Origin: an uncultured Bacteroidales bacterium
Lineage (GTDB): Bacteria; Bacteroidota; Bacteroidia; Bacteroidales; UBA3663
DNA: 64,000 bases
Assembly (NCBI GenBank): GCA_905235375.1
Contig: CAJOLH010000001.1
Location: forward strand, 1 to 64,000
Direction: 5' to 3'
Shown: positions 1 to 64,000 of the stretch, one piece after another
Numbering within the stretch: the first letter of the stretch is position 1
Layout of the letters: each line of letters opens with the position of its first letter
Position numbers and translations under genes: made by a program
Notes under the pieces: generated by a model
What the model was told of the DNA's origin: nothing
Database searches by the model: none
The model's input: only the letters and a program-made list of their open reading frames with translations

Positions 1-93
1 CGTAATATGTTCATCATGGCTATTTTACTGTCGTTTGCACTTATATTTTCATAAAATTCCTTAAAATTATTTGGAAGAGAACGAAAATCTATA

Positions 94-101
94 TATCTTT
101 G
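94..101 (+). promoter_or_regulatory. Bacteroidota-type -7 element (TATCTTTG) upstream of nitroreductase gene
   Basis: TATCTTTGC matches TAnnTTTG, with TTTGG about 20 bp upstream; start codon follows within 45 bp. Confidence 0.6.
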
Positions 102-136
102 CAACGATAAATGAACCTCTTAAAATGTATAAGGCA

Positions 137-763
137 ATGAAAAAGACAATGATGCTGATGGGTCTTGCACTTCTGACCCTCTGCGGCTGCAGCAATGAGA
201 GTGCAAATGTCGAAAAAAGCACAAGTGACGTAGTGATTGAAAACATCATGTCGCGTCGTTCGATTCGCAAGTACAAGGATGAACCAGTAAGTCGCGAAAA
301 GATGGAGACTATTGTTAATTGCGGTATCAATGCACCCAACGGAAGCAATCGGCAGGAGTGGGAGATTCGCGTAGTGGATAATCCCGAATTCATCAATGGA
401 TGCACAGAGGCATGGAAGAAGACTCTCGATGCTGACAGACTGACAAAGATGGTTGATGAGAACTTTAAGAATATGTTCCGCAACGCACCGACAGTTGTGT
501 TCATTGGTTGTCCGAAGGGTTCTGAACTGAATTGCGGACTTTTGGGCGAAAACATGATTCTGTCAGCCTGGTCTATGGGTATTGGCTCCTGCTGTTTAGG
601 CGGTGTAATTCAATTCTTCCGTACAGAAGCAGGTGCAGAGTACCTCAATAAACTGGAATTCAGTGAAGGATACGATCTCCTCTATGCCATCGCTTTCGGT
701 TATCCCGATGAGACACCAGATGCCAAGCCTCGCGACATAACCAAAGTGAAGTTCATAAACTAA
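137..763 (+). CDS. nitroreductase family protein, predicted lipoprotein
   Basis: ORF 71..763; likely start MKKTMMLMGLALLTLCGC (lipobox); IENIMSRRSIRKYKDEPV and NAPNGSNRQEWE are nitroreductase motifs. Confidence 0.85.
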   Translation: MKKTMMLMGLALLTLCGCSNESANVEKSTSDVVIENIMSRRSIRKYKDEPVSREKMETIVNCGINAPNGSNRQEWEIRVVDNPEFINGCTEAWKKTLDADRLTKMVDENFKNMFRNAPTVVFIGCPKGSELNCGLLGENMILSAWSMGIGSCCLGGVIQFFRTEAGAEYLNKLEFSEGYDLLYAIAFGYPDETPDAKPRDITKVKFIN

Positions 764-867
764 AACTTTTTGATCTTTTCACGAATCCTGCCTGCGCTCC
801 TCAATCTTAATATTAAGGCTGGTCGCAGAAAGAAGTGACCTTGAAAACAAGTAGTAAAAAATAAATT

Positions 868-911
868 AGGCGATACTATTCAAGAATGACTTGGGTAGTA
901 TCGCCTTTTTT
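868..911 (+). terminator. intrinsic (probably bidirectional) terminator between convergent genes
   Basis: AGGCGATACTA (868-878) / TAGTATCGCCT (896-906), T-run after and A-rich tract before. Confidence 0.8.
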
Positions 912-947
912 AACGCGTATAATCAGAATTATCGAGAATTAAGAGAA

Positions 948-3503
948 TCAATCGCCGCCAATTTCGCCGTTATATTCCATTTGTGGCTCATTGCCTTCCT
1001 GGTCACGATCGCGGTCACCACGCTTGGCTCGCATATTGCCAAAGGTGTAGCTGAGTTGAACAAAGATACGGCGACCTGCACGCCAATTCTTGCTATACTG
1101 GTGGTAGCCTCCAGTTTCGGGCGAGAAATAGTCGGTAGTAGTACGCCATTTGCGCGATTCGAAGAGGTCGCGGGCATTGACTGCTATGGTGAATTTATTG
1201 TCGAAGAACTGGCGCTTCAAACTGGCATCGACCGACCAACCACTTTCACGACGCCCCTGTGAGATCTTGCTCGCTGCGTTGTAGTTGCCACGACATTGGA
1301 ATGAGATTCTGCCAGGTAAAAGTGTCTGCACCTGCATACGGGCATTCCAAGAGAAGTTTTCGGTGCCTTCGATGTGAATATCGTAATCCTTGCCATTGAG
1401 CGTGGTGGTGAAGTCACCTCCATCGAGCTTGTGATAGTAGCCGTTGAGCGTAGTGGTGACATCAATCTTGTGCCAAAGCTTGTTCTTGGCGACAATCTCA
1501 ATACCACTATTCGTTTCCTTTGCGATATTGACCGAAGTGCTGTAACGGATGTTGTTCTCCATATAGCTGAGTCCCTGTGTAACATCGCTGGTTGGACGGT
1601 AGTAAGAGCTGACACTCAATGTGTGTTCTTCCCATGTGCGAAGATAGTTTACCTCGAAAGCGTTGGTATAGGAAGGAGTAAGTTCGGGGTTACCATAGGA
1701 AATGGATGTCGAGTCGGAGATATTCTGGAATGAATTCAACTGTCCGCCCCACGGGCGATTCATACGACGAGTGTAGTTGAACTGAAGTTCATCGTGGTCA
1801 GTAATCTGCCAGCTGACAAAGGCTGTGGGGAAAATCTTATTGAAGTGGGTATTGCGAGGATCTACGGGCTTCAAGACAGGTTCGCCTTCACGACGTTCGC
1901 GCACCTCTTGGTAGAAGTTGGTGCTTTCGGTGTGAACCTTCCAGTATTCGTTGCGTAGTCCAAGCTGATAACCCAATCGTTTCGTTATCTTGCCACCATA
2001 ATTGATGTAAGCGGCATGAATGTCCATGTTGTAGATGAAGCGATTGTAAAGTGTGATGATGTCTTGTGTACGCGCTTCATCTTCCCATGTGCGCGTAGGC
2101 GAGTCTTCACGACGCCAATCACCTTTATAGCCGGCTTCAAGCTTGGAGATCTTGTTAATAGGTCGAACGTAGTCAATCTGTAAACTCCAACTGTTGTTCT
2201 TTATCTTGCGATTCTGACTTTGATAACTGGTAATCGTAGGATTATGAACACTGCTTATAGGATCCTGATACATCGTGGTGGCTTGCTCATAGTAAGTGTC
2301 GCCTGGACCACGCCAAGAGCTATATCCGAACTGTGCATCGAGCGTATGATTGGTTTCCCACTCATGACGATAGTTGATGTCGGCGTGGAACATACGATTG
2401 TCTCCTTCACTGTGATTGTGACGCGTACGATCGTAACCTTGGTTGATGTTTCGGAAATTTTTGTTGGTATAAGTATAGTCGTTGTCGTTTTCGTTAGAAC
2501 CGAACATTGACATTACACCAAAACCAAGATCATCGTGACGTGTGAAGTGCCAGGTTGCACCTGCACGACTGAAGAGGTTATTGCCGGAACCATCATTTTC
2601 AGAGCTTGTAACCATATTGGCATAGGTTTCACCATTGGCATCCAGATAATCACGGTCGGAGAAACTGCCACCATCATTCACGCGATGTCCATACCCGACA
2701 TTGGCATAAGCATCGAGCAAACCACTACTATAATTAATGTTGGCCCCCGTACGTCCGCCTCCGATATTGTTTGCATTAAGCTGAACGCCGCCATAATAAC
2801 CCGCCTTGCGGTCACGCTTGAGGATGATATTGATGATGCCTGCCGAACCTTCAGCACTGTATTTGCTCGATGGATTGGTGATTACCTCAATGCGGTCGAT
2901 ACTTTCGGCGGGCATCTGTTCGAGGATGTCACCGCGATTGTCGGCGGTAAGACCTTGTGCCTTGCCATTGATCCATACTGTGACACTTGTCGATCCACGC
3001 AATGAGATGTTGCCTTCGCTATCAACTTCAACAGAAGGAATGTTTTCAAGTGCTTCGCTTGCCGAAAGACCAGCAGCCGATGCTTGAGAACCAATGTCGA
3101 AAACCTTCTTGTCGATCTCAAGGCGCATGGACGACTTCTGTCCTATCACGTTAACTTCCTGCAGTATCTCCGAATCTACGTTCATCTTGAAAGTCTGAAG
3201 ACGTACTACATCGTCCATTGACTTGGCATTGACAGTGATGTTCCGCTCAATGGTCTCGTAGCCTACATAACTGATCCTCAACTTATAATTGCCGTTCTTG
3301 ATATTTGGAAGTTCGAAACGCCCCGACTGATCAACTATTCCGCCCGATACAAGCTTGTCGCTGGCATCAAGCAAAGAAATATTGACGAACTCGAGAGGAT
3401 CGTTCTTCGAATCAACCACCTTACCCCTAAGTATAGCTGCCTCTGTCGATAATACAGACATCGACAGCAGTGAAATTAACAATATTTGCCGTTTAAAAAC
3501 CAT
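948..3503 (-). CDS. TonB-dependent receptor / outer membrane beta-barrel protein with carboxypeptidase-regulatory-like N-terminus
   Basis: 851 aa; signal peptide, ILRGKVVDSKNDPLEFVNI, plug motif LENIPSVEVDSEGNISLRGSTSVTVWINGK, C-terminal barrel. Confidence 0.9.
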   Translation of the reverse strand: MVFKRQILLISLLSMSVLSTEAAILRGKVVDSKNDPLEFVNISLLDASDKLVSGGIVDQSGRFELPNIKNGNYKLRISYVGYETIERNITVNAKSMDDVVRLQTFKMNVDSEILQEVNVIGQKSSMRLEIDKKVFDIGSQASAAGLSASEALENIPSVEVDSEGNISLRGSTSVTVWINGKAQGLTADNRGDILEQMPAESIDRIEVITNPSSKYSAEGSAGIINIILKRDRKAGYYGGVQLNANNIGGGRTGANINYSSGLLDAYANVGYGHRVNDGGSFSDRDYLDANGETYANMVTSSENDGSGNNLFSRAGATWHFTRHDDLGFGVMSMFGSNENDNDYTYTNKNFRNINQGYDRTRHNHSEGDNRMFHADINYRHEWETNHTLDAQFGYSSWRGPGDTYYEQATTMYQDPISSVHNPTITSYQSQNRKIKNNSWSLQIDYVRPINKISKLEAGYKGDWRREDSPTRTWEDEARTQDIITLYNRFIYNMDIHAAYINYGGKITKRLGYQLGLRNEYWKVHTESTNFYQEVRERREGEPVLKPVDPRNTHFNKIFPTAFVSWQITDHDELQFNYTRRMNRPWGGQLNSFQNISDSTSISYGNPELTPSYTNAFEVNYLRTWEEHTLSVSSYYRPTSDVTQGLSYMENNIRYSTSVNIAKETNSGIEIVAKNKLWHKIDVTTTLNGYYHKLDGGDFTTTLNGKDYDIHIEGTENFSWNARMQVQTLLPGRISFQCRGNYNAASKISQGRRESGWSVDASLKRQFFDNKFTIAVNARDLFESRKWRTTTDYFSPETGGYHQYSKNWRAGRRIFVQLSYTFGNMRAKRGDRDRDQEGNEPQMEYNGEIGGD

Positions 3504-3622
3504 CTTTATTGTGAATTGATAAAATAACTTTCCTTAGTTAGATTTACTAATTAAGGAAAGATTAAAGAATCAAGGGAGATTATGGGGATTATGTGGTTCT
3601 CCCTTATAATCTGCACGTATCC

Positions 3623-5137
3623 TTAAGATTTCTTCGAAAGATATTCGTTCATGCTGGCTGCTGCACGACGGCCATCGCCCATCGCAAGGATGACAGTAGC
3701 ACCACCACGAACAATATCTCCACCTGCAAATACATCACTCACTGCACTCTGCATGGTCTCTTCACCCACGACGATAGTGCCACGACGAGAAATTTCGAGA
3801 CCCTTGAAAGCCGAAGGGATGATCGGGTTGGGAGAAACACCGATAGCAACAATGACAAGGTCGGCAGGGATGGTCTCGGTCTTGCCCTCAACAGGAACAG
3901 GTGAACGACGACCAGAGGCATCGGGTTCACCTAACTCCATTACCTGAAGGATTGCTTCCTTGACGCGTCCATTTTCGTCGGCAATGTATTCAATAGGATT
4001 GTGGAGCACGTGGAAATCGATGCCCTCCTCCATGGCATGATGCACCTCCTCAGCACGTGCAGGTAGTTCGTTGACACTGCGACGATAGACAAGTGTCACG
4101 GTTTCTGCTCCCATGCGCTTGGCAGTACGAGCTGAATCCATGGCAGTATTGCCACCGCCGCAAACAACTACGTTCTTGCCCTTGAGTACAGGTGTGTCAT
4201 AACCTTGTCCGCGACCTGCACCCATCAGGTTGATGCGGGTGAGGTATTCGTTGGAGGACATTACACCAATGAGATTCTCACCAGGAATGTTCATGAAACG
4301 TGGAAGCCCGGCTCCAGAACCCACAAAGATGCCATCGAAACCCATCGAATGAATCTGATCGTAGGAGATTGTCTTGCCTACAATGACATCGGGTACAAAA
4401 TTGACTCCCATGTCACGAAGCGTATTGATTTCAGCTTCAACCACGCTATTGGGCAGACGGAATTCAGGAATTCCATATTTAAGCACACCGCCAATGTCAT
4501 GAAGAGCCTCGAAGACAGTCACTTCATAACCGAACTTTGCCATGTCGGCAGCAAAAGCCAGACTTGAGGGTCCAGAGCCAACGGCACAAACCTTCATACC
4601 ATTCTTTTGGAAGCACACTCGGGTGCCTTCATCTGTCCAGATTCGCGCTCATAGTCGGCAGCAAAACGCTCGAGATAACCAATGGCAACAGGTTTCTGCT
4701 TCATCTTGACCTTGATGCAGACACCCTCACACTGTTTCTCCTGTGGGCAGACACGTCCACAAACAGCCGGCAGGCTGCTGGTCTTCTTGATGGTCTTGAT
4801 GGCTTCGTCAAAATTTTCGCGTTCGATGTTCTTGACGAAAGTAGGAATGTTAATGCCAACGGGACACCCCTTCATACAACTGGGGTCAGCACAGTCGAGG
4901 CAACGCTTGACAGTCGAGGCAACGCTTGGCCTCAAGTACGGCCTGCTCGCGCGTCAACCCCTGTTGTACTTCCTCGGTGAATGTTGTGATACGGTATTCG
5001 GGCGTCAGTTCAGGCATCTTGACACGTTCGATAGCGCCACGATCCTTAGGTGACATTGATTTGCGCAATTCTTCACGCCATGGCTCATTGCGAAGAGCCT
5101 TTATTTCTTCTGGGGACATAATCGTAATCTTAACCAA
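3623..5137 (-). pseudogene. NADPH-dependent glutamate synthase small-subunit-like / NfnB-like flavoprotein, split into three ORFs by two frameshifts
   Basis: ORFs 4886..5137, 4594..4935 and 3623..4618 are successive parts of one protein (EAKRCLDC; DPSCMKGCPVGINIP; VGSGPSSLAFAADMAKFGYEVTVFEALHDIGGVLKYGIPEFRLP). Confidence 0.85.
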
Positions 5138-5951
5138 TATTTATCTTATTCATAGCTTCGGTCTCTTCGGCACGATAGGCACGCATACGCGACATCATCT
5201 CGTCGAAGTTCACTTCGGCAGCATCGAACTCGGGACCATCGACACAAACGAATTTGGTCTTTCCACCAACAGTGACACGACAAGCGCCACACATACCGGT
5301 ACCATCAACCATAATAGTGTTGAGGCTGACGATGGTCGGCACATCATATTTCTTGGTAAGCAGAGCAACAAACTTCATCATAATGGTGGGACCGATGCAG
5401 ACACACTTATCCACGTGTTCACGCAGGATGACCTGTTCGACGCCTACAGTGATTACGCCCTTCTGTCCGTATGAACCGTCGTCGGTCATGATAAGGACTT
5501 CATCGGAGTTGGCACGCATCTCGTCTTCAAGAATAATCAAGTCCTTCGTGCGGGCTGCCAAAACAACGATGACCTTATTGCCTGCTTCGTGCATAGCTTT
5601 TACGATGGGAAGAAGTGGAGCCACTCCGACACCACCACCGCAACAGATTACGGTGCCATACTTGCGGATGTCGGTGGCATGACCGAGAGGACCGACTACA
5701 TCAGCCAAACAGTCACCTACATTGAGCGCATTGATGCGGGTAGAACTTGCACCTACAGCCTGCACAACGAGGGTGATGGTGCCTTTCTCTACATCGGCAT
5801 CTGCAATGGTAAGAGGAATTCTTTCGCCTTTCTCATCAAGACGGACAATAACAAAATGTCCGGCTTTACGACTTTGGGCAATCAGCGGAGCTTCCACCTC
5901 GAAACAGGCCACCTTCTCGCTGAACATTTTCTTGCTTACGATCTTGAACAT
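5130..5951 (-). CDS. sulfide/dihydroorotate dehydrogenase-like FAD/NAD-binding protein (NfnA-like)
   Basis: 273 aa; CGGGVGVAPLLPIVKA and a C-terminal Cys-rich FeS motif (GTGMCGACRVTVGGKTKFVCVDGPEFD); overlaps the NfnB-like start by 8 nt. Confidence 0.88.
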   Translation of the reverse strand: MFKIVSKKMFSEKVACFEVEAPLIAQSRKAGHFVIVRLDEKGERIPLTIADADVEKGTITLVVQAVGASSTRINALNVGDCLADVVGPLGHATDIRKYGTVICCGGGVGVAPLLPIVKAMHEAGNKVIVVLAARTKDLIILEDEMRANSDEVLIMTDDGSYGQKGVITVGVEQVILREHVDKCVCIGPTIMMKFVALLTKKYDVPTIVSLNTIMVDGTGMCGACRVTVGGKTKFVCVDGPEFDAAEVNFDEMMSRMRAYRAEETEAMNKINIG

Positions 5952-6101
5952 TATAAATTATCAATTAACAAATAACAATTAAAAGGTCTTTGGTCGTTAC
6001 AAATAACTATTACATAACCATATTTGGCTGCAAAATTACTATAATTTTCCATAAAATCAAAAATATTTCAGGAAAATTACTTTTTATTCACAAAAAATGT
6101 G

Positions 6102-6109
6102 TAAATTTG
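6102..6109 (+). promoter_or_regulatory. -7 element TAAATTTG
   Basis: TAAATTTGCACCG, 31 nt upstream of the MKDFIRS start. Confidence 0.6.
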
Positions 6110-6139
6110 CACCGAAAATGTTTAATCTTATTGACAAAT

Positions 6140-7105
6140 ATGAAAGACTTTATTCGTTCCGTTATCATTGTTCTTATTATACTTTGTGGTATAGCACTCT
6201 ACATTGGATACTATATGTTGAATGTAGCAGTTAAACCGGAAAGCGATCGCAGGCACCAGATTGACAGTTGCTACACCCTTGTCTATAACAAGTATCCAGA
6301 ATTGCAGGCATGGCATGATTCGCTTGTTACCAAAGGCAATTTACGTGACACCTTCCTTCTGGCAGATGATGGGTCGAAACGTCATGGTCTGATACTGCGT
6401 CATGACAGTTTGTCGAACGGCACATCATTGGTACTTCATGGCTACAATGATAATGCTATCATCATGATGCGTTATTTCTATATGCATTATGAAGTTTTAG
6501 GACGAGATGTCATTGTGCCCGAACATTTCAATCATGGCAAAAGCGATGGCAATCATATCCGTTTCGGATGGCTTGACCGACTTGACATCAAGAATCTTTG
6601 GATACCGCTTGCTCATCAGCTTTGGCCCAATCAAGACATTGTAGTGCATGGTCTTTCAATGGGAGGAGCCATCACCATGTTTACATCCGGAGAGGAATTT
6701 GACGACTCTTTGCGTGTGGTCGCATTCATCGAAGATTGCGGATTCAGTTCCACCTGGGACCAGCTTGCTTATCAGTTGAAAAGTGAATATGGATTCCCCA
6801 CCTTCCCTATTCTGGATATAGCTGACGGGTTCAGTAGCTTCAAATATGGCTGGGACTTCAAGGGTAGCAATGCTGTAAAGCAGGTAGCAAAATGCCAGAA
6901 GCCGATGTTGTTCATTCATGGAGATGCCGATGATTATGTACCGACAGATATGGTTTTCAAATGCTACGAGGCGAAGAAAGAAGGCTATAAGGAACTTTGG
7001 ATCGTACCAGGTGCGGCTCATGCTCGTTCGATACATGAGAACTGGGATGAATACTGCTTGCGTTGTGAAGAATTCATCAATAGAGTCGAGGCAATTGTTC
7101 ATTGA
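6140..7105 (+). CDS. alpha/beta hydrolase, N-terminal membrane anchor
   Basis: GLSMGGA nucleophile elbow, HGDADDYVP and AAHARS catalytic regions; N-terminal TM MKDFIRSVIIVLIILCGIALYIGYY; start trimmed from ORF 5990. Confidence 0.85.
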   Translation: MKDFIRSVIIVLIILCGIALYIGYYMLNVAVKPESDRRHQIDSCYTLVYNKYPELQAWHDSLVTKGNLRDTFLLADDGSKRHGLILRHDSLSNGTSLVLHGYNDNAIIMMRYFYMHYEVLGRDVIVPEHFNHGKSDGNHIRFGWLDRLDIKNLWIPLAHQLWPNQDIVVHGLSMGGAITMFTSGEEFDDSLRVVAFIEDCGFSSTWDQLAYQLKSEYGFPTFPILDIADGFSSFKYGWDFKGSNAVKQVAKCQKPMLFIHGDADDYVPTDMVFKCYEAKKEGYKELWIVPGAAHARSIHENWDEYCLRCEEFINRVEAIVH

Positions 7106-7139
7106 AATCGAGTTTTAAACGTGATTATCGCGAATTAAC

Positions 7140-9251
7140 ATGAAATATAGATTTGCTTCGTTAATAGTGCTATTTGCATTTTTGTGCGGACAGATCGTTC
7201 CCGCAAGAGCAATAGAGAAATACAAATTCCCCCAAAAAGACAGACCCACTGTGGCAGTCGTACTGGCCGGTGGTGGGGCAAAAGGCGTTGCACATGTAGC
7301 AGCCTTGAAAGCCATCGAGGAAGCTGGTATCCCTATTGACCTTGTGGTCGGAACATCGATCGGCTCAATCATTGGTGCGTTCTATTGCACAGGCTATTCA
7401 CCCGACACGTTGAAGCAAATCATTCAGGGTACCGATTGGATTAAACTCATAACCGATAACCCGGACTACAAGATCAAGAAAACATTGAGCGGCAAGAAGG
7501 ATGATGAAAGTTATGTACTTCGTTATTTACTTGATCCTTCACGCAAATTTTCAACTACCAGAAAAGGCGGACTACTCGGTGGCACCAACGTGATGCAATT
7601 TTTCCGCGAAATCACTCGTTTTTTACCCGACACACTTGACTTTGAGGATATGCCCGTTCCGTTTGCATGTATCGGAACCGAAGCAATCAATGGTTCGAAG
7701 AAAGTATTTACCAATGGAAATCTTGCCACTTGTATTCGTGCTTCGATGGCCATACCAACGGCTTTTACACCTGTTACCATCGATTCGGTAGTCTATGTGG
7801 ATGGTGGCGTGGTTGATAATTATCCAGTTGATGTGGCTCGGGAATTGGGTGCCGACATCGTCATTGGCATTGACTTGGTAGTTCAGCTTACAGATGAACA
7901 ACTCACCAATTCAGCTATAGATATACTAATGAACTGTATCGACCTATACAGTAGAGAACAGTATAAACGAAATATCGAGAATACCGATTTGTATATTCCT
8001 GTCGATGTGACTGGCTATAGCGCAGCATCCTTTGGAGCTGTGGCACTCGATACGCTTATGATGCGAGGTGAGAAATATGTGGCTCTGAAAAAGTCTTCAC
8101 TCGATTCCTTGGCAAAGACGCTTAACCTCAAAGAAGAACCTAAACGCATTCGCGTGGGAGATTATTCGTTTTCAAATGCCGGAAAAGACGGTTCTTCATG
8201 GAAAAATGAATCTTCCAGTGCATCGCTAAGCAAAGTAAATGACGGCTCATTGAACAGTTCGATAAACCTTGGTTTTCGTTTCGATAATGCTGAGTTCGCA
8301 TCTGTGAAGGCAAGATTGAACTATGTAGTTTCGCACAAGCACGCCACATTGTTCAGACTGCAATCGCGACTTGGAGAGCGTTTTGACATCAGTGGAGATT
8401 TAAGCATGAAGGCTATCGGCAAACAGCGTATGGGCATGAATATTAATTTCAAACACCATGACCTGCAATACCTTTATGGTAAAAAGAAATCGGTGGACTG
8501 CGAATTGCGTCAAACAGGTTTCAATCTGTATTTATCTCATGAGTGGCGATCAATACAATGTATATTCGGCGCTTCCTACAACATTTATGGTTATCGTGAC
8601 ATACTCGTTGATGCTCAGTTCCAACCATATTTGCCTAAAAATAAATTCAACGAAAAGCATTTCTCCTACTATTTCTCAGGAGAGATCAATTCGTTGAATA
8701 GTCAGAATTTTCCTACTCGGGGACAACAGATGCTGCTTTCGGTTGATCTGATTACTGATAATTTGGCGACCTACAAGGACAAAGCTATGCTTCCTATAGT
8801 TAGTTTTAAGTGGATGACTGCCCTACCCTTTACAAAACGGTTTACATTACAGCCTCACTTATATGTCCGTGCAATATTCAAGGAAGAAAGTGCAGATAAG
8901 CCATTCGCCCTATTCAACTTCATAGGAGGATTCATGAACGAATTGAACTTCAGACATGAAATAGTGATGGCTGGTCTGTATGATACGGAAATGATCAGTG
9001 AAGACGGCTTGGCGAAGGCGGGTGCTGAAGTTCAATACAAAGTCTTCAAGAATCAGTATGTGAAGGTCGCGGGTGATTTGATGTCACATACCAACAACAT
9101 CAAGTATGCCTTCAACCAAGAGGCACTAAACTGGGGCATTGAAGCCAGTTACAACTACAAAACTCCTATTGGTCCCTTGTCTGCGAAAATCTATTGGAAT
9201 GATTTGTCGGAAAAATTTGAGTTCTTTCTCAGCGGAGGTTATTTCTTCTGA
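7140..9251 (+). CDS. patatin-like phospholipase family protein with C-terminal outer membrane barrel
   Basis: VVLAGGGAKGVAHVAALKAIEEAGIPIDLVVGTSIGSIIGA, VDGGVVDNYPVDVA; C-terminal beta-rich domain. Confidence 0.92.
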   Translation: MKYRFASLIVLFAFLCGQIVPARAIEKYKFPQKDRPTVAVVLAGGGAKGVAHVAALKAIEEAGIPIDLVVGTSIGSIIGAFYCTGYSPDTLKQIIQGTDWIKLITDNPDYKIKKTLSGKKDDESYVLRYLLDPSRKFSTTRKGGLLGGTNVMQFFREITRFLPDTLDFEDMPVPFACIGTEAINGSKKVFTNGNLATCIRASMAIPTAFTPVTIDSVVYVDGGVVDNYPVDVARELGADIVIGIDLVVQLTDEQLTNSAIDILMNCIDLYSREQYKRNIENTDLYIPVDVTGYSAASFGAVALDTLMMRGEKYVALKKSSLDSLAKTLNLKEEPKRIRVGDYSFSNAGKDGSSWKNESSSASLSKVNDGSLNSSINLGFRFDNAEFASVKARLNYVVSHKHATLFRLQSRLGERFDISGDLSMKAIGKQRMGMNINFKHHDLQYLYGKKKSVDCELRQTGFNLYLSHEWRSIQCIFGASYNIYGYRDILVDAQFQPYLPKNKFNEKHFSYYFSGEINSLNSQNFPTRGQQMLLSVDLITDNLATYKDKAMLPIVSFKWMTALPFTKRFTLQPHLYVRAIFKEESADKPFALFNFIGGFMNELNFRHEIVMAGLYDTEMISEDGLAKAGAEVQYKVFKNQYVKVAGDLMSHTNNIKYAFNQEALNWGIEASYNYKTPIGPLSAKIYWNDLSEKFEFFLSGGYFF

Positions 9252-9256
9252 TGAGG

Positions 9257-9913
9257 TCAATGTCCTGTGTGCATCTTCTGCGCATTGAACCGATTAAAGC
9301 GATAAGCGTGAAGCAGAGGAAGCTGCCAATGGTACTTTACGGAAAACAGACGTATTAGAATCACCCCCATTGCACATCCTGATTGTGCAATGATAGCAGG
9401 TGCGCCATACCGTATTGCAGCTGTGTAGAATAATCCTCCTACCAGACAAGCGATTGCGTAAATGTCACGACGGAAAATCAACGGAACCTCATTGATGAGG
9501 ATATCGCGTATCACACCTCCAGCTGCTCCTGTGCAAACTCCCATGATGATACAGGTATAGAGGGGGAATCCTGCATCGTAGGTCTTCTGAATGCCCACAA
9601 TGGTAAACAGGCCCAATCCAATGGTATCGAAAAGGAAAATCGTCTGAGAAATTTCGCTGATGAACTTATGGAGGAAAAGAAAGGCAAGCACCGCAAGCAG
9701 GACAATAAAGAGATAAATCCACTGCGTCATCCAGAAAGGACTGACGCCTATCATCACATCGCGCATCGTGCCTCCTCCAACTGCAGTAGCAAGACCGACA
9801 ATAAATGCGCCGAACAGGTCGAACTGCTTCTCCGATGCCAAACGAAGACCTGAGATGGCAAATGCAAAAGTGCCGAGATAGTCGATAAGATCGACAAAAG
9901 TGAGATTGAACAT
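9257..9913 (-). CDS. trimeric intracellular cation (TRIC) channel family / YadS-like membrane protein
   Basis: 218 aa; GTFAFAISGLRLA, GLATAVGGGTMRD, GAAGGVIRDIL duplicated motifs. Confidence 0.88.
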   Translation of the reverse strand: MFNLTFVDLIDYLGTFAFAISGLRLASEKQFDLFGAFIVGLATAVGGGTMRDVMIGVSPFWMTQWIYLFIVLLAVLAFLFLHKFISEISQTIFLFDTIGLGLFTIVGIQKTYDAGFPLYTCIIMGVCTGAAGGVIRDILINEVPLIFRRDIYAIACLVGGLFYTAAIRYGAPAIIAQSGCAMGVILIRLFSVKYHWQLPLLHAYRFNRFNAQKMHTGH

Positions 9914-10000
9914 AGTCGTTACTAAAAAAAGCCGTGCAAAGTAATCAATACTTCACACGACCCTGTTATAAAATAAAAATACAATTCATAGATGTGAGTG

Positions 10001-10096
10001 TTAGCGAAGCACTTCCAAAGCGATGCAGCTCATAATCGTAAAATAAACCACAATAGCAGCTATCTGCAAATGCTTGTTCTTAAAAATACTTTCCAT
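10001..10096 (-). CDS. 31-aa single-pass membrane micro-ORF (not in supplied ORF track)
   Basis: Hand translation: MESIFKNKHLQIAAIVVYFTIMSCIALEVLR*; one central TM, N-terminal K residues; -7 promoter about 120 nt upstream. Confidence 0.5.
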   Translation of the reverse strand: MESIFKNKHLQIAAIVVYFTIMSCIALEVLR

Positions 10097-10215
10097 AATA
10101 CGAATACCTTAAATAATATAAACCAATAGCAATTTATAAAACAGACAAATAATTTATTCCTTTCGGCCGGTCAAGAGCTAAGACCTTGCCAGGGGCTATC
10201 TGTTATTTGACGGTG

Positions 10216-10223
10216 CAAAGATA
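10216..10223 (-). promoter_or_regulatory. -7 element TATCTTTG (minus strand)
   Basis: minus strand TATCTTTGCACCG upstream of the micro-ORF leader. Confidence 0.6.
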
Positions 10224-10339
10224 AGGCATTATCATGAAATGCACAAACGTTTGCAAGGAAAATCGCAATTACGGTTATATTATCAAGTAAAAAAGAAAGC
10301 ATTTGCAAATTGTGCAATGCAAATGAAGAAGGTTAAACC

Positions 10340-10894
10340 TTAATCATATACCTGGAACATCATCCGCTGGAGTACAGTGTCTGCCGTCTCCTTATTGACA
10401 AGCGCAGAAACGAGGGCATGACCGAGCGCAAAGGTCGCTCCTGGGCCACAACCTGTGATAAAGTTCTTGTCGCAAACAACAGTCTTCTTCAGGCAGTTGG
10501 CACCCTTAAGTTCATGTTCGAAGCCAGGGTAACAAGTTGCATTCAAGCCGTTGAGCAGCCCTAAGCGGCCATAAACCAGGGGAGCAGCACAAATAGCAGC
10601 CAACCACTTTCCATCAGCATTGTATTCGAGGATGAATTTGCGCAGTGATTCACAATCACTCAGATTGGTTGCTCCCGGCATACCACCAGGGAGGAAAAGC
10701 AGATCGCCATCAGACAAATCAGTGTCTTCAAGCAGAGAATCGGCAACAATCACCACACCATTGGCTGATTCAACTTCATTGTATGGAGTGATGCTGACGG
10801 TTTGCACATCAATACCTGCACGACGCATGATGTCGATAGGAACAATGGCTTCGGCAACCTCAAAGCCTGGAGCTATCATAACGTAGGTTTTCAT
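10340..10894 (-). CDS. DJ-1/PfpI family protein
   Basis: 184 aa; LLFLPGGMPGATNL, WLAAICAAPLVYGRLGLL. Confidence 0.9.
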   Translation of the reverse strand: MKTYVMIAPGFEVAEAIVPIDIMRRAGIDVQTVSITPYNEVESANGVVIVADSLLEDTDLSDGDLLFLPGGMPGATNLSDCESLRKFILEYNADGKWLAAICAAPLVYGRLGLLNGLNATCYPGFEHELKGANCLKKTVVCDKNFITGCGPGATFALGHALVSALVNKETADTVLQRMMFQVYD

Positions 10895-10997
10895 AGGGTT
10901 AAAGGGGTTAAGAAGGTGAAGTAAGGAAATTATTCGTAAAAAAGAGTAATATCAAGATATCTTAATACCTGCAGAGGAAAACATCCAAAGGGCAAGA

Positions 10998-12257
10998 TTA
11001 AGGCCTCGTCTGACCTTCACCTATTATAATATATTTATAGGTAGTAATCTCACGAAGAGCCATCGGACCCCGAGCATGTAGCTTTTGGGTGGAGATGCCG
11101 ATCTCAGCTCCAAGACCAAATTGTGCACCATCTGTCCATGAGGTTGGCAGGTTCTGATAGACACATGCTGCATCAATGACACGAGAATAGCGATCACAGG
11201 CATCCTGGTTTTCACTGACAATGCTCTCGGAATGTCGACTGGTCATTTCTGAAACAAACCGAATGGCTTCATCCAAGTTGTCAACTGTCTTGATGGAAAG
11301 TTTATAGGCTTGGAACTCATATCCATAGTGTTCAGGCAAGGCGTGTTTGAGAAGTGCGTCGGGATAATGACCTTCCAGAGCTTTGTAAGAAAGATCATCG
11401 GCATAAATGATTACCTGTTTCGCCATTTCGGGATTTTGGCAAAGGGGAGCACAGATAAAGGGTAAATCCTCTAACTTATCACGATGAACCACAACGCAAT
11501 CCAAGGCATTACATACGCTAATGCGGCGCGTCTTGCCGTTGTTGACGATATCGGCAGCCTTCCGAGTGTCAGCATCTTTGTCGATATAAGTATGGCAGAC
11601 TCCTGCACCCGTCTCAATAACAGGCACCTTGGCTGTATCGCGAACGAAGTCTATCAGCCGCCGCGAGCCTCGCGGAATGATGAGATCGACCTTCCCGACA
11701 GCATTAAGCAACTCCGCCGTTGCTGCATGGTCATTGGGCAATAATGTGCAAAGGGCTTCGGGCAATCCGGCTTCGCGAAGAACCTGGTGAATGATTTCCA
11801 CTTCACAAATATTCGAGTCAGCAGCTTCCTTGCCTCCTTTCAATAATACGGCACTGCCAGCCTTGAAACATAGACTGAAAACGTCAATGGTTACGTTGGG
11901 GCGCGCTTCGTAGATCACGCCTATCACACCAAATGGAACTGAAACCTTGCGAATAACCATACCATTGGGGCGAACCACCTCACTCAACTGAATATGCAAA
12001 GGCGAAGGAAGAGATGCTACATTGCGCGTGTCGGAGGCGATACCTGCTATACGACCGGCATTGAGCAGCAGACGATCGTAGCGATAATCGGACTGATCCA
12101 TTCTCGACAAGTCTTTGGCATTGGCAGCAATGATTGCTTCAGTGTTTGCTTCCAGGGCATCAGCCAGTTTCCGTAAAACATCGTTAATCTGCTTTTCGTC
12201 GAGTTCAAGGAGGGAAAGACTGGCAAGACGAGCTTGTTCTAATTGTTGTTCAATCAT
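10998..12257 (-). CDS. proA: glutamate-5-semialdehyde dehydrogenase
   Basis: 419 aa; [62 protein letters not shown]. Confidence 0.95.
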
Positions 12258-12541
12258 TTTAGGAGTAAATTTTGAGAAGAATTATCCAAGGAATTGGAGT
12301 TATTAGTGGATACAGAGTTTTCTTTAGGAACGGAATCTTCGGAGGAAAAAAGCGGGTCGAGGATAGGTGTAAACTTGTTATGCTCATCGTCATATTCATA
12401 ACCTGCTGCGTTTAGCCGTACAAGCAAGCTGGCAGGATCGATGTCCTCACATTCACAAAACTCCTCAAGCGAGTCGTATTCATCGCGAAGTTTCATGTTG
12501 ACCATGCTAAACAGCATATCATTATCTTTCGGGATATACAT
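12254..12541 (-). CDS. DUF4250 domain-containing protein
   Basis: [35 protein letters not shown]...[13 protein letters not shown]; 4-nt overlap with proA start. Confidence 0.85.
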
Positions 12542-12587
12542 TATTTATATAATTAGGTTTAACTACAAACCACGATGAGATAATCGT

Positions 12588-13268
12588 TCAGTAGTAAAGA
12601 TAAGGATTATAGTTAGCCTCGGTTTCGATAGTCGTCATCGGACCATGACCAGGAAATACCTTGGTCTGGGGAGGCAGTGTGATTAGTTTATCGACAATAT
12701 TTTTTACAAGAAGGGGGCCATTGCCACCCATTGCAGGTCCAAAGTCGGTACGTCCGATGGAGCAATAGAATAATACATCTCCACTGAACAACAGATTGTC
12801 ATCAGCAAAATAATAACATAGACCATGATGACTGTGACCAGGACAATCAATAACCTCGATACGATGCTTCGAAACGCCATCTTCAGTCTCAAAGGGAAAA
12901 GACAAAATATCACCCTCAATCAGATTGTTGGTAATTGGTGAATATTTAACCTCTGCATCTACACCAAAGAATCTGTTTTGCATCTGAATAGATGGCAGAT
13001 GGTTCTGGTCATCAACGGATCCATAAATCGGAAGCCCGGAATAAGCTTTGGTCAGATAACCAGTTCCCATCACATGGTCGGAATGATTATGAGTGATAAG
13101 CACGGCTTCCGGTGTCAGCTGGTTTGACAGAAGAAAACGATAAATTCTCTCCCACTCCCAATCAGTACACATACCAGGATCGACGACAAGACATTTTCGA
13201 GACAATTCGTCCCAAATCACATAGCATTGTTCCTGAAAAGGATTACACTGGAAGGTTTCAACTTTCAT
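12588..13268 (-). CDS. MBL fold metallo-hydrolase
   Basis: THNHSDHVMG, CPGHSHHGLCYYF, FSGDVLF, FPGHGPMTT. Confidence 0.92.
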   Translation of the reverse strand: MKVETFQCNPFQEQCYVIWDELSRKCLVVDPGMCTDWEWERIYRFLLSNQLTPEAVLITHNHSDHVMGTGYLTKAYSGLPIYGSVDDQNHLPSIQMQNRFFGVDAEVKYSPITNNLIEGDILSFPFETEDGVSKHRIEVIDCPGHSHHGLCYYFADDNLLFSGDVLFYCSIGRTDFGPAMGGNGPLLVKNIVDKLITLPPQTKVFPGHGPMTTIETEANYNPYLYY

Positions 13269-13906
13269 TTCTTGCTCGAATTATTGGATTGAAAGGGAGT
13301 ATAAGTTATATTTTTCGTTGCAAAAAACTCTTCTTGGAAATAGGTCGAAATGGGTATCACAAGCGTTCCACTGCATTGACGCGGTTTCAATTCCTCAGCA
13401 AGGTCGCCACCTTTCAACGTAATAAGTGCCTTGCTCGTACAACGACGCACCAGTTTGACCAGATCAGGAAGAGCCATCACAGCACGCGAGACGGCAAAGT
13501 CAAATGATTCCTTGACTTCTTCGATACCAGCATGACGATACTCAACATTTGTCAGACCTATGGCATGAGCCACTTCTTGAGCGACACGAACCTTCTTGCC
13601 TATGCGATCGACCAAGAGAAAGTGACATTCGGGATATCTGATGGCAAGGGGAATGCCGGGAAATCCTCCCCCACAACCTACATCCACAATGCGTGTGCCA
13701 GAAGACCAAAGTTGACGTTCGTCCACATATTTTGCAATAGCCAATGAATGTTGAACGTGATGTTCGTAGAGCTTGTCGATGTCCTTGCGGCTTATCACAT
13801 TGATTTTGGCATTCCATTCTTCATACAGCTCCTGAAGTTTACCATATTGTACGACTTGAACGTCAGTCAAGTCAGGAAAATATCCAAGGAAATCAAGTTG
13901 AGCCAT
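13265..13906 (-). CDS. rsmG: 16S rRNA (guanine(527)-N(7))-methyltransferase
   Basis: WNAKINVISRKDID, VDVGCGGGFPGIPLAI, VDRIGKKV, AVSRAV; 4-nt overlap with the MBL gene. Confidence 0.93.
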   Translation of the reverse strand: MAQLDFLGYFPDLTDVQVVQYGKLQELYEEWNAKINVISRKDIDKLYEHHVQHSLAIAKYVDERQLWSSGTRIVDVGCGGGFPGIPLAIRYPECHFLLVDRIGKKVRVAQEVAHAIGLTNVEYRHAGIEEVKESFDFAVSRAVMALPDLVKLVRRCTSKALITLKGGDLAEELKPRQCSGTLVIPISTYFQEEFFATKNITYTPFQSNNSSKK

Positions 13907-13912
13907 CGTAGA

Positions 13913-14777
13913 TTAAATATGAGCAGAATATTTTTTGGCAAGAGTCTTTACCGTCGTATCTGAAAGCAGGAATGGAAAGACCTCATCCCAAGAAAGAGTA
14001 ATCTGAACGATGCCGACACTAAAGGGGGCAATCTCGTATGGGTCGTATGTCCATGTAATGCCATCTTCATTTACATAGAAATTGTCAGTAGCAACAATTT
14101 CGTTTGGAGCGGTGAACTGTCCCTTTTCTGCCAGCTCATCGATGGAATTGCAGTCATTTTGAAGCATCAGTTTGTTTTGCAACATTGCATGGAGTTCTGG
14201 CAAGACAGCATCGTTGAAGACATTTGCAATGGAAAGTTGCTGCATAGTTTTTAGGTCAAAGACTCCATTGTCAACAGTCATGTTGCCATGAGCGCCACCT
14301 GTGTAGCTATCGGAAACCACCTGATAGCTTATGATACCATCAGCATTAAAGAGTATATTTCCAGTCAGGTTCCATCCAGGTCGAAACAGAATCATTATCT
14401 ACCATATCGTTCTCATGTTGTCCGATGGCATCATGACCTTCAGTTAGATATTGCATGATGTAGGAACGTACATAAGCATTTATCATCGACTCTACCGAAC
14501 CATTGGCATCAATTTCGAACATTCCATCCTTTGGAAGGGAAGAAATGAAACTTTCAACAGCTTGCAAGGTCTGAATAGGTGTCTGCACAACCGGTTTAGC
14601 CATCTTGATTACAAGGTGACAGTAGGGTTTGTCGTAGGAGTGGAACAACGGACAGATGGTATCGACGGTAAGGTTATCGAATTCAACTTCCTGTACCGTT
14701 GATGCCTCGTGTTTGCAGGATACCAGACAGCCAAGCAGCAGGAGACTGCCAAGAATAGCTGTAAAAAAGCTTTTCAT
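13913..14777 (-). pseudogene. DUF3298/RsiV-like lipoprotein, split by a 4-bp tandem duplication
   Basis: ORF 14346..14777 (lipoprotein N-terminus) and ORF 13913..14395 (ISYQVVSDSYTGGAHGNM) join when one TCCA of 14371-14378 is removed. Confidence 0.75.
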
Positions 14778-14802
14778 TATTTAATTTATTATAAAATCGA
14801 TG

Positions 14803-14810
14803 CAAAGATA
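14803..14810 (-). promoter_or_regulatory. -7 element TATCTTTG (minus strand)
   Basis: minus strand TATCTTTGCATCG upstream of the DUF3298 gene. Confidence 0.55.
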
Positions 14811-14833
14811 TATTATTTTTCCGAAAAACTCAC

Positions 14834-14841
14834 TATCTTTG
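14834..14841 (+). promoter_or_regulatory. -7 element TATCTTTG
   Basis: TATCTTTGCACCG 21 bp upstream of the TPR gene start. Confidence 0.6.
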
Positions 14842-14861
14842 CACCGAAAAATTGAAATTTC

Positions 14862-15695
14862 ATGAATAAAAGGTTATTTTTTATAGTTATCGTTGCAATT
14901 TGTGCTCTATATTGTTCAAATTCCAATGCACAGACATACGACGAATTGATAACAAGGAGTTTTGACTATCTGGATGCCGACAGTCTGCCAGAGGCAGAAG
15001 ATGCCTTGCGTGAAGCGCTTCGCATCGAACCTGGCAATGCCGGCAATGGGATGCTGCTACTCAATCTGGGAACTATCCAGCGCCGTCAAGGTAAGCTAAA
15101 GGAGGCAGAAGATTCCTATACCATTGGTCTTGCCTTCCTTCCGCGTAATATCACGTTGCTCAACAGTCGGGCACAACTCTTCGCTCAGATGGAGAAATAC
15201 GCTGAAGCCATTGACGACTACACCGAAGTCATCGTTCAGGAGCCAGAGAATGAGAATGCCTATTATGAAAGAGCGCTCTGCAAGTTGTTGAATCAGGACA
15301 CGTTGGGAGCCCGTCTTGACCTTGAACAAATCGACCGATTCAATCCGAACAGCGCCAAGTCCCGACTTGGAATGGCATACGTCTATAAGGCGCAGCAGAT
15401 GTGGCGTGAAGCATCAGAGCTTTACGACGTCCTGATCGAAAGGAATCCCAGGAATGCAAGTCTCTTGCGCGAACGGGCTGAAGTCTTCTATTTCTCCAAC
15501 CGTATGGGAGCCGCTTTGGATGATGTCTCCAAGAGTATAAACCTTGACCCGCGTGACCCCTACAGCTATGTGTTAAGGGCACAAATCAGATATGCGAAAG
15601 GCGACAAGGAATATGCTCGAAGAGACCTCAATCAGGCACTCGAATTGGGACTCAATAAGGATGAAGTGAGAGATTTGATTGAAAAACTCAAGTAA
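14862..15695 (+). CDS. secreted tetratricopeptide repeat protein
   Basis: signal peptide plus repeated TPR motifs (LLNLGTIQRRQGKLKEAEDSYTIGLAFLP; AIDDYTEVIVQEPENENAYYERALC). Confidence 0.9.
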   Translation: MNKRLFFIVIVAICALYCSNSNAQTYDELITRSFDYLDADSLPEAEDALREALRIEPGNAGNGMLLLNLGTIQRRQGKLKEAEDSYTIGLAFLPRNITLLNSRAQLFAQMEKYAEAIDDYTEVIVQEPENENAYYERALCKLLNQDTLGARLDLEQIDRFNPNSAKSRLGMAYVYKAQQMWREASELYDVLIERNPRNASLLRERAEVFYFSNRMGAALDDVSKSINLDPRDPYSYVLRAQIRYAKGDKEYARRDLNQALELGLNKDEVRDLIEKLK

Positions 15696-15742
15696 TTTTT
15701 CATTTTTTAGCGAATTTTTGTTCATCGTATTGATTTTTTTAC

Positions 15743-15750
15743 TATCTTTG
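15743..15750 (+). promoter_or_regulatory. -7 element TATCTTTG
   Basis: TATCTTTGCCGCG 24 bp upstream of ORF 15774. Confidence 0.6.
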
Positions 15751-15773
15751 CCGCGTAAAATACACTTTAGGCA

Positions 15774-16856
15774 ATGCTAAACTTTGCAACATACATAGAA
15801 TATCTTCTCATGACCCGACACTACTGCTATGTGCCGGGACGTGGAGCCTATATGCTGGTCGATGAGCCTTCGTCACTGGCAACAACAAAAGCTATCGGTG
15901 CCGATAGCCGAGTTCTTCATACGATAGCTGCACCTCACCGTATTGTACGATTCAGTCCACTCCTATCGCATGACGATGGTATGCTCGCCAACCTGCTGAT
16001 GGAGGCCGAAGGAATGACATTCGATGAGGCTTGTCGTTATATTGAGCGTCAAGCTCCATTGCTGACCGAGGAATTTCTGAAGTCCGCCACAATCCACATT
16101 GATTTCGAGAATTATGGTTTCGAACATCTGAGTGTAGAATCCTGGGCTGATATGGAAGCTCGCCTTGCACAGATGCAAGCTGAAAATACAAAGAAGGCAG
16201 GTGTTACATCGGTTGGAAATACAAAGCGCAGCGATGTCATTGAAATTCCAAAATATTGGCTCAAGCGAGCAGCTGTTGCCGCACTCATCGGTGTTTTCTT
16301 CTTCACCAACTTTATCGGATTGAACCAAGGCAATACACAGATGGCAAGCGTCATCGACTTGAATGTGATACAAAGGAACTCAATGGCTGCATTGTTTAAA
16401 TCTGCTATATCTGAATCTGTGTCCGAACCCATCGGTCAACGTCATCCTGAGATGGTTGCTACTGTGCCGGTTTCGCCAACAGATATTCAAGAAGATCCTT
16501 TTGAAGAACTGGCAGAAGGTACAACCTATTTCATTGTGGGCTTCTGCACTTGGACCGAAAGCTATGCCAATGATGTTCTCAACCGCTACAAGAGCTACGG
16601 TTACAAGAACGCTGGCATCCTTGTCACCAAGGATATGTACCGTGTCTTTGTTGATAAGTTTTCGACCAAAGATGAGGCTCTTGGCCAACTTGTAAATATC
16701 CGTAATGAGAATGACAAACTGAAGAAATCCTGGTTGCTGCCATTCGAATACGACGGGTCTCTTTCTTCGTATATTATAAAAAATACATATAATGACAACC
16801 AATTATCAATGGAATTGTCGCACCCTCACCAACGAACAGAAAGAGATCAAGGATGA
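15774..16856 (+). CDS. HU-CCDC81/SPOR-type single-pass membrane protein
   Basis: N-terminal HU-CCDC81-like region, central TM (AAVAALIGVFFFTNFIGL), C-terminal SPOR-like TYFIVGFCTWTESYANDVLNRYKSYGYKNAGIL. Confidence 0.75.
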   Translation: MLNFATYIEYLLMTRHYCYVPGRGAYMLVDEPSSLATTKAIGADSRVLHTIAAPHRIVRFSPLLSHDDGMLANLLMEAEGMTFDEACRYIERQAPLLTEEFLKSATIHIDFENYGFEHLSVESWADMEARLAQMQAENTKKAGVTSVGNTKRSDVIEIPKYWLKRAAVAALIGVFFFTNFIGLNQGNTQMASVIDLNVIQRNSMAALFKSAISESVSEPIGQRHPEMVATVPVSPTDIQEDPFEELAEGTTYFIVGFCTWTESYANDVLNRYKSYGYKNAGILVTKDMYRVFVDKFSTKDEALGQLVNIRNENDKLKKSWLLPFEYDGSLSSYIIKNTYNDNQLSMELSHPHQRTERDQG

Positions 16857-18615
16857 ATTAATTGCCGAACTCAACCTCAATCCAATCGTCGCCACTCTGC
16901 TCGTACAGCGTGGTGTGACATCGGTCGAGGAAGCTCATCGCTTCTTTCGTCCGCAATTGTCAACAGGACTGCATGATCCTTTCCTGATGAAGGATATGGA
17001 CAAGGCAGTGGCTCGTCTGAATGAAGCCATAGGTCGCAAGGAACATATTCTAATCTATGGCGACTACGATGTCGATGGCACCAGTTCAGTTGCATTGGTC
17101 TATCGTTTTTTACGCGGTATCTATTCTTCATTGGATTACTATATCCCCGACCGTTATGACGATGGATATGGAATCTCTGTAAAGGGTGTGGATTACGCCT
17201 ACAGCTTGGGCGTAAAACTTATCATCACGCTTGATTGCGGCATCAAGGCAATCAAAATGGTACGCTATGCCAAGGAGAAAGGCATCGACTTCATCATCTG
17301 CGATCACCACAAGCCGGATGATGAACTGCCTGAGGCAGTGGCCATACTCGATCCCAAACGTTCTGACGACGAATATCCTTACCCCCACCTCTCGGCATGT
17401 GGCGTGGGGTTTAAGTTCATGCAGGCTTTTGCACGCAACAACGGCATGAACGAATTAGGCTTGCTCTATCCATTGCTCGACCTATGCGCCATCAGCATTG
17501 CTACCGATATTGTTCCGATTACAGGCGAGAATCGTGTGCTCTCCTACAACGGCTTACGACGCCTTAATGACAATCCATGCAACGGTCTCAAGGCCATCAT
17601 CGAACTTTGCGGTCTTAAGGATAAGAAGGAACTGACCAACTCAGATATAGTATTCAAAATTGGCCCACGCATCAATGCCACAGGTCGAATGATGAATGGC
17701 AAGGAAGCCGTCGATCTGCTTGTCGCCCGTGATCTGGCTACTGCACACGAATGTGCCGAGCGAATTTCGGAGTACAACGAGACACGCAAGGAGCTCGACA
17801 AGCGCGTTACCGAGGAAGCAATACAGATGGTTGACAAGATGGATATCAAGGACAAGAAATCCATTCTCGTCTATAATTCATCATGGCACAAGGGTGTAAT
17901 AGGTATTGTAGCGAGTCGTCTGACCGAACATTATTATCGTCCTGCCATCGTGCTCACTTCCGCCTTGGGTTTTGCAAGCGGTTCTGCACGTTCGATTCAG
18001 GGCTTCGACGTATATTCTGCCATCGACTCTTGTCGTGACATCATCGAGAATTTTGGCGGTCACACCTACGCGGCTGGATTGACCCTAAAGGAAGAGAATA
18101 TCCAGGAATTGACCGAACGCATTGAGCGTTGGGTTGAGGATCATATCACCGAAATGCAGCAATGCCAGCACATCGACATCGACATGGAAGTGAAGTTCAA
18201 TGAGGTAACTCTTCGCCTCTTCAAGTCTTTACGAGTACTTTCTCCTTTTGGTCCCGGCAATCAGAAACCAGTGTTTGTCGTTCGTCGAGTAAAGGATCAT
18301 GGGAAAAGCCGTTTGGTTGGCAAGGAAAAGGAACATATCCGCCTTGAGCTGGTCGACCCTGTAACCAACTTCACGCACAATGGTATTGCTTTCAATCAGG
18401 CTTCCAAATTCGAACTGGTAAAGAGCGGCAAACCGTTCGACATCGTGTTCACCATCGAAGAGAATACCTTTAACAAGAACAATATCCAACTGCTCGTCAA
18501 GGATATTCGTGAGAGCGAGTCGAACAATATTGCGGCGGTTCTCTCCCTCCTTATTCGCAACACAAAGGACGATGCCGATGTGATTGGAGGCATCACACCG
18601 AGCTCCGAAATGTAG
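16792..18615 (+). CDS. recJ: single-stranded-DNA-specific exonuclease RecJ
   Basis: IYGDYDVDGTSSVALVY, ICDHHKPDDELPEAVAILDPKR, GPRINATGRM, GGHTYAAGLTL. Confidence 0.95.
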   Translation: MTTNYQWNCRTLTNEQKEIKDELIAELNLNPIVATLLVQRGVTSVEEAHRFFRPQLSTGLHDPFLMKDMDKAVARLNEAIGRKEHILIYGDYDVDGTSSVALVYRFLRGIYSSLDYYIPDRYDDGYGISVKGVDYAYSLGVKLIITLDCGIKAIKMVRYAKEKGIDFIICDHHKPDDELPEAVAILDPKRSDDEYPYPHLSACGVGFKFMQAFARNNGMNELGLLYPLLDLCAISIATDIVPITGENRVLSYNGLRRLNDNPCNGLKAIIELCGLKDKKELTNSDIVFKIGPRINATGRMMNGKEAVDLLVARDLATAHECAERISEYNETRKELDKRVTEEAIQMVDKMDIKDKKSILVYNSSWHKGVIGIVASRLTEHYYRPAIVLTSALGFASGSARSIQGFDVYSAIDSCRDIIENFGGHTYAAGLTLKEENIQELTERIERWVEDHITEMQQCQHIDIDMEVKFNEVTLRLFKSLRVLSPFGPGNQKPVFVVRRVKDHGKSRLVGKEKEHIRLELVDPVTNFTHNGIAFNQASKFELVKSGKPFDIVFTIEENTFNKNNIQLLVKDIRESESNNIAAVLSLLIRNTKDDADVIGGITPSSEM

Positions 18616-18621
18616 CATTTC

Positions 18622-20598
18622 ATGATCAAAGACATTCTCAAGCAATATTGGGGCTATGATGATTTCAGACCATTGCAGTCTGAAATCATCATGTCTGTAT
18701 TGGAGGGTAATGACACATTAGGATTGATGCCCACTGGAGGAGGCAAGAGCATCACGTTTCAGGTCCCTGCTATTGCACTTGGCGGATTGACGCTCGTCGT
18801 AACACCGCTGATCTCGTTGATGAAGGACCAGTGCGACCATCTTACCGAAAGAGGCATTCAGGCTGCAGCAGTCTTTATGGGAATGTCTCAGCAGGAGATA
18901 CTCGAGACCTTCGAAAGGGTGATTTCCGAAGACTATCGTTTCCTGTATATTTCTCCCGAACGTCTTGAGACACCACTTTTCCAGGCGAAGCTGCAATACA
19001 TGGATGTACGTCTGTTAGTCGTTGACGAAGCTCATTGTATCTCTCAATGGGGTTATGATTTCCGACCACCTTATCTCAAGATTGCCAATCTTCGAAAGAT
19101 GATCTACGAGGTCAGGGCTCAAAACAAGTCACCATGGGTACCGCAGAAACCTTTTGCGGATTTAGCTGCAGTGACTACCTATCACGTTCCCTGCCTCGCT
19201 CTGACCGCTACAGCTACAAAAGAAGTAATAGCAGACATCCAGGAGAAACTGCATTTTCGACCTTCATCAAAAGTCCTGAAGACATCCTTCGAACGTCCTA
19301 ACCTGACCTATTCCGTTATTTATGCCGAAGACAAGTTGGGCAATATCGTACGTATGCTTAGTGGAGCGAATGAAGGATGTTCGGCAATCATCTATTTGCG
19401 GAGCCGCATCAAGACCGCAGAGATAGCAGAATATTTGAACCGAAACGGCATTCCTGCCGACTATTATCATGCCGGGTTAAGTGCAGAAAGCAAGGCAAAG
19501 CGGCAAGAGGCATGGATGGCAGGAAATCCTTCGGTCATTGTTGCCACCAATGCCTTTGGAATGGGTATCGACAAGGCAAATGTACGCAAGGTGATTCATC
19601 TCGACCTTCCTCCTTCGATTGAGGAATATTTTCAGGAAGCAGGACGCGCAGGACGTGACGGGTTACCAGCTGAAGCAACGCTTATCGTCTCGGAATATGA
19701 CAAATACAAGCTTCGCAAACACTTGGTTGAATCCTATCCAGAGCGCGACTTCATCCGTCACGTCTATGGTCGGCTTGCCTCATTCTTTCAGATTGCCATT
19801 GCTGCCGGACTTTACAATATGTTCGAGTTCGACATTTATCGATTCTGTTCAGCCTATCGTCTGTCATCCATTCAGGTGCATTATGCACTGAAGTTACTCG
19901 ATCAGGCTGAATACATCAAATACATTGAAGACCCGGACCGACATTCGCGATTGATGTTTGTCACTTCGCGTGAGTCATTATATCATCTTAATCAATTCGA
20001 CAACGAATGTCAGCGCATCATCCAAACCCTGCTCCGTCTCTATACCGGTCTGTTTGCCGACTATGTATATATCTCCGAAGAGCAAATCATGAAAGTCACC
20101 GGACTTGACCGGAACACACTCTATGAGAAACTGTTGCTCCTCTCACGTTTTCATGTGCTTCATTATATTCCTGCACGTCAGAAGCCTGCAATCTTATATC
20201 TGACGCCTCGGCTGGAAGATGAAGAGATTAAGATCCCACGTTCTGTCTATGAAGATCGTCTTGCACGTCAGGAAGGACGTATGGAGGCAATGATCAAATA
20301 CGTCGATAACTACAGGGAATGTCGGTTGGTGCAGTTACTGAAGTATTTCGGGGAAGACCTGGATCATCGATGTGGAAAATGCGATGTCTGCCTGAGTGAA
20401 AACCGAAACGGAAACATACTAGAAGAATACGACATGATACGTCAGCTTATCATTGACAAACTAAAGGCGAACGAATGTTTGCTTGTTCAACAGTTGCTGA
20501 TGCAGATTGATATGAATCCCAAGAGGGTCGGTGAAGTCCTTCATCACATGGTCGAAAATGAAGAACTTAGACTTTCGCATGGGATGCTTTCTTTGTAA
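18622..20598 (+). CDS. recQ: RecQ family ATP-dependent DNA helicase
   Basis: FRPLQSEII, MPTGGGKSITFQVPA, VDEAHCISQWGYDFRPPYL, VATNAFGMGIDKANVRKVIH, QEAGRAGRDG. Confidence 0.95.
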   Translation: MIKDILKQYWGYDDFRPLQSEIIMSVLEGNDTLGLMPTGGGKSITFQVPAIALGGLTLVVTPLISLMKDQCDHLTERGIQAAAVFMGMSQQEILETFERVISEDYRFLYISPERLETPLFQAKLQYMDVRLLVVDEAHCISQWGYDFRPPYLKIANLRKMIYEVRAQNKSPWVPQKPFADLAAVTTYHVPCLALTATATKEVIADIQEKLHFRPSSKVLKTSFERPNLTYSVIYAEDKLGNIVRMLSGANEGCSAIIYLRSRIKTAEIAEYLNRNGIPADYYHAGLSAESKAKRQEAWMAGNPSVIVATNAFGMGIDKANVRKVIHLDLPPSIEEYFQEAGRAGRDGLPAEATLIVSEYDKYKLRKHLVESYPERDFIRHVYGRLASFFQIAIAAGLYNMFEFDIYRFCSAYRLSSIQVHYALKLLDQAEYIKYIEDPDRHSRLMFVTSRESLYHLNQFDNECQRIIQTLLRLYTGLFADYVYISEEQIMKVTGLDRNTLYEKLLLLSRFHVLHYIPARQKPAILYLTPRLEDEEIKIPRSVYEDRLARQEGRMEAMIKYVDNYRECRLVQLLKYFGEDLDHRCGKCDVCLSENRNGNILEEYDMIRQLIIDKLKANECLLVQQLLMQIDMNPKRVGEVLHHMVENEELRLSHGMLSL

Positions 20599-20657
20599 GG
20601 GATTTGTAGGGACTTTTAGGGATATTTAGGGATTAGAAGGGATATTTAGGGACGTTA
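20598..20657. repeat. 6 x 10-bp degenerate array, core AGGGA + 5 variable nt
   Basis: AGGGA at 20598, 20608, 20618, 20628, 20638 and 20648; starts on the last base of the recQ stop codon. Confidence 0.9.
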
Positions 20658-20718
20658 CATTCGCATAAATTAAAAGGGAACTAAATTGCATTTGTCCATT
20701 AATATCCTTTAGATTCTA

Positions 20719-22653
20719 TTAGAGTCCCCACATTATCGTGGCACTTTGAGGAGCCACATTGATCTTATTGTCACTGACTTTGTCGAGGCCGTTTAAGTCA
20801 ATCTTTCCAGCGCTGCAAACAATGGTGTAGTCATTTTGTGGAATATCCACTGAAATAGGCTTTTTATTGCTGTTTAAGATGACGATGATGTTCTTCCATT
20901 CGTCACCGACATCCTTGCCAGAAATCTTGTAGGCAACCACGCAATCCTTTGCCATCAGGAATTCCACATTCTTGCGAACCAGTGCTGCTGAGCCTTGATG
21001 GAATGCGGGATGAGCCTTTCGCATGGCTATCAAGCCGCAATAGTAATCGAATACATCACGATATTGGTTCTTGTGGTTCCAATCGATGGCATTGACGCTA
21101 TCGGGGCTTTTGTAGCTGTTGTGTACTCCCTTCTTGTCACGAAGCACTTCCTCGCCATTGAAGATGAAGGGGATGCCCTGACTTGTAAATACGGCAGTCT
21201 GCGCAAGCTTGTCGAGAGCAATGACCTCGTCTTCGGTCGCATCGGGAGCCGTAGCATGGAGTCGATCCACCAGACACATGTCGTCGTGACAACTGACGTA
21301 GGAAATCATCTGTGTCGGTTCTTTTGCCCAACCTTCGATAGCACCTAAGATACCAAATTTGATGTCCTCTTCATGACCAGCTTCACCGATGAGGAATGCG
21401 CCCTTTTCGTCGCTCCAGAACGGACCGCGCAGTGCATCACGCAGTTCATCGCTGAAGGCTGCCACACCTGGGATTTTCGCCATGTTCGCTTTCATTGCCA
21501 GTTTTTCTTCGGGATAAGCTGGAGTTTCGGCTGCCCATCCCTCTCCGTAGAGGATTACCATGGGATCAATGGCTACGGCAGCGTCGCGTATCTCGTTCAT
21601 GGTTTCGATGTCGTGAATGCCCATCAGGTCGAAGCGAAATCCGTCGATGTGATATTCCGTCATCCAATATTGAATGCTCTGCACCATATAGTTTTGCATC
21701 ATCGGGTGGTCGGATGCTGTCTCATTGCCGCAGCCAGAACCATTGGCGAGACTACCATCCGCTTTCTTACGGAAGAAATAGCCCGGAGCAGTAAGTTCGA
21801 AGTTGGAGGTGGCTGCATCCATCACATGATTATAGACCACATCCATAATCACACGGATACCTGCTTTGTGGCACGCCAACACCATCTGCTTGAACTCGAT
21901 GATTCGTGTGGCAGGGTCGTAGGGATTGGTGCTGTAGCTACCATCAGGAACATTATAGTTCAGGGGGTCATACCCCCAGTTATATTGATGCTGTTCGAGT
22001 GTAGTTTCATCGACTGAGGCATAGTCATAGCTCGGCATGATATGAATATGCGTCACGCCAAGTTCCTTCAGGTGATTGATGCCAGAGATGCCCTTATCTT
22101 CTGTCAGCGAAAGATATTTACCACGGTGCATCAATCCACTCGACGGATCGGCAGTCAAGTCACGCCAGTGCATTTCGTAGATTATAGCATCAGCAATGCT
22201 CTTCAGCTCGGGACGAACATCATCTTCCCAACCAACAGGATTGGTCTGTGCCATATCAATGATGGCGGCACGATGTCCGTTGATGCCCACAGCTTTGGCA
22301 AAAATGCCTGGACATTCCGCCATCCATTTTCCATTCTCTTTGATGCTGAAAGTGTAGAAACGCCCCTTCAAGTCACCCTTTGCCACGCTCTTCCACTGTC
22401 CTTCAGGTTGGCGCATCATATTCAAGATCTGTAAAGGTTTACCACCCTCACCTTCTGCATAGATACGAACAATTACACTGTCGGCATTCGGGCTCCATAA
22501 CTTGAAGATGCTTTTATCAGCCGAATACAAGATTTCTTTTAATTCTTCCATAGGTACTGGATAATCATTTACTGAATTATACTCTGGTTTTGGGACTGAG
22601 CAACCGAAGAGTAATGCTGTAAAATAAAGTAATGTATAACGTCTATTTTTCAT
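20719..22653 (-). CDS. pulA: type I pullulanase (GH13), lipoprotein
   Basis: YNWGYDPLNYNVPDGSYSTNPYDP, VIMDVVYNH, DGFRFDLMGIHD, LYGEGWA; lipobox LLFGCS. Confidence 0.93.
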   Translation of the reverse strand: MKNRRYTLLYFTALLFGCSVPKPEYNSVNDYPVPMEELKEILYSADKSIFKLWSPNADSVIVRIYAEGEGGKPLQILNMMRQPEGQWKSVAKGDLKGRFYTFSIKENGKWMAECPGIFAKAVGINGHRAAIIDMAQTNPVGWEDDVRPELKSIADAIIYEMHWRDLTADPSSGLMHRGKYLSLTEDKGISGINHLKELGVTHIHIMPSYDYASVDETTLEQHQYNWGYDPLNYNVPDGSYSTNPYDPATRIIEFKQMVLACHKAGIRVIMDVVYNHVMDAATSNFELTAPGYFFRKKADGSLANGSGCGNETASDHPMMQNYMVQSIQYWMTEYHIDGFRFDLMGIHDIETMNEIRDAAVAIDPMVILYGEGWAAETPAYPEEKLAMKANMAKIPGVAAFSDELRDALRGPFWSDEKGAFLIGEAGHEEDIKFGILGAIEGWAKEPTQMISYVSCHDDMCLVDRLHATAPDATEDEVIALDKLAQTAVFTSQGIPFIFNGEEVLRDKKGVHNSYKSPDSVNAIDWNHKNQYRDVFDYYCGLIAMRKAHPAFHQGSAALVRKNVEFLMAKDCVVAYKISGKDVGDEWKNIIVILNSNKKPISVDIPQNDYTIVCSAGKIDLNGLDKVSDNKINVAPQSATIMWGL

Positions 22654-22718
22654 AGTAGAAATTATTTAATATGGGTCATAAAGTAAATAATTTATTTGAT
22701 TTATCGAAATCAACGCCG

Positions 22719-22726
22719 CAAATATA
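22719..22726 (-). promoter_or_regulatory. -7 element TATATTTG (minus strand)
   Basis: minus strand TATATTTGCGGCG upstream of pulA. Confidence 0.55.
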
Positions 22727-22973
22727 ATTACTATTTATCAAAAAGCCAAATAAATTTTCAAATTTTTTATGAAAAAATAGTTTCTCTCACAGAGTCATAA
22801 GCATTATTTAAGCATTTCGAATATTAGATGTTATTGTTCTATCTGATTTAATATGAAAGAAAAGTTCATATCAAAAATATAACGAAAATTTAATTTGATT
22901 TTAGAAACAACTTAATAAACGATATTTTTGAATGAAAATAGCAGCAAAATTTGGATTATTGACTAAATTATTG

Positions 22974-22981
22974 TATCTTTG
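22974..22981 (+). promoter_or_regulatory. -7 element TATCTTTG
   Basis: TATCTTTGCACCG 60 bp upstream of ORF 23041. Confidence 0.6.
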
Positions 22982-23040
22982 CACCGTTAAATCACACACG
23001 TCATCGTAAAGCAACCTTTATTAAACACTAACCGAAAATA

Positions 23041-26000
23041 ATGAAACCTGACAGAACCCTCTTGCTCGCATGGGGACAGATTGACGCTCAGCAACTCGCC
23101 TTCCCCGAAGCTCAAGGTTGGGGACGATATGCTATGGGAGCTCGCAAATCAGACCATCCCACCGTTTATCATGTAACAAACCTGAACGATTCGGGAACAG
23201 GCAGCCTGCGCGATGCAGTAAGCCAGCCGAATCGCATCGTCGTGTTTGACGTGGGAGGCGTTATCAAGTTATCAAGCCGCATTGTCTTCTCAAATAATCT
23301 TTATGTAGCAGGACAGACGGCACTCGGCGAAGGTGTAACCATCTATGGCGATGGCGTGTCGTTTTCGGGCGCGTCGAACATCATCTGCCGTTATCTTCGA
23401 GTACGCATGGGACATAACGGTTCGAGCGGCAAGGATTGTGCAGGTGTCGCCAACGGCACAAATATGATCTTCGACCATTGCTCCTTCTCCTGGGGCTTGG
23501 ATGAGACTTTCTCCATCAATGGCTTTGGTGCAGCATGGAACATCACTCTCCAGAACTGCATCTTCGGTCAAGGACTAATGACCCACTCAGCGGGCGGATT
23601 GATGCAAGCCGATTCAATTACGCTCTACCGTAACCTTTACATTGACAATTCTACCCGCAACAATAAGGTGAAGGGTACTAATCAATATGCAAACAATGTG
23701 GTGTATAATTGGTCCAACGGTTGCTACATCATGGGTGGCGATTCGGAAGGTTCGTCCTATGTCAACATCGAATCGAACCTATTCATCAACGGCCCTTCGG
23801 GTGGTGGCAACTGCTTTGGAGGTGCAAACCAGGATTTCCATTGCTATGGCGTAGATAACTGGCAGGATTCCAACCGTGATGGTGTGCTCAACCCGACAGA
23901 AGTGACCAACTATTCAGCTTCGGATCATCGCTCGACCGATCCTTACGATTATCCTGCTCTTGAACTATATCCTGGCAATGAGCTCATTGCAAAAAACATC
24001 CCAACTGTGGGTGCTTGCCTTCCTTATCGTGACCAGAGCGACTGCTACCTTATCGATGAGCTGATGTCATTCGGTCTCATGGGTGCGCTCATTTCGAACG
24101 AAGAGACGTTGCCCATCGGTGCACCTGACACCTGGGACTGGTTTGCAGGCACGAAACCTACAGATACAGACAACGACGGGATGCCCGACGCATGGGAGAT
24201 TGCCAATGGAACCGATCCAAATGTCAACGATGCCACAGCGAAAGCAGCCAACGGATATTTAAATATCGAAAACTATATCAATTCGATTACGGTTGACGAT
24301 AGGCAATACTTCCTGCGCAGGCCTATTACACTGAACGCGACTTCTACCACAACCACTCTGACACTCACTTGGCGTGACTATACCTACGATGAGGAAGGTT
24401 TTGCCATCGAAATGAAGAAAGATGACGCTTGGACGGAGGTAGGACGCACCCAACCCGATGCCACCACTTTCACGCTCACAGCGCTTGAACCTGGCACTGG
24501 TTACGAAGTGCGCGTCCGTGCTTTCGGCTTATATGATGGCGCTGAGCAGTATTCGGATTTTACTACGGGGACCTATAAGACGAAGCCTGTTGAAGTGGGT
24601 ATCATCGACATCGACACGTATACGCCCGATGTGACCAATAGAGTGGAGGGTGTAGATGGCAAGAAACTGCTGCTCCATACTGACGATACGCTTGACTTTA
24701 ACCTTACTTCAAACATAGCCCCCGAAAGTGTTGTAGCCACAGGTAAGGGAACGATAACCGTTTCGGGCAATGGAGAAATAGGCGGAGAAGGTACTTCGCT
24801 TAACAAAGGAGATGCAGGCACACTGATACTTTCGAACAAGAACTCTTATACGGGTGCCACCGTACTTCATGAAGGTGTCCTTTCGTTCAATTCCATTGCC
24901 AACGGCGGTGAGGCATCTTCAATCGGCAAAAGCCAGGAGTTTGCACAAAACTGGATTATGGATGGTGGCACTTATCGCTACACAGGATTGAACAATGCCA
25001 CCAATCGCTCAGCTCGACTCACCAATCCCACTACCTTGGAGATTGAATCTGCTACACTCACCATGAACGGCAGCATCGAGGGTTCAGGCGATAGCCAGGA
25101 CTTCATCCTTGACGGCAATGGGCAACTCAATGTGGGCAGCACATCTTTCTTCAAATACACAGGCACAACCACCATCAAAGGCGGCACGCTCTATCTTTCG
25201 ACCACCGACATAGCAAAAGCAGGTATCGGAAGTTCATCAAAACTCATTCTTGCAGGCGGCACATTGAAGACAAAAGGTGAGTCGTCGAACTACGAGACCT
25301 ACTCCTTCCCCATCGAAGTACGAGAAAACACCTACAGCATCTTTGCTCCCAATAGAAACTGCTACATGAACAACACCTTGTCAGGAGCTGGCACACTGGA
25401 AGTACATATTCCTTATCTTCGCGAATATTTCAATTTCAAGACCAATGACTTTACAGGACGTTTGGTTGCCAATGGTGTCAGTTCCGACTCCGATGGCGCC
25501 TTGATGCTCAAGGAGAGCAGCTACAACATTCCGACTACCATCGTCACTCTCAAGGGCAATGCCAAACTCTGCTGCTGGTCCACCACTTCCGACAACTACT
25601 TGGGAGGATTGTCGGGCGATGAAGGAACCTATCTGATGTCCACCTCCAAGCAGACCGATGGAACCACAAGCACATGGACCATCGGCTCAGCAAATTCAGA
25701 CGAAACCTTTGCGGGCATCATCAACAACCGTTGCTGCGCCGCAAACCATTATGCCAAGACGAACAACATCAACAAGGTTGGAACAGGCACTTGGCGACTT
25801 ACCGGCAAAAATGTCTATGCTGGCACAACCAATGTGAAGGAAGGTACATTGGCTGTAAATGGTCAGCACATCGACGATACAAACCAATATGCAAGATCGC
25901 ATGCAACGGGTGCTACCGAATATAACATCTTCGCAGAAGCTACCCTTTGCGGCACAGGTTCCATCACCAAAACCTCCACCATCAATGTCCAAACGGGCGG

Positions 26001-27003
26001 CACACTTCGCGCTGGCGATGACTTGATAGCCAAACAAACCTTTGACATCAGCGGGGCCACAACTACCCTGAAGTCCGGGTCACTGTTCTGCATACCTATT
26101 GCCTACGAAAACGGTGTGGCTCGCAGCAACAATTTCAAGGTGGGAACAATGAATATAGAAGCAGGTGCCATTCTCCAACTCGACATGCAGGTTAGCAGTG
26201 CAGGAATGCCCAACGATACGAAGTTTGTAGCTTTTACGGGCATTTCCTCCATCAATGGCACATTTGATTCCATCTATCCTGCCACACCAAGCGAAACACA
26301 GGAATGGGACCTTTCGGAACTCTATACCGAAGGCATCATTTATGTGCGCGAACAAGGTTATTCGCAACACCAACCCACTTATACAGAAGAGCAGCTCTTC
26401 GGTTCGACTGGTTTGGTAGCTGAAGATGGTTATTATTATTTCACTGCAGAAAACATCGAAACCACCCAGCAATATATCGACAACGGTGTAATCCGCTTTG
26501 ATGATGCTGGCAAAGCATCGGTGGCCGATAACTACACAACCGACCTACAGACAGGAGCAATCAAGCTTAGCAAAGCAGCCGAACTGACATTTGCCTTGGA
26601 TGGCGCAGTAAACAGCTTAAAGTTGGCTCTCTATCGCGCATCGGGCACCGATTGGGGATATGTCTATGGCAGTTATGATGCAGAAGACTGGACATTGCTC
26701 GCATCCTTGACCTCTGACCTTACTACACGACAGACGAATTACATCGATTTGACCACCGAAAAGATGTATAAGTCCGATTACAGATACATTCGTATTACCC
26801 AACCCAATGGTGCTTCCCCAACCTATCTTTGTGGCATAGCTTTGACTTATATGCAGAAGCATATCCCCGGGGAAGGTATCCATTCGATTCAGATTGACCC
26901 AAACACAAATCACAGTTACGACCTGCAGGGAAGAGTTGTGAGCGAGGGACAGAAGCCCTTGATAGTTATTAAGGATGGTCGAACTGTGGTGGAGATTGAG
27001 TGA
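23041..27003 (+). CDS. pectate lyase-like (PL1) protein with fibronectin III and autotransporter-associated beta-strand repeats
   Basis: AFPEAQGWGRYAMGARKSDHPTVYHVTNLNDSGTGSLRDAV..., FnIII near TTTLTLTWRDYTYDEEGF, PATR-like WRLTGKNVYAGTTNVKEGTLAVNG. Confidence 0.8.
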   Translation: MKPDRTLLLAWGQIDAQQLAFPEAQGWGRYAMGARKSDHPTVYHVTNLNDSGTGSLRDAVSQPNRIVVFDVGGVIKLSSRIVFSNNLYVAGQTALGEGVTIYGDGVSFSGASNIICRYLRVRMGHNGSSGKDCAGVANGTNMIFDHCSFSWGLDETFSINGFGAAWNITLQNCIFGQGLMTHSAGGLMQADSITLYRNLYIDNSTRNNKVKGTNQYANNVVYNWSNGCYIMGGDSEGSSYVNIESNLFINGPSGGGNCFGGANQDFHCYGVDNWQDSNRDGVLNPTEVTNYSASDHRSTDPYDYPALELYPGNELIAKNIPTVGACLPYRDQSDCYLIDELMSFGLMGALISNEETLPIGAPDTWDWFAGTKPTDTDNDGMPDAWEIANGTDPNVNDATAKAANGYLNIENYINSITVDDRQYFLRRPITLNATSTTTTLTLTWRDYTYDEEGFAIEMKKDDAWTEVGRTQPDATTFTLTALEPGTGYEVRVRAFGLYDGAEQYSDFTTGTYKTKPVEVGIIDIDTYTPDVTNRVEGVDGKKLLLHTDDTLDFNLTSNIAPESVVATGKGTITVSGNGEIGGEGTSLNKGDAGTLILSNKNSYTGATVLHEGVLSFNSIANGGEASSIGKSQEFAQNWIMDGGTYRYTGLNNATNRSARLTNPTTLEIESATLTMNGSIEGSGDSQDFILDGNGQLNVGSTSFFKYTGTTTIKGGTLYLSTTDIAKAGIGSSSKLILAGGTLKTKGESSNYETYSFPIEVRENTYSIFAPNRNCYMNNTLSGAGTLEVHIPYLREYFNFKTNDFTGRLVANGVSSDSDGALMLKESSYNIPTTIVTLKGNAKLCCWSTTSDNYLGGLSGDEGTYLMSTSKQTDGTTSTWTIGSANSDETFAGIINNRCCAANHYAKTNNINKVGTGTWRLTGKNVYAGTTNVKEGTLAVNGQHIDDTNQYARSHATGATEYNIFAEATLCGTGSITKTSTINVQTGGTLRAGDDLIAKQTFDISGATTTLKSGSLFCIPIAYENGVARSNNFKVGTMNIEAGAILQLDMQVSSAGMPNDTKFVAFTGISSINGTFDSIYPATPSETQEWDLSELYTEGIIYVREQGYSQHQPTYTEEQLFGSTGLVAEDGYYYFTAENIETTQQYIDNGVIRFDDAGKASVADNYTTDLQTGAIKLSKAAELTFALDGAVNSLKLALYRASGTDWGYVYGSYDAEDWTLLASLTSDLTTRQTNYIDLTTEKMYKSDYRYIRITQPNGASPTYLCGIALTYMQKHIPGEGIHSIQIDPNTNHSYDLQGRVVSEGQKPLIVIKDGRTVVEIE

Positions 27004-27004
27004 T

Positions 27005-27094
27005 TATAGCGGGGATAGGATTTATAGCTACTATAGCATTTATAGTTTCTATAGATTTTATAGTCCTTATAGCTTTTATAGTTACTATAGTTTT
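27005..27094. repeat. 10 x 9-bp degenerate array, core TATAG + 4 variable nt
   Basis: cores at 27005, 27014 (GATAG), 27023, 27032, 27041, 27050, 27059, 27068, 27077, 27086: exact 9-bp period. Confidence 0.92.
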
Positions 27095-27133
27095 TAATAA
27101 GACCAAAATAAAAACCAAAATAAAACTAAAAAA

Positions 27134-29500
27134 ATGAAGAAATCATTGTTACTACGGAAAGGAGCTTTCCTAACGATGGTGGCGATGCCGTTGATTCTGC
27201 TGACCTCATGTCAGGAGGACTTGGCAGATAGCGACCATTACAAGGCACCCGACTTCCTTGTGGGCAATGCCATCGAGGTTTTGCAGAATGATGGAAACTA
27301 TTCCACTTTCCTGCGAGGCATCGAACTGATTGGCTATAACGATGTCGTCAGTACGCAGTTGCTCACGGTCCTTGCTCCCACCGACGAAGCGTTCCAGCGT
27401 TTTCTGTCGGCCCGAGGCTATTCGTCGATTGATGACCTTTATACCGCCGATCCTGTATTCGTCAAAGAGTTGATTACCTATCACCTCATTTATTTCGCTA
27501 TGGATTGGGACAAGATGGTCAATTTCCGTCCCACAGATGGAGACGGAGCCACCGAGGCTGACAAAACTGTTAACGCAGGAATGTATAACCGCTTCCGCAC
27601 ACGTTGCCAAAAGGATATGACAACCGAATATAACCCGGCAGCCTCTGTTCGAGATAATGTGCAAGTTGTACATTACGACCGTTATCTGACTGTCTTCAGC
27701 GAGAAGCTGTTTTCTACCTTGGGACTCAATGCCGCTACCAACTATAATTATTTCTTCCCAGGCAGCACTTGGAATCCCAATCATCTCAGCAATGGTTTCA
27801 ACGTGATGAATGCTGCTGTGCTCGACACGGAGGCTGTTGTGACCGATAATGGCTATCTCTACCACATCGACCAGGTGATTGAGCCCATCAGTACCATCTA
27901 CGACGAATTGTCGAGTCGTGCGGACTATCAGATGTTCAGCAAACTCTTCAACCAATACAAATATTATTCACAGGACATCACCGAATCTGAGAAGCGAGGC
28001 TTCCCCGTCTATAGTACACATTTCAATTCGTTACCCGATATTGCCAACGAGTGGGCATCATCATCATTCCTCGACTTCACACGCAATAGCTATGTTTCGT
28101 ACAACATCATAGCACCCACCGATGCTGCCATGAACAAGATGTTCAGCGAATACTGGGAACCTGGTTGCGGCTATACTTCGGTCGAAACGCTTAATCCACT
28201 CATTCAGCTGATTCTGCTCAACGAGTGTCTGATGGTAAGCGATGTCAATGGCGACGGCAGCAGGTATCAGGATTATATGTGTTACCCCGACTTCATCGAT
28301 AACGGACGTGCACTTTCGGAAATGGGTACGCTTATCAACTTGCCATCTTCGGAATTTGACAACCGACTTGTCTGCAACAATGGCATCATTTTCGGAACCA
28401 CCACAATGTCGGTTCCAGGTGTGATGGGAAGTGCCATAGGTCCTGCCTTCAAGGATGTGCGTTACCTTAACTATCTATATACGCTCTATGGTTCGAGCTT
28501 AATAGGCAACTATTCGAGCAATGCCACCAGCCATGTTGCACTCATCCCTGACACTGCACAATATCGTGCCGAACGGATGCGCCTCTTCCGCGAAACTGTG
28601 GATGGTGTTTCGGAATATACCCTCCAGCAGTGGAATGACGAGGCTGGTGACTACACCAATATGGGAAGTGGCCTGATGCGCAACATTGTCAACATGAACA
28701 CGGCTGATGAAGTGAGCGAATTGCCTACCACGGGCACAGCAGTCATCGAAACCAACGTGTCGTATAACTACTGGTTTGTGCGAGATGGCAAGATAACTAC
28801 CAATGCCCTCTTCAACCAGCAACTCAACCCGACTTTCACCGACGAGATCTGGTATCCATTCCGTGAAATCCAGCGTGGAGGTGGTCAGACATGGAGCAAC
28901 GGACGTTCCTACGCCTATAGCTATCCTGGCATCTACCAACCCGTAACGGCAGAAAGCCTTGAGACAGAACTTTCGCAAAATAACGACCGCAATTATCCGT
29001 ACTACTGCTTTGCCCAGCTGCTTCGTCTCTCTGGCTTAGCATCCGATGGTGCTTTCGTTACGACGGGCGCCAATACCGTCCGCATTGAGCAGGACATGAA
29101 TGATAATCGATTCATCGCATTCGTTCCCACCAACGATGCCATCCGTGAGAACCTCAAGTCGCTTCCCGGATGTTCCAACCTCAACATCGATCAGAACACC
29201 TATGCAATCTCCGGGCGCGCCACACAAGCCCAGCTGGCAGCCTATCTGCTGAGCTACTTCGTTGTGCGCGACCGCAACGCGTTCACCGCTTATCCCTACG
29301 TAGGGTCGTCCTGCAAGGGTCAATTCAAAACGGGTGGCACATTTGATTTACAGATTACCGACGATGGTTTGTCACTCTCCATCAACGCTGTCGGCGATGC
29401 TGCCGAAGGTGTGAGTGTTCCCGTGGTCGATAAATACCATTACCTGCCATTCGCATTCAGCGACGGTGCATTCCAGCTCGTTGATGGAGTGCTGAAATAG
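27134..29500 (+). CDS. fasciclin (FAS1) domain lipoprotein
   Basis: lipobox LLTSCQ; TQLLTVLAPTDEAFQRFL, YNIIAPTDAAMNKMF, FIAFVPTNDAIRENL. Confidence 0.85.
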   Translation: MKKSLLLRKGAFLTMVAMPLILLTSCQEDLADSDHYKAPDFLVGNAIEVLQNDGNYSTFLRGIELIGYNDVVSTQLLTVLAPTDEAFQRFLSARGYSSIDDLYTADPVFVKELITYHLIYFAMDWDKMVNFRPTDGDGATEADKTVNAGMYNRFRTRCQKDMTTEYNPAASVRDNVQVVHYDRYLTVFSEKLFSTLGLNAATNYNYFFPGSTWNPNHLSNGFNVMNAAVLDTEAVVTDNGYLYHIDQVIEPISTIYDELSSRADYQMFSKLFNQYKYYSQDITESEKRGFPVYSTHFNSLPDIANEWASSSFLDFTRNSYVSYNIIAPTDAAMNKMFSEYWEPGCGYTSVETLNPLIQLILLNECLMVSDVNGDGSRYQDYMCYPDFIDNGRALSEMGTLINLPSSEFDNRLVCNNGIIFGTTTMSVPGVMGSAIGPAFKDVRYLNYLYTLYGSSLIGNYSSNATSHVALIPDTAQYRAERMRLFRETVDGVSEYTLQQWNDEAGDYTNMGSGLMRNIVNMNTADEVSELPTTGTAVIETNVSYNYWFVRDGKITTNALFNQQLNPTFTDEIWYPFREIQRGGGQTWSNGRSYAYSYPGIYQPVTAESLETELSQNNDRNYPYYCFAQLLRLSGLASDGAFVTTGANTVRIEQDMNDNRFIAFVPTNDAIRENLKSLPGCSNLNIDQNTYAISGRATQAQLAAYLLSYFVVRDRNAFTAYPYVGSSCKGQFKTGGTFDLQITDDGLSLSINAVGDAAEGVSVPVVDKYHYLPFAFSDGAFQLVDGVLK

Positions 29501-29524
29501 CATTAATCGTTGATTGTAAAAGCT

Positions 29525-32500
29525 ATGAAAGTTATGAATAAACTCAAGACTATATTGATTACCATCCTCTCGCTCATGACTTCGATGGTTATAGCGCAGC
29601 AGGCAAAGACTCTGACCGGTGTGGTGGTCGATTACTTCAATGAGCCCATACCTGGCGCCAACATTGTTGTTTCGAACCAACAGAACCGTGCCCTGAAGGG
29701 AACCGTCACAGATATCGACGGCAACTTCGTGCTGACGATGCCTCCCGGCGAAAAATACAACATCCAGATTTCCTACATCGGCATGAAGACCCAACGTATC
29801 GAATACAAGGGTCAAACTACTTTGAAAGTCAAGATGTCGGAAGACAGCCGAATGCTTGCCGGTGCCGAAGTTACCGCACAGCGCATCGAACGCTCCGAAC
29901 TGGGTGTCTCCTTCCGGGAACAGACCTCAGCTACACAGAAAATCTCCATGGTCGAAATCACCGAAGTTGCTCCAGTGGCTTCCATCGAAGAAGCCCTGCA
30001 GGGACAGGCTGCCGGTCTCGACATCGTGCTTGGAGGTGACCCCGGCGCAAAATCCTCCATCCGTATCCGTGGTACCAGTACGCTCTCGTCGAATGCCGAA
30101 CCTCTTGTCGTCATCGACGGTATTCCTACTTCGACAAGCTTCGGCGACGACTTTGACTTCTCGAATGCCAACGAAGATGACTTCGGTGCTCTTCTGAACA
30201 TTTCGCCATCTGACATCGAAAGCATCGAGGTACTCAAGGATGCAGCTTCAACCGCCATCTACGGCACATCGGGTGCCAATGGTGTGCTCCTCATCACCAC
30301 CAAGCAAGGCAAGACGGGAAAGACCAACTTCAGTTTCACTTCAAAGTTCTCCATCAAGGAGGAACCCGACCCCATTCCTCTGCTCAATGCTTCGCAGTAT
30401 ATAGCCATGATACAGGATGCCGTCTGGAATGCTGCTAACGCCAACGGACTCGGCAACTCCTCAGCCCTGCTCGACCTGCTCTACAACCGAGACGAACTCC
30501 TGCAGCGTCAGTCTCTCTCTGAGTTCAAGTATTATCGCGAATATGCAACGGACACCGATTGGCTCGAAACCGTCAAGCAGAACGCCTGGCAGTGGGACAA
30601 CTCATTCTCAGTGAGCGGTGGCGGCGACAAAGCTACCTATATCTTCTCGCTTGGCTACCTCGATGATGTCGGTACGACCATCGGCACAGAGCAGAAACGT
30701 CTGACTGCCAAGACCCGCGTGACCTACAAGTTCTCAGACAAGTTCCGTGTCTATACCGACTTCAACTTCGTCAATACCGACAAGTATGCCAACTATACGG
30801 ACAACGATGACAACTTCTCGGGAGTACGTGCCATGGCACAAGCCAAGATGCCTAACGAAAGTCCATATCTGATGAATGACTTCGGACCCACTGGCAGCTA
30901 CTTCCAACCGTGGGACGGATGTTTCCAAGGCACCTTCACCAGCGCAGGTAACTACAACCCGCTTGCGATGGCAAAAGAAAGCTACTACAACACCAACGTT
31001 CGCCAAGAGAAGATGACCATCGACTGGGAATGGCGTCCCTATAACTGGCTTCGCTACGAAGGATGGGTCAGCATGGACATGAAGGCACAGGTCGTAAAGT
31101 CGTTCCTGCCTCAGGTTGCTACCGGTGTTCTTTGGACCAACACCTACGCAAACCGTTCAGCTGAAAAGACTACCGACAATTTCCTGCTTCAGACCCAGAA
31201 CAAGATTCAGGTCATCAAGACCTTTGCCGAGAAACACAGCATCGTGGCAACGGCACTTGTAAAGACCTCACATTCGAGCTCAAGTTCGTCGGTCAACGAG
31301 ACCTACGCCAATGTTTCGGACAACCTCTCCGACCCAGTAGTGGGAAGTATCGTGGCTGGAGCTTCGAGTGGAGAAAGCCAGACGCGCAAGGTGCAGTTCA
31401 CCGAATCATTAGCTTATACCTACGACGGACGCTATTCGCTCAATGCGAACTTCAACACCGAAGGAAACTCTGCGATGGGTAAGAACCAGCGTTTCGCCAC
31501 CTTCCCATCGATGGGTGTGGCCTGGAATATCTCCGAAGAACATTGGTTCGACAACTACAAACGTGTCTTCACACAAGGCAAGATCCGTTATTCGCTCGGT
31601 TGGTCGGGCACGGCTCCATCGAGTGGCTATGTATATATGGGTGCCTATTCGAGCCTTGGAAATTATATGGACATCAAGGCCATCTATCCCAACCGTATGC
31701 AGCTCGACAAACTGAAGTGGGAGTCGAAGCGCGAATGGGACGTGGGTGTCGATCTGCGTTTCTTCGACCGCTATGCCCTCACTTTCGACTATTACGACAA
31801 CTACGTGTCAGACTGTTTGACCAAGAAGTACAGCATTCCTTCCACCACAGGCTATGCCCAGCTTGCATACTCCAATTCGGGTGAGGTATCGAACAAGGGA
31901 TGGGAGCTTCGCTTTGATCTCGACCTTGTCAAGACACAGAATTGGAAGTTCACGCTCAACTTCAATTGCGCGCGTAATATAAATAAGGTGGAAGTCGTTC
32001 CTGACAACTACAACGAGAACGTCAAGGTTGGCAATGGTTCGGGTAACTACAACACCTTTACGGTTGCCGGCGACCCCATCGGTTCGTTCTACGGCTTCCG
32101 TTACCTTGGCGTATATCAGAATATCGAGGATACCTATGCACGCGATGCCGCTGGCAACATCATGACCGACTTCAACGGCGACCGTGTGACGATGATCAAC
32201 TACCGCGAGCGCGTCTATCCTGGCGATGCCAAGTATGAGGACATCAACCACGATGGTGTCATCGATGCCAACGACATCGTATATCTCGGCAACTCCTACC
32301 CGACCATTACCGGCGGCGGAGGCTTCTCGCTCAAATACGGCAATACGAAAAACAACTTCGGTATGTTCAGCCTCAATGTCCTACTGCATGGTCGCTACGG
32401 ACAGAAAGTCATCAATGCAGCCCGTATGAATCTTGAGAACATGCACGGCACCAACAACCAATCGACTGCCGTCCTCAACCGCTGGCGCAAGGAAGGTGAT

Positions 32501-32815
32501 GACACCGACATTCCGCGTGCCCTCTACGGCATGGGTTACAACTATCTGCCATCCGACCGATTTGTGGAGGATGCCTCCTACCTACGAGTAAAGAGCATCT
32601 CACTTTCGTGGGCATTACCCAAGAAGTGGCTCGCGCATATCGGCTTCAACACCGCATCCATCTATGTGACCGGCTACGACCTCTTCACCTTCACCAGTTA
32701 TTCGGGACAGAATCCAGAGGTTAGTCTTCCCAGCAAAGCTTCCGACCTCGTGAAGGACAGCTCTACAACGCCTGTTTCAAAACGTTTCGCATGTGGTATT
32801 AACTTGAATTTCTGA
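29525..32815 (+). CDS. SusC/RagA family TonB-linked outer membrane protein
   Basis: [78 protein letters not shown]. Confidence 0.95.
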   Translation: [1096 protein letters not shown]

Positions 32816-32819
32816 AAAT

Positions 32820-34526
32820 ATGAGAAAGTATATATTCAAACCTATAGTTGCTATAATATCCATAGTTACTATATTAACAGCCACCAGCTGCAACGACTGG
32901 CTTGACCTCCTGCCTAACAACGAGCAGGTGACCGACAACTATTGGCAAACCAAGGAGGATGTCGAGTCGGTGGTAGCTTCGGGTTATTACTATATGCGCA
33001 ATGCCGTGCCGCAGATGCTCCTCTGGGGTGAGTTGCGCGGCGGTACGCTCTTCAACAACTCCACCACCGACGAAGCCGGCAAGATACAGGACTTCGATGC
33101 CGTGGAAGGCAACTCGCAGGTAAAGTATGCGACGTTCTATCAGATCATCAATATGGCCAATTCGGTTCTGATGTATGCCCCCACAGTGCAAGAGAAGGAT
33201 AACACCTATTATACCTCTGTACTCAACAGTCATCTCTGTGAAGCCTACTTCCAGCGAGCCTTCGCTTACTCAATCCTTGTCAAGAACTTCAAGGAAGTGC
33301 CTCTCATCCTCGAAGCCTACGTCAACGACGATGCAGAATTCAATCTTCCGAAGGCAAGCGAAACACAGATCATCGAGCAAATCAAGGCGGATTGTCTTGC
33401 AGCACTTGCAACAGGAGCTGCGAAGTCCAATTACGAAAGCGAATGGGAAACAAAGGGACGTGCCACCAAGTGGGCTCTCTATGCACTCCTTGCGGACATC
33501 ACGCTCTGGAACCACGAATTCGACCAGTGCATCCAGTATTGCAACGAACTCATCGAAGCCACCGATGCCCTTCGTCCCGTCTTCATCAGTGAGATGAACA
33601 ACTGGTATTCGATCTTTAATCCAGGCAATTCGAACGAGAGTATCATGGAACTCAACTGGAACTATGCCACTGAGGGTTCGAACAATAACTTCTACAGCCG
33701 TTTTGCCTGGGGCAACCTGATCAGCTCTGCAACAGGTGCCTATAACATTTCGCCCACAGCCATCGAAAAGATGCGGCAAGAAGCCATCACTGCATTGGCC
33801 AATCATCCGGAGCTTACCTACAACGACCATGTTGGGCGTTCCATCTTCTGCACCTGGGTGCCCGGTACAAGCACCGATGCTCCTTCACGCTACACAACCA
33901 GCCAAAACTTCTTCGTATGGAAATACTACGGTCAGGAACTTGCCAACATCGAAAGCATTCGCCTTTCAACAGGCAACGATGCCAACTTCATCCTTTACCG
34001 CATGGCGGACGTTTATCTGATGAAGGCAGAAGCTTTGGTCATGAAGGGACAGGCATCGTGGCGAGCTGCCATCGAGCTTATCAACAAAGTGCGCCAGCGC
34101 GCAGGGCTCGACAATTTCCTCGACCTTTCCTCATCGACCTCTGAAAGTGAAATTGAGGCGCTCGATGAACTGACGCTACTCAATGAGGTTATCGACCAAC
34201 GTGAGATGGAATTTGTGGGCGAGGCCAAACGCTGGTACGACCTGCTGCGCATGGCCCGCTACGACATTGATTTTGCCCCCACGCAAACCGTGGAGGACGC
34301 CGAGGGCATAGCCTACGGATCCTACAAGACAGTCAGCGGACAAGCCGTCTTCGGCTACAAGCAGCGCGTCATTTCGACCATTTGCGAGTACAACACCCAG
34401 ATTTCTGCTATGCAGCTGCAGTCCGTACTCCAAAACAGTTGGGCCTGGTACCTACCCATTCCTGTGGGGGACATCGAAACCAACGACAATCTCAAACAGA
34501 ATCCCTACTACGCCACTACGAAATAA
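32820..34526 (+). CDS. RagB/SusD family nutrient uptake lipoprotein
   Basis: TATSCNDWLDLLPNNEQVTDNYW; REMEFVGEAKRWYDLLRMARYD. Confidence 0.93.
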   Translation: MRKYIFKPIVAIISIVTILTATSCNDWLDLLPNNEQVTDNYWQTKEDVESVVASGYYYMRNAVPQMLLWGELRGGTLFNNSTTDEAGKIQDFDAVEGNSQVKYATFYQIINMANSVLMYAPTVQEKDNTYYTSVLNSHLCEAYFQRAFAYSILVKNFKEVPLILEAYVNDDAEFNLPKASETQIIEQIKADCLAALATGAAKSNYESEWETKGRATKWALYALLADITLWNHEFDQCIQYCNELIEATDALRPVFISEMNNWYSIFNPGNSNESIMELNWNYATEGSNNNFYSRFAWGNLISSATGAYNISPTAIEKMRQEAITALANHPELTYNDHVGRSIFCTWVPGTSTDAPSRYTTSQNFFVWKYYGQELANIESIRLSTGNDANFILYRMADVYLMKAEALVMKGQASWRAAIELINKVRQRAGLDNFLDLSSSTSESEIEALDELTLLNEVIDQREMEFVGEAKRWYDLLRMARYDIDFAPTQTVEDAEGIAYGSYKTVSGQAVFGYKQRVISTICEYNTQISAMQLQSVLQNSWAWYLPIPVGDIETNDNLKQNPYYATTK

Positions 34527-34584
34527 TGCCCGTTTCCTTTGTTAATGCAGCAGCCGTGTTTGGCTGCCCCAAAATATAACGACA

Positions 34585-36363
34585 ATGAAAAAGCAAATCA
34601 AATACACCCTGCAAGCGACCGCCCTTCTGGCTCTCCTTACCTCGTGCGACAAGGACCTTTGGGACTTCTCCGACAAGAACGAGGGAGCTTACGTCAGCGA
34701 AGAAAGCAACCCTATTTCGACTACCCTGTCGCAGGATGGGACATTCACCGAGTGGGTCAAGGTGCTTGAGTATAGCGATCTTTACTCAACGCTCAACAGC
34801 CTCTATGATGCGAATGCCAGCTCAGTAAAGTTCACGGCTTTTGCTCCTACCGATGCAGCTCTGCGCGAATTCTATTCGACGAAAGGCGTTTCCAGCATCG
34901 ACGAATTGGGCAAGACCTTTGCGCAAGCCCTAGTACGCACCATGACTTGTGCCGAGGATTCCATCGAATTCTCCGAAAAGTTCACCTCGAAGGTCAACCT
35001 CTATCAGATTCTATCGGTGGCAGGCGAGACACTTGATGTGACCGTCGATCAAACCGAGACAGGGTATCGGCTCAACGATGCCGTACATATCTCCTACGAC
35101 CACATTGCCTGCTCCAATGGTTTCATCTATACTGCCGATGGCGTGGTCAATCCGCTGGTGGAAACTGTATGGGACAAGCTTCTCGCTACCTCGCCAAGTT
35201 CGATCATGCAGCAAGCAATCCAGGCAACAGGCTACGACAAATTGCTCAACACTATTGCTGACACCACCGTCGTACTTGGTCGTCTCAAATACACCTATTA
35301 TTATTATACATTACTGAACGTTCCCGATGCAGTCTTCCAACGTGCCGGCATAAATAGCTTGAACGACCTCAAGAGCGCAATCGCACAGCGTGAAAATGCT
35401 TCGGGCATGAACCAGGACGAACTGCTTAAGCAATATGTCGAATACCACATTCTCGATGCCAAGTATTCGATGGATGAACTTTCAGAGATGAACGGTGACG
35501 ACACCATCGCCATTTCGAGCAAGACACTTGCGCCCAATCAGATCTATATGGTTACCCGCCATTATACGGGCGACAGCATTCAGGATGCCGGAGGCAAGAA
35601 AGCCGTATATGTCACCTATTTCAACCAGAATGATATTGCGGGTCAAACCTTCGACCTTACGATGAGCGATGTACTTGCCAAGAATGGATACCTCCACAAT
35701 CTCACCAACTGGATGCCCGTCTATGAACCTGCACAAACCACCGTCATCTGGGACTTGGCCGACTATAGCCAGGTTCGTCAGGCTGCGGGCATACATTATC
35801 GTCCTGAAGAGGTGGAGTCGTCTGAAACAAAGATTGACCTCACCAAACTCGACTGTTATACTGTTGAAGTACCCAATGGACGCGGCAACAACAGCTACTC
35901 CGAGCTTTGTTACGTCACCTGCAAGTCGAACCTCAAGGATTGCCTCTATAACGACCGTGTGGTTCTCAACATGGGCTACCTCGGCAGCGTTTCGATGAAG
36001 ACACCCACCCTCGTCAAGGGCAAGTACCGTGTCACCGTCAACATGGCCTATCTCACCGAACAAAGCATCATGCGTACTTCATCGGGTTGCAAAGGCGGAC
36101 TGATGAAGATATTGGTCGATCTGCCTGAGGAGTTTGATGCCGCAACAGATGACGAGTCGCTCTACAACAAGGTGCTCGTAGCTCCCTACACCGAGATCAC
36201 CAAGTCACTCCCTGGTGTCTATGAAGGCACGCTCTACGAAGAAATTGGGTTCGACACTACAGCTTCCCACACCTTCAAGTTCATTATCATGGATCCTGCT
36301 GCCTCTACCAGCTCGAAGGTTTATCTGCAGTTCGACACCATTGTATTCACGCCGATTGAATAA
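34585..36363 (+). CDS. fasciclin domain lipoprotein
   Basis: LLTSCDKDLWDF; VKFTAFAPTDAALREFYSTKGVSSIDEL; HISYDHIACSNGFIYTADGVVNP. Confidence 0.82.
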   Translation: MKKQIKYTLQATALLALLTSCDKDLWDFSDKNEGAYVSEESNPISTTLSQDGTFTEWVKVLEYSDLYSTLNSLYDANASSVKFTAFAPTDAALREFYSTKGVSSIDELGKTFAQALVRTMTCAEDSIEFSEKFTSKVNLYQILSVAGETLDVTVDQTETGYRLNDAVHISYDHIACSNGFIYTADGVVNPLVETVWDKLLATSPSSIMQQAIQATGYDKLLNTIADTTVVLGRLKYTYYYYTLLNVPDAVFQRAGINSLNDLKSAIAQRENASGMNQDELLKQYVEYHILDAKYSMDELSEMNGDDTIAISSKTLAPNQIYMVTRHYTGDSIQDAGGKKAVYVTYFNQNDIAGQTFDLTMSDVLAKNGYLHNLTNWMPVYEPAQTTVIWDLADYSQVRQAAGIHYRPEEVESSETKIDLTKLDCYTVEVPNGRGNNSYSELCYVTCKSNLKDCLYNDRVVLNMGYLGSVSMKTPTLVKGKYRVTVNMAYLTEQSIMRTSSGCKGGLMKILVDLPEEFDAATDDESLYNKVLVAPYTEITKSLPGVYEGTLYEEIGFDTTASHTFKFIIMDPAASTSSKVYLQFDTIVFTPIE

Positions 36364-36383
36364 TATTCGAAAACCAAACTTTT

Positions 36384-38189
36384 ATGAAAAAGATAATCAT
36401 TTCCGTTTTCGCAGCCACTTTGGCACTGGCTTCCTGCAACACGTTGGAGGACGACAGCTACTATAAGGACTTGAAGACCGACAACCAGAATGCCGACGTC
36501 TTTTCGACCGAAGAGACGTGTGCCTCCTACCTGCAGAATCATGGCGAGTTCAGCCGCATCTCGCAGCTCTTTCAGGAGCAGGGCATCTATCAGGATATGC
36601 CTTCATCGGGTGAACTTCACACCATCCTTGTAGTCACCGATGCCAACTATAAGGCTCCAGTTGCAGACAGTGCTGCCTACGTTGCAAAGTCGCACATCAC
36701 CAACATTTCGGTGGCTCCATCCAAGCTCAATGACGGCGACCGCCTCCTGATGTGGCACAACAAGTACGTCACCATCTCGATGGACGAGAGTGCCTTACGC
36801 GGCAACATCATCGGTCACATGCAGTTCAATAATGCTACACTCATGGAAGTCATCAAGGCGAGCGACGGCTATATATACGTCATCTCCGACATGATCTCCA
36901 CTCCCACCTCGCTGCAGGATTACATCAACGGTCTCAGCGACGAATACAGCATCTTCAAGCAGATGGTACTTTCGTCAGGCGGTCGTGAGTTCGACAAAGC
37001 CAACTCGAAGGTCATCGGCATCGACTCGAACGGCAACACCCTTTACGACACCGTATGGATCTACACCAACGAATTCTTCGATGCCAAGAACTTCGACCTC
37101 TCCAGCGAGGCACTCAAGGCCACGATGCTGCTTTTCAGCAACAAGGTCATTGAAGAGGCTCTCAACGAAGCCATGGCCAAATATGAAGCATGGGGATATG
37201 CCGACAAGACCGTACTGATGCGCAATGGTTCGATGGATGAGGTCTTCGTAGGATACAGTTCGTGGGAGGACATCCAGAAATGGATTCTCGAAGTTGCCTT
37301 CTACAACAAGACCTACACCGTAGAAGACCTTACGCCCAAGCAGGCTGTCGAAGATCCCAGCGAAAACGACATCACATCCATCTATTCGCGCAACTGGCGC
37401 ACTTCGGTGCAACAGCTCGACTTGGCGCACCCCATGAACCTTTCGAACGGCATTGCATACAACGTCATCAAATTCAAGATTCCCAACAACAGACTCATCT
37501 ACCGTCTGCATGAGGAATTTAATGTGTATGACAAATGTGATGCTGATCAGAAGGCTGCCTATTTCCGCGCTGACAACCTCACCAACTTCAAGGTGAGCAC
37601 CAACGAGGTGGAACCGTGGACACCACGCTCAGGCTACTGGCCGCTCCATGGCGACAGCCCGCTCCATTGCAAGGTGGCAGACAATTCAAAAACGCATCTC
37701 GAACTTGGTTTCACACCGCTGCGCTCTCGCTCCAATGCTGATGGCGGCTACGATGTGCTACCCCTCCTCGTTCCACCTGGAACCTACCGCATGGCAATGG
37801 GCTTCAAGCAAGGTGTGGGCATGAATCCCTTCAACATCGCCGTCTATGCCTTCGATGCAGCTGGCGACAGTGTTCTATGCGCCGAGCCTGTAGGACTTAA
37901 TCTCAACGACGGCTCCACCACCTACCATTACGACCGTGGTGCTTCGCTCAGCAACCGTCTGCCTGAATACTACAATGCCAACGACGAGAACAACACCGCT
38001 GGCAGCAAGAACGGCTATTATTGGACCGATGGCGGCCCTGTATATACCGAAATTACCATACCTGACCTCAATGAGGACGGCTCGGCATTGCGTCTGCTCT
38101 TCAAGATGACTTACGAGAACGCCAACACGCAAACTGCCGACCTCGTCTTCAACCACTGGTGCCTTCGTCCAACTGTAAATAACTATTAA
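36384..38189 (+). CDS. fasciclin/DUF5108-like lipoprotein
   Basis: LASCNTLEDDSYY; divergent FAS1-like N-terminus (HTILVVTDANYKAP...); same operon. Confidence 0.65.
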   Translation: MKKIIISVFAATLALASCNTLEDDSYYKDLKTDNQNADVFSTEETCASYLQNHGEFSRISQLFQEQGIYQDMPSSGELHTILVVTDANYKAPVADSAAYVAKSHITNISVAPSKLNDGDRLLMWHNKYVTISMDESALRGNIIGHMQFNNATLMEVIKASDGYIYVISDMISTPTSLQDYINGLSDEYSIFKQMVLSSGGREFDKANSKVIGIDSNGNTLYDTVWIYTNEFFDAKNFDLSSEALKATMLLFSNKVIEEALNEAMAKYEAWGYADKTVLMRNGSMDEVFVGYSSWEDIQKWILEVAFYNKTYTVEDLTPKQAVEDPSENDITSIYSRNWRTSVQQLDLAHPMNLSNGIAYNVIKFKIPNNRLIYRLHEEFNVYDKCDADQKAAYFRADNLTNFKVSTNEVEPWTPRSGYWPLHGDSPLHCKVADNSKTHLELGFTPLRSRSNADGGYDVLPLLVPPGTYRMAMGFKQGVGMNPFNIAVYAFDAAGDSVLCAEPVGLNLNDGSTTYHYDRGASLSNRLPEYYNANDENNTAGSKNGYYWTDGGPVYTEITIPDLNEDGSALRLLFKMTYENANTQTADLVFNHWCLRPTVNNY

Positions 38190-38190
38190 A

Positions 38191-41100
38191 ATGAGTCATA
38201 CAATTAAGTTCAAACATCTGACGGGTGTGCTCCTACTGATGCTTTCGACCAGCATCAGTGCGCAGGAGCCTACCTATACTATCAAGGGTGTCGTGCTCGA
38301 TGACAACAATCGTCCCGTCAGCGATGCCGTGATCACCGTGCCGGGACATGGATTGGTACGATGCGACGAGAATGGCAACTTCGAGGTCAAAGAGGCCGAG
38401 CAGTGGCTGCAGCTGCGCGTCCAGACTTCGGGCTTCTATACGAAAACCGTACGCGTCGTCAACGACAAGGAAGAACTCACCATCTTCCTTGTGCCGCAAT
38501 CGAAACTGCATTATAACCAGACGCTCGTCGAAGGCATTTTCGGCACACAGGAGGGTCTCGACAATACTTCGGGCATACAGAATGTGGCAAAGAAGGACTT
38601 CGGTGAGAGCGCTGTCACTTTCGATAAGGCATTGCAGGGAAAGTTCACTGGCCTTCAGCTTACACAGAAGTCGGGCATGACGGGCGAAGGCTCGCTGCTC
38701 ACCATGCGTGGCATACGGAGCCTTGCCAGTGAAAACAATCCTCTTATTGTCATCAACGGCGTACCCTACATGCCCGACCTTAACGAATCGGCTCTCGTGA
38801 AAGGCTATTCCCGTTCAATCTTCCAGGCCATGAATCCGCAGGACATTGCCAACGTCACGCTGCTCACCGGCGCTCAAGCTGCTGCATGGGGTTCGTTAGG
38901 TTCCAATGGCGTTCTGCTCATCGAAACCGATGGAGCCAAGTCGGACAATCTCGATACACGTATCACCTTTGTCGGAAGTGTTGGCATGAACTGGCAGAAC
39001 CAACGCCTGCCACTGATGAACGCCTCGCAGTACAAAGGCTATATGAGTGACATCGCCATGGATTATTACAATCACGACATGGGAGCATTCTTCTCCGATT
39101 TCGGCTTTATGTCGAGTCCTACCGCCAATAATGCCAACCTCTATCAGTTCGATACCGACTGGCAGGATGCCATCTACCGCAATTCGATGACGCATGACTA
39201 TCTGTTCCGTGTCGAAGGTGGCGATGCCATTGCCAAATACGACATCTCACTCGGATACATGGGCGATCAGGGTGTAATGGAGAATACTTCGAGTGATCGT
39301 TTCCATGCACAAATCAATGCCAACATCCTCGTGGGCAAGAAATGGGAGATCAATGCCAACATCAACCTGGCATACCTCACCGGCACTTATCAGGAGCAGG
39401 GCTACAGCCTTGAGACCAATCCTCTCTTTGCTGCTTATCGTCGCTCTCCACTACTCAGCCCTTACCGTTCGAACAGCGTACCATCGGAAGATGGCACCTA
39501 CGAACTGCTTTCGACCTATAATAACTACTTCTTGGGTTCTTGCCGTAATACCGATTTCATTGTCTCCAACCCGCTATCGCTCATCAATGATGCAGAAGGC
39601 AACATCCGTCAGTACGACATGAATGCCCGTGCACAGCTTGTTTATAATATCACCAAGGACCTGCACTTAGCTGCCACCATCGGTGTCTTCTCGAACTTTG
39701 ACAAGGAGAAGCTCTTCATCCCTGGCAATGACAATCAGGACATCGTTCCACGCTTCGATGCTTATGGAGAAATCAACAATAGCGTACAGGTAGGTCAATC
39801 GACGGTGCTTAATATGTTCTACGGCATCAATGCGAACTATCGTCACACTTGGCAGCGCCATCACACGCTCAATGTCAATGCTGCCATGCAGGTCATCACC
39901 AGCAGCCTCGAATACGACATGGCCACTGGACGCAATACGGGCAACGACTTCTATCAGACGATGGGTTCCACACAGAGCATCGGTCGTTTCTTCAGCGGCT
40001 ACAACAACGAGTGGAACTGGCTCAACGGTTACATTTCTGCCAACTATTCACTTGCCGACTTCTTCAAGGTAGGTGTCGTTGCTTCGGTTGATGGAGCTTC
40101 TTCGATAGGCAAGGACGCATCGCGCTATGAGGTCTATCCAGGCATTAACGGCAATCTGATGCTCAAGAGCTTCAATTTCCTGCACGACGTGGATGTAGTT
40201 GACAAACTCGACATCTTTGGTGACTTCTCCTACACCGGCAATTCGCGCTTCTCTTCGAAGCTCGGACAATATTACTATACCTCGCAGCCTTATCAGACCA
40301 TCGCTGGCATTGTGCGTGCCAATGTTCCCAATACGGAACTCAAGGCGGAACGTGACCAGACGATGCAGGTTGGCATTGATGCAGCCTTGCTTCGCAATCG
40401 TCTTGCTGCCCGTGCTGCTTTCTACCACACGAAAGCAACCGATGTCCTGATGCTTGGCAAGAGTTCATCTGCACTCGGCTCAAGTCCATATTACTGCAAT
40501 GATGCTGCCATCAGCAGTCAAGGCTTCGAAGTGTCGCTCAACCTCGTGCCCGTACAGACACGCAACTTCCGTTGGACATTAGGCGGCACACTGACCACGC
40601 TGAGCAACACCATCGACGAACTCGGCAACCTCCAGCACAACATCACTACACTCAGCGATGGTGCAGAAATCATCACTGCTGTCGATCATGATCCCTACGC
40701 CTTCTACGGCTATGAGACCGTGGGTATCTATGCCACAACCGCCGAAGCTACCGAAAGTGGACTTACCAATAAAAACAGCGTCAGCTACCAGGCAGGCGAT
40801 ATCCACTATGTTGATCAGAACGGCGATCACATCATCAACGACCTTGACAAGGTAGATCTTGGTTCGCCCACACCCAAGCTTTTCGGTTCCATCTTCACTA
40901 CGTTCGAATATCGTGGTTTCGCACTCGACTTCAACTTCGTCTATAGTCAAGGCAACAAGGCATACAACGCTGTGCGTCGTCTTACGGAAGGCACCTCCGA
41001 CTTCTCTAACCAGAGTGTTTCAGTGGTTCGTCGCTGGCAGAACGAGGGAGATATCACCGATATGCCACGAGCAACGTGGGGTGATGCCATCGGAAATAAC

Positions 41101-41364
41101 GACCTCTCCGATCGTCATATCGAAGATGCCTCCTACCTCAAGCTTCGCGATGTGACCCTCTCCTATTCGTGGGACAAGAAACTTTGGGGCTTCATTCAGA
41201 GTGGCACGATCTTCGTCTCTGGACAGAACCTCCTTTGCCTCACCTCCTACAAGGGATTAGACCCAGAATTCGCCTTCTCGAACGCCGCTTATATGCAAGG
41301 TGTCGATTACGGCAAGGTCGCCCTTCCAAAGAGTTTCAAAATCGGCGTTAATCTCCACTTCTAA
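38191..41364 (+). CDS. SusC/RagA family TonB-linked outer membrane protein (divergent)
   Basis: YTIKGVVLDDNNRPVSDAVITV, LLTMRGIRSLASENNPLIVINGVPYMP, AAAWGSLGSNGVLLIETD. Confidence 0.9.
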   Translation: MSHTIKFKHLTGVLLLMLSTSISAQEPTYTIKGVVLDDNNRPVSDAVITVPGHGLVRCDENGNFEVKEAEQWLQLRVQTSGFYTKTVRVVNDKEELTIFLVPQSKLHYNQTLVEGIFGTQEGLDNTSGIQNVAKKDFGESAVTFDKALQGKFTGLQLTQKSGMTGEGSLLTMRGIRSLASENNPLIVINGVPYMPDLNESALVKGYSRSIFQAMNPQDIANVTLLTGAQAAAWGSLGSNGVLLIETDGAKSDNLDTRITFVGSVGMNWQNQRLPLMNASQYKGYMSDIAMDYYNHDMGAFFSDFGFMSSPTANNANLYQFDTDWQDAIYRNSMTHDYLFRVEGGDAIAKYDISLGYMGDQGVMENTSSDRFHAQINANILVGKKWEINANINLAYLTGTYQEQGYSLETNPLFAAYRRSPLLSPYRSNSVPSEDGTYELLSTYNNYFLGSCRNTDFIVSNPLSLINDAEGNIRQYDMNARAQLVYNITKDLHLAATIGVFSNFDKEKLFIPGNDNQDIVPRFDAYGEINNSVQVGQSTVLNMFYGINANYRHTWQRHHTLNVNAAMQVITSSLEYDMATGRNTGNDFYQTMGSTQSIGRFFSGYNNEWNWLNGYISANYSLADFFKVGVVASVDGASSIGKDASRYEVYPGINGNLMLKSFNFLHDVDVVDKLDIFGDFSYTGNSRFSSKLGQYYYTSQPYQTIAGIVRANVPNTELKAERDQTMQVGIDAALLRNRLAARAAFYHTKATDVLMLGKSSSALGSSPYYCNDAAISSQGFEVSLNLVPVQTRNFRWTLGGTLTTLSNTIDELGNLQHNITTLSDGAEIITAVDHDPYAFYGYETVGIYATTAEATESGLTNKNSVSYQAGDIHYVDQNGDHIINDLDKVDLGSPTPKLFGSIFTTFEYRGFALDFNFVYSQGNKAYNAVRRLTEGTSDFSNQSVSVVRRWQNEGDITDMPRATWGDAIGNNDLSDRHIEDASYLKLRDVTLSYSWDKKLWGFIQSGTIFVSGQNLLCLTSYKGLDPEFAFSNAAYMQGVDYGKVALPKSFKIGVNLHF

Positions 41365-41429
41365 AAGCACCCCGTTTTCCAAAGTCAATGCGGCAGCCAA
41401 GTTTGGCTGCCACCTAAACAAAACCCACA

Positions 41430-43190
41430 ATGAAAACAGCTATATTTCCCCTCTTATTAACTGCCCTCGCCCTTAGCTCCTGCTCCGACTTCTTTGAGCC
41501 GGAAACGAGCGATGCCCTCACTGGCGATGACTATATGTCCGACCTTAATGAGATGGCAACGGGCTACCTCGGCGTGCTCACCAAGATGCAGGCTGCCGGT
41601 GACAAGGAGATCTACCTTACCGACACACGTGCCGAGATGCTCGAACCTACTTCGCAATCGACAGCCGAACTCATTGCGCTCTATAACTACGAAGACAACC
41701 TCAGTGGAAACTCGTATGCTGACCCTGCGCTCTATTACGACGTAGTGATAGCCTGCAACGACTATATACAGAACATGATCGAGTTTCACACCGCCCATCC
41801 CGAGCTCATTGCCCAAACCGACTACTTCCCGGGATTACTATCATCGGCGCTTCGCGTCAAGGTGTGGGCGTACATCACTCTTGGCGAGATCTACGGTCAG
41901 GCTTTGTGGTTCGACGACCCCATAGTCAAGATGCAGGACGTCCGCAACTCCAGTGTTTTCACGCTGCTGCCCATGGAGCAGATCCTCGAACGCTGCATCG
42001 CGATCCTCGAAAATGGTTATCAGGGCTTCTCTGCCAAGGAAAACTTTTCCTGGGTAGCTTGGATCGACCCCGAAAACGTCACCAACATCGCCAACTCGCC
42101 CTACCGCTATTGGGATCAGATGACACCTCCCTACGAGGCTCTTCTGGCGAAATGCAAGATTTGGAGTGCTGCCTATAAGGAGCGTAATGGGCAGAATGCT
42201 GAGAGCGACTACCAAGCCGTGCTTGATCAGCTGCTGCCTTTCCTCGACGACGAGTGGCAGTCATTCCCACATTACTGGAAGCGCGCCGGTCGTACGCCTA
42301 CAGTATATAATAATATGTATAACTACGCCACACCAAATCAGGAGGAATCTGTTTCGGCCATCATCTACGACTATACGAAGAACCAGACGAACCGCCTGCT
42401 CTACCATTTCTCGAACGAATACCCCAATGCCTATCTTCTCACCACCAACGAGGCTGCCCGCCTTCGCTTTGAAGACAATGAGTTCGATCCCTTGGGCACG
42501 CAAACCATCGACCAGCGTTTAGGGCGAACTACGAGAGAGAACGGATCGATATGGTACGTTTCGAAGTTCCGTCCCATCGGCAGCACCGTGCGCACCAATG
42601 CCTATCAGGACGATGTGCATGTCTATACTTTCCGCGCTGCCGAACTTTTCCTGTGGCTTGCCGAAGCCTGCAACCACCTGCAGCGTTTTGAGGCAATGGA
42701 TCGCATCATCAACCAGGGTTTCACCAGCGCTCAGTACGAGATGCTTCAGGCCATTGAGGAGGGTGTCGATTCGCTCTATACCGAGAAGCAGCTGTTCAAC
42801 TATCGTGGCTTCACAACCGAATGGGCGTGTCCCTCATCGACCGACCGCTACGGAATGTACACAGGCTTCCGCACCTGCCTGACCCTCGCCGACGTAGATC
42901 TGTGGGACGAAACAAAGCTACAGGAAGGTTACTCCCTCCAGCAGATCATGCGTCATAACGATGAGCTGATTCGCAACGAATGGATTCTCGAATTCCCCGT
43001 CGAAGGCAAGACCTACCCCGCTATGAACCGCATGGCCGAGCACTACAATGACCCGTCGTTTGTCTCCGACATCGTCCGCGTCAAGTACGAAGCCAACGGC
43101 ATGGCCGACCAAATCACCTCCAAGATTCAATCCGCCAGCCCCATCACCGGCCTGCCGGGATATTGGGTGCCTTGGGATTTAGGGCTGTAG
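41430..43190 (+). CDS. RagB/SusD family nutrient uptake lipoprotein
   Basis: LALSSCSDFFEPET; SusD-like C-terminus; directly downstream of susC-like gene. Confidence 0.88.
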   Translation: MKTAIFPLLLTALALSSCSDFFEPETSDALTGDDYMSDLNEMATGYLGVLTKMQAAGDKEIYLTDTRAEMLEPTSQSTAELIALYNYEDNLSGNSYADPALYYDVVIACNDYIQNMIEFHTAHPELIAQTDYFPGLLSSALRVKVWAYITLGEIYGQALWFDDPIVKMQDVRNSSVFTLLPMEQILERCIAILENGYQGFSAKENFSWVAWIDPENVTNIANSPYRYWDQMTPPYEALLAKCKIWSAAYKERNGQNAESDYQAVLDQLLPFLDDEWQSFPHYWKRAGRTPTVYNNMYNYATPNQEESVSAIIYDYTKNQTNRLLYHFSNEYPNAYLLTTNEAARLRFEDNEFDPLGTQTIDQRLGRTTRENGSIWYVSKFRPIGSTVRTNAYQDDVHVYTFRAAELFLWLAEACNHLQRFEAMDRIINQGFTSAQYEMLQAIEEGVDSLYTEKQLFNYRGFTTEWACPSSTDRYGMYTGFRTCLTLADVDLWDETKLQEGYSLQQIMRHNDELIRNEWILEFPVEGKTYPAMNRMAEHYNDPSFVSDIVRVKYEANGMADQITSKIQSASPITGLPGYWVPWDLGL

Positions 43191-43231
43191 ATGGAAAAGA
43201 TGAAATATCAACCCTTAAAAGCTAAACAATT

Positions 43232-44005
43232 ATGCCGAGTAATAACGATTCTAACAAACCTGCGTTCGATGGTATATTCCGAAAGTCGTCCAACTGGCAA
43301 ACACTAAGGTTTTACCAAAAATCGGAGGTCTTGTATCAGATGACTTATGTCTTCTGTGATCGTTTTATGGAGCATTATGGTGATAGGACTGTCGATCAGA
43401 TGATACAAGCTGCGCGTTCCGGCAAGCAGAATATTGTCGAAGGTTCAGAAGATGGCAAGACATCGATGGAGATGGAATTGAAACTTCTTAACGTGGCACG
43501 CGCAAGTATCGGAGAGTTGCGTCAGGATTTTGAAGATTTCATCAAGTCCCGACAACTCTGCATGTGGGAGATTGGCGACGAGCGGTTTCAATCTATGCAG
43601 GATTTTACCAAACGTCATAACCAATTAAGCGAATATGAGCCTTATTTTCAACGATGGTCAGCCGAGGAAATGGCCAACACAGGTCTCACACTTTGCTTTC
43701 AGGTGGATGCTATGATGAACAAATACATGAAATATCTTGAAGAGACATTCGTCACTCAAGGAGGCATCAAGGAAAGAATGCATCAGGCACGCACCAACTA
43801 CCGCAAACAGCAGGATGAACACCTTGCTGAGCTTGAAAAGGCTATTCCCGCCCTTCAGCAACAGCTCGCTAAAGCACAGGCTGAGGCCGCAACATGGCAA
43901 GCTGCTTACGAAGACCTCAAGCAACGAGCTTTGGCATCCTACCATCGACAACAAGACGAAATCTGCGAACTTAAAACAAAGCTCTCTGCTTTCAATAGTA
44001 AGTAG
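43232..44005 (+). CDS. four-helix-bundle suffix-domain protein (S23/IVS-like) with C-terminal coiled coil
   Basis: LRFYQKSEVLYQMTYVFCDRFMEHYGDRTVDQMIQAARSGKQNIVEGSEDGKTSMEMELKLLNVARASIGELRQDFEDF; Q/A-rich coiled-coil tail. Confidence 0.82.
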   Translation: MPSNNDSNKPAFDGIFRKSSNWQTLRFYQKSEVLYQMTYVFCDRFMEHYGDRTVDQMIQAARSGKQNIVEGSEDGKTSMEMELKLLNVARASIGELRQDFEDFIKSRQLCMWEIGDERFQSMQDFTKRHNQLSEYEPYFQRWSAEEMANTGLTLCFQVDAMMNKYMKYLEETFVTQGGIKERMHQARTNYRKQQDEHLAELEKAIPALQQQLAKAQAEAATWQAAYEDLKQRALASYHRQQDEICELKTKLSAFNSK

Positions 44006-44122
44006 ATACATTTATGTGAAAATAGACTATTTCAAGCCGACTCATTTATGTAAAAATGTCTTTTCAAGGGACTCAAGAATATAATCAGCGACACTATCAA
44101 TATTTATTCAACACAAACAACT

Positions 44123-46822
44123 ATGAAAAAGATCCTCATCCTGGCAGCTTTAGCTACACTAACTGCTGTCACCCTCAATGCCCAAAGTCGTAAGACGTGG
44201 GATTTCCGCGAAGGCATGAGCGATGCAACGAAGCTCGACCTCAATGCCGACACACAACTCTGGGGTGCCAACCGCACCACTGACGATGGCGAAGTCTATG
44301 GTTGGAAGAACGTTGCAACGCTCAGCAGCACCTTCATGGCCAATGGCAATCCAATCAAGGAATTTGAAGGACTCTCTTTCGGCGGCACGCTGAGTGCCAA
44401 CTCCATCCTCATCGATGCCACAACCTTCCGTTTGTCGCGTAAGGACAACACCATCACCCTGCCCAAACTCGCTAACGGGCAAACCGTTACGCTCATTGCA
44501 CGTTCGGCCAATGCTACTGCGACCGATCGCGGCTTTGTCTCTGGCAACTCGAACCTGACTTATATCTCCGGACCCGATGGCGGCATCTGCCTCGGCCGCA
44601 GTGCTGAAGGAGCCAGTGAGGATGGCAACTACACCCTCGTATGGGAAGTGACCACAGCCGAAACCGATTCGGTGGAATGTATCATCAAGGTTGTGACTGG
44701 CGGTCTCGATATAGGCTTAATTATGATTGACAATGGCGACGAACCTGAAATCGAAACGGATGCCAACGTGGGCTTCATCTTCAATGGAGACTTTGACAGC
44801 GAGCCACTTTATATCGGTACAGGTATTGCTGATCATGCCACAATCACACCGTTGCCAATGGATGAATGCATCGATGGCTCCATCACCATGGACAGCCTCA
44901 TGACCTTCGACGTAATCATTGTTGCCCAGACGGCTGCCGCCGAAATAATAGTACCTATCGGAACAAAGGATTACGCGGGTGAATTCTTCGAGAATCTGCG
45001 TAATTTCGTCCCCATCCTTGTCACTGAGCCTAATTCCAGGTTAGGTGCAGGCCCGATATATCCTGAAGAGACCTACGGCTTCACCGTTGCCGAAGACTTG
45101 CTCGAAGAGGAACTCTTCAAGGACGTGCAGTTCGAAGAAACCGAAAATGGCTTCGTCTTGCCAATGTTCGATCCTTCCATTACCGGTAAAGAGCTCGTTT
45201 ATGGTGTTGATTTACTCGGAGATTTTGCCGATGATGAAGTCTTTGCCACTGTCAATGGGCACACGGCCATTCATGTGCATGGTAAAAAGAACGCGCTTAT
45301 GGTTATTCCCATCAGTGAATATTATATCCTTGAATACGGCCTGCACGACAGCGGAAACACCCTGCTTCAGAATGCCATAACCTTCCTGAAGAGAACCAAG
45401 GGTGAGGTACTCACTGCCAGCAAGCCAACGGCTACGCTGACTTACGAGGATGGCGTTACCACTGTCACTCTCAAGTCGGCCATTGCTGGCGCAAAAATCT
45501 ATTACACCACCGATGGAAGCGAGCCCGACACTCACCGCGAACCCTATAGCGAGCCACTCGTCTTCACTCAGCCCGCCGTTCTCAAGGCATTCGTCAAGGC
45601 TCCTGCCTATTATGACTCACCCGTTCTTGAACAGGAGGTTGCAATCAAGACCGTGCTCCAGGCTCCCGTCGTAACCCTCGAAGGTGCCGAAGGATTCACG
45701 ACCATCACGCTTACCACTTCTGCTCCCGAAGCCCAGATCTATTACAGTTTCAATGGACAAAGCGCTGCTGATCGTGCCACACTCTATGCCGAGCCTATCG
45801 TCATCAACGAGCCTGGTATCATCACCGCATTTGCATACGCCGACAATTATCTTGCTTCAGCTATGACCGTTGAAGAGATTCCTGTTGGTGGCATTCCTGC
45901 TGTGAAGGACACTCTTGCACACTTCAACCCCAACACTGTCGATTGGTTTGACAATGCTGTTATCACCATTGGCGAGAACACCTATACAGCTGCCGATGCG
46001 GTAACAGAAGGCATCGCCAGTGGTAATGCTTCGGCGTTCTACTATTTCAGCAAGAATAGCTGGAGCTACTACAGCGATGAGGTGGATCACACCGAAATCG
46101 TCTATGACGAGGATGGTGTTACTCCGCTGAAGGACATCAACGGCAACGACTCCATCAAAGTCATCTACAAACCAGCTACCGACAACTTGCGCACCGCAGC
46201 ATCGACCACCGACCCGCAGTGGATCATCAAGTCCAATGGTCAGGTCTTCACGGGCGAAACCAGCCTCAGTCCTGCCGGTTATGCTTACAATGAGGGCGCT
46301 TCTGCCAATCGCTACTACGACACTCCGCTCGACTGCATCGGCGGCAATGCCTCCCAGGGCGCACTCACCTTCGGCGGCAAGAATTCGGGCGAGCCATATT
46401 CGGGCCGACTCGAATCGACCATTCCTTTCGAAGCTCCGTTCGACATCGTGATCTATGCAGGCAATGGCAGCAGCGATCAGCCTACTATCCAAATCGAAGT
46501 ATCGGCAGATGGCGAAACTTGGACAAGTCTTGGTCTTGCCAATGCAGCAACCACGCAGCGTCATATCCGCAAGACTCGCGTCCACTACACCGAGCAAGGA
46601 TCCTGCTACGTGCGTCTTAACCAAACGGGCGGCTCCAGCAAGTTCCAGGTCTATGACCTCTACGTCATCGCCACCGAAGGATTGACAGGCATCGAGACCA
46701 TCAATGCCGACACCGACAGTCGCGCCGATGTAACCGCCTTCGACCTCTATGGTCGTCGCATCCAGCAGCCCGCCTCTGGTCAGATATACATCGTTGGTGG
46801 CAAGAAGATGATTGTGCGGTAA
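44123..46822 (+). CDS. secreted protein with chitobiase/beta-hexosaminidase C-terminal-type repeats
   Basis: AKIYYTTDGSEPDTHREPYSEPLVF; AQIYYSFNGQ...; C-terminus DLYGRRIQQPASGQIYIVGGKKMIVR. Confidence 0.7.
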   Translation: MKKILILAALATLTAVTLNAQSRKTWDFREGMSDATKLDLNADTQLWGANRTTDDGEVYGWKNVATLSSTFMANGNPIKEFEGLSFGGTLSANSILIDATTFRLSRKDNTITLPKLANGQTVTLIARSANATATDRGFVSGNSNLTYISGPDGGICLGRSAEGASEDGNYTLVWEVTTAETDSVECIIKVVTGGLDIGLIMIDNGDEPEIETDANVGFIFNGDFDSEPLYIGTGIADHATITPLPMDECIDGSITMDSLMTFDVIIVAQTAAAEIIVPIGTKDYAGEFFENLRNFVPILVTEPNSRLGAGPIYPEETYGFTVAEDLLEEELFKDVQFEETENGFVLPMFDPSITGKELVYGVDLLGDFADDEVFATVNGHTAIHVHGKKNALMVIPISEYYILEYGLHDSGNTLLQNAITFLKRTKGEVLTASKPTATLTYEDGVTTVTLKSAIAGAKIYYTTDGSEPDTHREPYSEPLVFTQPAVLKAFVKAPAYYDSPVLEQEVAIKTVLQAPVVTLEGAEGFTTITLTTSAPEAQIYYSFNGQSAADRATLYAEPIVINEPGIITAFAYADNYLASAMTVEEIPVGGIPAVKDTLAHFNPNTVDWFDNAVITIGENTYTAADAVTEGIASGNASAFYYFSKNSWSYYSDEVDHTEIVYDEDGVTPLKDINGNDSIKVIYKPATDNLRTAASTTDPQWIIKSNGQVFTGETSLSPAGYAYNEGASANRYYDTPLDCIGGNASQGALTFGGKNSGEPYSGRLESTIPFEAPFDIVIYAGNGSSDQPTIQIEVSADGETWTSLGLANAATTQRHIRKTRVHYTEQGSCYVRLNQTGGSSKFQVYDLYVIATEGLTGIETINADTDSRADVTAFDLYGRRIQQPASGQIYIVGGKKMIVR

Positions 46823-46841
46823 GTCTATTCAAACCAACTCA

Positions 46842-48398
46842 ATGAACAACCGACCTTCTTCCCTTCGGAATATTGTCACACTCATTGCTGCAATCACGCT
46901 TCTGACAGCCTGCAAGGAAACGAAGACCTACACAATCGGAGTTTCGCAATGCGGACAGGGTCAATGGCGTGAGAAGGTGAATCATGAGATGTTGGCAGCC
47001 CAGCACCTTTACGAGCAACATGTAAAGGTGACGATTGCCAACGCTCATGATAACACACAGCTGCAGATCCACCAGATTGACAGTCTTGTCAACGAAGGCA
47101 TCGACCTGCTTGTGGTGGCTCCCAACGAGTCATCCCAACTGATTGCCATCATTTCCGAAGTGAGAAAGAAGGGGCTGCCAGTAATCTTCTTCGACCGCAA
47201 GGCTGTAACCGACGACTATACCTCCTTTATAGGTGGAAGCAATGTCGAAGCGGGACGTGCTTCGGGCGAATATGCAATCCAGGTGGTCGAAGCCATGTCC
47301 ATCAGTGGTCGAAAACCATTCATCATGGAGATTACTGGTAATATGAACACTTCTCCTGCACAGGAACGCCATGAAGGATTTGTGCAAGCGATGGAAGGTC
47401 ATGAGGCCATCCACTATGTCTGCTTCGAAGGAGACTGGTCGTCAGACGAAGCGTGTCGCATTGTAGAAGAGCAGATACAGTCAGGCAACCTGCCCGACCT
47501 TGTATTCTGTCACAATGACGGTATGGCAACGGGTGTTTATAAGGCGGTCGTTGAGAATGGACTTGAAGGGAAAATAAAGATTCTGGGTATCGATGGCTTG
47601 CCGGGAGAGGGTATCGAATACGTACAGTTTGGCCATCAGGCAGGTTCCTACATCTACCCGACGCATGGCGAAAGGATAGTGCGCTTGGCATTGGATATCC
47701 TGACCGGCAAGCCTTTCGAACGGGAAAACATTCTTCAGGGTATGATGATTACCCCCGAGAATGTAAATCTTGTAGATCTCAACAGTCGTGAACTGATGAA
47801 ACAGAATCACGACCTGATCATTATCCAGAATAAACTGGAGGACTCGCTCCAACTCTACAGCACCCAGCACAAACTGCTTATCGCAAGCCTTGTGGGATTA
47901 GTGGTGCTTGCCTTGGCAGTCATTCTTGCCTGGTATGCCTATTGGCAGTCGCGCAGAACCCTGCGCCAGCGGCAATCGATGAACGAGGAACAGACGCTCT
48001 TCTACACCGATGCCAGCAACCGTAAGCTGCACGAGTTATTCATCATCCCCGAAGACCAATTACCGCCTCCACGCTCGCAGGACATGATCTTCGCCGAGCA
48101 GTTGAACGAAATCATTCGCAAGAAAATGTCGAATCCCAACCTGAAGATGGAACAGTTGGGCGAAGAGATGGGATTGAGTCGCATTCAGCTATATCGGAAA
48201 GTTAAAGCCATCACAGGACAATCACCCGTAGAACTATTGCGGCAGATGAGGCTGCAAAAGGCATATTCCCTGCTGACCTCCACCACGAAGACCATTGCGG
48301 AAATAGCTTACGAGGTAGGTTTCGGTACTCCCGGCTATTTCTCCAGTTGCTTCAAGAAACAATTCGGGAAATATCCCACAGATTTAAGGACAGAGTAA
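46842..48398 (+). CDS. one-component transmembrane regulator: periplasmic LacI/ribose-binding-like sensor + TM + AraC HTH
   Basis: YTIGVSQCGQGQWREKVNHEML...DLLVVAPNESSQLIAIISEVRKKGLPVIFFDRK; TM LLIASLVGLVVLALAVILAWYAYW; AraC HTH MEQLGEEMGLSRIQLYRKVKAITGQSPVELLR; no kinase. Confidence 0.9.
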   Translation: MNNRPSSLRNIVTLIAAITLLTACKETKTYTIGVSQCGQGQWREKVNHEMLAAQHLYEQHVKVTIANAHDNTQLQIHQIDSLVNEGIDLLVVAPNESSQLIAIISEVRKKGLPVIFFDRKAVTDDYTSFIGGSNVEAGRASGEYAIQVVEAMSISGRKPFIMEITGNMNTSPAQERHEGFVQAMEGHEAIHYVCFEGDWSSDEACRIVEEQIQSGNLPDLVFCHNDGMATGVYKAVVENGLEGKIKILGIDGLPGEGIEYVQFGHQAGSYIYPTHGERIVRLALDILTGKPFERENILQGMMITPENVNLVDLNSRELMKQNHDLIIIQNKLEDSLQLYSTQHKLLIASLVGLVVLALAVILAWYAYWQSRRTLRQRQSMNEEQTLFYTDASNRKLHELFIIPEDQLPPPRSQDMIFAEQLNEIIRKKMSNPNLKMEQLGEEMGLSRIQLYRKVKAITGQSPVELLRQMRLQKAYSLLTSTTKTIAEIAYEVGFGTPGYFSSCFKKQFGKYPTDLRTE

Positions 48399-48412
48399 TC
48401 TGTCCTTTTTTT
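48386..48412 (+). terminator. intrinsic terminator overlapping the regulator stop codon
   Basis: AAGGACAGA-GTAA-TCTGTCCTT followed by a T-run; loop TAA is the stop codon (48396-48398). Confidence 0.9.
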
Positions 48413-48553
48413 ATTCAACTTTCGCAAATGCGAAACTTGAGTATAATAAAATAGGTAGTTAAGAGAATTGATTATTTAGTCAAGGATTGTTACATGCATC
48501 ATATTTTTGATAGGATGAACGATTTTTCGTATATTTATATATAAATAATGTCT

Positions 48554-48561
48554 TAAATTTG
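48554..48561 (+). promoter_or_regulatory. -7 element TAAATTTG
   Basis: TAAATTTGCACCA 47 bp upstream of susC. Confidence 0.6.
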
Positions 48562-48607
48562 CACCATAAAATCACACCAAAATTACTAATTTAATACACA
48601 ATCAACA

Positions 48608-51600
48608 ATGGAACAACTAAAGAAACTTTTTCTCAGTTCGTTGATTCTTCTGCCCGCTACTATAATGTACGCGCAGAATGAAATCAAGGGCACCGTTCTC
48701 GATGACTTGGGTGAAACAGTCATTGGTGCCTCGGTATTGGAGAAAGGTACGACGAACGGTACGATTACCGATTTCGACGGAAATTTCTCCTTGAAGGTTG
48801 ATGCCGGCAAGACGCTGGTGATCTCATACGTTGGCTATAAGACCATTGAAGTGCCTGCACAAAACGGAATGACTGTTACCCTTTCCGAAGATGCTGAAAT
48901 GCTCGAAGAACTTGTCGTGACTGGTTATACCACACAGCGCAAGGCCGACTTGACGGGCGCCATCTCGATGGTTAGCGTCGATGAGATGTCGAAGCAGAAC
49001 GAAAACAACCCGATGAAAGCCCTTCAAGGTCGTGTGCCGGGCATGAACATCCAGGCTGACGGTAATCCTTCAGGCTCAGCAACGGTTCGTATTCGTGGTG
49101 TCGGTACGCTCAACGACAACGACCCGCTCTACATCATCGACGGTGTACCGACCAAAGCCGGTATGCATGAGCTGAACGGCAACGATATCGAAAGCATTCA
49201 GGTACTCAAGGATGCAGCTTCCGCCTCTATCTATGGTAGCCGTGCTGCCAATGGTGTGATCATCATCACCACCAAGAAAGGCAAGGATGGCAAGGTGAAG
49301 GTGAGCTTTGACGGATCGTTGGCCACCTCTTTCTATACCAACAAGATTGAGACGATGAACGCCAGCGAATGGGGTCGCGCCTATTGGCAGGCCTGCGTGA
49401 ATGATGGACTCAACCCCAGCAATAACAACCTCGGCTACAACTTCGATTGGAGCTACGACAAGCTCGGCAACCCCGTGCTGAACAACATGACGATGAACAT
49501 GTATCTCGACGAAAATGCCAGCGTGCGTGCAGGTGATACCGACTGGTTCGACGAAATCACGCGCACAGGCGTCGTTCAGAATTACAATGTATCGGTCAGC
49601 AACGGCTCTGAGAAGGGCAGCTCCTTCTTCTCGATGGGCTACTACGACAACCAGGGCACCATCAAGGACAGCTACTTCAATCGTTTCTCTGGTCGTGCCA
49701 ACAACGACTTCAAGCTCTACGACGGCAAGGTGGTGCTGGGCGAAAACTTCACCATCAACCGCACGAAGGGTGTCGATGCTCCCGGCGGTGTGCTGGAACA
49801 CGCGCTTGAGTTCAACCCCAACTTCCCCATCTATGCCGAAAACGGCAAGTATGCCCAGGCTCTTGGTGCCTATTCCGAGCGCGAGAACCCGCTGAGCATG
49901 ATTGACAATGCCAAGGATAACGAATACACCCAGTGGCGTATGTTCGGCGATGCACATCTGAGCATCACTCCCTTCAAGAACTTTATGATCCGCTCCACCC
50001 TGGGCATGGATTACACGCAGAAGGAGCAGCGCTTCTTCACCTACCCCATTGCCAATGGCAAGGTGATGCGCACCGATTCGGCTGTCGAAGCCAAGCAGGA
50101 GCATACGATGCGCTGGACATGGAATGCCATAGCCACCTACAACCTCGAAATCGGTCGTCACCGTGGTGATGCCATGGTCGGCACCGAGGTCAACCGCCAG
50201 GATTACAAGATGAGCAGTGCCAAGCGCTACGATCTCGCCATCTTGAACACCGACTATATGTGGCCATCGGCTGGTGCAGGTCGCCAGTTGGCAGAAGGCT
50301 TTGGCGAAGGATTCAGCCTCGTCTCCTTCTTTGGCAAAGTCAACTACACCTACAACGAAAGATACCTTGCATCGTTCACCATCCGTCGTGATGGATCGAG
50401 CCGCTTCGGTTCGAACAACCAGTACGGTGTCTTCCCATCAGTATCGGCAGGCTGGCGCATTTCAGACGAGAAGTTCATGGAATCGACCCGTGGATGGCTC
50501 GACAACCTGAAGATCCGCTATTCTTGGGGACAGACAGGTAATCAGGAGATTTCCAACACCGCACGCTACACCCTCTACAAGTCGGTTGTTTCGACAGGAC
50601 TTTGGGGCAGCGGCCAGGCAGGCACCAGCTACGACATTTCAGGTGCGAACGGAGGCTATGACCTTGCCAACGGTTATGTACGCAACCAGCGCGGCAACGA
50701 CGACATCAAGTGGGAGACCACCACGCAGCACAATATCGGTATCGACTACGCGATGTTCCATAATGATATTTACGGCAGCTTCGACTGGTTCAACAAGAAG
50801 ACCACCGACATTCTCCTCTTCATGGAAGGCATTGCCGCTATGGGCGAAGGCTCCGGACAATGGATCAACGCCGGCGAAATGAAGAACAACGGTTGGGAAT
50901 TCAGCCTGGGTTATCGTCACAGCCTGAAGAATGATTTCTCGTGGGACATCAACGGCAACATCAGCCAGTACAACAACGAAATCACCAAATTGCCCGAGAC
51001 CGTGGCTGCCAACGGCAAGTACGGCGGCAATGGAGTGAAGAGCGTAGTAGGTCATCCGATGTTCTCACAGGTCGGCTACATCTACGATGGTATCTTCAAG
51101 ACCCAGGAGGAGATCTACAATCACGCTACCCAGGAAGGCGCAGACCTTGGCCGCATCCGCTACAAGGATCTGAACAACGATGGCCGCATCACCGAAGAGG
51201 ATCAGGATTGGATCTACGACCCGACACCCGCATTCACCTGGGGCTTGAACATCTACCTGCAGTACAAGAATTGGGATATGACCATGTTCTGGCAGGGCGT
51301 ACAAGGCGTCGATGTCGATTGCCGTGGCTACAAGTCGCAGACCGACTTCTGGGCAAACTCCGCCATCAACGTACCTTATCTCAACAAGGGTGTTCGTGCG
51401 CTCGATGCCTGGAGTCCCGCCAATCCGGGCAGCGACATCCCAGCGCTGACCACTTCCGACACCAACAACGAAGGCCGCGTCTCGTCCTACTATATCGAGG
51501 ATGGCAGTTACGTGAAGCTGCGCACCGTGCAGATTGGTTACAATCTACCTCAGAGCGTCAACGAGAAGCTTCATGTCGATCGCATCCGCTTCTATGCCTC

Positions 51601-51718
51601 CGCCCAGAATCTGCTGACCATCAAGAGCAGCGACTTCACGGGCGCCGATCCCGAGAACCCAGGATTCAACTATCCTATTCCTCTCAACCTCACATTTGGT
51701 CTCAATATTTCATTCTAA
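48608..51718 (+). CDS. SusC/RagA family TonB-linked outer membrane protein
   Basis: IKGTVLDDLGETVIGASVLEKGTTNGTITDFDGNFSL, VRIRGVGTLNDNDPLYIIDGVP, ESIQVLKDAASASIYGSRAANGVIIITTKKGK. Confidence 0.96.
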   Translation: MEQLKKLFLSSLILLPATIMYAQNEIKGTVLDDLGETVIGASVLEKGTTNGTITDFDGNFSLKVDAGKTLVISYVGYKTIEVPAQNGMTVTLSEDAEMLEELVVTGYTTQRKADLTGAISMVSVDEMSKQNENNPMKALQGRVPGMNIQADGNPSGSATVRIRGVGTLNDNDPLYIIDGVPTKAGMHELNGNDIESIQVLKDAASASIYGSRAANGVIIITTKKGKDGKVKVSFDGSLATSFYTNKIETMNASEWGRAYWQACVNDGLNPSNNNLGYNFDWSYDKLGNPVLNNMTMNMYLDENASVRAGDTDWFDEITRTGVVQNYNVSVSNGSEKGSSFFSMGYYDNQGTIKDSYFNRFSGRANNDFKLYDGKVVLGENFTINRTKGVDAPGGVLEHALEFNPNFPIYAENGKYAQALGAYSERENPLSMIDNAKDNEYTQWRMFGDAHLSITPFKNFMIRSTLGMDYTQKEQRFFTYPIANGKVMRTDSAVEAKQEHTMRWTWNAIATYNLEIGRHRGDAMVGTEVNRQDYKMSSAKRYDLAILNTDYMWPSAGAGRQLAEGFGEGFSLVSFFGKVNYTYNERYLASFTIRRDGSSRFGSNNQYGVFPSVSAGWRISDEKFMESTRGWLDNLKIRYSWGQTGNQEISNTARYTLYKSVVSTGLWGSGQAGTSYDISGANGGYDLANGYVRNQRGNDDIKWETTTQHNIGIDYAMFHNDIYGSFDWFNKKTTDILLFMEGIAAMGEGSGQWINAGEMKNNGWEFSLGYRHSLKNDFSWDINGNISQYNNEITKLPETVAANGKYGGNGVKSVVGHPMFSQVGYIYDGIFKTQEEIYNHATQEGADLGRIRYKDLNNDGRITEEDQDWIYDPTPAFTWGLNIYLQYKNWDMTMFWQGVQGVDVDCRGYKSQTDFWANSAINVPYLNKGVRALDAWSPANPGSDIPALTTSDTNNEGRVSSYYIEDGSYVKLRTVQIGYNLPQSVNEKLHVDRIRFYASAQNLLTIKSSDFTGADPENPGFNYPIPLNLTFGLNISF

Positions 51719-51736
51719 ACAAACGATACTACGATT

Positions 51737-53476
51737 ATGAAAACGACATATAAACTTATCAGCGTAATCAGCATAATCTTTGGTATGACGAGCTGTTCCG
51801 ACTTCCTGGACGAACAGGTGCCGCAAGCTACGTTGACTCAGGACGAGGTGAAGAATCCTGAATATATCGACAATGTGCTCATTTCAGCTTATGCAGGCCT
51901 CGTCACCATCGAGGACATGAACGCCTCCTTCTCGCTCTGGAACTACGACACCCGTTCCGATGACGCCTACGTCGGCGGTTCGGATTTCTCCGATGGCGAA
52001 CCATTCCACCGCTTGGAGCGAAGCACTGGTGTGATGACCACCGACTGGCCATTCAGCTCCATCTGGACCAAGTTCTACAATTATCTTTCGCGCGTCAGCC
52101 TTTCTCTCGACATTCTTGCAAGCGCCGACCAGGAGAACCCCATCATCCAGCAGCGCACTGCCGAGATGAAGTTCCTTCGCGCCTACGGTCACTTCCAGCT
52201 AAAGCGACTCTTCAAGAAGATTCCTTTCGTCAACAAGCTCAACATGGAGGAAGCCGACTACAATGCGCTTTCAAACACAGAATACACCAACGACGAGGGT
52301 TGGCAGCAGATCATCAACGACCTGCAGGAGGCATACGCCGTGCTTCCCACTGTACAAAGCGAGAAGGGTCGCCCCACAAAGGCTGCCTGTGCCGCATTCC
52401 TTGCCAAGGTCTATCTCTATAAGGCCTATCGTCAGGATGATGCCAACACCAACCAGGTGACTGCCATCAGTAACGAAGATCTGCAGAAGGTGCTTGAATA
52501 CACCGAAGCTTCCCTCTACAACGGCTATGGCCTCGAACCCGACCTTCACAACAACTTCCGTCCCGAAGAACAGTACGAGAACGGCAAGGAGAGCATCTGG
52601 GCCATCCAGTATTCGCGCAACGACGGCACCGTCTATGGCAACCTGAACTTCTCAAACCGTCTGATTGTGCCCTGTATTCCCAAGGTTCACGACTCGGGCT
52701 GCGACTTCTACAAGCCTTCCTTCAGCCTCGTGAATGCCTATCGCACCAACAGCAATGGACTGCCAATGCTCGACAATGCTCCCTCGGAAGATTACAAGGT
52801 AGGTTCAACCCAGACCGTCGATCCCCGTCTCTTCGTCACCGTGGGTGTTCCCGGCACGCCCTATATGTTCAACACGAATTTCATGATTGCAGAGTCGAAT
52901 GCCTGGAGTCGTTCGGGCGGCACCTACGGATACTTCGTTTCGCTGAAGCAGAATGTCGATCCCGCGCTCACCGATAGCTACCTCTACCTCTGTGACTCGC
53001 AGTGGGCAAGTTCGATGAATCGCGTCGTCTTCCGCTATGCCGACGTGCTCCTGATGCGTGCCGAGGCATTCGCCCAGCTCGGTCAGTCAGCCGAAGCCAT
53101 CAGCCTCGTCAATCAGGTGCGCAAGCGTGCAGTCGATATGATCGGCGGCAGCGTTGTAGCCTCCTACCCCAACAAGTATGGCGTACACTATGCAGTAGGT
53201 ATGTATAACGGTTCATATTCGAAGGACGAAACCATGTCTATCGTCAAGATGGAGCGTCGTCTCGAACTTGCCATGGAGAGCGAGCGTTTCTTCGACCTCG
53301 TGCGCTGGGGTGACGCCGCCACCGTGCTCAACCGCTACTATTCGGAGGAAAGCCAGAAGATGAACTTCCTCGATGGCTCGCAGTTCACTGCCAACAAGAA
53401 CGAATACCTGCCCGTGCCCTGGGAGCAGATGGCTGCCTCCAACGGACACTATACCCAGAATTGCGGTCAGTGGTAA
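51737..53476 (+). CDS. RagB/SusD family nutrient uptake lipoprotein
   Basis: MTSCSDFLDEQVPQATLT; KMERRLELAMESERFFDLVRWGDA. Confidence 0.95.
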   Translation: MKTTYKLISVISIIFGMTSCSDFLDEQVPQATLTQDEVKNPEYIDNVLISAYAGLVTIEDMNASFSLWNYDTRSDDAYVGGSDFSDGEPFHRLERSTGVMTTDWPFSSIWTKFYNYLSRVSLSLDILASADQENPIIQQRTAEMKFLRAYGHFQLKRLFKKIPFVNKLNMEEADYNALSNTEYTNDEGWQQIINDLQEAYAVLPTVQSEKGRPTKAACAAFLAKVYLYKAYRQDDANTNQVTAISNEDLQKVLEYTEASLYNGYGLEPDLHNNFRPEEQYENGKESIWAIQYSRNDGTVYGNLNFSNRLIVPCIPKVHDSGCDFYKPSFSLVNAYRTNSNGLPMLDNAPSEDYKVGSTQTVDPRLFVTVGVPGTPYMFNTNFMIAESNAWSRSGGTYGYFVSLKQNVDPALTDSYLYLCDSQWASSMNRVVFRYADVLLMRAEAFAQLGQSAEAISLVNQVRKRAVDMIGGSVVASYPNKYGVHYAVGMYNGSYSKDETMSIVKMERRLELAMESERFFDLVRWGDAATVLNRYYSEESQKMNFLDGSQFTANKNEYLPVPWEQMAASNGHYTQNCGQW

Positions 53477-53509
53477 TCCACACATTATTAATTCTTAAAT
53501 ATTAATTAT

Positions 53510-54901
53510 ATGAAATTCCAACATTATATCAGCTGCCTCTGCTCATTCCTTGTCCTTGGTCTGTTCTCCTGTTCAGACGACAATACGGGCAGCATCGACG
53601 TCAGCGGTTCGTGCCTCGTCGAGGAGTTCCAGCTCAACGGTCAGTATGAGGGCATCATCAATACCGAGAAACGGCTTGTCAAGGTCAAGGTGCCTGAGAC
53701 CTTCGACCGCAAGGGCGATATGGAGATCACGAATCTTCGCATTTCCGAAGGCGCACAGGCCAACCTGAAGGTGGGTGATCACCTGAACTTCAACGGCGAC
53801 CGTTCGCTTCACATCTTCAACGGCGACCTCGTGATGGATTATCAGATTGCCGTACGCAACGACGAAGCCCTGCTGACCCTCTTCATCCTCGAAGGCGTGA
53901 AGGGTGCCATCAACCAGCAGGACAAGACCGTCACCGTCAGTGTGATGGCAAACAGCGGCATCGACCTGACCAATGCCACCTTCGAGGTGGAGTGCAGCGA
54001 GGATGCAACCTGCTCGCCCGCCAGCGGTACGAAGGGCAACTTCACCGAACCCTTCCAGCTCACGCTCAACGACAACACCGCCACCAGCGTCTATACCGTC
54101 TATGTGACACTCATCGACGAACCTGTAGCCCTCTTCGTAGGCGAAGCCGAGAACATCGAACTGCTCAACGATGAGGAGAAGGCCGCTGCCAAGTGGCTCA
54201 CCGGCAATATCGCCAGCGCCGCCTACGCTTCGTGGAGCGATGTGGCAAGCGGCAACATTTCGCTCAATAAGTGCAAACTCATCTTCTTCCATCGTCACTG
54301 TCCATCCTATGGCAACTACAACGGATTTGCCGAGGCAGAGACAGGCGCCATGACAGCATTGGCCCGTATGAAGGAGTTCTGGCAGAATGGAGGCGCATTC
54401 GTGCTGGGTCGCTCAGCCGTGAACTATTCCATCGCCCTCGGTGCCATGCCTGAGGATGCTTATCCGAACAACGTATGGGGCGGCGGCAACGGCGAAGGCT
54501 CCGACCTGATGGGCGACGATCCCTGGCACTTCTTTGCCTACGACATCTCGCATCCATTGTGGAACGGACTGAAGACCTATCCCGGTGCACCCGAGAATGC
54601 CGTCTATACACTCGACAAGGACTACACCATCTGCAACACCACATCGCAGTATGGCTTCTGGGACACCTATAGCGGAGGCAAGGATGCTTTCGAGGCAAAG
54701 ACCGGTGGTCGTGCCTTAGGTGGCGACAACAGCGTTTCCTCATGGGAACTCAAGGGTGCCAATGGCGAATACGGCAAGGGAGGTATCATCTGCTTAGGTT
54801 CGGGTCTCTTCGACTGGAACTCTCCCACTGCCTATACGTCCAACTATCACGATAATATGGGTAAGATCATGCTCAATGCTTTTGATTATTTAACCAAGTA
54901 A
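53510..54901 (+). CDS. DUF4960 domain-containing lipoprotein
   Basis: LFSCSDDNTGS; immunoglobulin-like N-terminal half; C-terminal half KCKLIFFHRHCPSYGNYNGFAEAETGAM...NVWGGGNGEGSDLMGDDPWHFFAYDISHPLWNGL. Confidence 0.75.
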   Translation: MKFQHYISCLCSFLVLGLFSCSDDNTGSIDVSGSCLVEEFQLNGQYEGIINTEKRLVKVKVPETFDRKGDMEITNLRISEGAQANLKVGDHLNFNGDRSLHIFNGDLVMDYQIAVRNDEALLTLFILEGVKGAINQQDKTVTVSVMANSGIDLTNATFEVECSEDATCSPASGTKGNFTEPFQLTLNDNTATSVYTVYVTLIDEPVALFVGEAENIELLNDEEKAAAKWLTGNIASAAYASWSDVASGNISLNKCKLIFFHRHCPSYGNYNGFAEAETGAMTALARMKEFWQNGGAFVLGRSAVNYSIALGAMPEDAYPNNVWGGGNGEGSDLMGDDPWHFFAYDISHPLWNGLKTYPGAPENAVYTLDKDYTICNTTSQYGFWDTYSGGKDAFEAKTGGRALGGDNSVSSWELKGANGEYGKGGIICLGSGLFDWNSPTAYTSNYHDNMGKIMLNAFDYLTK

Positions 54902-54914
54902 AAACAGAAATGTT

Positions 54915-56513
54915 ATGAAGACAATGATATATGCATCATTCGCAGTAATTCTTTCAGCATTGACGCTGACGGCTTGCAGTGACGACAACTTCGATGGCGA
55001 TCCTGCACGCGACTGGGAAGGCAGCACCACCTATTTTGCTCCCACCGACGACCAGGGGTTCAACACCTACTACAAACCTGCTATCGGACGTGTGGGCGAC
55101 CCCATGCCCTTCTTCGACCAGCGGACTGACGACTTCAAGGTGCTTTACCTCCAGGAGTTCGACAACAACATGAGCTATCGCTTCCACCCCATCTGGGCAG
55201 TATCGACGGTCGATGGCGCTAACTATGAGTCGCTGGGCGAGATTCTGCCTTTCGGCAGCAACGACTATCAGCAGGATGCTGCACTCGGCACGGGCTGCTG
55301 TTTCGAGAAGGATGGCACCTACTACATCTACTACACCGGACACAACGGAAACTGCAAATACCGCGAAGCTGTGATGCGCGCCACTTCCACCGATTTCAAG
55401 ACGTGGACCAAGGACGAGCTCTGGCAGCTCAACGGTCCCGATTTCGGCTATTCTGCCAACGACTTCCGCGACCCGCAGATCTTCGTTGCCGACGATGGTC
55501 TCTATCACATGGTCATCGCCACCTATCCCGAATGGGGTGGCGACCCATGCTTCGCCGAGTTCAAGTCGAACGACCTGAAGAACTGGGAGCATATCGGACG
55601 CTTCAAGATGATCTGGGACCGTATGCTCGAATGTCCCGACATCTTCAAGATGGGTAACTTCTGGTACCTCGTCTATAGCGAGAGCGTACGCACCAGCTGG
55701 AGTCGCAAGGTAAAGTACATGGTGGCATCGAGCTACGACGATCTGAAGAACTGCTTCAACGACGGACCACGATGGCCAGCCGACGGACATGAGGGCATTC
55801 TCGACACCCGTGCCTTCTATGCCGGCAAGACGGCTTCGAACGGCACCGACCGCTACATCTGGGGATGGTGTCCCTTCCGTTCGGGCGCCGATGTTCACGA
55901 GAAGAACATCAGTGTAGGCGGTGGCGACGGCAACGAACCCAACTGGTCGGGCGCACTGGTTTGCCACAAGCTCATCCAGCATCCCAACGGCACACTTACC
56001 CTCGGCGCAGTGCCTGCCATGGCTGCTAAGTTCAACACGACGCAGAACGCCAATGTGATGGCATCGAATGGCTACAGCAACGGAACCCTCTCTGGCAACG
56101 ATGCCTACGTGCTATTCAACCGTCTCGGCACCAGTAACCATATCAGCTTCACGGTCAAGACGTCCAACAACTGGGATAAGTTCGGCGTATCGTTTGTGCG
56201 CGGCACCGATTCGAACAAATACTACACGATGGTAGTTAATCCTGAGGACGAGAATCATCGCAAGGTGAACTTCGAACAGGAAGGCACCGAAGGCAAGGGC
56301 TTTGTCGATGGCATCGATGGATATTGGTTCGAGCGTCCTGCCGACAATATCTACAACATCGACATCTACACCGACAACTCTGTCATCGTCATGTATATCA
56401 ACGATGTCTGCTGCTACACGCAGCGCATCTATGGCATACAGAAGAACTGCTGGAGCATCAACAACTACGGTGGCTCGGTAACCGTAAGCGACGTAAAAGT
56501 ATCACAGCAATAG
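54915..56513 (+). CDS. glycoside hydrolase family 32-like lipoprotein with C-terminal DUF4975-like domain
   Basis: LTACSDDNFDGDP; five-blade-propeller-like motifs DFRDPQIFV, MLECPDIFKMG, DTRAFYAGK; C-terminal lectin-like fold. Confidence 0.82.
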   Translation: MKTMIYASFAVILSALTLTACSDDNFDGDPARDWEGSTTYFAPTDDQGFNTYYKPAIGRVGDPMPFFDQRTDDFKVLYLQEFDNNMSYRFHPIWAVSTVDGANYESLGEILPFGSNDYQQDAALGTGCCFEKDGTYYIYYTGHNGNCKYREAVMRATSTDFKTWTKDELWQLNGPDFGYSANDFRDPQIFVADDGLYHMVIATYPEWGGDPCFAEFKSNDLKNWEHIGRFKMIWDRMLECPDIFKMGNFWYLVYSESVRTSWSRKVKYMVASSYDDLKNCFNDGPRWPADGHEGILDTRAFYAGKTASNGTDRYIWGWCPFRSGADVHEKNISVGGGDGNEPNWSGALVCHKLIQHPNGTLTLGAVPAMAAKFNTTQNANVMASNGYSNGTLSGNDAYVLFNRLGTSNHISFTVKTSNNWDKFGVSFVRGTDSNKYYTMVVNPEDENHRKVNFEQEGTEGKGFVDGIDGYWFERPADNIYNIDIYTDNSVIVMYINDVCCYTQRIYGIQKNCWSINNYGGSVTVSDVKVSQQ

Positions 56514-56641
56514 TGCGTTTGGTTTAGCTTCTTCGCTGTTTGCATTGAACATTTATCTCCATTGTTAAATTAAAAAAGATGTATTAACAATGCCCCAGGG
56601 TGACTGTCGAAGAGATAGGCACCCTGGGATTTATTTTAAGT

Positions 56642-56677
56642 TTTCGTAGATTTCGTTGTTTTCGTAGTTTTCGGAAT
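56642..56677. repeat. 4 x 9-bp array, core TTTCG + 4 variable nt
   Basis: TTTCG at 56642, 56651, 56660 and 56669. Confidence 0.85.
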
Positions 56678-56718
56678 CTTAAATACGATGGGGGTTATTC
56701 CGAAAATGCCCGAATAAG

Positions 56719-56991
56719 GTCACACAGATCGCACAGATTCACACAGATTTTGCTTGCGTACTCCCGTGATGGGCCGCGAGTCGCTAAGGAGGTATTTTTC
56801 TCTACGGACTTTTAGGACTTTAAGGACTTTTTGCTTGCGCACTCCCAAAGATAGTCCTTGAAGTCCGTAGAGATTTAGGGTCACACTGATCGCACAGATT
56901 CACACAAATTTTGCTTGCGCACCTCAAGGATAGTCCCTTAAGTCCTTGAAGTCCGTAGAGAAATTAAAATAACACCGTAGAGATAAGAAAA
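56719..56991. repeat. complex intergenic repeat: two copies of GGTCACAC(A/T)GATCGCACAGATTCACACA(G/A)ATTTTGCTTGCG plus 9-bp GGACT/AGTCC arrays in inverted orientation
   Basis: copies at 56719-56759 and 56879-56919; CTCTACGGACTT (56800-56811) / AAGTCCGTAGAG (56861-56872). Confidence 0.85.
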
Positions 56992-57087
56992 GTCCGTAGA
57001 GATAAGATGTCGGGCAACTTGGTTTATGAGTTTTATAAATAATTGCAGATTTTTGCCAAAATTCTTGTAAATGTCAAAAAAAATACC

Positions 57088-57095
57088 TATATTTG
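57088..57095 (+). promoter_or_regulatory. -7 element TATATTTG
   Basis: TATATTTGCACCA 23 bp upstream of the fic start. Confidence 0.6.
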
Positions 57096-57117
57096 CACCA
57101 ACAATCAAACTAATCGT

Positions 57118-58092
57118 ATGACATCCATCGACAAAAACATCTTGGTAGGCAAATATCAGCGTGCAGACGAGAACAATCGTTTGCTCTCAGAATATCGTCC
57201 CTTGCCATCCGAAACGTTGAAATCGCTTCGTGAATACTATCGCGTTGGGCTTACCTACACGAGCAATGCCATCGAAGGCAACAGCCTGACTGAATCTGAA
57301 ACCAAGGTGGTAATTGAAGATGGCCTAACCATAGAGGGAAAGCCACTTCGTGAAATCTACGAGGCTGTGGGTCATGCAAAAGCCTACGATTTTCTGCACG
57401 AGATTACCGAAAAGGAACAACTGGAGGAAGAAGACATTCTGACGCTGCATCGGATATTCTATCAGCAGATCGACCCCGAAAAGGCAGGCGTCTTTCGCAA
57501 CGTGAAGGTGTTTATCAGCGGCAGTCGCTATGCGGTCTCTCCTGTTACAAGGATAGCCGAAGATATGTGCAAATTAGTCAGTTGGTATAATCGAAACGAG
57601 AAGAAGCTCCACCCCATCGAATTGGCTGCCGAACTCCACCTGCGGTTTGTCTTCATACACCCTTTCATCGATGGAAATGGAAGAGTATCACGTCTAATTA
57701 TGAATCTTGCATTGCTGCGAAACGGATTTTCCATTGCCCTGATTCCCGCCATTTTGCGCCATGAGTATATACGTTCGCTCGAAGCAGCTCATACCGATAA
57801 ATCCATATTCATCGACTTCATAGCCGATCGAGTTATTGCCACGCAAAGCGACCTACTTCGCCTTCTCAAGAGTCAGGATGATACTGTAAATGATACTGTA
57901 AAATTGTCGATGACAGAGCGCGTGGTGCTCGATGCCATCCGCAGTTTCCCCACTTTTACATACGAACAACTTGCTAACCAATGCCTTCTCTCTCGTCCTA
58001 CCATTGCCCGAACGCTCAAAACACTTCAAAATCGTAATCTTATCCGCCGTATCGGTTCAGACAAAACGGGTCATTGGGAGTTGATACTGTAA
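57118..58092 (+). CDS. Fic family protein with N-terminal inhibitory motif and C-terminal winged helix
   Basis: HPFIDGNGRVSR active site; TSNAIEGNSL inhibitory-like motif; C-terminal wHTH; start trimmed from ORF 57043. Confidence 0.93.
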   Translation: MTSIDKNILVGKYQRADENNRLLSEYRPLPSETLKSLREYYRVGLTYTSNAIEGNSLTESETKVVIEDGLTIEGKPLREIYEAVGHAKAYDFLHEITEKEQLEEEDILTLHRIFYQQIDPEKAGVFRNVKVFISGSRYAVSPVTRIAEDMCKLVSWYNRNEKKLHPIELAAELHLRFVFIHPFIDGNGRVSRLIMNLALLRNGFSIALIPAILRHEYIRSLEAAHTDKSIFIDFIADRVIATQSDLLRLLKSQDDTVNDTVKLSMTERVVLDAIRSFPTFTYEQLANQCLLSRPTIARTLKTLQNRNLIRRIGSDKTGHWELIL

Positions 58093-58108
58093 ATATTTTC
58101 GAAGCAAA

Positions 58109-58588
58109 CATTCTGTCGGCCGTCATAGTGCTTTATCCGACAGAAGCAAGCATTCTGTCGCCCGTCATAGTGCTTTATCCGAGAGGAAGAAGCATTCTGT
58201 CGGCCGTTATAGTGCTTTATCCGACAGGATGAAGCATTCTGTCGGCCGTCATAGTGCTTTATCCGAGAGGAAGAAGCATTCTGTCGGCCGTTATAGTGCT
58301 TTATCCGACAGAAGGAAGCATTCTGTCGGCCGTCACAGTGCTTTATCCGAGAGGAAGAAGCATTCTGTCGCCCGTCATAGTGCTTTATCCGACAGGAAGA
58401 AGCATTCTGTCGGCCGTCATAGTGCTTTATCCGAGAGGAGGAAGCATTCTGTCGCCCGTCATAGTGCTTTATCCGACAGGAGGAAGCTTTCTGTCGGCCG
58501 TCATAGTGCTTTATCCGACAGGAAGAAGCATTCTGTCGCCCGTCATAGTGCTTTATCCGACAGGAAGAAACATTCTGTCGCGCGACAG
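58109..58588. repeat. 11 indel-free copies of a 42-bp tandem repeat plus a collapsed terminal unit
   Basis: unit CATTCTGTCGGCCGTCATAGTGCTTTATCCGACAGGAAGAAG starts every 42 bp from 58109 to 58529; partial unit from 58571. Confidence 0.98.
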
Positions 58589-58618
58589 CGTGCTTGCTAC
58601 AACAGATATATAAAAATA

Positions 58619-58644
58619 TCAGGCATGATTGAAGTCATGCCTGA
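58619..58644 (-). terminator. terminator for upstream (right-hand) LruC gene
   Basis: TCAGGCATGA-N6-TCATGCCTGA, followed on minus strand by TATTTTTATA. Confidence 0.75.
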
Positions 58645-58678
58645 AATAAGTAACTAAATCTCAATATTGATTATCCGA

Positions 58679-60324
58679 TTAGGGATTATATAAATTACCT
58701 TCGTTTGTGACATTGTTATACCAAAGTTGATCATACGCCTGTCCCTCACCAGGATTGATGCCTTGATAGAAATTCGGATAACTCTTTGTGATGGTTTGGA
58801 ACTCTTTCATCCATCGTGTTTGAACCGATCCCATAACTACAGATGGACATCTATCTCCATCATAAATAATCCCATGGGATTTATCAACATCAGGGAATTC
58901 ATTGCTAATATCTCCAACATAAAGGATAATATCACGTTCTCCATTGCCAATTATCTTCAAATCATCTTCAGTGAAAGGATCTGGCCATTGTTGAAGCACA
59001 ACAGGTTCAAGGCCATCTTGACCATTTGCTGCACCTACATTGATGGGCTTATATAAACCTTTCGACCTATCAAGCCAAGGATCTTGTGGTGGTAAATTCT
59101 TTTGTTGGGCGCACATCCACTCATGGAGTTCGATGTCTTCACCATTAATGTTTCTCATATATTCTGCACCATCCAAGTAAGTATTCTGATTTACACGAAT
59201 ATATTCATTTTCTTGATACGTAGATATACAGGAAGAGTACCTCCGACGGCACGAAGCACAGTACGCTTATACTCGAAATCGAATACAACATCGTTGAAGT
59301 CGAAATCGAAGGACGTTAAATCCTCTGCCATGAAACGCTTAGCTACAGGGAGAGGAAGATCTCCATCAATATAAAGTATAATGTCGTTATAGTCAAAGTC
59401 AATAAAATCGTGATCCCAAGCATCTTCTATACCGATAATCATATAGCGCTTGATACCTTCGTCTCCATATTCAGTTTGATTATATAAAAGCTGTGAAGGG
59501 CCATTATATACATCATATAAATTACTCGTATTATTCGGATAAAATGTTGAATAATTTCTATTATTCTGATCGCCTACCCAACCATTTGTATAATAATGAT
59601 ATCGAGTACCATTATATCCTGTAAGAGCAATTTCGAACCAGAACACAGTTCCTGCATCAAGATGAACGTATGCAGAAAATCCTGGATTATGTTTGATATT
59701 ACCACCATTTTGATTTGGTTCAACAGGACCAACACCATGATCATCAGGATTACTCATTACGTGATCTACGAATAATAATCGTGTATGATCTACAGTTGCT
59801 TGTTCATTTGGAAGACGATAATGTAAAATTAATTGAAAATTTCGTTCATGTAAGACTTCGAAATCGCCACCATACCAAATAGGAGTAATGTTAAAGTTTC
59901 CATCGCCAGTGGAATACAGATCATACTGAGTTTGCCCTTTAGTATAATTGTTTTGACCTTCTGCGAGATATTGTGCATAAGATGTTACAACATCATAGGT
60001 AACATAACCGGGTTGAGTATTATTAAATTTAAAACCCCAACCATCACCCGAAGCGTCCCATCCACCCGCAGGAGGAGTAGGCACGGCACGAGTCTTAGCT
60101 GAAGAACCATAACCATTCCTCAACATATCGATCGCCTGCGAAAAGAAATCCCAACTCTGATTGGCATCAGGTTTACCAAACTGCTTGATGAAGGCATTGT
60201 CGTAAGACCTTTGCTTCAAGGTAGCTTCAGTCACATCGAGATCTTCGTCATGGCAGGCAGTAAACCCAGCAAAAACAATAGCACCCAGCAGGGTGGCACT
60301 AAGATAAGTGTAGATCTTTTTCAT
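58679..60324 (-). pseudogene. LruC domain-containing lipoprotein, frame-disrupted
   Basis: ORF 59191..60363 (start trimmed to MKKIYTYLSATLLGAIVFAGFTACHDEDLDV) and ORF 58679..59176 together match the intact paralogue 60569..62224. Confidence 0.8.
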
Positions 60325-60372
60325 AAATAATGATTTTATAAAGTTGTTAATAAACTGCTTCAAAATTCATTG

Positions 60373-60380
60373 CAAATATA
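60373..60380 (-). promoter_or_regulatory. -7 element TATATTTG (minus strand)
   Basis: minus strand TATATTTGCAATG upstream of the LruC gene. Confidence 0.5.
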
Positions 60381-60504
60381 GCAACTATATATTTAAAATG
60401 ATAAAGAAATTTTAATTAATATTAATAATGGATAATTATTAGCAATAAATATTATATAGTGGGAACTCCACATTGCAAAAACAAGAGTATTTGACAATAT
60501 AAAA

Positions 60505-60530
60505 TCAGGCATAACCGAAGTTATGCCTGA
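60505..60530 (-). terminator. UUCG-capped terminator of second LruC gene
   Basis: minus strand TCAGGCATAAC-TTCG-GTTATGCCTGA followed by TTTTATATT. Confidence 0.85.
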
Positions 60531-60568
60531 AAGAAATTAGTAGTAAATGCCGATTTAGATAATCCCAA

Positions 60569-62224
60569 TTATGGATTATAAACATAAGCATTATTAACAT
60601 TATAGTTATACCATAGATTATTATAGTCTTGATCGGATGAAGGATTATTACCTTTCCAGAACGTTGGATAACTCTTAGTGATGGTTTGGAATTCCTTCAT
60701 CCATCTTGTTTCTACAGTTGTCGCCATAATAGAAGGACAATTCCCTGCACCAACAGGATAAACAATCATTGGTCCAGCCTCACCTGCTTTGGGTGTAACA
60801 CCTCCATTGAATACATCTACATATGGTAACCAAGTAGCATTATTTAAAACTCTAAGTTGCATATCTTCGGGGTTTTCTGGGAAATTACTCAATTGAGTAT
60901 CGGTTAGAGGTATAGCCCATTGATTTAAAAGTACAGGAACAAGCGTAACGCCATTCTCTGCATCAACATTAATGGGCTTATAATATTGTCCTTTAGGATG
61001 AGCAGCATCAACATACCACCATTCATCCGTCTCTGTATGGTCTGGATTATTTGGTTGATTTTTCCACATCCATTCATGAAGTTCTTCACTTAGAATCATT
61101 GGACTTTCTCCACCATGGGGATCATTTAGAGCAATAAATACAGGTTGAATACCTCCAACAGCACGAAGTACTGCACGCTTATACTCCAGATCGACTACAA
61201 CATCATTAAAATCAAAATCGTAAGTAGTTAAGTCCTCCATCATGAAACGCTTAGCAACTGGAACAGGAAGTTCGCCATCAATATACAGCACTAAGTCATT
61301 ATAGTCGAAATCTAACCAATGCAAATTTTCCCAGCAATCCTCGAAACCAATAACCATATAGCGTTCAATTTTGTCATCGCCATAAGTAGTAGCAACCTCA
61401 TCATACATAAGCATTGATGGTCCATTATATTTGTGATAATAGTCTTTTGCCTTATTTGCATAATTATGATAACCGTATGGCATCCCTACACCATTAGGAT
61501 CAGGATTTACCCAACCATTAGGATAATCTCCTTCTGGAAATATAGAATAATCATAATTTTTTATATGAGAATCAACTGTAATATAGTCATGCTCTTCAGA
61601 ATCAAGGACATCACCTGCCCAACCACTTTTACGGATGGTTGTCATCTTGAACCAGAATTTTCTGCCTACTGGAAGCTCGACATCACAAGATAAACCAGGA
61701 TTTCTATAATTACCACCACTAACACTATCAAATAATTTTTCCTCATGATATACATTATCATTATCATAAAAACAAATATATAAATGTGTCTCAAAACCTC
61801 CATTTATTTCATATTGCCCACCATACCAAATAGCAGAAATTGTAAATTTTCCAGTAGAATAAAGATCATATTCCGACTGTCCTCGTGTATAATTATTTTG
61901 ACCTTCAGGAAGAAGAGTATTGTATCGAGCTACAACATCACCGGTGATATAAGCAGGTTGTTCATCTCGAGGATTAACCGACCATCCATTACCAGAAGCA
62001 CGCGTTCCAGCATTATTCTTCAAACCATCAATAGCCTGAGCATAGAAATCCCAGCTCTGATTTGGATCTGGTTTGCCGAACTGATTGATAAATGCATTGT
62101 CATAAGCCTTTTGCTTCAGGGTAGCTTCACTCACATCGAAATCTTCGTCCTGGCAGGCTGTAAACCCAACCACAACACTGGCACCCAATAGGGCGACACT
62201 AAGATAATTGAAAAATTTAGACAT
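60569..62224 (-). CDS. LruC domain-containing lipoprotein (intact paralogue)
   Basis: FTACQDEDFDVSEATLKQKAYDNAFINQFGKPDPNQSWDF; YMVIGFEDCWENLHWLDFDYNDLVLYI; DFNDVVVDLEYKRAVLRAVGG. Confidence 0.88.
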   Translation of the reverse strand: MSKFFNYLSVALLGASVVVGFTACQDEDFDVSEATLKQKAYDNAFINQFGKPDPNQSWDFYAQAIDGLKNNAGTRASGNGWSVNPRDEQPAYITGDVVARYNTLLPEGQNNYTRGQSEYDLYSTGKFTISAIWYGGQYEINGGFETHLYICFYDNDNVYHEEKLFDSVSGGNYRNPGLSCDVELPVGRKFWFKMTTIRKSGWAGDVLDSEEHDYITVDSHIKNYDYSIFPEGDYPNGWVNPDPNGVGMPYGYHNYANKAKDYYHKYNGPSMLMYDEVATTYGDDKIERYMVIGFEDCWENLHWLDFDYNDLVLYIDGELPVPVAKRFMMEDLTTYDFDFNDVVVDLEYKRAVLRAVGGIQPVFIALNDPHGGESPMILSEELHEWMWKNQPNNPDHTETDEWWYVDAAHPKGQYYKPINVDAENGVTLVPVLLNQWAIPLTDTQLSNFPENPEDMQLRVLNNATWLPYVDVFNGGVTPKAGEAGPMIVYPVGAGNCPSIMATTVETRWMKEFQTITKSYPTFWKGNNPSSDQDYNNLWYNYNVNNAYVYNP

Positions 62225-62310
62225 AATTGAATTATTTAATAAAGTTATTAAAAAAATATTTCATAAAATCGTCCATCCAAATAGAGTATAACTCTATTCA
62301 AAATTTCCGC

Positions 62311-62318
62311 AAATATAC
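62311..62318 (-). promoter_or_regulatory. -7 element TATATTTG (minus strand)
   Basis: minus strand TATATTTGCGGAA upstream of the LruC gene. Confidence 0.5.
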
Positions 62319-62449
62319 GGACTATTTATTTACCTTAATCAAAAGAAACTAAATAAAACAGATTTTTTACAAAATTAATGAAAAATAGCTTCATTATTGA
62401 CAACCAAACCTGCCAAATAAATGCCTGATTTATCAAATTTGTAGAAATA

Positions 62450-62517
62450 AATCGACGGACTCCAAACCTATAAATACGCCTTTCAGCAATCGTTATTAGG
62501 CTTGGGGTCCGCCGATT
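62450..62517 (-). terminator. long imperfect inverted repeat downstream of ORF 62538, candidate terminator
   Basis: 20-nt arms AATCGACGGACTCCAAACCT / AGGCTTGGGGTCCGCCGATT, 17/20 complementary, 28-nt loop. Confidence 0.55.
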
Positions 62518-62537
62518 CATTCATCGAAGGAAGACGA

Positions 62538-64000
62538 TTATTTTATCATCACACGACGTCCTTGATGCAGATAGATGCCGGGAGTAGAGGGCTTGTCGGA
62601 GAGACGACGCCCATCGAGGGTGAACCAGTAGTCGAGGAGTTCATTCTGCGGAGTCACGACAGTCTGTATTCCTTGCGGGTCATCATTGAAATCAATATTG
62701 ATGGCACGGATATCCTTGGCACCGTCGCCTCCTGCCGTAAGACCTTTCAGCTTGAAGTAGGCATGATAGGGCTTGATGTTGATGTTGTAGCCAACAGCAG
62801 GATAATAGAGCGTGTTGTTGGCACCCAGATAAAGCACGGAGCGGTCACCACCTTCAAGGGTGGTTTGATTGTAGCATCCTATGAAATCAATGGCTTCGGT
62901 TACAACAGGATTTTCGCTACCTTTCTTCACAACGTTCTTAAATTCCGGGTTATCAACATTATTGCCAGATTCCCACTTCACGATATAAGGCCTACCTGCC
63001 TTGAGGGAAGTCAGATTCTCATCAGTAAAATAAAGTTCCAACGACGAAGTCTCTTCATCGAAATGTGAACTTTCGAGCGTCTTGATGATAGCTCCTTCGA
63101 GTGGTGTATCATTGATGTCGTTCAAATTGAATGGCAGACAGAGGGTGTTCCATGAACCATCCTTCCAGAATGTTGTTCCAGTCAGCTTGAAATTGGTGGT
63201 GACAATTTCACCAGAGAGGGAGAAGATGACTGCACTCTGTCCTTGGGAATGTGAGAAGCTGACGCTGCGGACTTCCTTGTTGGCATCGGTGGGGATGGCG
63301 ATTTCGAAGATGCTGAAATTCCTCCGATCAATAGTGCGGCCTTGATCCATTCGATACAATCCGTTGACGGCACCAGAAGATGCATTATACCAGTCAGGCA
63401 TATAAAATTCGACAGCTGATGATGATGTCCCATCGGAATAATTGACAGTGACTCTCACTCTGTTTTCTCCATTCGTACTGGTTCCAGTCACATAGAGTTT
63501 ACGCAACTGAACAGGCGAAGCGAGCGTGAGGGTGCCGCTATTTATGTAATTATTCTTCATCACCAATGCGTTGTTTCCTGAAACTTCGATATAGTAATCG
63601 GCATTATTGCTCGAATAGAGGCCGTCATTCCCACAGAGTGCGCCACTTCGATCAACAGAAGAAGTGTAGAATACATAACCAGATTCATCAATGCCACGTC
63701 CGCCTCTTTCATGCGTGAAGACCGAGTTGCAGAAATCGCGCCAAGAACTATTATTTTCACAGATAACATCCATGTTGTAACCATGATCGACGACGAGGGG
63801 TATTGCCTTGTCAGAAGAAGAAGGGAAGAAAGGATTGTCATAGCCATCGCCGTCAACATACCAACGTGCATCCATCCAAGCCAAACGATCCTTAGAATAC
63901 TGCTTTACATATTCTATTTCATTTTTCCAATTATTAAATTGGTTTCCCCATGCTTGATTGTCACGATTCACAGGACCATTATCAAGGAGTTCCCTGATTG
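62538..64000 (-). CDS. C-terminal part of a CotH kinase-like surface protein; runs off the window edge
   Basis: IRELLDNGPVNRDNQAWGNQFNNWKNEIEYVKQYSKDRLAWMDARW resembles CotH C-termini; frame open to base 64000; ends FTLDGRRLSDKPSTPGIYLHQGRRVMIK. Confidence 0.55.
   Translation of the reverse strand, partial: IRELLDNGPVNRDNQAWGNQFNNWKNEIEYVKQYSKDRLAWMDARWYVDGDGYDNPFFPSSSDKAIPLVVDHGYNMDVICENNSSWRDFCNSVFTHERGGRGIDESGYVFYTSSVDRSGALCGNDGLYSSNNADYYIEVSGNNALVMKNNYINSGTLTLASPVQLRKLYVTGTSTNGENRVRVTVNYSDGTSSSAVEFYMPDWYNASSGAVNGLYRMDQGRTIDRRNFSIFEIAIPTDANKEVRSVSFSHSQGQSAVIFSLSGEIVTTNFKLTGTTFWKDGSWNTLCLPFNLNDINDTPLEGAIIKTLESSHFDEETSSLELYFTDENLTSLKAGRPYIVKWESGNNVDNPEFKNVVKKGSENPVVTEAIDFIGCYNQTTLEGGDRSVLYLGANNTLYYPAVGYNINIKPYHAYFKLKGLTAGGDGAKDIRAINIDFNDDPQGIQTVVTPQNELLDYWFTLDGRRLSDKPSTPGIYLHQGRRVMIK

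What the first reader, a model, noticed from the sequence alone, without database searches (positions are those of the whole stretch)
27005..27094. Ten-unit TATAG-N4 array at exact 9-bp period between the PL1 and fasciclin genes
tatagcggg|gataggatt|tatagctac|tatagcatt|tatagtttc|tatagattt|tatagtcct|tatagcttt|tatagttac|tatagtttt. Nine cores are perfect and one differs by one base; filler is variable. It begins 2 bp after the upstream stop codon and ends about 40 bp before the next ATG, so it fills the intergenic spacer of the operon. It could be a spacer or binding array, or the footprint of an undescribed 9-nt slippage or templated-insertion process.
Basis: partly seen in the sequence, partly recalled or inferred. 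Interest (0 to 1): 0.6.

Follow-up and report, generated by a model that had tools for sequence, protein, structure and literature searches.

The report
Dispersed 9-bp palindromic-core DNA arrays
The ten-unit array is real and is one of many: this uncultured gut Bacteroidales and most of its sister species scatter short arrays of the self-complementary word CTATAG, repeated exactly every 9 bases, into gaps between genes and tolerant parts of genes, and these come and go between species while the six-letter word itself is unusually well preserved, for a reason not yet known.

Summary
The array at 27004-27094 is real (0 in 100 shuffles) and not peculiar to this operon. The unit is better written (C/T)TATAG+N3: a palindromic hexamer, CTATAG, plus three free bases. 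The genome has 16 such sites; ten of 14 congeners have them too (1-219 matches), four have none. Among palindromic hexamers, only a 3-bp gap gives regular arrays. A sister family, TCTAGA+N3, occurs in the same genus. Arrays sit just after stop codons between co-directional or convergent genes and avoid divergent promoters. They also lie in frame inside coding sequence (the SusD signal peptide at 32842-32874; a protein linker). At orthologous sites they are present, absent, or replaced by another array family; the array in question is absent from two of three close relatives. In arrays shared by two species, cores differ at 2.6% of positions and spacers at 19%. No hairpin covariation, gene-class preference or RAYT transposase link was found. 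Best reading: a dispersed, fast-turnover short-tandem-repeat family, like the heptamer repeats of Nostoc and Xanthomonas, at functionally tolerant sites, with a core held constant by an unidentified sequence-specific factor. Probably not a regulator of this operon. New variant of a known kind.

The parts
27004..27094 (+). Ten-unit array, (C/T)TATAG+N3, 9-bp period; unit 2 has core GGATAG
27096..27133 (+). A-rich leader before the fasciclin gene start, itself weakly periodic (ACCAAAATAAAA); not part of the array
23041..27003 (+). Upstream gene, 1320 aa, PATR, TSP3 and fn3 domains; stop codon 1 bp before the first TATAG
27134..29500 (+). Downstream gene, 788 aa, fasciclin-domain protein
29510..32815 (+). 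SusC-like TonB-dependent receptor gene of the same cluster
32842..32874 (+). Second, four-unit CTATAG-N3 array, inside the SusD coding sequence, reading PIVAIISIVTIL just before the lipobox-like TATSC; the same place in three relatives also carries CTATAG-type units
32820..34526 (+). SusD-like gene (568 aa) whose signal peptide contains the second array

Best explanation
The array is one copy of a dispersed, rapidly turning-over family of very short tandem repeats (unit = palindromic hexamer CTATAG + 3 free bases). SHOWN: it occurs at many unrelated loci; copies are present, absent or differ in unit number between close species; they sit where sequence is tolerated (3' side of genes, tight operon junctions, signal peptides, linkers); within an array spacers resemble each other more than spacers of other arrays; cores are far more conserved than spacers. 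INFERRED: arrays grow and shrink by direct duplication or deletion of 9-bp units (slippage or unequal exchange); the core is kept by something that reads the DNA hexamer itself, most likely a small dimeric DNA-binding or DNA-processing protein acting on tandem sites 9 bp apart, because self-complementarity as such is not what is conserved. The array is probably not a regulatory part of the PL/fasciclin/SusCD operon.
For: Genome-wide: 43 matches at 16 sites in this genome, 0 for the reversed control; 0-219 per congener, controls 0-2. Regular triples of palindromic hexamers occur at gap 3 (and its 9-bp multiple, 12) and almost nowhere else among gaps 0-12; a second core, TCTAGA, gives 23-83 matches per genome in six species of the genus. 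The spacer between the same two genes lacks the array in G003 (93% identical protein) and G004 (87%), and has an unrelated 8-unit array in G006 (87%). Of G006 arrays with mapped orthologous gaps, 12 of 21 are also seen in G004, 4 of 15 in G000, 3 of 21 in G003. In shared G004/G006 arrays cores differ at 7/268 sites and spacers at 20/105, Fisher P 3e-7. Within-array spacer identity is 0.53-0.63 for neighbours against 0.35-0.43 between arrays in G006 and G014. Between divergent genes: 5 of 137 arrays against 73 of 632 ordinary gaps, P 0.004. The same tolerant gaps carry other array families in relatives, 4/15 against 19/262 in G000, P 0.027. In-frame coding copies, including a linker where a sister species has a different 9-bp array and another has none. 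Flanking genes are diverse: riboflavin, Bat, ABC transporter, pectin degradation.
Against: No protein that reads CTATAG has been identified. Unit turnover with homogenisation could exaggerate the core/spacer contrast, and arrays were found by their cores in G006 (ascertainment), with well-aligned pairs chosen by eye; the unfiltered set, which includes poor alignments, gives 9.6% against 27%. In this genome neighbouring spacers are hardly more alike than between arrays (0.35 against 0.32). CTATAG outside arrays is only mildly under-represented in coding DNA (observed/expected 0.68). All congeners are draft genomes.
Confidence: 0.6

Rival explanations
1. Cooperative operator: each CTATAG binds a small dimer (as MetJ or other ribbon-helix-helix proteins bind tandem short sites), and the array is selected for transcription control, roadblocking or chromosome organisation.
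For: Fixed 9-bp centre spacing, palindromic core, slow core evolution and free spacers fit tandem dimers. A second core, TCTAGA, with the same 6+3 layout could be the site of a paralogue.
Against: Arrays avoid divergent promoter regions, lie after stop codons and inside signal peptides and linkers, flank unrelated genes, and are missing at orthologous sites of close species.
Confidence: 0.2
2. RNA or cruciform hairpin element: palindromic cores pair along the array to form an intercistronic hairpin that affects mRNA stability or termination, as REP elements can.
For: The window array folds at -24.3 kcal/mol, z -3.0; 34 arrays average z -4.4 against dinucleotide shuffles. Other array families at the same gaps are inverted pairs.
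Against: With cores kept and spacers shuffled, the mean z is +0.5: spacers are not shaped for pairing. Symmetric spacers are not complementary beyond other pairs in most sets. Double core changes that restore the palindrome are not enriched: 2 seen, 3.6 expected for the outer pair.
Confidence: 0.12
3. Purely neutral slippage of chance seeds at unconstrained sites, with no core-specific factor.
For: Copy-number change, within-array spacer similarity, many other short-period array families in the same genomes, sites tolerant of different families.
Against: Does not explain the same hexamer at dozens of independent loci and in other genera, nor cores much more conserved than spacers in the same units.
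Confidence: 0.2
4. A mobile element of the REPIN or MITE type moved by a RAYT or other transposase.
For: Presence/absence at orthologous sites; REP-like location; some sharing of two- and three-spacer words between arrays in G014 (P 0.004-0.006).
Against: Y1 transposase family PF01797 is not found in four array-bearing genomes (G000, G003, G004, G006) and present in the array-free G005. No conserved ends or target duplication were evident in the seven alignments viewed. No sharing beyond chance in G006 or G000.
Confidence: 0.1

Closest known systems
Dispersed heptamer repeats GGGAATC / GGGGA(C/T)T of Xanthomonas and Nostoc (Rehm et al. 2015, PMC4692102), and by my recollection the cyanobacterial STRR repeats
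   Same: Genome-wide short tandem arrays, variable unit number, between aligned genes near stop codons, under-represented between divergent genes, no functional gene class.
   Different: Here the unit is 9 bp, a palindromic hexamer with three nearly free bases; not G-rich; far more presence/absence turnover at orthologous sites (83% of Xcc repeats were shared with Xac).
REP / BIME / REPIN elements
   Same: Palindromic, repeated, 3' of genes and between co-transcribed or convergent genes (location rule from general knowledge).
   Different: REPs are longer imperfect palindromes tied to RAYT transposases; here a 6-bp core in tandem and no RAYT correlation.
Rickettsia palindromic elements (from general knowledge)
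   Same: Dispersed palindromic DNA also found in frame inside protein genes.
   Different: RPEs are single elements of roughly 100 bp or more, not 9-bp tandem arrays.
BrickBuilt minisatellite/MITE of Porphyromonas gingivalis (PMC4596501)
   Same: Tandem array family dispersed intergenically in a Bacteroidales.
   Different: 23-nt units with leader and tail inverted-repeat ends; always intergenic.
MetJ met-box type tandem operators (from general knowledge)
   Same: Short palindromic sites in tandem at fixed short spacing.
   Different: MetJ sites are promoter-located, in a regulon, with a known protein; none of these is shown here.

Membership tests
Dispersed short tandem repeats (STRR / heptamer type) | Same short unit in tandem at many unrelated loci of a genome | tested here: met
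   16 sites in G000, many more in G006 and G014
Dispersed short tandem repeats (STRR / heptamer type) | Mostly between co-directional genes, rare between divergent genes | tested here: met
   108 co-directional, 24 convergent, 5 divergent, 38 overlapping an open reading frame
Dispersed short tandem repeats (STRR / heptamer type) | Seven-base unit as in the described families | tested here: not met
   Period 9, core hexamer plus three variable bases; so it works like these repeats but is not a member of a described heptamer family
REP / REPIN | Linked RAYT (Y1) transposase | tested here: not met
   PF01797 does not track arrays
REP / REPIN | Conserved imperfect hairpin of about 20-40 nt | tested here: not met
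   No covariation; spacers free
MITE | Conserved terminal inverted repeats and target-site duplication | tested here: inconclusive
   None evident in seven filled/empty alignments viewed; not searched exhaustively
MetJ-type tandem operator | Cognate binding protein | not testable with these tools
   No candidate identified
MetJ-type tandem operator | Location in promoter regions of a regulon | tested here: not met
   Divergent gaps depleted, genes unrelated
Phase-variable simple sequence repeat | Unit number changes that switch a reading frame or promoter | tested here: inconclusive
   Unit number changes between species, but the 9-bp unit keeps frame; no strain data
Known structured RNA (Rfam) | Match to an Rfam family | tested here: not met
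   No match at 20-36 kb

The most novel reading that the evidence does not exclude
A hexamer-specific factor creates or multiplies these arrays: a minimal kind of spreading DNA whose only conserved part is a 6-bp palindrome at a fixed 9-bp step, with sister families (CTATAG, TCTAGA) serving different versions of the factor, re-colonising the same tolerant sites and even writing signal peptides and linkers.
Probability: 0.25. Interest if true: 0.8.

Novelty: new variant of a known kind. Interest (0 to 1): 0.52.

Why it matters
It shows a class of bacterial repeats in which six bases stay constant while everything else, including presence, is in flux, in uncultured ruminant-gut bacteria. If a protein reads the hexamer, this is either an undescribed genome-organising system or a minimal selfish repeat; if not, it is a test case for how slippage can hold a core constant. 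It also shows DNA repeats supplying signal-peptide and linker sequence. Cultured carriers exist (Prevotella lacticifex, Prevotella sp. tf2-5), so the question is testable.

Tried and rejected
An operon-specific regulator: rejected, since the array is absent from two orthologous operons and present at unrelated ones. RNA-sense directionality: in G000 the coding strand favours TTATAG over CTATAA, but the genus and wider sets lean the other way. Hairpin selection: no covariation. RAYT mobility: no correlation. Strong avoidance of CTATAG outside arrays: only mild. Rfam: nothing. Papers: no relevant text hit for the repeat strings or encoded peptides, nor a description in Prevotella or rumen genomes. 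IMG/VR gave 119 stretches, not pursued. A second class with GTC/GAC spacers in Cloacimonadota, Nitrospirae, Planctomycetes and others may or may not be the same family; not resolved.

Full report
OBSERVATION. The array is as described. Ten units run from 27004 to 27094 at exact 9-bp period, starting 1 bp after TGA (27001-27003) and ending 39 bp before the ATG at 27134. Chance is excluded: 16 near-matches to a three-unit pattern against 0 in 100 shuffles. The conserved part is six bases, (C/T)TATAG. Over all arrays collected, 525 of 701 inner cores read exactly CTATAG, which is its own reverse complement.

DISTRIBUTION. In this genome (G000) the three-unit pattern has 43 matches at 16 sites and none for the reversed control. 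Pairs of CTATAG within 30 bp are mostly spaced 3 or 12 bp. In the genus, ten of 14 other species have matches, from 1 to 219 per genome, and four have none. In a 393-genome sample of the order the strict pattern is found in only seven genomes: three of this genus, three of one other genus and one more. A scan of GTDB genomes stopped at its limit with 117 stretches, mostly ruminant-gut Prevotella-like MAGs and a few cultured Prevotella. Two congeners have contig lengths equal to public records: G006 contig 65 (69,890 bp) and JAFZTS010000012.1; G004 contig 116 (40,054 bp) and JAFYZW010000124.1, both water-buffalo foregut Bacteroidales MAGs.

ARCHITECTURE. Testing all 64 palindromic hexamers at gaps 0-12 in 0.94 Mb of genus sequence and 0.86 Mb of other sequence, regular triples occur at gap 3 (48 and 76 sites) and at gap 12, its 9-bp multiple; three stray sites fall at other gaps. 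CTATAG dominates (the loci were mostly chosen for it), but TCTAGA+N3 is a second, unselected family with 23-83 matches in six species of the genus. Other short-period families (7, 8, 9, 10, 11 bp) also occur.

LOCATION. With a simple ORF caller of my own, arrays of four or more units lie between co-directional genes (108), convergent genes (24) and rarely divergent genes (5); 38 overlap an open reading frame and 10 are at contig edges. Median distance is 10.5 bp after a stop codon and 27 bp before a start codon. Divergent gaps are depleted against ordinary 40-300 bp gaps (P 0.004). Genes flanking G000 arrays include riboflavin synthesis, Bat aerotolerance, an ABC transporter and pectin enzymes: no functional class.

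CODING COPIES. The second window array (32842-32874) lies in the SusD gene and encodes PIVAIISIVTIL of the signal peptide. In a G000 protein the linker carries a CTATAG array; G003 and G011 also carry CTATAG arrays at the matching gene, G006 has a different 9-bp array (ACTCCGAAT) in the same linker, and G004 has a short linker without an array. Because 9 is a multiple of 3 the frame is kept. The Ile codon in these arrays is ATA, only 13% of Ile codons in G000, in line with DNA-level origin, although detection by CTATAG makes this partly circular.

ORTHOLOGOUS SITES. Between the same two genes as in the window, G003 and G004 have no array; G006 has eight units with unrelated spacers. For G006 arrays with mapped gaps, an array is seen in 12 of 21 in G004, 4 of 15 in G000 and 3 of 21 in G003. 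In one tight operon junction G004 and G003 have only a few bases between stop and start where G006 carries five units. In ten mapped gap comparisons a relative carries a different array family instead, including TCTAGA+N3 and 10-bp inverted pairs; in G000 this is 4/15 against 19/262 ordinary gaps (P 0.027). Such gaps look tolerant of inserts rather than in need of CTATAG.

CORE CONSTRAINT. In ten well-aligned G004/G006 arrays, chosen by eye, cores differ at 7/268 positions and spacers at 20/105 (P 3e-7); the unfiltered set gives 38/396 and 42/154. Spacers of neighbouring units are alike (0.53-0.63) compared with other arrays (0.35-0.43) in G006 and G014, but hardly so in G000. Each species has its own common spacers: TCA and TAA in G006; AAA, AAG and ATG in G014. 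So units appear to be duplicated directly, then spacers drift while cores stay. Plain slippage predicts equal drift.

STRUCTURE TESTS. Arrays fold better than dinucleotide shuffles (mean z -4.4), but not better than arrays with cores kept and spacers shuffled (mean z +0.5). Double changes that keep the palindrome are not enriched at the outer pair, the only pair with enough variation. The conserved thing is the sequence, not self-pairing.

MOBILITY TEST. The Y1 transposase family is not found in four array-bearing genomes and present in an array-free one. Two- and three-spacer words are shared between G014 arrays more than by chance (P 0.006 and 0.004), but not in G006 or G000.

COMPARISON. 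The nearest described kind is the dispersed heptamer repeats of Xanthomonas and Nostoc, with the same placement rules and unknown function (PMC4692102). The present family differs in unit length, palindromic core with free spacers, and much faster turnover. No paper held describes it.

VERDICT. A real, genome-wide and clade-variable repeat family. The given array is one tolerated copy, probably without a role in its operon. What keeps the hexamer constant is the open question.

Noticed in passing
window 20592-20652; L034 3148-3290, L445 3628-3781, L451 1493-1660: 10-bp-period arrays (TTAAGGGATA), in several loci as an inverted pair around a short centre that in some copies contains ACGATACCTTCGCCTGT; a related GGGAGTTAAC family stands at orthologous gaps in G004.
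   Followed up: partly
genus-wide; e.g. L031 17073-17131: Sister array family TCTAGA+N3 with the same 9-bp layout, 23-83 strict matches in six species of the genus, 0-2 in the rest.
   Followed up: partly
L060, L085, L086, L093, L094, L103, L111, L116, L163: CTATAG-like arrays whose spacers are almost only GTC or GAC, mostly in non-Bacteroidales MAGs, some in frame in proteins (e.g. just before a KTGDL.RW motif in L093 and L163).
   Followed up: no
window 56634-56681 and L043 2330-2375, 2495-2540: 9-bp arrays of the form TTTTCGTNG, present at more than one place in the genome.
   Followed up: no
window 58101-58580: 42-bp tandem repeat, 11.4 copies, 92% match.
   Followed up: no
window 5944-5987; L030, L033, L042, L045: 7-bp AATTAAC-type arrays in intergenic DNA.
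   Followed up: no
L338 2410-2524 (G006) and L417 (G004): A probable lipoprotein signal peptide made of two abutting array types: CTCAAACYC units giving LLKLLKPFKP, then CTATAG units giving SIVPIVTIVTIA.
   Followed up: partly
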